Positions 1-25,034 of a stretch of 25,034 nt of DNA are shown here, piece after piece. The notes under the pieces are model-generated. The model worked only from the letters and a program-made list of their open reading frames with translations, was not told where the DNA came from and did not search any database. Location of the stretch: the IMG/VR virus record IMGVR_UViG_3300002132_000386, positions 1 to 25,034 of that record; one strand, given 5' to 3'. The DNA comes from a virus. Position 1 is the first letter of the stretch. Each line of letters starts with the position of its first letter. Position numbers and translations under genes: made by a program.

Positions 1-42
1 CAGATTACCGGCTGTAGTTTGTCACCCGGTTCTGCCAATTTA

Positions 43-70
43 CGGGAATATCCGGGAATATCCGGGAATA
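43..70 (+). repeat. Three phased direct repeats CGGGAATA, 10-bp period
   Basis: CGGGAATA occurs at 43-50, 53-60 and 63-70, exactly one helical turn apart, so a protein reading them would sit on one face of the DNA. A reverse-complement copy of CCGGGAATA lies at 1912-1920, between the repressor gene and ner. In Mu, transposase and repressor recognise related sites both at the ends and at the internal operator/enhancer, so a shared binding role is plausible. The role is inferred; the repeats are seen directly. Confidence 0.6.
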
Positions 71-214
71 GGTGAAAACTGCGAATATTCAACGGGATAG
101 AACGCGGGTAATCGGAATTGCTGCCCGGAGAGATTTTGCCAACTTCTGCTAAAAATGGGCGAACCGACAAACGCAGGGCAAAAACGACCTCACCTTCAAA
201 TGGCCTTCAAAAAT

Positions 215-256
215 GGTTTGAGAATCGCTCAAACCCCTTTCAATCCGGGTTTGAGA
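215..256. repeat. GGTTTGAG repeats: one inverted pair plus a direct copy
   Basis: GGTTTGAG at 215-222 faces its exact complement CTCAAACC at 228-235 across a 5-base spacer. A further direct copy lies at 248-255. GGTTTGAGA is identical at 215-223 and 248-256. This looks like a protein-binding cluster, either transposase end-binding or repressor sites. It could also form a small hairpin, but no T-run follows. Confidence 0.5.
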
Positions 257-309
257 CTTTGTGGAACGCAACGAGAAAACAACTCTGATCTGGCCAAAAA
301 TCCAAAATC

Positions 310-440
310 AGGTTGGAACTTCGGGCCAACCTATACAAAAGTGCCAGTCGAAAAACAGTGAAATGGCGTAAATTCAACGAGATGCCGGTTCCAACCTAGT
401 TTTTCTGACCACACTGAAGGGAAGGAATAGGTTGGAACCG
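310..440. repeat. TAGGTTGGAACCG inverted repeat cluster
   Basis: A 13-base word TAGGTTGGAACCG is present at 428-440 on the plus strand and as its exact complement at 386-398. A 10-base match (AGGTTGGAAC) lies at 310-319 and an 8-base inverted match (CCAACCTA) at 326-333. The four copies form two inverted pairs, one facing inwards and one outwards, just beyond the end of the minus-strand lysogeny genes. Candidate binding sites for transposase or another phage DNA-binding protein; function not shown by the sequence. Confidence 0.55.
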
Positions 441-473
441 CCTATTTCCGTTTCAAGCAGTCGACCAAGGCAT

Positions 474-935
474 TTATTCAGCCGTGCTGTCGACTTTGAC
501 ACCTAATTGTGAAAAGTCGGATTTGAGATTGTACCCCGTATAACTGCACAATGATTTACCACGGATCGATGCGCCAAAATCATTCGTGGCCTCGTAGCTC
601 AGAACCCCCTCCCATTCCCACAGCCCGCCCATTTTCTCATCGCGCTCCATCCACTTTTCAACGACATTGGTGATATCCTTCACTTTTCCTTCCCCGATAA
701 CTTGAACTTCTCGAACATATCGATCTCTCACCTCTGCAAGGGGAACACGTCTCACGTTCTCAACATAGCTTGAGAACTTGTAAGAGGCCGGGGAGTTGAA
801 ACGGTCTATCAATATGTCCTCACAAGCCACAAGGAGTGGTGGGCGAAATGGCCAAGCTTCTTTCTTCCACGCCCAGGCAAAATAGCCTGCAGCAGCGAAC
901 ACTCCAATTCCCAACAAATAACCTACAACTCTCAT
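474..935 (-). CDS. Membrane-anchored lysogeny-module protein of unknown function
   Basis: 153 residues. Residues about 3-23 form a single hydrophobic helix followed by two lysines, so the protein is probably anchored in the inner membrane with a soluble domain of about 130 residues. I do not recognise a named family. A segment around residues 38-52 (CEDILIDRFNSPASY) resembles a pattern seen in small uncharacterised secreted or anchored proteins, but that is not a functional call. The gene starts 24 bases after the repressor stop, on the same strand, so both are probably made in the lysogen. That position is typical of lysogenic-conversion or superinfection-exclusion genes. The Shine-Dalgarno sequence is weak, suggesting low expression or translational coupling. 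Confidence 0.75.
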   Translation of the reverse strand: MRVVGYLLGIGVFAAAGYFAWAWKKEAWPFRPPLLVACEDILIDRFNSPASYKFSSYVENVRRVPLAEVRDRYVREVQVIGEGKVKDITNVVEKWMERDEKMGGLWEWEGVLSYEATNDFGASIRGKSLCSYTGYNLKSDFSQLGVKVDSTAE

Positions 936-959
936 GAAGCCGCCCGATCAATTTTCGAA

Positions 960-1889
960 TTATCTTCTGGCCATCACACCACAAATGCGGCCAATGATAT
1001 GCACACGCTCAAGTTCGACTTCATCAGTCTGAAGTGCCTGGTTGTCAGAAATAATCCTGACTCTAGCAGGCTGCGAAAAAGGTACGCGCTGCAGGCGTTT
1101 GATCTGGGGTTCGGAGTAGCCATCGGAGATCGCATAGACAGTATCAGCGACAAGCTTCGTCTGAGCCAGATCTACGATGACCCGATCTCCTGGCTGGTAA
1201 GTTGGCTGCATTGAATCGCCGACCACTTCCATCACGATAGTGCGGCCCGCATTGGCTTCCATAACGCCCACCAAAAAAGCTTCTGGTAAAACCCACTCTG
1301 CAACCACACGGTGACCACTCATTCCGCCGTTGGAGCCAATGCTAAGCATTTGGCCAACAGAACCCTCCCCGGCACCCAAGCGTACGTCGATCTCAGGTCT
1401 TGCTCCTTGAAGGCGCGGCTTCCAAGTTTCATGCGAATAACCTTCGCCGCTCTCATCTGCATCCGGATCATATGAACTGACCAAAGTCGTTCGCGCCTGG
1501 TCAGCGGGCAGATTATTGGGAGCCTCGAAAGAAAGCACTCCACTAACAATCCAAGACAACGGCACCTCCAACGCTAAAGAAAGCCCCTCAAGAACAGTGA
1601 AAGGAACATCCTCACCGCCTGCGTACCGACGCAGTTGTTTGAATGATTTCCCGACAGCGGCTTCCAGCGATTCAACGCCAATCTTTTGTCGGCCTATGAG
1701 AATGGCATAGGCGATCCGGTCAGACACGGACAATTTTGTCCCCAGCGGAAGAATATCATCCTTCATCCACTCGCGAAATCGTTTTGAAGGGTCTTCTCCG
1801 AGACCGCTAGTTATTGTTTTTAAACGCCATTCTTTGGTGGTTTGTTTTTGGGACATATTTGACTTTACAAAGGGACATATCTGTCCCAT
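960..1889 (-). CDS. S24-type C repressor (LexA/CI-like) of the prophage
   Basis: 309 residues from the upstream start. Residues about 50-118 are helical and look like an XRE-type helix-turn-helix. The C-terminal domain (about 195-309) is a peptidase S24 fold: Ser226 in VVGDSMQPT and Lys264 in QIKRLQR are the expected Ser/Lys pair. An Ala-Gly at 173-174 (LGAGEG) lies in the linker where LexA/CI-type repressors are cut, so self-cleavage during SOS is possible but unproven. It should keep early transcription off in the lysogen. Start choice is open: ATG at 1889 has a GAGGGG Shine-Dalgarno but puts the operator palindrome inside codons 1-6. ATG at 1856 (MSQKQTT) leaves the palindrome upstream but has a weak ribosome site. 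Confidence 0.88.
   Translation of the reverse strand: MGQICPFVKSNMSQKQTTKEWRLKTITSGLGEDPSKRFREWMKDDILPLGTKLSVSDRIAYAILIGRQKIGVESLEAAVGKSFKQLRRYAGGEDVPFTVLEGLSLALEVPLSWIVSGVLSFEAPNNLPADQARTTLVSSYDPDADESGEGYSHETWKPRLQGARPEIDVRLGAGEGSVGQMLSIGSNGGMSGHRVVAEWVLPEAFLVGVMEANAGRTIVMEVVGDSMQPTYQPGDRVIVDLAQTKLVADTVYAISDGYSEPQIKRLQRVPFSQPARVRIISDNQALQTDEVELERVHIIGRICGVMARR
1850..1887. promoter_or_regulatory. Candidate repressor operator: GGGACATATCTGTCCC palindrome plus half-site
   Basis: GGGACA-TATC-TGTCCC at 1872-1887 is a perfect 6+4+6 inverted repeat. A second half-site GGGACATAT lies at 1850-1858, 22 bases (about two turns) to the left of the first half of the palindrome. The location between the divergent repressor and ner genes, overlapping a candidate rightward promoter, is that expected of a phage operator. 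Binding by the C repressor is inferred. Ner is the other candidate ligand. Confidence 0.65.
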
Positions 1890-1892
1890 TAT
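1864..1892 (+). promoter_or_regulatory. Candidate early rightward promoter (TTTACA-17-CATTAT)
   Basis: TTTACA at 1864-1869 and CATTAT at 1887-1892 are spaced by 17 bases and would start transcription about 60 bases before ner. The operator palindrome at 1872-1887 fills the spacer, so a bound repressor would exclude RNA polymerase. An alternative -35 (TTGACT, 1859-1864) has no good -10 at the right distance. Confidence 0.45.
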
Positions 1893-1920
1893 CCCCTCGT
1901 TCGCAGTTAATTATTCCCGG

Positions 1921-1941
1921 AAAAAGGGGCCTGATCGCCCC
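1921..1941 (-). terminator. Short intrinsic terminator reading leftwards, before the repressor gene
   Basis: Read on the minus strand, GGGGC-GATCAG-GCCCC is a 5-bp GC stem with a 6-base loop, followed directly by TTTTT (1925 to 1921). It would stop leftward transcription coming from inside the early operon before it enters the repressor gene. The stem is short, so efficiency is uncertain. Confidence 0.4.
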
Positions 1942-1964
1942 ACATTCCGAAACCGGAGCTTAAT

Positions 1965-2270
1965 ATGCACGGCACGACATCCAAAGTCGATCCGAAGGTT
2001 AAAGAGCAGAGCGCCATCAAGGCCCGCCTGCTCGAAGCCGGGATCACCCTCGCGGATATTGATCGCAAATATGCCCTTTCTGATGGTTCCGCACGAAACA
2101 CCATGCGCGAACCCAACATAAAAGGTGAGCGCGCAATCGCCGCTGCTCTCGGCACAAAGCCTGAATTTCTCTGGCCGACCCGTTACAGGCCATCCGGTCA
2201 GCGACGATCACCCCAGGATTGGACACGAGTTCCGACGCTGGCACAACGCCGAAACGACCGGGCTGCGTAG
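1965..2270 (+). CDS. ner: Ner-like DNA-binding protein (early transcription regulator)
   Basis: 101 residues. Residues about 13-76 match the Mu Ner / SfsB-Nlp winged-helix family: a helix-turn-helix around ITLADIDRKYALSDGSARN, then the typical KGERAIAAALG and LWPTRY segment. In Mu, Ner binds between the divergent repressor and early promoters and damps both, favouring lytic growth. It is the first gene rightward from the operator, as in Mu, with GGAG at 1955-1958 ahead of the ATG. The last 25 residues are basic and not part of the conserved domain. Family assignment is strong; exact targets are inferred. Confidence 0.88.
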   Translation: MHGTTSKVDPKVKEQSAIKARLLEAGITLADIDRKYALSDGSARNTMREPNIKGERAIAAALGTKPEFLWPTRYRPSGQRRSPQDWTRVPTLAQRRNDRAA

Positions 2271-2272
2271 AC

Positions 2273-2410
2273 ATGAAGCGCAACCCATTTTCTCCTGACC
2301 TTGACGCCAACCGACCCACGGTTCCCGCAATCGCAATTGCAGGAACTGTGGCCACAGCCTTGGCAGTTTCAATCTATGTCCTTGTGTTTTTTGTAGGAGC
2401 AATCTCATGA
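2273..2410 (+). CDS. 45-residue single-TM early peptide, unknown function
   Basis: A short frame starting two bases after the ner stop and ending with ATGA overlap to the next gene at 2407. Residues 1-15 are polar; about 18-43 form one long hydrophobic segment (TVPAIAIAGTVATALAV onward). The tight fit between two genes supports it being real, with translation coupled to ner because no clear Shine-Dalgarno is present. Not recognised; a small membrane peptide made very early after induction. Confidence 0.6.
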   Translation: MKRNPFSPDLDANRPTVPAIAIAGTVATALAVSIYVLVFFVGAIS

Positions 2411-2754
2411 ACCGTTTCAGTGAGACCGAACTTTACGATCTGACCTTCCGGGTCTGCGTTGCATCGGTCAAACAGGCATTCCCCCACATTCCGGTGGCCA
2501 ACATTGTCGACCCTCCGAAAGGCCAATTTGACGCAGCACTTGCTCGTCAAATCGCCCTGCATTTGATGGTCGCCCGGTTTGGCCTGGTCAAGCACCGCGC
2601 CGGGAAACTGGTTGGTCGTTCAAGAGACTCCGTCAACCGCGCATTGGCTGCGGTGGACAATCGTTTGGACGAGCCGGATTTCGAAGCCCAATACCGCGTT
2701 GTCGCGGAACGGGCTGAGGCCATGTTCAATGACAAATTGCGGGAGGCCGCATGA
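2407..2754 (+). CDS. DnaA domain IV-like DNA-binding protein
   Basis: 115 residues. Residues about 43-86 (ARQIALHLMVARFG, then the KLVGRSRDSVNRALAAV helix pair) resemble the C-terminal DNA-binding domain of DnaA, which recognises DnaA boxes. There is no AAA+ ATPase domain, so it cannot act as a full initiator. Homologues occur in alphaproteobacterial Mu-like phages next to ner and the transposase. It overlaps the ParB-like gene by ATGATG, so both are made together. Possible jobs are binding phage ends or competing at host DnaA sites; neither is shown. Confidence 0.7.
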   Translation: MNRFSETELYDLTFRVCVASVKQAFPHIPVANIVDPPKGQFDAALARQIALHLMVARFGLVKHRAGKLVGRSRDSVNRALAAVDNRLDEPDFEAQYRVVAERAEAMFNDKLREAA

Positions 2755-3593
2755 TGGCGATCTCCAAGCTAATACCGCTTGCCGACATCTTTGTCCCTGA
2801 ACGGCTCCGCGCTGTTGACGAAGATCACGCACTGGCCATCCAGGCGTCGATTGTCGAGCATGGTCTCCTCAATCCGATCACAGTCCGAACTACTCCAAAT
2901 GGGGAGCAGAAATACACGCTTGTCGCGGGTGCGCATCGATTGCGAGCAATCGTACATCTCGATGAGGTCGAGATCGATGTGATCGTGGTCAAGGCGGACG
3001 CTGACGAAGCGGTGCTGATCGAGATTGAAGAGAACCTTTTTCGCAACGATCTCTCGGTGCTTGATCGCGCAGTTTTCGTTCACACCTACCGAGATGTATG
3101 GGAGAAAACTCGGGGTGAAATAAATCCGAAGGGCGGCCGACCGAAAAACAGTGCCAAGTTGGCACAGTTTTCAAACTCGCCAATCGACCTCGTTGCTCAA
3201 GAGGCCGAAAATGGGTTCTCGAAAGCGTGTGCAGATCGTCTCGGCGTATCCCGCCGTGCAATCTACCGGCTTAATACAATCGCCAAAAACTTACCCAGCG
3301 AAATCCGCTCGGCGATCAGCGGAACACCGATTGCTGATAACCAGAGCCAGCTGTTGAAATTGGCCAAACTGGAGCCGGAGAAACGCAACAAAGCCCATAT
3401 TGCGATCCGTGAGAGTAAGGGCGATTTCAAAGCAACAATTGCCCTACTGGAGCCACCCGCCAGGAAGCCAGATCCGGAGATGCAAATCCTCTCTCGTCTG
3501 ATTGACAGCTGGGAACGCGCAAAGCCTTCCACCCGCAAGCAATTTCTTGCCCATGCAGAACTCGCAGCGGCACCGAAAGTCGGTGCGAAATGA
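2751..3593 (+). CDS. ParB/Srx-fold (ParB-like nuclease domain) protein
   Basis: 280 residues. Residues about 5-100 form the ParB N-terminal fold: GAHRLRA at 60-66 corresponds to the GERRYRA (box II) motif, and ENLFRNDLS at 94-102 to the ENxxRxDLS box. A helix-turn-helix (about 155-175, KACADRLGVSRRAIYRL) follows, then a helical region up to 280. No ParA partner is visible, so plasmid-style partition is unlikely. ParB-domain proteins in transposable phages sit in the early block and may mark phage DNA or assist transposition, which is inference. The ATG at 2751 overlaps the upstream stop; a second ATG at 2754 is equally possible. Confidence 0.8.
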   Translation: MMAISKLIPLADIFVPERLRAVDEDHALAIQASIVEHGLLNPITVRTTPNGEQKYTLVAGAHRLRAIVHLDEVEIDVIVVKADADEAVLIEIEENLFRNDLSVLDRAVFVHTYRDVWEKTRGEINPKGGRPKNSAKLAQFSNSPIDLVAQEAENGFSKACADRLGVSRRAIYRLNTIAKNLPSEIRSAISGTPIADNQSQLLKLAKLEPEKRNKAHIAIRESKGDFKATIALLEPPARKPDPEMQILSRLIDSWERAKPSTRKQFLAHAELAAAPKVGAK

Positions 3594-4057
3594 GTAAATC
3601 CGACCCAAATCAGCTCGGTCTGTTCGAGAACCGTGTCTATCCAGAGCGGATAGAAGTTGGCTCTGTTGATCTTGATCGCTTCCGTTCAGAAATTAAACGA
3701 GCGATGTCACGCGCAATTCGCGAGAGCGGTTATGACCGACAAACCATCGCCTTGCGCATGGCGCAGTATCTCGGACTACCAAACTTATCGAAAACCACGC
3801 TCGACGCTTACACGGCCGAAAGCAAGGACAGTCATGACATCAGCCTGTTGAGGTTCTCGGCCTTCGTTCACGCCACCGGTGCAAAATGGCTGTTTGATCT
3901 TGTCGTGTCGAAAGCAGGCATGACCGTCCTTGAGGGTTCCGAGGCCAAGCTCGCCGAAATCGCCCGCCTTGATCAGGAAAAGCGAATCATCAGTGCCGAA
4001 CTGCGCAAACTTCGCGCACGACCAGTCGAACCAAAAGGCTGGAGACGGCAATCGTGA
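3590..4057 (+). CDS. Unknown early protein directly before transposase A (probable DNA-binding)
   Basis: 155 residues, overlapping the ParB-like gene and the transposase gene by four bases each. The N-terminal LGLFEN stretch is followed by helices at about 28-62 (RSEIKRAMSRAIRESGYDR, then ALRMAQYLG) that could form a helix-turn-helix; a coiled-coil-prone basic tail covers about 120-155. I do not assign a family. Its fixed position between ParB-like protein and transposase suggests a role in transposition or early regulation. Confidence 0.65.
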   Translation: MSKSDPNQLGLFENRVYPERIEVGSVDLDRFRSEIKRAMSRAIRESGYDRQTIALRMAQYLGLPNLSKTTLDAYTAESKDSHDISLLRFSAFVHATGAKWLFDLVVSKAGMTVLEGSEAKLAEIARLDQEKRIISAELRKLRARPVEPKGWRRQS

Positions 4058-5991
4058 AACAGTTTTTCAGCCCGAAAGAGATCGCAGACGCGGCAGGAAT
4101 TTCCGAGCGCGCTGTTAACAAGATGGCTGCCAAATACCGGTGGCGACACCAAGAGGCAAAAGCCCGCAAGCGCAATGTCAGCGGCGGCGGCTGGGAGTAT
4201 CATCACTCACTTGTTCCCTCAGTGGCTCAAGCGCGGCTGGCCATGGCCCACAGCGCTCCGGCCAATGCCAACCCTGATAAGGTCAGCGTTGCAAGGTTAG
4301 AGCTCTGGGCGGTCTATGAAGGGCTTTCTCAGGATCGAAAAGCCGCCTGTGAAGCACGTTTGAATATTCTGGCGGAAGTTGCCGCATCTATCGCTGCAGG
4401 ATTGAATGAAACTGCTGCCATTGCGATGTCTGCCAGAAACCAAAACGTGAGCGCTCGCGCCATTCGCAATTGGCGCGGACGGGTTGCAGGTGTCGAACGG
4501 CAGGATTGGCTTGCGGCCCTTGCCGATCAATATAACTCAGCTTCAACTTTTGCCGCCGTCGATCTAGATGCCTGGGCAACGCTTAAGAGCGATTACCTGC
4601 GACCCGAACGACCTGCATTTTCAGCCTGCTATCGCCGCGTGAAGGAAGCGGCAAAAGAACAAGGTTGGTCACCGATACCGGCCGAGCGGGCACTTCGTCG
4701 CCGGTTTGAGGCCGAAGTCCCAAAAGCAGTTCAGACCGCCGCCCGCCAGAAAAGCGAGCGGGTCAAAAACCTCTATCCAGCTCAGCGCCGCGATCGATCC
4801 GGGCTTCACGCCATGGAAGCTGTCAATATGGACGGCCACAAGTTCGACGTGTTCGTTCAACTACCGGGCCAACCTTCGCCAACGCGCGTGATGCTGCTTG
4901 CGCTGCAAGACCTTTATTCAGGCAAGATGGTCGCATGGCGGCTCTCGCCGTCTGAGAACAAAGACACTGTTCGCCTGGTGATTGGCGATATGGTAAGTCG
5001 CCACGGCATTCCTGACAAAATACTGCTCGATAATGGTCGCGCATTTGCCTCCAAATGGATCACAGGCGGTGCGCCAAACCGGTATCGTTTCAAGGTACGC
5101 GACGAGGACCCGCGCGGTTTGCTGACAACACTCGGTGTCGAGATCATCTGGGCCACGCCCTATTCCGGCCAATCCAAACCCATCGAACGCGCTTTTCGGG
5201 ATCTGGCAGAAAACATTGCTAAGCACCCGTTTTGCTCTGGCGCTTACACCGGCAACACGCCCGACGCCAAGCCAGAGAATTACGCATCCCGCGCCGTCCC
5301 ATATGCCGAATTTTCCGCCCATGTCGACCGCATGATCGCCGAGCATAATGCTCGGCCAGGTCGCACAGCCGGAAACGCCGCAGGCCGGTCTTTTGATGAA
5401 GCCTTTTCGGCATCACTTGAAGAGCCAACAACGCTGATCCGTTGGCCGACCGAAAACCAGCGCGCACTCTGGCTGCTGGCTGGTGAACGCATCCGGGCCA
5501 AGAAGGGATCAGGCGAGATCCATATCTTTGGTAATCGCTACTGGAACAAGGCACTCAATGGCCATGCCGGAAAAAACGTCACGATCCGGTTTGATCCCGA
5601 TCATCTGACGCAGCCAATTCGCGTCTACGACGCCAATGACAATTTGATTTGTGTAGCCGATTGCATCGCTGACACCGGGTTCTTCGACACCACTGCCGCC
5701 CGCGATCATGCAGCCAAACGCAACCAACTGACCAAGGCTATCCGCGAGAGTGCGCGCCTTCATACAGAGCTTTCTCCGGATGCTCTCGCCGAAATCTATG
5801 GTGCGGGAAATTCCGCTCCGGAACCCAAACCTGAACCGCCAAAATTCAAACGTGTTGCCAATGGCCCAGCAATGCCATCCCCCCAATCTGAGTGGGATGA
5901 CCAATCAGAAGAAGCCTTCTCGCGGGCCATGCGGATGCTTGAAAAGAACGTCATCGAATTCCCCGCCAAAGGGGAAAAAACCGGCCGCTGA
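4054..5991 (+). CDS. Mu-type DDE transposase A
   Basis: 645 residues, close to Mu A (663). Residues 1-65 contain an N-terminal Mu-type DNA-binding fold (FSPKEIADAAGISERAVNKMA), and 75-240 the helical end-binding domain. The catalytic core carries the DDE triad: Asp260 (VNMDGHKF), Asp326 (ILLDNGRAFAS) and Glu378 (QSKPIERAFRDLAENI), matching the spacing of Mu A D269/D336/E392. The C-terminal part (about 455-645) is the Mu-transposase beta-barrel and tail region that contacts B. It cuts and joins phage ends for integration and replicative transposition. All key residues are intact, so the element could be active. Confidence 0.96.
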   Translation: MKQFFSPKEIADAAGISERAVNKMAAKYRWRHQEAKARKRNVSGGGWEYHHSLVPSVAQARLAMAHSAPANANPDKVSVARLELWAVYEGLSQDRKAACEARLNILAEVAASIAAGLNETAAIAMSARNQNVSARAIRNWRGRVAGVERQDWLAALADQYNSASTFAAVDLDAWATLKSDYLRPERPAFSACYRRVKEAAKEQGWSPIPAERALRRRFEAEVPKAVQTAARQKSERVKNLYPAQRRDRSGLHAMEAVNMDGHKFDVFVQLPGQPSPTRVMLLALQDLYSGKMVAWRLSPSENKDTVRLVIGDMVSRHGIPDKILLDNGRAFASKWITGGAPNRYRFKVRDEDPRGLLTTLGVEIIWATPYSGQSKPIERAFRDLAENIAKHPFCSGAYTGNTPDAKPENYASRAVPYAEFSAHVDRMIAEHNARPGRTAGNAAGRSFDEAFSASLEEPTTLIRWPTENQRALWLLAGERIRAKKGSGEIHIFGNRYWNKALNGHAGKNVTIRFDPDHLTQPIRVYDANDNLICVADCIADTGFFDTTAARDHAAKRNQLTKAIRESARLHTELSPDALAEIYGAGNSAPEPKPEPPKFKRVANGPAMPSPQSEWDDQSEEAFSRAMRMLEKNVIEFPAKGEKTGR

Positions 5992-6013
5992 GTGCTGCAT
6001 TCGGCCAAAAAAA

Positions 6014-6035
6014 TGGGCGGGGAAAACCCCACCCA
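6014..6035. terminator. Hairpin between transposase A and B genes
   Basis: TGGGCGGGG-AAAA-CCCCACCCA forms a 9-bp stem with one mismatch and an AAAA loop. On the plus strand it is followed by A residues, so it is not a classical terminator there and may act as an attenuator or mRNA stabiliser between A and B. On the minus strand it is followed by a run of seven T, which would terminate antisense transcription. Confidence 0.4.
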
Positions 6036-6061
6036 AAAACTATAGGCAAGGACAAATCTAA

Positions 6062-7099
6062 ATGAACAAAGCAGCAAGCACAAGCCCGACTCTACAATCA
6101 GGGTGGTCTCGTTCAAATACCGAACCCGATATTTCCGGGCATCGCCCAGGTCGATCCGAAGCCGACCGGGACTTGTGGAGAATACTGTCCACGAAGGTTG
6201 AAGAGCTTGGCTCAAAACATGGCTGGAGTAAGAGTGAGGTTTCACGCCGAATTGGGATGCCGGATGGAACTTTCAATCAGTGGTTCTCAGGCAAATATGA
6301 CGGGCGGCTTGATGCCCAGAACGAGAAGGTGGAGCGCTGGATTGCCTCGGTCGAAGAAATGGCCGGGCTGGCGGCAACAGTTCCAACAAGCCCCGGCTTC
6401 ATTCACACGAAATCGGCTTCGGTAATCATCGACGCGTTGTTGTTCGCGCAAATGATGCCGGATTTCGTAACCATTACTGCAGCGGCTGGCACTGGCAAGA
6501 CGTGCGCCTGCAGGCAATTTTCAACTACCCGGTCCAATGTGTTCATGGTCACCATGAGCCCGCACACCAAAACGGTGCATGGAATGTTGGTCGAACTGGC
6601 TACCGCTCTTGATATCACCCAACACAATCCGGCGAAGCTGGTTCGTGCTGTGGGTCGAAGGCTTGAGAACAGCGGTGGTGGATCGCTGCTGATTGTTGAC
6701 GAGGCTCAAAACCTGATCGACAGTGCCGTGGATCAACTCCGTCACTTTGTCGATATCTATTCCTGCGGTGTGGCACTGGTTGGAAATGAAGAAATCTACT
6801 CTCGGTTTTCGCGAAACACTGACGGCCCTTCCTATGCCCAGATCAAACGTCGGATCGGTAAGCGGGTTCGCTTGGCCAAGCCACGCGCCGAGGACATCAA
6901 CGCACTTCTGGACGCCTGGTCGATAACCGACCCTGAAACCCGCAGAGTTCTGACTGGCATAGGCATGAAGGACGGCGCTTTGGGTCAGATTGACAAGACA
7001 ATCAAACTCGCATCCATGACCGCAGCTGGTTCCGGTCAACCAATTGACTCGACAGCAATCCGCGAAGCGTGGGCCAACCGCGATGTGGAGGGTATGTGA
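6062..7099 (+). CDS. Mu B-like AAA+ ATPase, transposition target activator
   Basis: 345 residues. An N-terminal helix-turn-helix (about 45-82, KHGWSKSEVSRRIGMPDGT) resembles the domain of Mu B. The ATPase core has Walker A AAGTGKT (141-147), Walker B LLIVDEAQ (209-216) and GNEE at 241-244 in the sensor position; a helical C-terminal domain follows. B coats target DNA in an ATP-dependent way, brings it to the transposase complex and provides target immunity. It lies 70 bases after the transposase gene, as in Mu. Confidence 0.93.
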   Translation: MNKAASTSPTLQSGWSRSNTEPDISGHRPGRSEADRDLWRILSTKVEELGSKHGWSKSEVSRRIGMPDGTFNQWFSGKYDGRLDAQNEKVERWIASVEEMAGLAATVPTSPGFIHTKSASVIIDALLFAQMMPDFVTITAAAGTGKTCACRQFSTTRSNVFMVTMSPHTKTVHGMLVELATALDITQHNPAKLVRAVGRRLENSGGGSLLIVDEAQNLIDSAVDQLRHFVDIYSCGVALVGNEEIYSRFSRNTDGPSYAQIKRRIGKRVRLAKPRAEDINALLDAWSITDPETRRVLTGIGMKDGALGQIDKTIKLASMTAAGSGQPIDSTAIREAWANRDVEGM

Positions 7100-7100
7100 G

Positions 7101-7421
7101 ATGGCCGCTGTTTCAAGAACATCACCGATCAGTGGGGAACTTGGCCTGGTCGCCGAATTGATTGCGCAGAACATCTCGCCAGACGGGCTGCGGTTGAGCT
7201 CCGAACGGGCAGACGGGCTGCTCAAGCGCCTTGATCTGATCAAGCGCCAAATTGCTAATCTCGAACATGAACTCGGTGCTTTCCGCGCAGACGAGCAGGA
7301 CAGTGCAGCAGCGGGTGTCATCGGTGACCTTTGTTTGGATGTCATGCGCGACGGTGTTCTGGACGCGGCCCAAGGCGCGCCTGTCGCCTATCCCGATTTC
7401 AAAAAAGGAAAAAGGTCATGA
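7101..7421 (+). CDS. Unknown semi-early protein, possible paralogue of the next gene
   Basis: 106 residues from the ATG that follows the B gene stop; the longer in-frame extension into the B gene is unlikely. Residues about 30-62 (LRLSSERADGLLKRLDLIK then LEHEL) form an amphipathic helix with heptad-like leucines. The pattern is shared with the next gene (LVLTGDGLESFINRMDQIQ then LENAL). No family recognised. It overlaps the following gene by ATGA. Confidence 0.65.
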   Translation: MAAVSRTSPISGELGLVAELIAQNISPDGLRLSSERADGLLKRLDLIKRQIANLEHELGAFRADEQDSAAAGVIGDLCLDVMRDGVLDAAQGAPVAYPDFKKGKRS

Positions 7422-7747
7422 GCGAATATGTCTCCGATCATTTGAAAGAAGTTTCACGCCGCCTGAAGGAGCACCGTCACGGTGGTTTAGTTCTTACTGG
7501 TGATGGACTTGAGAGCTTCATCAACCGCATGGATCAAATTCAGGAAATGGCACGTGACCTCGAAAACGCGCTGTCAAAGAGCGAGTGGAACAAGCGCGCA
7601 ACTCTTGAGAAAATCACCCAGGCAAAGCGGCTGGCTCAAGTTTTGGCTGCTGTTCAAATTCCTGAAAGCAACGTCATGCTCTTTCCCATAGCACCACGGC
7701 CAGTTCCGCGAACTGAACAGCCCCAAGGTGGAGGCGATGCAGCATGA
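7418..7747 (+). CDS. Unknown semi-early helical protein
   Basis: 109 residues, starting at ATGAGCGAA that overlaps the upstream stop and has AAAGG just before it. Mostly charged helices (residues 3-80), then a proline-rich tail (about 90-103). The stretch from residue 24 to 52 resembles residues 30-62 of the preceding protein. Function unknown; part of the small-gene cluster between B and GemA that in Mu holds non-essential semi-early genes. Confidence 0.65.
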   Translation: MSEYVSDHLKEVSRRLKEHRHGGLVLTGDGLESFINRMDQIQEMARDLENALSKSEWNKRATLEKITQAKRLAQVLAAVQIPESNVMLFPIAPRPVPRTEQPQGGGDAA

Positions 7748-8064
7748 GCGACCAGGCGAGCCCCGAAGAGATTGAGCGTGTGACTAAAGCTGCCACCAAA
7801 GCGGTCATGGCAAAGATCGACGTGATTGTTAGCCGGGTGGTGGCACGGCAAATCGCCACAATCCAGCCGCCACACGCTTCTCTCCGGGTGCCGCCTACTG
7901 AGCTTGTAGAAGCCGCAGCGAAAGTCTCGGCAATGCTGACCAATCTCGACAACAACCAGTACTCGCGCGGTGAAAGAGCTGCGCGTGAACAACTTGATGC
8001 CGCAATCAATGACCTGCGAACAGCCTATCGGGCCTATGCAGCAGACCAACGCTTGAAAGGGTAA
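7744..8064 (+). CDS. Unknown semi-early protein
   Basis: 106 residues, ATGA-overlapped with the preceding gene. Helical, with an alanine-rich N-terminal half and a charged C-terminal helix (about 70-104). No cysteine, signal peptide or membrane segment. No family recognised; supported by tight operon packing. Confidence 0.6.
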   Translation: MSDQASPEEIERVTKAATKAVMAKIDVIVSRVVARQIATIQPPHASLRVPPTELVEAAAKVSAMLTNLDNNQYSRGERAAREQLDAAINDLRTAYRAYAADQRLKG

Positions 8065-8068
8065 TTCC

Positions 8069-8737
8069 ATGAACACTGCAGTCATTCCCGATGAAACCAA
8101 AGCTGAGAAAACCGGTCTGATCGATTTCAAGGGTAAGTCCTATATGGCTGACGCCAAAGGCGCGTTGGTGCCGCTGGAATTGATCAAACCGGCAGACAAG
8201 CTGGAAGACGAGACAGTTCGGAAGATCATGGGTTTTGCACGTGATCTTTCTGATCAGATTGCTCGCTTCCGTGGACATACGATGACCGATCTCGGCGAGT
8301 TCGATGCTCTTCTGGAACAACACTACGATGCCAAAAAAGGTGGCAAGAAAGGCAACCGGACCTACCAGACTTTTGACGGATTAATGAAGGTGAGCGTTCA
8401 GGTCGCTGATTTTGTCGATTTTGGCCCACAGCTGCAGGTGGCCAAGAAGCTGATGGATGAATGCCTGACCGAATGGTCAGAAGACAGTCGGCCGGAAATC
8501 CGGGCGATCATCACGCGCGCCTTCAATACCGACAAGGAAGGTCAAGTCAACCGGTCGGAAATCTTCATGCTGCTCCGACTCGATATCTCGGATGAACGCT
8601 GGCTGCGGGCCATTAATGCAATTCGCGATGCCATGCGGATAATCGGATCGAAACAGTACGTCCGCTTCTATGAACGAGCCAGTATCACAGACAGATGGGA
8701 AGCGGTTACAATCGATCTCGCCAAGGCAGGTGCGTGA
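8069..8737 (+). CDS. DUF3164 family phage protein
   Basis: 222 residues. The order of segments, DFKGKSYMADAKGALVPLELIKP at the start and the later FDGLMKVSVQVADFVDFGPQL and FNTDKEGQVNRSEIFMLLRL blocks, matches DUF3164, a family found almost only in Mu-like phages in the semi-early region. Its biochemical role is not known. It is not membrane-bound. The downstream zinc-finger gene begins at the A of its stop codon. Confidence 0.85.
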   Translation: MNTAVIPDETKAEKTGLIDFKGKSYMADAKGALVPLELIKPADKLEDETVRKIMGFARDLSDQIARFRGHTMTDLGEFDALLEQHYDAKKGGKKGNRTYQTFDGLMKVSVQVADFVDFGPQLQVAKKLMDECLTEWSEDSRPEIRAIITRAFNTDKEGQVNRSEIFMLLRLDISDERWLRAINAIRDAMRIIGSKQYVRFYERASITDRWEAVTIDLAKAGA

Positions 8738-8910
8738 TGGCGACCAGAACAAAAAAGCGATCCCGTTCAGGCGCGAAAGCCGAATGCCCTGTTTGCGGCA
8801 AGAAGCTTCGCGGACTGAAAGGCATGGTTGCCCACGTAGAAATCGAGCACTGCGAACAAACCGAAGTGATCAGACACCTGAAGGTGCAAGCTGAGGAGGT
8901 GAAACGATGA
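8737..8910 (+). CDS. Small C2H2-type zinc-finger protein
   Basis: 57 residues. Residues 17-38 give a full CX2C-X12-HX4H zinc finger: Cys17, Cys20, His33, His38, with basic residues in the finger. A basic N-terminal tail (KKRSRSG) precedes it and an acidic helix follows. Such a peptide could bind DNA or RNA or another protein. The start at 8737 overlaps the DUF3164 stop; a longer upstream extension is possible but would lie inside that gene. Not a Ros/MucR protein: those have a shorter loop and longer flanks. Confidence 0.7.
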   Translation: MATRTKKRSRSGAKAECPVCGKKLRGLKGMVAHVEIEHCEQTEVIRHLKVQAEEVKR

Positions 8911-9242
8911 CCGGCCATCAAATCGGACCAGTCGAATTGTTTGCCCGTGCTAAATGGCTGGAAGAACGGCTGGACAGATTGCCAGAGAACACCGTCTCGT
9001 TCCTAACGGATCGAGACGGTTGGGAAGCAGAAAAACGGGCTTATCTGGACGAGCTGGAAATGCTTCGGCTCGACATCGAACAGCTTGATCCACCGGGTCG
9101 GTTCAGCTTCACGAACGGAAACAATGTGCTTTCCATGATGGGTGTGCGTGCAACGCGCACACAAGAGGGTGCCGCTGTGTTTTTTGCCTGGGTTATGCGG
9201 GCACGAAATGCCTCCACTGATCCGAAACGACAGGCCGCATGA
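8907..9242 (+). CDS. Unknown semi-early protein
   Basis: 111 residues, overlapping the zinc-finger gene by four bases with GAGGAGG just before the ATG. The first 55 residues are charged helices; residues about 63-95 (GRFSFTNGNNVLSMMG onward, then FFAWVMRAR) are less polar. No recognised domain, signal or membrane segment. Confidence 0.6.
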   Translation: MTGHQIGPVELFARAKWLEERLDRLPENTVSFLTDRDGWEAEKRAYLDELEMLRLDIEQLDPPGRFSFTNGNNVLSMMGVRATRTQEGAAVFFAWVMRARNASTDPKRQAA

Positions 9243-9243
9243 C

Positions 9244-9432
9244 ATGGCGACTCGGCGGCAAGATCAAGTTGATCTTTTCGCCTGGCGCGAGCTCTCGGAG
9301 ATCGAGGGCAAGCGGACGGAACTGATCGCCCGCATTCAGAAACATCGTCCGAACTCACACGCACGTGTTGAGCTAATCGCACGGCTCAAGCAGCTAACCA
9401 CCGAAGCCATTCAGATGGAAACCAGACAATGA
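9244..9432 (+). CDS. Small helical protein upstream of gemA
   Basis: 62 residues from the ATG just after the previous stop; longer in-frame versions would overlap that gene. Starts MATRRQDQVDLF and continues as a basic helix rich in arginine and leucine. Ends with an ATGA overlap to the GemA gene. No family recognised. Confidence 0.55.
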   Translation: MATRRQDQVDLFAWRELSEIEGKRTELIARIQKHRPNSHARVELIARLKQLTTEAIQMETRQ

Positions 9433-10100
9433 CTGCAATCAGAGCCATCCATGTGGGTCTGCGCCATCTTGGCATTGCCGAGGATGAGGCCCGTGACCTT
9501 TATGAACGCCAAACCGGAGCGCGTTCGCTCAAGTCTATGACATCGGATCAGCTGGAAACAGTGCTAGTTGAACTTCGCCGCCTTGGTTTCAAACCAGCTC
9601 CAAGTGGCTTTCGAAAACGCCTTGAAGGGAAATATGCTCCCAAACTTCAAGCGCTCTGGATAGCTGGTTGGAACCTTGGGATTGTTCGCAATCGCGAAGA
9701 CGCGGCGCTGGAGGCTTTCGTCAAACGTCAAACGGGCGTCGATGCCGTTCGCTTTTGCCACGACGCCACCGACGCCAGATCGGCAATCGAGGCGCTCAAA
9801 AAATGGATTGAACGTGACGGTGGTGTCGACTGGACCCAGGACACAACGCTCCCGCCGATTTACCAGATGGATGGTTACCGAATTGCCAGCGCGCAGTGGC
9901 TCAAACTGACCGGCGAGCCTCGGATTGCAGCGGCTTTCTGGTCTGCGGTCACTGTAGTCATTGGCCGGACACCGGAGCCTTATTCTCCACCGACAGATCG
10001 TGAGTGGATCGAAGTGATGAACGATTTCGGAAATCGGCTGCGAGCTCGGAAAACAGGCCGCGTCTCCAGCCGCTCGCAAACAAAAGCGGTGGCGAAATGA
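9429..10100 (+). CDS. GemA-like regulatory protein (Mu gp16 family, DUF1018)
   Basis: 223 residues. Residues 1-135 match the GemA/gp16 pattern: IHVGLRHLGIAEDEARDLYERQTG, then MTSDQLETVLVELRRLGFKP, then LQALWIAGWNLGIVRN and FVKRQTGVDAVRF. In Mu, GemA modulates expression of host genes, including those for gyrase, during lytic growth. The C-terminal 90 residues are more divergent. It lies in the usual semi-early position upstream of the Mor-family activator. Confidence 0.85.
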   Translation: MTAIRAIHVGLRHLGIAEDEARDLYERQTGARSLKSMTSDQLETVLVELRRLGFKPAPSGFRKRLEGKYAPKLQALWIAGWNLGIVRNREDAALEAFVKRQTGVDAVRFCHDATDARSAIEALKKWIERDGGVDWTQDTTLPPIYQMDGYRIASAQWLKLTGEPRIAAAFWSAVTVVIGRTPEPYSPPTDREWIEVMNDFGNRLRARKTGRVSSRSQTKAVAK

Positions 10101-10348
10101 CTACACCTTTAATCCACGTCTCTGACCACGCCGTATTGCGCTACCTCGAGCGCCAGCATGGTGTTGACGTTGAAGCCATCCGACAGCATCTGGCAAGTCT
10201 CTGTTCAAATGGCGCTCGGTTCAAAGCGTCCGGTGTCAGAGTTGAAAAGGTAAAGCTGCTTCTGGCGCATGGCTCGACCGGCACAACGGTCATCACTGCC
10301 TTGAAAACCGACTGGCCTGATCGGCGCGCTGAAAGAGGTGAGCTGTGA
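10097..10348 (+). CDS. Small semi-early protein (DUF4258-like pattern), unknown role
   Basis: 83 residues starting at the ATG that overlaps the gemA stop. The N-terminal HVSDHAVLRYLERQHGVDVEAIR is a pattern common in small Mu-like phage proteins; residues 50-70 end in a strand-rich LLLAHGSTGTTVITAL. It somewhat resembles BrnT/DUF4258-type folds, but catalytic residues cannot be identified. No antitoxin-like partner lies next to it. Confidence 0.6.
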   Translation: MTTPLIHVSDHAVLRYLERQHGVDVEAIRQHLASLCSNGARFKASGVRVEKVKLLLAHGSTGTTVITALKTDWPDRRAERGEL

Positions 10349-10572
10349 CCCGGCGAACCGTCTACAAAATGGCTGTGATCTACACGCTGATGATTTCAGT
10401 GGTGATCCATTTTGTTGATGGTTTGACACCATCGGCATTCGTCATCGGCATATCGGTGACGTGGTTCTCAGTTGGGCGCCTGTCGACACATCCAATTGAC
10501 CCTTTTTCGTGGCTGAATGAGCCATCAGATCAAACGGATGAAAACAAGCCGCAACAGTGGGGGCGGGAATGA
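10345..10572 (+). CDS. Small membrane protein, two hydrophobic segments
   Basis: 75 residues with a GTG start at 10345 that overlaps the stop of the preceding gene. Two hydrophobic segments, about residues 7-24 and 29-46, are followed by a polar tail. Position between gemA and the methyltransferase. Not recognised. The GTG start is supported by AAAGAGGT about 6 bases upstream. Confidence 0.6.
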   Translation: MTRRTVYKMAVIYTLMISVVIHFVDGLTPSAFVIGISVTWFSVGRLSTHPIDPFSWLNEPSDQTDENKPQQWGRE

Positions 10573-11183
10573 TCTGGCCGTTCGATGGATTGTCTCCACT
10601 CAAATATGGCGTGATCCTAGCCGATCCGCCGTGGGCTTACTCGATGCGCTCCGGCAAAGGTTATGAGAAAAGCCCTGAGGCACATTACGAGACAATGCCT
10701 CTCGACGCGATCAAAGCTCTACCGGTGCGGGATCTCGCGGCCGGTGACTGTTTGCTGTTCATGTGGTCAACCTGGCCGCATCTATTTCAAGCTGCTGAGG
10801 TCATGACCGCGTGGGGCTTTACCTACAAAACCGGAGGATCATGGTTCAAGAAAACCATAAAGGGTAAATCCGCATTTGGGACTGGTTACATTATGCGTTC
10901 TTCATGTGAACCTTACCTCGTTGGCTCTATCGGCAAGCCCTTCATTCAATCCCGATCAGAGCGAAATGGGTTCGAGGCAGACGAACCGACGAATGATTTA
11001 ACAATTATCCCTGATCGTATCGATGCGGTGCGGCGTGAACATTCACGCAAACCATCTGAAATGCGCGAGATCATTGAACGGCTGTGCCCACATGCATTTG
11101 GTGCCGAGTTGTTTGCCCGCGAACCATGGGCTGGATTTGATACCTGGGGCGACCAGTCCGATTTGTTCGAGGCAGCTGAATGA
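10569..11183 (+). CDS. MT-A70 family DNA adenine-N6 methyltransferase
   Basis: 204 residues from ATG 10569, chosen because GGGGCGGGA precedes it and the ATGA overlaps the upstream stop; a GTG four codons earlier is less likely. The catalytic DPPW motif lies at residues 19-22, followed by the SAM/target region and the C-terminal EMREIIERLCPHAFGAELFAREPWAGFDTWGD pattern of the MT-A70 family. It should methylate adenine N6 in DNA, perhaps to protect phage DNA from host restriction, as Mu does by a different route with Mom. No cognate endonuclease is near, so it is an orphan enzyme. Target sequence unknown. Confidence 0.9.
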   Translation: MIWPFDGLSPLKYGVILADPPWAYSMRSGKGYEKSPEAHYETMPLDAIKALPVRDLAAGDCLLFMWSTWPHLFQAAEVMTAWGFTYKTGGSWFKKTIKGKSAFGTGYIMRSSCEPYLVGSIGKPFIQSRSERNGFEADEPTNDLTIIPDRIDAVRREHSRKPSEMREIIERLCPHAFGAELFAREPWAGFDTWGDQSDLFEAAE

Positions 11184-11551
11184 CAGAAGTTGCCCGTTCC
11201 GCTGAATTGAAAACGCTTTTGGGCGCAGATGACTACGTGCGTCTCGCTGAACACTTTGGCGGAACACGGCTCTTTATACCGGCACGTGAAACACGCACCA
11301 AACTGTCCCGCGCGCTTGGAACTGAACCCGCCGAGAAATTGGCCAGACGCTATGCAGGTACATATCTACGCGTCCCTCTTGCCCGCGAGGACCGCGCAAG
11401 GCAATATCGCGCTGGCGGAGCATCGAATGCTGAAATAGCTCGTGCGCTAGGAATTACGGAAACTGGCGTCGACAAGATCTTCAATCGAATGCCAAACAAG
11501 CCCGCCAAAGGCGCAGATCCGCGTCAAGGGCAACTCTTCCCCTCCGACTAA
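11180..11551 (+). CDS. Mor-family transcription activator
   Basis: 123 residues. LAEHFGGTRLFIP (22-34) is the Mor-family dimerisation strand; residues about 74-103 (RQYRAGGASNAEIARALG, then TETGVDKIF) form the helix-turn-helix. A second copy of the first motif, LARRYAGTYLRVPLARE (54-70), gives an internal duplication. In Mu, Mor activates the middle promoter and its relative C the late promoters. Only one such gene is seen here, so it may switch on the lysis and head genes directly. It ends the semi-early block and is followed by a hairpin. Confidence 0.82.
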   Translation: MTEVARSAELKTLLGADDYVRLAEHFGGTRLFIPARETRTKLSRALGTEPAEKLARRYAGTYLRVPLAREDRARQYRAGGASNAEIARALGITETGVDKIFNRMPNKPAKGADPRQGQLFPSD

Positions 11552-11561
11552 ACTCTGATCA

Positions 11562-11577
11562 GCCCGCCTCTGCGGGC
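11562..11577 (+). terminator. Hairpin after the Mor-like gene
   Basis: GCCCGC-CTCT-GCGGGC is a perfect 6-bp GC stem with a 4-base loop, ten bases after the Mor-like stop. No T-run follows, so it is a weak or factor-assisted terminator. The gap up to 11666 would then hold the start of the late transcript; no clear promoter was identified. Confidence 0.45.
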
Positions 11578-11666
11578 ATAGGGCTGTTGGCTTCTCACTG
11601 GCATCGTGCGTCTAGACCGCCGGGCAATGCACCGGCTCGTTTTTGCATCGCAAATGGAGCGGCATG

Positions 11667-11963
11667 ATGAACAGCACTTTTTCACGCGCAATTGTTGGGT
11701 TCATAGCCCTCACTTCTGGATTGATTTTTATGGCCTATATCGCGCTGTGGGCGGTCTCGTCCTATGCAGCAGGCTTATGGTGGATGACGCTCCTGATCAT
11801 CTTATTGGCGCTGGTGCTTGAATTCGCAATCTATCTAACGACGCTGGCCGAGCCGGTCACCGACTGGATTGGTGAGCCAAAGCGAAAGGCCAAGGCAGAG
11901 GCCGAAGCGAAATCTGCCGCTGCATGGAAAGAACGCCACGACCGCGCGGACGACGACGCCTGA
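11667..11963 (+). CDS. Two-TM lysis-cassette membrane protein (holin candidate)
   Basis: 98 residues from ATG 11667, which has GGAG at 7 bases; an ATG one codon earlier is also possible. Hydrophobic segments at about 7-29 and 36-58, then a charged, alanine- and lysine-rich cytoplasmic tail (KRKAKAEAEAKSAAA). Two close TM helices with a basic tail directly before an endolysin fit a class II-like holin or antiholin, but the sequence does not place it in a known family. It is the first gene after the likely semi-early/late boundary. Confidence 0.65.
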   Translation: MNSTFSRAIVGFIALTSGLIFMAYIALWAVSSYAAGLWWMTLLIILLALVLEFAIYLTTLAEPVTDWIGEPKRKAKAEAEAKSAAAWKERHDRADDDA

Positions 11964-11994
11964 ACCAACCATCCAAACAAGTCGGCAGGTAACC

Positions 11995-12942
11995 ATGTCC
12001 AGCTATGATCCACGCCTTATCCCATTCACCGGCCAGCACGAGGGCAAGGTACTGCGCGCTTATCGCTGCCCGGCCGGTGCCATTACAATTGGTTTTGGAT
12101 TTACCTGGGGGTCAAAAATTTTCGGCGAATGGTGGCTGAAACGATATGGTCGCAAATTGCGCCTGGGCGACACGATTGCGGAAGGTGACGCTTTCTACCT
12201 GCTCAAGGCAATCATTGATGCCGAATACGCCGTGCCGGTGCTCAAGCGCGCGCCGAACGCCACTCCGCACGCAAAGGCATCAGCAACAGACATGCTGTTT
12301 AATTGCGGTCTGGGTGCTGCCAAATGGAAATGGTTTGCAGCCCTGGTGCGCGATGATATCGCAGATGCTGCACGCCGGTTGAAGGTGACCGCCACCACGG
12401 CCAAAGGGAGGCGATTGCCTGGTCTGGTTCGCCGTCGTGCAGAGGCAGCTGCAATCATGCAATTTAACCGTTGGCCAGCCTGGGTAAAAGCACCGCGCAC
12501 AGCCGATCCGAAAGAGATCAAAAAGGCGATGCCTGCTTGGCGCTTGGGCGAGGACGATTTCAACCAGGGCATCAAATGGCTAATTGAACTTGGCTTTCTC
12601 TCCGCCCCCGCGAAAGGCGATGAGGGTCTCGTCAACAACGCTGTGAAGCGTTTTCAGGAACAGCACCCGCAACTCGATAATGACGGGGTTCTTGGTAAGG
12701 CCACGCTCGATCAGCTCCAGCGTGTGATTGATCTCAAGTCCAAAGCCAAAACCAGCACCGCCAGTGGCACAACAGGTGCAGCTGCAGGTGCAGCAGACGC
12801 TGCCACTCAAACCAGTGGGTATGGCGATTGGCTGCTTTATGGCGGTCTCGGGTTCATCGTTCTCGCCTTGGCCTTTCTTGCATGGACCTATCGCGATGAG
12901 ATTTCGATTGCGCTCAAGGGCGGGACGTCGAGGAACGCATGA
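11995..12942 (+). CDS. GH24 endolysin with peptidoglycan-binding domain and C-terminal membrane anchor
   Basis: 315 residues from ATG 11995; a longer in-frame extension is basic and overlaps the upstream gene. The lysozyme domain (1-160) has the E-8aa-C-5aa-T catalytic arrangement: Glu16, Cys25, Thr31 in the HEGKVLRAYRCPAGAITIGFG segment. Cys sits where T4 lysozyme has Asp20, a known subgroup. Residues about 185-246 form a PG_binding_1-type repeat. A small-residue linker (252-275) leads to one TM helix (about 279-297) and a short basic tail. There is no N-terminal signal. It cuts the glycan strands of peptidoglycan; the C-terminal anchor may hold it at the inner membrane until holin action. 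Confidence 0.93.
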   Translation: MSSYDPRLIPFTGQHEGKVLRAYRCPAGAITIGFGFTWGSKIFGEWWLKRYGRKLRLGDTIAEGDAFYLLKAIIDAEYAVPVLKRAPNATPHAKASATDMLFNCGLGAAKWKWFAALVRDDIADAARRLKVTATTAKGRRLPGLVRRRAEAAAIMQFNRWPAWVKAPRTADPKEIKKAMPAWRLGEDDFNQGIKWLIELGFLSAPAKGDEGLVNNAVKRFQEQHPQLDNDGVLGKATLDQLQRVIDLKSKAKTSTASGTTGAAAGAADAATQTSGYGDWLLYGGLGFIVLALAFLAWTYRDEISIALKGGTSRNA

Positions 12943-13070
12943 TGAAAGCCAGTGATTTTCTCCTCTATCTCATCGGCCTGATCGGTATCTGCATGGTCGG
13001 TTATGCCTTTGTTGCAGATCTGTCTGATCACAGAGCCAAAGACGCAATCATTGAAACGGAGCAAAGCTAA
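12939..13070 (+). CDS. 43-residue single-TM peptide in the lysis cassette
   Basis: ATGATG start overlapping the endolysin stop, and a stop overlapping the next start (TAATG). Residues about 7-26 form one TM helix (FLLYLIGLIGICMVGYAF), followed by a short charged tail. Both overlaps support a real gene. Could be a holin regulator or small lysis accessory; it is too short and lacks the features needed to call a spanin. Confidence 0.6.
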   Translation: MMKASDFLLYLIGLIGICMVGYAFVADLSDHRAKDAIIETEQS

Positions 13071-13606
13071 TGGGTGCACTTGCAGGAATTTTGGCCGGTA
13101 TTGCAGCCGAGATCGGCGCGCCATTGGTGCGTGATATACTGACCAAGCGCATCGGAGCGACGGGCGGAGCTCTGGCAGAAACTGTCATCCGCAAGGTGGC
13201 GGAAAAGGCAGGTGCCCAGCCCGAGGCGCTCGAAACGTTACCACCCGATAAACTCAGTGAAGCGATCATGGATGTCGAAACTGAAGCGCCCGAAATGCTG
13301 GCGCTCTATCAGGTCGGTCTGGAAGGTCAGTTCGCGCTCCTCCAGGCTGAAGCCAAAGAAGGCTTTTGGCAATCCGCCTGGCGTTGGGGATGGATGTATC
13401 TGCTCGGCTTGTTCTGGACTTGCCTAGTGCTCGTGTTCCCGCTCATCAAAGCGCTAACCGGAGTGGCTATCGACAGCGTCGACATCGCCATCGTGATGAC
13501 GCTGACGACATGGTTCATCTCCCTTTACATGGGCGGGCATACGGTCAAGGCGTTGGGCGAAAGTGCGATTGAAGCAGTTAAAAACTGGCGGAGTAGCAAA
13601 CCGTGA
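13070..13606 (+). CDS. 3TM-type holin (GTA holin-like family)
   Basis: 178 residues. An N-terminal hydrophobic, glycine/alanine-rich helix (1-20) and two strong TM segments (about 104-126 and 137-157) with a cytoplasmic middle match the holin family described for release of gene transfer agents in Rhodobacter (PF11351-type). It should permeabilise the inner membrane so the endolysin can reach the wall. Position right after the endolysin supports this. Confidence 0.75.
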   Translation: MGALAGILAGIAAEIGAPLVRDILTKRIGATGGALAETVIRKVAEKAGAQPEALETLPPDKLSEAIMDVETEAPEMLALYQVGLEGQFALLQAEAKEGFWQSAWRWGWMYLLGLFWTCLVLVFPLIKALTGVAIDSVDIAIVMTLTTWFISLYMGGHTVKALGESAIEAVKNWRSSKP

Positions 13607-13815
13607 AGATGGGCAATTCCGCATTTGATCTCGCCGAATTGCGCGCTGAACAGGAACGCGATGCTGCAATCGCTACCGCTCATAATACGGTCGGTCGGAT
13701 TGGCTCGCTGGTTTGTGTGGATTGTACAGAAGACATTGAAGAGGCACGGCGGTTAGCCGCGCCTTTTGCGCAGCGCTGCATTGAGTGCCAGAACCTGCAT
13801 GAGAGGAAATCATGA
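13603..13815 (+). CDS. DksA/TraR-type C4 zinc-finger protein
   Basis: 70 residues with a GTG at 13603 overlapping the holin stop; an ATG two codons later (13609) is an alternative. Cys38, Cys41, Cys59 and Cys62 give the CX2C-X17-CX2C finger of the DksA/TraR family, preceded by a helix (AFDLAELRAEQERDAA). Relatives such as TraR bind the RNA polymerase secondary channel and change promoter choice; phage copies sit at this spot in many Mu-like genomes. Action on late promoters is inferred. Confidence 0.8.
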   Translation: MKMGNSAFDLAELRAEQERDAAIATAHNTVGRIGSLVCVDCTEDIEEARRLAAPFAQRCIECQNLHERKS

Positions 13816-14135
13816 CCCCTGAATCTATCATGCCCTGGTTGGCGCTGGCGCTGGCTGCAATCGCCCTTCTCGGTCACGTCAAAGGCTTTTTTGGAACCGA
13901 GGCCAAAAAGAACACTGAGGCAGTCGAAGCACTGAAAAAAACAACGGATATCCAAGGTGCACGGCTTCGAGATGTCGAGTCAGAGTTAAAACATCTGCCA
14001 TCCAAGGATGACGTCGTGGAATTGAAGCTCGCTCTCGCCAAACTGGAAGGCACGGTTGGTCGCCTTGATGAAAGCCTCGGGTCCGTTCAACGGACAGTTC
14101 AACGGATTGATACCTATCTGCGAAAGGACGCCTGA
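13812..14135 (+). CDS. DUF2730 family protein (Mu gp25-like)
   Basis: 107 residues. An N-terminal TM helix (about 7-22, IMPWLALALAAIALLG) is followed by a long coiled coil (about 30-105) with repeated ADVESELKHLPSKDDV-like spacing. This anchor-plus-coiled-coil layout and its place between the zinc finger and gp26-like gene match DUF2730 of Mu-like phages. Role unknown; a spanin-like or head-assembly function has been considered for such proteins but is not established here. Confidence 0.75.
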   Translation: MTPESIMPWLALALAAIALLGHVKGFFGTEAKKNTEAVEALKKTTDIQGARLRDVESELKHLPSKDDVVELKLALAKLEGTVGRLDESLGSVQRTVQRIDTYLRKDA

Positions 14136-14434
14136 TGCCAGATTACGAAAAACATCTCGCAGCGGACGCGCGACTGACGATCCTCAAAGAGCTTGCCAAC
14201 CAACTGGATGGACGTCTCAATGAAACCATCCTTGTTGCAGTCCTAGACGCCTTCGGACATCGTCGGTCGCGGGAATGGGTGAGAACCCAAGTCCTCAAAC
14301 TCAAGGAACTTGGAGCTGTTACGACGCTTGAAGCTGGTACGGTTCTGATCGCCACGATTACCCGTGTCGGTCTCGACCATGTTGAGCGCCGATCACTCAT
14401 CGAAGGTGTCGCCCGCCCTTCTCCGGAGGTTTGA
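14135..14434 (+). CDS. VpaChn25_0724-like phage protein (Mu gp26-like)
   Basis: 99 residues. RLTILKELANQLDGRLNET and the following VLDAFGHRRSREWVRTQV form a winged-helix-like fold typical of the VpaChn25_0724 family, found just before DUF3486 in Mu-like phages. Starts on the last base of the DUF2730 stop. Exact role unknown; DNA binding is suggested by the fold. Confidence 0.72.
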   Translation: MPDYEKHLAADARLTILKELANQLDGRLNETILVAVLDAFGHRRSREWVRTQVLKLKELGAVTTLEAGTVLIATITRVGLDHVERRSLIEGVARPSPEV

Positions 14435-14437
14435 TCT

Positions 14438-15034
14438 GTGCACACGGAGAAGGAAGGTCGCGGCCGATTATCTTCCATAGACCTCTTGCCGCCAGAAGCC
14501 GATGCAGAAATTGCCTGGGCAGTGCAGGAGCTACTTGGCCGGGACCGGAGCCAAGCCGATATCCTTTTCGAACTCAATGACAAACTCGAGGTCATCGGTT
14601 GCGAACGCATTTCCCGATCAGCGTTCAATCGCTACTCGATGCGAAAGGCCATGGCCACGCGTCAGTTGAATGAAGTCCGGGAAATCGGCGCTGCAGTGGC
14701 GGAAGCGCTTGGCCCGGAAAAAGGTGACGACGTCACTATCATGCTGGTGCAATTGATCAAACAAGTCGCCATGGACATCATTCAGCGTGGCAATGTTAAT
14801 TCGAAATCACTGCAGGAAATATCTCGTGCTCTAGCCTCGGCGCAGGCTGCGCAAAAGGCTTCAGCCGCTGATCGCCGCGAGCATAAACAAGAAAAACGTG
14901 AAGAAGACGAACTGCTGCAAATGGAGAATGCAGCTCAGGTTGCCGCCGATGGCATTTCCAAAGCAGCGCCGAGCCTCGACCCTGCACGTGTGCTCGAGAT
15001 GATCCGGAGTGCGTATGGAATTGGGGAGGCATGA
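14438..15034 (+). CDS. DUF3486 family protein, small terminase position (Mu gp27-like)
   Basis: 198 residues with a GTG start; GGAGG nine bases upstream supports it. The N-terminal RGRLSSIDLLPPEAD and ISRSAFNRYS segments are DUF3486 hallmarks. A central helix-rich part is followed by a charged coiled-coil-prone segment (about 145-170). In Mu the corresponding gene precedes the large terminase and is thought to recognise DNA for packaging. It overlaps the next gene's ATGATG start. Confidence 0.85.
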   Translation: MHTEKEGRGRLSSIDLLPPEADAEIAWAVQELLGRDRSQADILFELNDKLEVIGCERISRSAFNRYSMRKAMATRQLNEVREIGAAVAEALGPEKGDDVTIMLVQLIKQVAMDIIQRGNVNSKSLQEISRALASAQAAQKASAADRREHKQEKREEDELLQMENAAQVAADGISKAAPSLDPARVLEMIRSAYGIGEA

Positions 15035-16428
15035 TGCCATCATCAGAAACCCTGCTATATGATTACCAGCGGAATTGGATCAACGACCAGAACCGCTTCA
15101 AAATTGGCATGTTCGCGCGTCAAACTGGCAAGACATTCACGACCACTCTGGAAATTGTTGATGATGTTTTTGGCGCTGAAGTTGCAGGCAAGAAAACCCG
15201 TTGGGTCATTCTGTCGCGCGGCGAGCGGCAAGCGCGCGAGGCCATCAATGAGGGTGTGAAGGTTCATGCCAAAGCCTACGGCATGGTGTTTGCGGAAAAT
15301 GAATACGATATCGAAGGCGCCGGTGACATCAAGTATCGCGCACTCGAGATCGAGTTTGAGAATGGCTCAAAGATAACGGCCCTTCCGGCTAACCCCGACA
15401 CCGCACGTGGCTTTTCCGCAAATGTCTTTCTTGATGAATTCGCCTTTCACAGGGATTCGGTCGCCATCTGGAAAGCGCTCTTTCCCGTCATCTCTGCGGG
15501 GTGGAAACTACGCATCACATCGACACCAAACGGCAAGGGCAACAAGTTTTATGAACTGATGACCAGTGAAGGCGAACGCTGGTCGAAGCATGAAGTCGAT
15601 ATCTACCGGGCCGTCACAGACGGATTGCCGCGTGACGTAGATGAATTGCGCGAAGGCCTCGCTGATGAGGACGCCTGGTCCCAGGAATATGAACTCCAAT
15701 GGCTCGATGAAGCCAGCGCATGGTTATCCTACGAGCTCATCTCTGCATGCGAAGACGAGCAGGCCGGAAGTTCGGAAGATTATCAGGGAAATCCCTGTTT
15801 TGTCGGTCGCGACATTGGTCGAAGACATGACCTGCACGTCATCACAGTGTTGGAACAAATTGGCGATGTGCTTTGGGAACGCGAGCGCATTGAACAGAAG
15901 CGATCGACTTTCGCCGAAATGGATGCCGCATTTGATGAGGTGATGCTGCGCTATAAAGTGGCCCGCGCCTGCGTTGACCAAACCGGTATGGGTGAGAAAG
16001 TCGTTGAAGATGCCATTACCCGCCATGGCAGTCGCGTCGAAGGGGTGCTCTTTACCGGTCCAACCAAGCTGATCATGGCCACAGCGGGAAAAGAAGCCTT
16101 TGAAGACCGCCGCGTCCGCATTCCAATGGGTGATGCGAAATATCGCGCGGATCTGCACAAACTTCGCAAAGTCGTCTCGGCGACCGGTGCACCACGATTT
16201 GTGGCCGAACGGGACGATGACCACGCTGACCGAACCTGGGCGTTGTTTCTTGCAATCAATGCGGCATCGACCGGCCATTATGAATACAACTACCAATCAA
16301 CACCAAAGAGACAGTCGCAGTTCGACTTGCCAGCCGAGCAAGGTCCGAGTGGCTTTAACGACAAACCCGACACCGGTTCAGGCCGTTTCACCATGGCCTC
16401 ACTGAGGCGTTCGAAAGGGATTTTCTGA
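15031..16428 (+). CDS. Large terminase subunit (Mu gp28-like)
   Basis: 465 residues. ATPase motifs: ARQTGKT (29-35, Walker A) and VFLDE (132-136, Walker B with catalytic Glu). The RNase H-like nuclease half has Asp261 (FVGRDIGRRHDL), Asp316 (ACVDQTGMG) and the acidic cluster DDDHAD at 395-400. It packages DNA into proheads by headful cutting, which in Mu-type phages includes host sequence at the ends. Position between DUF3486 and the portal is as in Mu. Confidence 0.93.
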   Translation: MMPSSETLLYDYQRNWINDQNRFKIGMFARQTGKTFTTTLEIVDDVFGAEVAGKKTRWVILSRGERQAREAINEGVKVHAKAYGMVFAENEYDIEGAGDIKYRALEIEFENGSKITALPANPDTARGFSANVFLDEFAFHRDSVAIWKALFPVISAGWKLRITSTPNGKGNKFYELMTSEGERWSKHEVDIYRAVTDGLPRDVDELREGLADEDAWSQEYELQWLDEASAWLSYELISACEDEQAGSSEDYQGNPCFVGRDIGRRHDLHVITVLEQIGDVLWERERIEQKRSTFAEMDAAFDEVMLRYKVARACVDQTGMGEKVVEDAITRHGSRVEGVLFTGPTKLIMATAGKEAFEDRRVRIPMGDAKYRADLHKLRKVVSATGAPRFVAERDDDHADRTWALFLAINAASTGHYEYNYQSTPKRQSQFDLPAEQGPSGFNDKPDTGSGRFTMASLRRSKGIF

Positions 16429-17999
16429 TGGCCTTTGACTGGTATGACGCATTTGGCCGGAAGGTTGAAATTCAGGCGTTGAAAGAACAACAAGGTGGCC
16501 CCAGCGTTCGTGGCGTTCGACGTCCCGAGGCGATGCACCCTGCTGCAGGTCTTACTCCCGGTCGGTTAGCTCAGCTGCTGCGTTCTTCGATCAATTCATC
16601 ACCGGAGGACTATCTGGCGTTGGCTGAAGACATGGAGGAGCGTGATCTCCACTACGCAGCTGTATTGCAAACGCGCAAACTTCAAGTTGCAGGTCTGGAG
16701 GTGACGGTTGAGGCGGCCGGTGATGACCCCAAAAGCATCGAGCACGCGGATCTCGTTCGTTCAGTCATTGAGCGTGACGAATTCGAAATCGAACTGCGGG
16801 ATATCCTTGATGCCACCGGCAAGGGATTCTCCTGCACTGAAATAATTTGGGATACTTCTGAGCGGCAATGGATGCCCAAGCGTCTTGCTTGGAACGATCC
16901 ACGCTGGTTTGAGTTTGATCCGATCGACGGCGAAACGCCAATGTTGCGCGGCGACAATGGTACCGAATTGCTCAAGCCCTACGGTTGGATATTCCATTCC
17001 TTCAAAGCCAAGTCCGGCTTGCCTATCCGTGGTGGTGTTGCACGAGCTGCCGCCTGGGCTTTCTTGTTCAAATCCTTCACGATGAAGGACTGGGCAATAT
17101 TCTGCGAAGCTTATGGCCAACCTCTTCGACTTGGTAAATATGGCCAAGGCGCTAAAGACGATGACAAGGATATCCTGCTTGAGGCGGTCACCAATATTGG
17201 GACTGACTATGCGGCGATTGTCCCCGAATCGATGGCAATTGAGTTTATCCAGGCGGACGTCTCCGGTAGCCACGAACTTTATGAAAAGCGTGCAGACTGG
17301 TTTGATCGGCAGGTATCAAAACTCATCCTTGGCCAAACTTCAACAACCGACGCCCAGAAGGGCAGCTATGCGGTCGGCAATGTACATGACCGGGTTCGTG
17401 ATGACATCGAGAAGGCCGACGCCAAAGCCCTAGCCGGCACTCTCAATCGGGATCTGGTTCGCCCGTTGGTAGCGCTTAACTTTGGAACTCAGAAAGCCTA
17501 CCCAAAAATCAAAATTGGGCGACCCGATGAAGAAGACATCGACAAGTTGGTCGACAATGTCGTCAAACTCGTGCCATTGGGCCTGAAGGTTGGCATGGCG
17601 ACAATGCGCGACAAGATCGGCTTGTCAGACCCAGATCCGGACGAGGAACTTCTGCAAACGGCTAAGACCAAACCTCTGACATCTGAGCAACCAATCGAAG
17701 ACACCAGCAAAGACGTTACCCCGAGGGCGAAGCAAGCCGCACTATCTGCCCGGAAAAGCTCGCCTGGTGATGCGATAGATATAACGGCTGAAGAGCTGGC
17801 CGGTGATTGGGAACCACTAGTTGGCCCGATAGTAGCTGGACTTGATGCCAAAATCGCTTTGGCAACCTCACTTGAGGAAGTGCGAAATATTCTTCAAACC
17901 CGCCTCAAAGGTCTTTCAAGCGATGCGCTGCAGGAAGAGCTTGCAAGGGCGGTTTTCGCATCACGGCTTGCGGGCGAAACTGACGAGAGTTTGAGTTGA
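16428..17999 (+). CDS. Portal protein (DUF935, Mu gp29-like)
   Basis: 523 residues. LTPGRLAQLLRSSINSSPED, the central LRGDNGTELLKPYGWIFHSFKAKSG stretch and KLILGQTSTTDAQKGSYAVGNVHD follow the DUF935 portal pattern. The portal ring connects head and tail and is the DNA channel for packaging. The C-terminal about 120 residues are more divergent and may be lost or processed in the prohead. Confidence 0.92.
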   Translation: MAFDWYDAFGRKVEIQALKEQQGGPSVRGVRRPEAMHPAAGLTPGRLAQLLRSSINSSPEDYLALAEDMEERDLHYAAVLQTRKLQVAGLEVTVEAAGDDPKSIEHADLVRSVIERDEFEIELRDILDATGKGFSCTEIIWDTSERQWMPKRLAWNDPRWFEFDPIDGETPMLRGDNGTELLKPYGWIFHSFKAKSGLPIRGGVARAAAWAFLFKSFTMKDWAIFCEAYGQPLRLGKYGQGAKDDDKDILLEAVTNIGTDYAAIVPESMAIEFIQADVSGSHELYEKRADWFDRQVSKLILGQTSTTDAQKGSYAVGNVHDRVRDDIEKADAKALAGTLNRDLVRPLVALNFGTQKAYPKIKIGRPDEEDIDKLVDNVVKLVPLGLKVGMATMRDKIGLSDPDPDEELLQTAKTKPLTSEQPIEDTSKDVTPRAKQAALSARKSSPGDAIDITAEELAGDWEPLVGPIVAGLDAKIALATSLEEVRNILQTRLKGLSSDALQEELARAVFASRLAGETDESLS

Positions 18000-18775
18000 C
18001 CTACAAATTCGAAGCGCTGCCGCCCGTCGACGCAATCCGGGCATTGGCGCTGCGTGGCAGACGCCTTGACCCTTCGTTTTCGTGGCTCGACGTTTGGCAA
18101 GGCGATCACGCTGCCATGGGCACAGTCGCTAAAAGCATCGGATACGATATTCTCGATGAGATTTTTGCAGAGCTCGAAAAGGCACTCGCCGATGGTCAGA
18201 CATTTCGCGAATTCGCCAATGTGCTGACACCACTGCTTCAGGCAAAGGGTTGGTGGGGACGTCAGAGGGTTACCGATCCACAAACCGGCGATATCATATC
18301 GGCCCAACTCGGTTCGCCGCGCCGTCTGAGAACGATCTTTGATGTCAACATGCGCGTCTCCTACGCAGCCGGTCACTGGGCAAGTTTCGAGCGACATAAA
18401 ACCAACCGACCGTATCTTCGCTATGTGAGCATTTTAGACGATGCCACGCGACCAGCTCATCGTCGGCGTCATAATCTGGTACTACCTGTCGATGACCCCT
18501 ATTGGGACTACTGGGCTCCGCCTTGTGGTTGGAATTGCCGTTGTACCCTTCAAAGCCTCTCAGAAAGGGATATCAAGCGGTTTCAAGCAGAGGGTGAAGA
18601 TCTCTTTTTCACGCCGCCCGCTTTGGACTTCCGACCTTTCATCAACAAACGCACAGGCGAGGTTTTACAAGTTCCCGATGGCATTGATCCTGGCTGGTCG
18701 TATAATCCCGGCAAGGCTGGGTGGCGTGAAGTGGTGGCCGCGACACAGACCAAGATCGACAATGGCGGACCATGA
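17996..18775 (+). CDS. Minor head protein F (Mu gp30 / SPP1 gp7 family)
   Basis: 259 residues with a TTG start at 17996 overlapping the portal stop; GAGAG lies upstream and no ATG occurs before residue 41, so the TTG is preferred. Residues 145-183 hold the Mu F/SPP1 gp7 signature DDATRPAHRRRHNLVLPVDDP then WAPPCGWNCRC, with the conserved cysteine/aromatic end. It is an internal head protein acting at the portal. The rare start codon may keep its level low relative to portal. Confidence 0.88.
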   Translation: MTYKFEALPPVDAIRALALRGRRLDPSFSWLDVWQGDHAAMGTVAKSIGYDILDEIFAELEKALADGQTFREFANVLTPLLQAKGWWGRQRVTDPQTGDIISAQLGSPRRLRTIFDVNMRVSYAAGHWASFERHKTNRPYLRYVSILDDATRPAHRRRHNLVLPVDDPYWDYWAPPCGWNCRCTLQSLSERDIKRFQAEGEDLFFTPPALDFRPFINKRTGEVLQVPDGIDPGWSYNPGKAGWREVVAATQTKIDNGGP

Positions 18776-18896
18776 TCGCTGGAAAACGTTTCCCGATCCA
18801 TTGATGCCGATTTCTGAGAGGCCCACACAGCGCGCTTGCGTGTTGAAATGGGTCGATATACGGTTCCCCTACCGAAAGGCGCTCCACGGGCTTTGA
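18762..18896 (+). CDS. Possible 44-residue protein, weakly supported
   Basis: An ATG at 18762 overlaps the end of the F gene by 14 bases and opens 44 codons (MADHDRWKTFPDPLMPISER onward). There is no good Shine-Dalgarno and no family resemblance. The stretch to 19012 holds nothing else except a terminator hairpin, so this could be non-coding leader. Confidence 0.22.
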   Translation: MADHDRWKTFPDPLMPISERPTQRACVLKWVDIRFPYRKALHGL

Positions 18897-18958
18897 AGAC
18901 GCTTCAAATTTGAACCTCGACCAAGCCCGCCGCTCATCCATCATCGATCTAGAAACCG

Positions 18959-18990
18959 GCCCGCTTCGGCGGGCATGGGTTTCGCTTTTT
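18959..18990 (+). terminator. Intrinsic terminator between F and the protease gene
   Basis: GCCCGC-TTCG-GCGGGC at 18959-18974 is a perfect 6-bp GC stem with a stable TTCG tetraloop, followed after 11 bases by a TTTTT run (18986-18990). The T-run is displaced, so read-through is likely; it may separate expression of packaging genes from head genes. Confidence 0.5.
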
Positions 18991-19012
18991 GGCGCTGCCA
19001 ATGTGCAGCACC

Positions 19013-20200
19013 ATGAACAAGCACCTCGCACTTTCAGTTTCAGCGCTCGATGCCGTCCTCCCCGGACGCCTTACGGCTTTATCGACCCCGGTAGTGGCAA
19101 CCACCGGCGGTTGGCAGCTTATTGTACCTGCAGGCCGATTTGCTGCCCGTGATGGCCGGGGACCATTTGTGACAGGTGATCGGCTGAGCATGGGCGAAAT
19201 CCTGCAGCAGACCCAAACTTACCACGGCCAAACGGAGATGGTGGTTGATTACGACCATCAAACACTGGCGGCGATGGAAGATGCATCTGGCAAAACCGCC
19301 AAGGCAGCGGGTTGGGTCAAAGCCCTCGAAGTACGCGATGACGGTATCTACGCGAATATCGAATGGACTGAGGCTGCCGCAGCAGCGTTAAAGGCGAAAG
19401 AGTACCGATACCTATCACCTGCCCTGCCACATGATGACGGTGGCAATGTCAGAATGATCCTCAATGTCGCCCTTACGAACGTTCCGGCGATCCACATCGA
19501 GGCATTCAGCGCCTCAAAACCCACGCAGAACCCAAAAATCAGGAACAATGAAATGGACAAGATTCTTGCCGCCCTCGGTCTGGCCAAGGGTAGCGGGGAG
19601 GACGTTGCACTCTCCGCACTCAATGCGCTGTTGACCGCCAATGCCGCACTCGTTGCAGCCCTCGGGCTGAACGAGGCATCAACACCCTCGGACATGCAGA
19701 CAGCTGCTCTGGCAGCAATCGATGACCGAAAGAAGTTGTTGGAAGCCGCTGGCGTCAAAACTGACAGCAAGATTGAAGATGCAGTGGCCGCGCTAACCGT
19801 AAAAAGCACTGCCGCTACCGCCGCGCCTGCCACGGTTGACCCGACCAAGTTCGTACCTATCGAGCAGGTCACGGCTTTGCAGACTGACATGAAGGCGCTG
19901 CGGGACCGTGTTGAAGGCAAAGATGCCGAGATTGCGGTTGAAGCGGCTATCAAAGACCGCAAATTGACCCCTAGTCTTCGGGATTGGGGGATTGATCTCT
20001 TCAAGGCAGATCAGACCAAGTTCGACGCATTTATCGGGGCTGCACCCGCATTGCTCGAACCCCAGCTCAAACCCACCCCGAAGCCCGGCGACACTGTGGC
20101 TGCACTCACTGCAGACCAGGCACATATTGCCAAGGTGCTCGGTATTGATCCCAAGGCTTATGCGGAAACGCTGAAAGCCGAGAGCGCCTCGGCGCTTTGA
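19013..20200 (+). CDS. Mu I-like prohead protease with internal scaffold
   Basis: 395 residues from ATG 19013 (MNKHLALSVSA); upstream in-frame starts have no better ribosome site. Residues 34-60 (WQLIVPAGRFAARDGRGPF) and DYDHQT (79-84, with His82) followed by YRYLSPAL (131-138, with Ser135) match the Mu I protease pattern; His82 and Ser135 are candidate catalytic residues. The C-terminal 200 residues are helical and scaffold-like. An in-frame ATG at 19553 with its own Shine-Dalgarno could give a separate scaffold (Mu Z equivalent). It cuts scaffold and itself during head maturation. Confidence 0.9.
   Translation: MNKHLALSVSALDAVLPGRLTALSTPVVATTGGWQLIVPAGRFAARDGRGPFVTGDRLSMGEILQQTQTYHGQTEMVVDYDHQTLAAMEDASGKTAKAAGWVKALEVRDDGIYANIEWTEAAAAALKAKEYRYLSPALPHDDGGNVRMILNVALTNVPAIHIEAFSASKPTQNPKIRNNEMDKILAALGLAKGSGEDVALSALNALLTANAALVAALGLNEASTPSDMQTAALAAIDDRKKLLEAAGVKTDSKIEDAVAALTVKSTAATAAPATVDPTKFVPIEQVTALQTDMKALRDRVEGKDAEIAVEAAIKDRKLTPSLRDWGIDLFKADQTKFDAFIGAAPALLEPQLKPTPKPGDTVAALTADQAHIAKVLGIDPKAYAETLKAESASAL
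19541..20200 (+). CDS. Internal in-frame scaffold start (Mu Z equivalent)
   Basis: AGGAA at 19541-19545 lies seven bases before an ATG at 19553 that is in frame with the protease (residue 181) and begins MDKILAALGLAKGSG. Starting there gives a 215-residue helical protein with KDAEIAVEAAIKDRKLTPS-type scaffold sequence. Mu expresses its scaffold Z from the same kind of internal start within I. Independent translation is inferred from this arrangement. Confidence 0.6.
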   Translation, partial: RNNEMDKILAALGLAKGSGEDVALSALNALLTANAALVAALGLNEASTPSDMQTAALAAIDDRKKLLEAAGVKTDSKIEDAVAALTVKSTAATAAPATVDPTKFVPIEQVTALQTDMKALRDRVEGKDAEIAVEAAIKDRKLTPSLRDWGIDLFKADQTKFDAFIGAAPALLEPQLKPTPKPGDTVAALTADQAHIAKVLGIDPKAYAETLKAESASAL

Positions 20201-20227
20201 TCCAACCATCGCAAAAGGACTGCTTTC

Positions 20228-20680
20228 ATGACCGCGCTTTCTTCTGATCGCAACACTCCCCGCCTGCAGGGCTTCATTCGCCAAGGCGGACTGGCCGCAT
20301 CCGTGCTCGTTTACGCCGGAGCCATCGTCATGCGCAACAGCACTGGCTATCTGACCAAAGGGGCAACTGCCACAGGTCTGGTCGGTGTGGGTCGCGCCGA
20401 AGAACGTAAAACCGGCGGCGCATCTGCCGGTGACGAAACGCTCAAGTACCAACCCGGCTCATACCGTTTCGCCAATTCAGCATCGGGTGACCTGATCACC
20501 ATCGCTGAGATTGGGAAGGTCTGCTTCGTCGTCGACGATCAGACGGTCGCAAAGACTGATGATACCGGTGCGCGCTCTCCTGCCGGTTTCGTAGCAGATG
20601 TCGATGCGACCGGCGTTTGGGTCGATTTCGATGAAGCGCGTCTCCAGTCATATCTCGCTGGCATCGCTAACCCGGCCTAA
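20228..20680 (+). CDS. Probable head decoration/cement protein
   Basis: 150 residues, beta-rich and low in helix, with repeated G-rich turns (KGATATGLVGVGRAEERKTG). It sits between the protease/scaffold and the major head gene, where decoration proteins are found in Mu-like and siphovirus head modules. A strong AAAGG precedes the ATG, suggesting high expression. No firm domain match by eye. Confidence 0.62.
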   Translation: MTALSSDRNTPRLQGFIRQGGLAASVLVYAGAIVMRNSTGYLTKGATATGLVGVGRAEERKTGGASAGDETLKYQPGSYRFANSASGDLITIAEIGKVCFVVDDQTVAKTDDTGARSPAGFVADVDATGVWVDFDEARLQSYLAGIANPA

Positions 20681-20707
20681 GTGTCGTTCATCCAAGGAAC
20701 CCTCACC

Positions 20708-21601
20708 ATGCTCGTAAATGCTCAAAACCTCGACGGCCTGCGGGTCGGTTACAAAACAAGTTTCCAGTCCGGTCTCGGAATGGCCTCTTCCATGTATGCT
20801 TCGGTAGCTACCGTTATCCCAGCCTCCACCAAGACACAGAAATACGGCTGGCTTGGAAAATTCCCCACTGTACGGGAATGGATTGGCGCACGTGTCGTTC
20901 ACAATCTCGAACAGCACGATTACTCGATTACTGAAAAGCCCTGGGAACTGACTGTCGGAGTCGACCGCGACGATATCGAAACTGATAATCTGGGTATCTA
21001 TCCATCATTGTTCCTTGAGATGGGCCAATCTACCGGGTCCAAATGGGACGAACTGGTGTTTGGCCTGCTCAATGCCGGTTTCGGCAGTACGTGTTATGAT
21101 GGACAGAATTTCTTCGACACCGATCATCCAGTGCTTGACGAAGCAGGAGAGCCACAATCGGTGTCCAATACTGGTGGCGGCTCAGGCACACCCTGGTTCC
21201 TGCTTTGCACAAACAAAGCACTCAAGCCGCTTATACTTCAAAAACGCCGCGACTTCGAATTTGTCGCCCGTGATCGGCTGACCGACGATAACGTCTTCAA
21301 TAACAAAGAATTCCAATACGGCGCAGATGCCCGTGCCAATGTCGGCTTCGGCTTCTGGCAGCAAGCTTATGGTTCCAAGCAAACACTTAACGGTGCTGCA
21401 TTGAAAGACGCTTTTGCCGCTCTTGAAGGCATGAAGGGCGACCACGGCCGTCCGTTGGGTCTCAAGCCGACATTGCTTGTGGTCCCACCTTCGCTTCGTT
21501 CAGCTGCTCAGAAGCTACTCAACTCAGAATATGCATCTGGCGGTGAGACCAACGAATGGAAAGACGCAGCCGAGTTGCTCGTTTGCCCTTGGTTGGCCTG
21601 A
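20708..21601 (+). CDS. Major head protein T (Mu-like)
   Basis: 297 residues from ATG 20708, chosen because AAGGA lies nine bases ahead; an upstream GTG frame lacks it. Segments such as VREWIGARVVHNLEQHDYSITEKPWE, VDRDDIETDNLGIYPSLFLEMG and FFDTDHPVLDE are typical of the Mu T major head family. It forms the icosahedral shell. The gene is followed directly by a strong hairpin terminator. Confidence 0.94.
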   Translation: MLVNAQNLDGLRVGYKTSFQSGLGMASSMYASVATVIPASTKTQKYGWLGKFPTVREWIGARVVHNLEQHDYSITEKPWELTVGVDRDDIETDNLGIYPSLFLEMGQSTGSKWDELVFGLLNAGFGSTCYDGQNFFDTDHPVLDEAGEPQSVSNTGGGSGTPWFLLCTNKALKPLILQKRRDFEFVARDRLTDDNVFNNKEFQYGADARANVGFGFWQQAYGSKQTLNGAALKDAFAALEGMKGDHGRPLGLKPTLLVVPPSLRSAAQKLLNSEYASGGETNEWKDAAELLVCPWLA

Positions 21602-21621
21602 TTACCCAACCGAATGTGAAT

Positions 21622-21651
21622 ACCCGCCGACTTGATGTCGGCGGGTCTTTC
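21622..21651 (+). terminator. Strong hairpin terminator after the major head gene
   Basis: ACCCGCCGAC-TTGAT-GTCGGCGGGT is a perfect 10-bp stem with a 5-base loop (21622-21646), followed by CTTTC. It lies 20 bases after the T stop. A stable terminator or 3' processing site here would raise head protein expression relative to the downstream connector genes. Confidence 0.7.
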
Positions 21652-21698
21652 GAAAGGAGTAGTGCCCGCTCTTTTTGCAAGACCCGAAGGAGACCGAA

Positions 21699-22085
21699 AT
21701 GGCCAAGCGAACCGCAACCCAAAAACCTGCCACAATCACTGAGGCGAAAGTCGTCGCTGCAGCAATGCCGCTCAAGGATGACACCAGCAACACCGCCAAA
21801 ACAACTCCGGCAACCACACCGGCTGCGGTTAATCCACCGGTGACATCAACAGTCGCGCCAACGGTAACGGCTGCGCAAGAAGCGAAAGATGAACAATCTG
21901 GCGAAGCAACGCGACCAGGTGAATTCATCATGATCAGTGCGCCAAACGCCCGGCGACGTGCAGGTATGAGTTTCGGTACCGAGCCAGTCAAAGTCGATGT
22001 CTCAACGCTGAGCGAAGATCAGATTATCGCCCTTCGCGACGATCCACTGCTGGTCATCCGGCCGTTGGCAGAAACAGACGAATAA
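21699..22085 (+). CDS. Mu-like protein with FluMu N-terminal domain (gp35-like)
   Basis: 128 residues from ATG 21699, AAGGAG upstream. The first 75 residues are low-complexity, rich in threonine, alanine and proline. The end (about 80-125: PNARRRAGMSFGTEPVKVDVSTLSEDQIIALRDDPLLVIRP) is the FluMu_N/gp35-type domain. Present between major head protein and gp36 in Mu-like phages; role unknown. Confidence 0.75.
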   Translation: MAKRTATQKPATITEAKVVAAAMPLKDDTSNTAKTTPATTPAAVNPPVTSTVAPTVTAAQEAKDEQSGEATRPGEFIMISAPNARRRAGMSFGTEPVKVDVSTLSEDQIIALRDDPLLVIRPLAETDE

Positions 22086-22098
22086 CCCCCCGGAGAAT

Positions 22099-22148
22099 GG
22101 GGTGGTCAGCCGGGAATGGAATGGTGAGTGCTCTCACCCGGCCGCCCC
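22099..22148. promoter_or_regulatory. Nested GC-rich inverted repeats upstream of the gp36-like gene
   Basis: Between 22086 and 22169 the DNA has nested complementary blocks: GGGGTGG (22099-22105) with CCGCCCC region near 22143-22148; GCCGGG (22109-22114) with CCCGGC (22137-22142); GGTGAG (22123-22128) with CTCACC (22133-22138). They can fold into one or alternative hairpins, which may act as a terminator or influence translation of the GTG-started next gene. The exact pairing is not settled. Confidence 0.45.
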
Positions 22149-22169
22149 AAATTTCGAAGGACCTCAAAA

Positions 22170-22601
22170 GTGACCTACGTTACCAAACAACAGTTGATTG
22201 ACCGTTTTGGTGAGAAGGAGTTGATCCAGCTCACCGACCGATCAAATGTTCCGCCTTCAACCGTCAATGACACGGCGGTTTCCGGCGCAATAGGTGACGC
22301 GGAAGCTTTGGTCGACGGCTACGTAGGCAAAACCTATCAATTGCCGCTGTCGGCGGTGCCCATAGGTCTCACGCGAACATCCGCCGATATCGCGCGCTAC
22401 TACCTGCATGGCAAAGCAGCCGACAAGGACGGGCCAGTTCACCGGGCTTATCTGGAAGCCATTGCCTACCTCAAAGATGTTTCGCGTGGCCTCATCCAGC
22501 TCGATGCAGAAGGCATTGCTCCTGCCGCAGCTGGCGGTGGACTCATCCGAGCCAAAACCGGCGACCGGGTGTTTACCCGCGATAGCTTGAAGGACATGTG
22601 A
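22170..22601 (+). CDS. Head-tail connector (Mu gp36 / DUF1320 family)
   Basis: 143 residues with a GTG start; GAAGGA lies about nine bases upstream. VTKQQLIDRFGEKELIQLTDR, then AIGDAEALVDGYVGKTYQLPL and RTSADIARYYLHG are the standard DUF1320 pattern. It is an adaptor below the portal, homologous in role to HK97 gp6. A 3' helix (SLKDM) ends the frame. Confidence 0.9.
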   Translation: MTYVTKQQLIDRFGEKELIQLTDRSNVPPSTVNDTAVSGAIGDAEALVDGYVGKTYQLPLSAVPIGLTRTSADIARYYLHGKAADKDGPVHRAYLEAIAYLKDVSRGLIQLDAEGIAPAAAGGGLIRAKTGDRVFTRDSLKDM

Positions 22602-22603
22602 TC

Positions 22604-23188
22604 ATGGCGGTTGATGGCATCCAGTTTCACGTCGACGACAAAGAGGTGCAGGCTAAACTCGGCAGCCTGCAACGGGCTGCCCAAAACCCTGCCGCCATCA
22701 TGGCGGCAATTGCGCCATATCTTGTCACCTCGACCCGGCGTCATATCGAGCGCGAAACAGGCCCTGAAGGTCCATGGCCCCGTTTGTCACCTCGCACTGC
22801 AAACAAACGAATTGGGCGACGTCAACGCGGCTATGAAAACATGTTGCGTGTTCGCGGTAATCTCTATTCTTCAATCGTCAGCGATTCCGGTTCCGATTAT
22901 GCTGTGGTTGGCTCAAACCTGCCCTATGCTGCCATTCACCAAACTGGCGGTGTCATTGAGATGCCGGAACGCAGCCAGGACATTCATCAGAACTACAACG
23001 CAAAGACCGATCACTTCGATCCTCGTTTTCGCGCTCGCAACCGTTCCAACTTTTCCCGCAAGGTAAAGGTTGGCGCTCACACGATTACAATCCCGGCACG
23101 CACATATCTCTATCTTGATGATGCCGACCGTGCCGAAATTCAGACGATTGCACAGGACGCCTTGCGTGATGAGGCTGACTTGCAATGA
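22604..23188 (+). CDS. Virion morphogenesis protein (Mu G-like, tail completion)
   Basis: 194 residues from ATG 22604, with AAGGA upstream. PYLVTSTRRHIERETGPEGPWP, LRVRGNLYSSI and SNLPYAAIHQTGG are typical of the Mu G/Phage_tail_S family, and the C-terminal IPARTYLYLDDADRAEI fits too. It helps join head and tail. In Mu, G follows F, whereas here it lies after gp36. Confidence 0.88.
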   Translation: MAVDGIQFHVDDKEVQAKLGSLQRAAQNPAAIMAAIAPYLVTSTRRHIERETGPEGPWPRLSPRTANKRIGRRQRGYENMLRVRGNLYSSIVSDSGSDYAVVGSNLPYAAIHQTGGVIEMPERSQDIHQNYNAKTDHFDPRFRARNRSNFSRKVKVGAHTITIPARTYLYLDDADRAEIQTIAQDALRDEADLQ

Positions 23189-23622
23189 GCATTGTTTCAG
23201 ATTTCAAAGCTCGGCTGTCTGCTATCGATCCGGCAATCTTTGCCATTGTCGAAGGTGCCTCCGAATTCGCGGCCGTAGACGGGATACCGCTCGCTCTACC
23301 TGCGGCCTATGTCTTCATCAAAGAAGAAGCTTCCGACGCCAGTGCGCGCTCGACCGGCCCGGTCCTCCAGCGCTGCGAGTTGGATGTTGCAGTGATTATC
23401 ATTGCAGGCAACGTTTCCGATCAGGTTGGGGCGGCTGCGGCTGGCGATATCGAAGATCTGAAACAAAAGACCCGCGGTGCACTTATCGGATTTGTCCCTG
23501 CTGCTGCCACCGACGGCACACCAGTCGAACATGTCTCGGGGCAACTCATCCGATTTCGCTCCGGGACCATCTGGCATGAAGAGACCTATTCGACCGTCAC
23601 TTACATCGAGGAGCAGTCATGA
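23185..23622 (+). CDS. Tail terminator protein (Mu gp37-like, DUF1834)
   Basis: 145 residues, overlapping the G-like gene by ATGA. The pattern of a helix near the start, then VFIKEEASDASARSTGPVLQRCELDVAVIIIAGN and a conserved HVSGQLIRFRSGTIWHEETYS, matches the gp37 family. It caps the finished tail tube and joins it to the head. Confidence 0.8.
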   Translation: MSIVSDFKARLSAIDPAIFAIVEGASEFAAVDGIPLALPAAYVFIKEEASDASARSTGPVLQRCELDVAVIIIAGNVSDQVGAAAAGDIEDLKQKTRGALIGFVPAAATDGTPVEHVSGQLIRFRSGTIWHEETYSTVTYIEEQS

Positions 23623-23783
23623 CCGACAAACCTTACACCCCCCGCAAAGGTGGCCGTTACGTCCGCACTGACAAGACGGACAAACCAAAGCTGCTGGCAC
23701 CGGGAGACGAGAGCACGACGCTCGATCCGCCCGCTTCAGCTGGCGAGAAGCCATCCAGCAAACAGACCGGAAAGAAGGCCTGA
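23619..23783 (+). CDS. Small basic hydrophilic protein (54 residues), unknown
   Basis: ATG overlapping the tail terminator stop, GAGGAG just before it, and TGA two bases before the next ATG. The protein is rich in lysine, proline and threonine with no hydrophobic core, likely disordered (KPYTPRKGGRYVRTDKTDK). Its position is that of Mu gp38 (DUF2635), but the residues do not match that family clearly. Confidence 0.65.
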   Translation: MTDKPYTPRKGGRYVRTDKTDKPKLLAPGDESTTLDPPASAGEKPSSKQTGKKA

Positions 23784-23785
23784 CC

Positions 23786-24712
23786 ATGACCCGTTATGTG
23801 CGCAAACTTGCCGTACTGGCAAAGATTGAAACCACCTATGGCACCGATGCGGTGCCCACAGGCGTGGCCAATGCGATCCAGCTGCTCGATGTCAATTTCA
23901 CGCCGCTGGAGGGTTCTGAAGAACAGCGTGGAATCATCAGGCCTTACCTCGGCCATCCCGGTGTCATCCTGACCGGCATTCATCAGATGATCGAATTCTC
24001 GGTAGAAATCAGCGGTGCCGGTGCGGCTGGCGACGTGCCTGGCTATGGCGTTCTGTTGCGCGCCAGTGGCCTGTCAGAAACCATCACAGCGGCAACCGAT
24101 GTGGTCTATGAGCCGATCTCGGACGGCTATGAGGCTGCCACCATCTATTATGTGCTCGATGGCGTGCGTCACATTATGCTCGGCTGCCGAGGCAACGTGA
24201 CACTGGATTTCACATCCAAGAAAATCCCCCGCCTTCGTTTCCGCATTCTCGGCCTGTTGGGCACTGTTTCTGACCAGTCGGTCCCTGCCTCCACCTATAC
24301 CGGCTTTTCGACACCGGTCCCGGTCTCCAAAGCCAACACCACCTTCTCGCTGCATGGTTATGCCGGGCCGACCGAAAGCATCTCGATCGACCTTGGCAAT
24401 CAGGTCGAACCGCGCCTGCTGATCAATGATGAAAGCATCCAGATCACCGACCGTCGCGCATCAGGCTCGGCAGTGATGGACGCCACCACGCTGACCACCA
24501 AGAACTGGCAACAGATCGCACTCAATCACACCACCGGTGCGCTGGCACTGGCTCACGGATTGACCGCTGGCAACATTGTCGAGGTCGATGCGCCAGCTGT
24601 CCAGATCGGACGCTACTCGCAAGGCGACAGCCAAGGCATTTTGAACAACACCCTGCCGCTGATGCTCAAGCCTGACAGTGGCGATGACGATCTGACAATC
24701 ACCGTGCGCTGA
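23786..24712 (+). CDS. Tail tube (major tail) protein
   Basis: 308 residues, beta-rich. The N-terminal LAVLAKIETTYGTDAVPTG is a signature of long non-contractile tail tube proteins, and the RLRFRILGLLGTVSD stretch and the C-terminal strand-rich VEVDAPAVQIGRYSQGD part agree. It polymerises into the tube through which DNA passes. No sheath gene precedes it, unlike Mu, so the tail is probably flexible and non-contractile. Confidence 0.82.
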   Translation: MTRYVRKLAVLAKIETTYGTDAVPTGVANAIQLLDVNFTPLEGSEEQRGIIRPYLGHPGVILTGIHQMIEFSVEISGAGAAGDVPGYGVLLRASGLSETITAATDVVYEPISDGYEAATIYYVLDGVRHIMLGCRGNVTLDFTSKKIPRLRFRILGLLGTVSDQSVPASTYTGFSTPVPVSKANTTFSLHGYAGPTESISIDLGNQVEPRLLINDESIQITDRRASGSAVMDATTLTTKNWQQIALNHTTGALALAHGLTAGNIVEVDAPAVQIGRYSQGDSQGILNNTLPLMLKPDSGDDDLTITVR

Positions 24713-24731
24713 GCGCCGTTCAACCCCTTTT

Positions 24732-24759
24732 GAAGGCGGTTTGAAGCCGCCTTCTTTGT
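24732..24759 (+). terminator. Hairpin terminator after the tail tube gene
   Basis: GAAGGCGG-TTTGAAG-CCGCCTTC is a perfect 8-bp stem with a 7-base loop (24732-24754), followed by TTTG. It falls between the abundant tube protein gene and the chaperone gene, where partial termination would lower the chaperone level. Confidence 0.65.
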
Positions 24760-24774
24760 TCAATGGAGACACTG

Positions 24775-25034
24775 ATGAAATTCACAATGACCCGCAAGCA
24801 TCGCTATTGGTGGCCCGTCAAAGTTGCGGTGCCTAACCCTGAATTGGACAAGGCTGGTGAATGGCTGGAAATGAATTTCCGCATGCGGTTTGCAGCCCTG
24901 CCGCGCGAAGAAGCTGATGCCATTTCCGAGAAGCTGAAAAAGTCTGAAGGCGCTGACATCCACGCTGACCTGATGCGGGTGGTCAAGGATTGGGATGAGG
25001 ACATCATCGATGCCGACGGCAAGCCCATTCCGTT
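24775..25034 (+). CDS. Tail assembly chaperone (partial, cut by window end)
   Basis: 86 codons visible from ATG 24775 with GGAG upstream. VKVAVPNPELDKAGEWLEMNF and the following LPREEADAI pattern resemble chaperones placed between tube and tape measure genes in siphoviruses. The stop lies outside the window, as would the usual frameshifted second product. The call rests on position and a pattern, not on a complete domain. Confidence 0.65.
   Translation, partial: MKFTMTRKHRYWWPVKVAVPNPELDKAGEWLEMNFRMRFAALPREEADAISEKLKKSEGADIHADLMRVVKDWDEDIIDADGKPIP

Follow-up and report, generated by a model that had tools for sequence, protein, structure and literature searches.

Gene transfer agents are regarded as phages that became domesticated, and few relatives of their activators GafA and GafYZ are known. 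GafY is homologous to domain IV of DnaA and binds the gene transfer agent (GTA) promoters of Caulobacter, and a regulation of oriC replication by this protein was rejected in favour of a role in transcription (PMC9632790). RpoD is one of its interaction partners and IHF acts together with it; GafZ contributes anti-termination (PMC11150451). In Rhodobacter, mutations in the DnaA-like domain of GafA impair activation, and in the Hyphomicrobiales the gafA gene is preceded by a small DnaA-like gene (PMC9638019). A gafA gene is also carried by Roseophage RDJL-Phi-1, where this GafA relative is tied to a CtrA-like gene and to structural genes of GTA type and not to a Mu-type early operon (PMC6363796). 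With regard to Mu-like phages, a ParB gene before the transposase gene was described for vB_ThpS-P1 and vB_PeaS-P1, together with the remark that it is absent from Mu (PMC5488378).

The stretch of DNA analysed here (the window, 25,034 nucleotides) is a 25 kb virus record from IMG/VR, which starts close to the left side of a probable Mu-type phage and breaks off in the tail region. Its early operon encodes a protein of 115 amino acids which, in analogy to GafY (CCNA_01111 of Caulobacter, the N-terminal domain of GafA and the product of the Hyphomicrobiales gene before gafZ), is predicted to be a stand-alone DnaA-domain-IV fold. Like the GafY-like proteins examined, it carries Arg where DnaA has His434. 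Both are encoded by a small gene coupled to the gene of a larger DNA-binding protein, and both have a tie to phage-type gene expression. The two differ in the partner, which is GafZ (DUF6456) in the one case, whereas a ParB occupies the partner slot in the phage, and in the recognition helix, which reads RDR[TS]TV in GafY and R[SQK]R[ET][AS][IV] in the phage family. Furthermore, the phage protein, unlike GafY, sits in a Mu-type early operon. A literature search found no mention of such a GafY-like or DnaA-IV-like protein in Mu-type phages.

Layout and conservation of the early operon

The features of the early region are collected in Table 1. A, B and Ner were identified via Pfam and PHROG, while the GemA-, Mor-, terminase- and portal-like genes were assigned solely by reading the open reading frames against the gene order of phage StopSmel, up to the end of the contig in the tail region. 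From the micro-ORF through A successive genes are joined by four-base overlaps, the one between the DnaA-IV-like and the ParB-like gene being the ATGA at 2751-2754. Between the repressor and gene A a single plus-strand promoter-like match was found, at 1864-1892 ahead of ner, which fits, without proving, one early transcript. A preliminary description of this DNA had placed a translationally coupled DnaA-like/ParB-like pair ahead of a Mu-type transposase. The coupling is borne out by the overlap, and A and B are clear, although one gene, the third small regulator, intervenes between ParB and A.

Table 1 Features of the early region of the window.
Feature	Position	Strand	Basis or remark
S24-peptidase-type repressor (cI/c)	960-1889	-	PF00717 52.2 bits; phrog_4 transcriptional repressor; divergent from early operon
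Ner-like regulator, gene 1 of early operon	1965-2270	+	HTH_35 PF13693 63 bits; phrog_769
Micro-ORF, 45 aa, single membrane span	2273-2410	+	stop overlaps ATG of DnaA-IV-like gene
Stand-alone protein with predicted DnaA-domain-IV fold, probable GafY lineage, phrog_9734, 115 aa	2407-2754	+	fold, profile, tree
ParB/RepB/Spo0J-family protein without ParA, phrog_3264, 280 aa	2751-3593	+	PF02195, TIGR00180; Noc/ParB/KorB structures
Third small regulator, between ParB and transposase	3590-4057	+	phrog_2345, 148 bits
Mu-type transposase A, GTG start	4054-5991	+	PF02914 162 bits, PF09039, PF09299
Transposition protein B	6062-7099	+	PF09077 84.7 bits, AAA_22

The order ner, DnaA-IV-like gene, ParB, regulator, MuA is kept in 144 of the 179 fetched loci, a redundant set in which the same contigs are repeated, and the co-linearity with A and B that had been proposed is supported. 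This order is a hallmark of Mu-type phages of the Hyphomicrobiales and recurs far beyond chance; the DnaA-IV-like/ParB feature is genuine, conserved and largely unannotated. Mu is absent from the tblastn matches, consistent with the earlier statement that Mu itself has neither gene. A ParB gene preceding the transposase gene was known before and is already annotated in alphaproteobacterial Mu-like phages: in RcapMu (RcapMu13), RR1-B (RHYG_00005), POA1180 (GP39), Aussie and StopSmel, as in vB_ThpS-P1, it holds the same place before the phrog_2345 regulator and transposase A.

A scan with the ParB alignment, combined with one using the RcapMu ParB, yielded 65 loci in which the ParB frame is preceded by 900 bases or more, and the DnaA-IV-like gene is present in 60 of them. 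The remaining five are two of the RcapMu kind and the sister-phage loci L287, L296 and L299, to which we return below. Both RcapMu and RR1-B carry ParB and the phrog_2345 regulator without a detectable DnaA-IV-like gene, and a Pfam search for a hidden DnaA-IV domain in the genes preceding their ParB found none. Several Bartonella genomes (many of the loci L130-L179) contain more than one copy of the early region, with some frames broken. A link to the run-off replication origin of Bartonella was considered and rejected; the paper on that origin gives a lambda-like O/helicase region and mentions no DnaA, ParB or Mu-like phage.

Several further elements were noted along the window. The micro-ORF, which the preliminary description did not mention, has counterparts in many relatives (M[RK]NPFIPS... 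followed by a hydrophobic stretch), which mostly end at most 4 bases from the DnaA-IV-like start; it gave zero Pfam or PHROG matches. In the ner leader a hairpin at 1926-1941 (GGGGC-loop-GCCCC after an A run) reads as a minus-strand intrinsic terminator, and a comparison of ten relatives shows that in three of its six pairs both partners are exchanged with pairing retained. A strong hairpin is also found in the A-B gap (6014-6035), and G+C-rich inverted repeats occur in the same gap of StopSmel (L012, 6176) and Aussie (L013, 7852). The element TCCGGGAATA is repeated at 45-75 near the left end, with one reverse copy at 1912-1921 between repressor and ner; it was discarded as a conserved element, as it is not kept in relatives. 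By eye, the ORF at 10557-11183, just before the Mor-like gene, shows a DPPW motif and resembles an MT-A70-type adenine methyltransferase.

The DnaA-domain-IV-like protein and its relationship to GafY

Taken alone, the 115-aa protein has no Pfam match and does not reach the gathering score of Bac_DnaA_C, against which the best member of the alignment of its relatives (A1) gave an E value of 0.01. NCBIfam matches are weak (PRK06030 2.6e-4, DnaA 0.064), and the 21.2 bits obtained for the PRK06030 equivalog lie far under its 181-bit cut-off; the scores point to a distant relative of the PRK06030 proteins and no orthologue. The protein clearly matches PHROG 9734 (4e-29), a family of unknown function. 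An AlphaFold model built on an alignment of 54 phage relatives reached a pLDDT of 94.7, and its top Foldseek matches are the DnaA-DNA complexes of M. tuberculosis and E. coli. In VIA-align the Z scores against DnaA domain IV were 14.2 (3pvp), 13.7 (1j1v) and 13.5, compared with at most 6.0 for unrelated folds. The model thus argues strongly for the DnaA domain IV fold, as had been suggested from the sequence, and this fold makes up the whole protein, which has no AAA+ ATPase part.

We take His434 and Asp433 to be box-reading residues of DnaA. When the phage family was aligned on the DnaA-DNA structure 3pvp, the Arg-Gln at the helix start proved to be kept (R47-Q48 in 62 of 62 phage sequences), while 61 of 62 relatives carry Arg at the position of His434 (R71-x-R73). 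The recognition helix accordingly reads R-[S/Q/K]-R-[E/T]-[A/S]-[I/V] in the phage family versus R-D-H-T-T-V in DnaA, with the neighbours Asp433, Thr435 and Thr436 mostly replaced by Ser, Glu or Ala, and the residue equivalent to the minor-groove Arg399 varies. The roles of T435, R399/S400 and R442/K443 in DnaA are taken from the literature (PMC9638019). The search for DnaA boxes gave no TTATNCACA in the window and two one-mismatch boxes, compared with 3.5 expected; in five related phages the counts were near chance in most, without general enrichment. Since His434 and its neighbours are replaced across the family and boxes are not enriched, the protein does not look like a DnaA-box reader, and a reading in terms of replication is unlikely.

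PF08299 detects DnaA-IV domains of three kinds in the carrier genomes: DnaA itself, some further DnaA-IV proteins which keep the RDH motif, and a stand-alone protein carrying RDR/K[S/T], which most of these genomes encode. The gene of the latter is followed by DUF6456 (GafZ) in both of the loci checked, and SufE was confirmed in one; with these neighbours, as described for gafA of the Hyphomicrobiales (PMC9638019), the chromosomal stand-alone proteins are identified by context as GafY. In Fulvimarina endophytica (genome G007, contig 23; L189 at 445662 and L197 at 446592) two DnaA-IV-domain genes that keep RDH were observed about 0.9 kb apart.

Profile comparison of the phage family with the GafY-like proteins resulted in a probability of 93.7 (E 1.9e-7, 78 ungapped columns), compared with a probability of 5 for alphaproteobacterial DnaA-IV, whose profile is shallow. 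In a tree over 89 columns the split that sets phage proteins plus GafY apart from DnaA and the remaining DnaA-IV proteins has a support of 100/98. The AU test disfavours a clade of phage proteins and DnaA with a p-AU of 0.032, which falls short of compelling, and with 2.3 changes per column the phage branch is a long one, so that the grouping with GafY could partly reflect long-branch behaviour. In the sister phages L287, L296 and L299 the same slot before ParB is occupied by a protein that carries GRDRTTV, the GafY-type motif, and for L287 and L296 it passes the Pfam cut-off of Bac_DnaA_C (37.0 and 34.5 bits versus 31.5). With these three added, a branch with a support of 89/95, which is not starred, has the phage and bridge proteins together on one side, and the split from DnaA remains at 100/98. 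The evidence for GafY proteins as the closest relatives of the phage family is therefore good, if not final. GafZ (DUF6456) was above the cut-off in none of 15 phage records, from which it follows that the phage GafY-like protein must have other partners.

The ParB-like protein and co-variation within the operon

ParB-family proteins like Noc and KorB function without having their own ParA in that role. The 280-aa protein exceeds the cut-offs of PF02195 (36.9 bits, cut-off 26.3) and TIGR00180 (73.8 bits, cut-off 58.45), and its model (pLDDT 86.7) matches the PDB structures of Noc, ParB and KorB, so that the ParB-like character stated in the preliminary description is confirmed and the protein can be placed, from these scores, in the ParB/RepB/Spo0J family. 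The second nucleotide motif, E94NLxRNxLS, is near invariant (E94 in 56 of 56, N95 in 55 and R98 in 52 of 56 sequences), and the first is G60xHR (R63 in 55 of 56), with GxHR in place of GERR. Judging by these motifs, the protein may use CTP. No ParA (PF13614) was detected in the window or in five complete phages, as had been anticipated. In comparison with the ParA-less proteins Noc, KorB and PadC, the ParB-N and HTH folds, the ENLxR motif and the lack of a ParA partner are the same; the C-terminal part of the window protein is short (two helices in the model) and its first motif is GxHR.

Convincing parS-like repeated palindromes were found neither in the window nor in StopSmel or Aussie. For RR1-B (L015) four exact copies of a 23-bp palindrome, TGACCGGAAC-N3-GTTCCGGTCA, were observed at 11530, 18994, 26071 and 31108 (none expected by chance), each in a gap before a late gene group, the first directly after the Mor-like gene. 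In RcapMu (L014), CCCCCGGAC-N4-GTCCGGGGG occurs twice, each time before late genes (13946, 22367). These palindromes are candidate sites of a late activator or of ParB, the late activator being an equally good binder. A palindrome with arms GGCGCGCC and a 5-base spacer lies between the mor gene and the lysozyme gene of StopSmel (L012, 11753) and Aussie (L013, 13430).

The co-variation of protein distances was computed over 97 non-redundant loci. ParB distances track those of MuA (r 0.73) and of the phrog_2345 regulator (0.71), whereas the DnaA-like protein tracks the other operon proteins less (0.49-0.51). Length alone cannot explain the weaker correlation, because the regulator is short too. 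In the partial correlations ParB remains associated with MuA (0.43) and with the regulator (0.41), and a parallel co-variation of the DnaA-like protein and ParB beyond their shared operon was not seen (partial r 0.07). These distances favour the view that ParB, the regulator and A make up a core and that the GafY-like gene, being more exchangeable, was added to it.

Proposed role of the two proteins and its meaning

The best explanation overall, to which we assign a probability of roughly 0.5, is a transcription regulator of the GafY lineage beside a clamp-like protein of the ParB type. According to this explanation the 115-aa protein would represent the GafY lineage in phages and consist of a lone DnaA-domain-IV fold with altered recognition helix. 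Expressed early as part of the ner-A-B operon, it most likely recognises sites of its own on phage DNA, and perhaps also on host DNA, and would regulate transcription at phage promoters as GafY does at GTA promoters via RpoD and IHF, here without the GafZ partner. The 280-aa protein would be a ParA-less, Noc/KorB-like ParB that most likely works as a DNA clamp gated by CTP. Functionally it would belong with the transposition core (regulator, A), and its task there may be to mark phage DNA, to organise it or to act as a KorB-like repressor. DNA binding, regulation and CTP use, as well as all target sites of both proteins, are what we infer, and the transcription role of GafY does not prove one for its phage relative. 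For neither of the two proteins did a conserved binding site emerge.

Four other explanations were weighed. ParB may mark phage DNA or affect target choice. As a separate explanation, a marker that loads at a phage site, spreads and either prevents self-integration or organises copies for packaging appears rather unlikely to us. In its favour are the family scores and the conserved ENLxR motif, the strongest co-variation, which is that with MuA and the third regulator, and the retention of ParB in phages without the DnaA-like gene. MuB is the textbook immunity factor, however, and is present in the window, and a search of the window, StopSmel and Aussie gave no parS-like repeated palindrome.

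It is unlikely that both proteins together make up a single two-part regulator like GafY-GafZ or KorA-KorB. The four-base overlap recurs in 109 loci, the gene order is fixed, and chromosomal gafY and gafZ are coupled likewise (L204, 3298-3744 and 3744-4538). Against this stand the differing spacing of both genes in some loci, the partial correlation close to zero and the ParB of RcapMu and RR1-B that stands without a DnaA-like gene. The last two points also weaken the earlier view of the pair as one functional unit.

We consider it improbable that the phage GafY relative targets the GTA of the host, blocking or exploiting GafY-controlled promoters in infection. A GafY-lineage protein without GafZ might act as a dominant-negative, hosts such as Hoeflea and Pannonibacter have chromosomal GafY-like genes, and there is a precedent in TgrL of phage phiCbK, which represses the host gafYZ (PMC10688885); the recognition helix, however, is unlike that of host GafY, and the carriers Bartonella rattimassiliensis and Rhizobium sophoriradicis show no DnaA-IV gene besides DnaA. 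Least probable by our estimate is the role at DnaA boxes favoured in the preliminary description, namely interference with host initiation or steering of replication or target choice, which has the fold and the shared early operon with A and B on its side and is opposed by the family-wide loss of box-reading residues, by box counts below expectation in the window and near chance in most of the five related phages, and by the nearer relationship to GafY, whose involvement in replication was rejected (PMC9632790).

The regulator of the GafY lineage thus remains the preferred reading, and the 115-aa protein more likely controls transcription than replication, which corrects a natural misreading of such DnaA-IV-like genes as replication factors. 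With considerable reservation, we suggest that an early regulator of Hyphomicrobiales Mu-type phages homologous to the GTA master activator might reflect either the origin of GTA activators, through domestication of a phage early regulator, or a competition at host GafY-type promoters. If this is true, the slot relatives in L287, L296 and L299 with their GafY-type motif would represent an evolutionary bridge. A widespread phage family so far listed under "unknown function", with a fixed place in the early operon and a probable relationship to GafY, would offer an accessible system for how a DnaA-IV fold becomes a transcription activator, and would allow one to study whether phages and GTAs share regulatory circuits.
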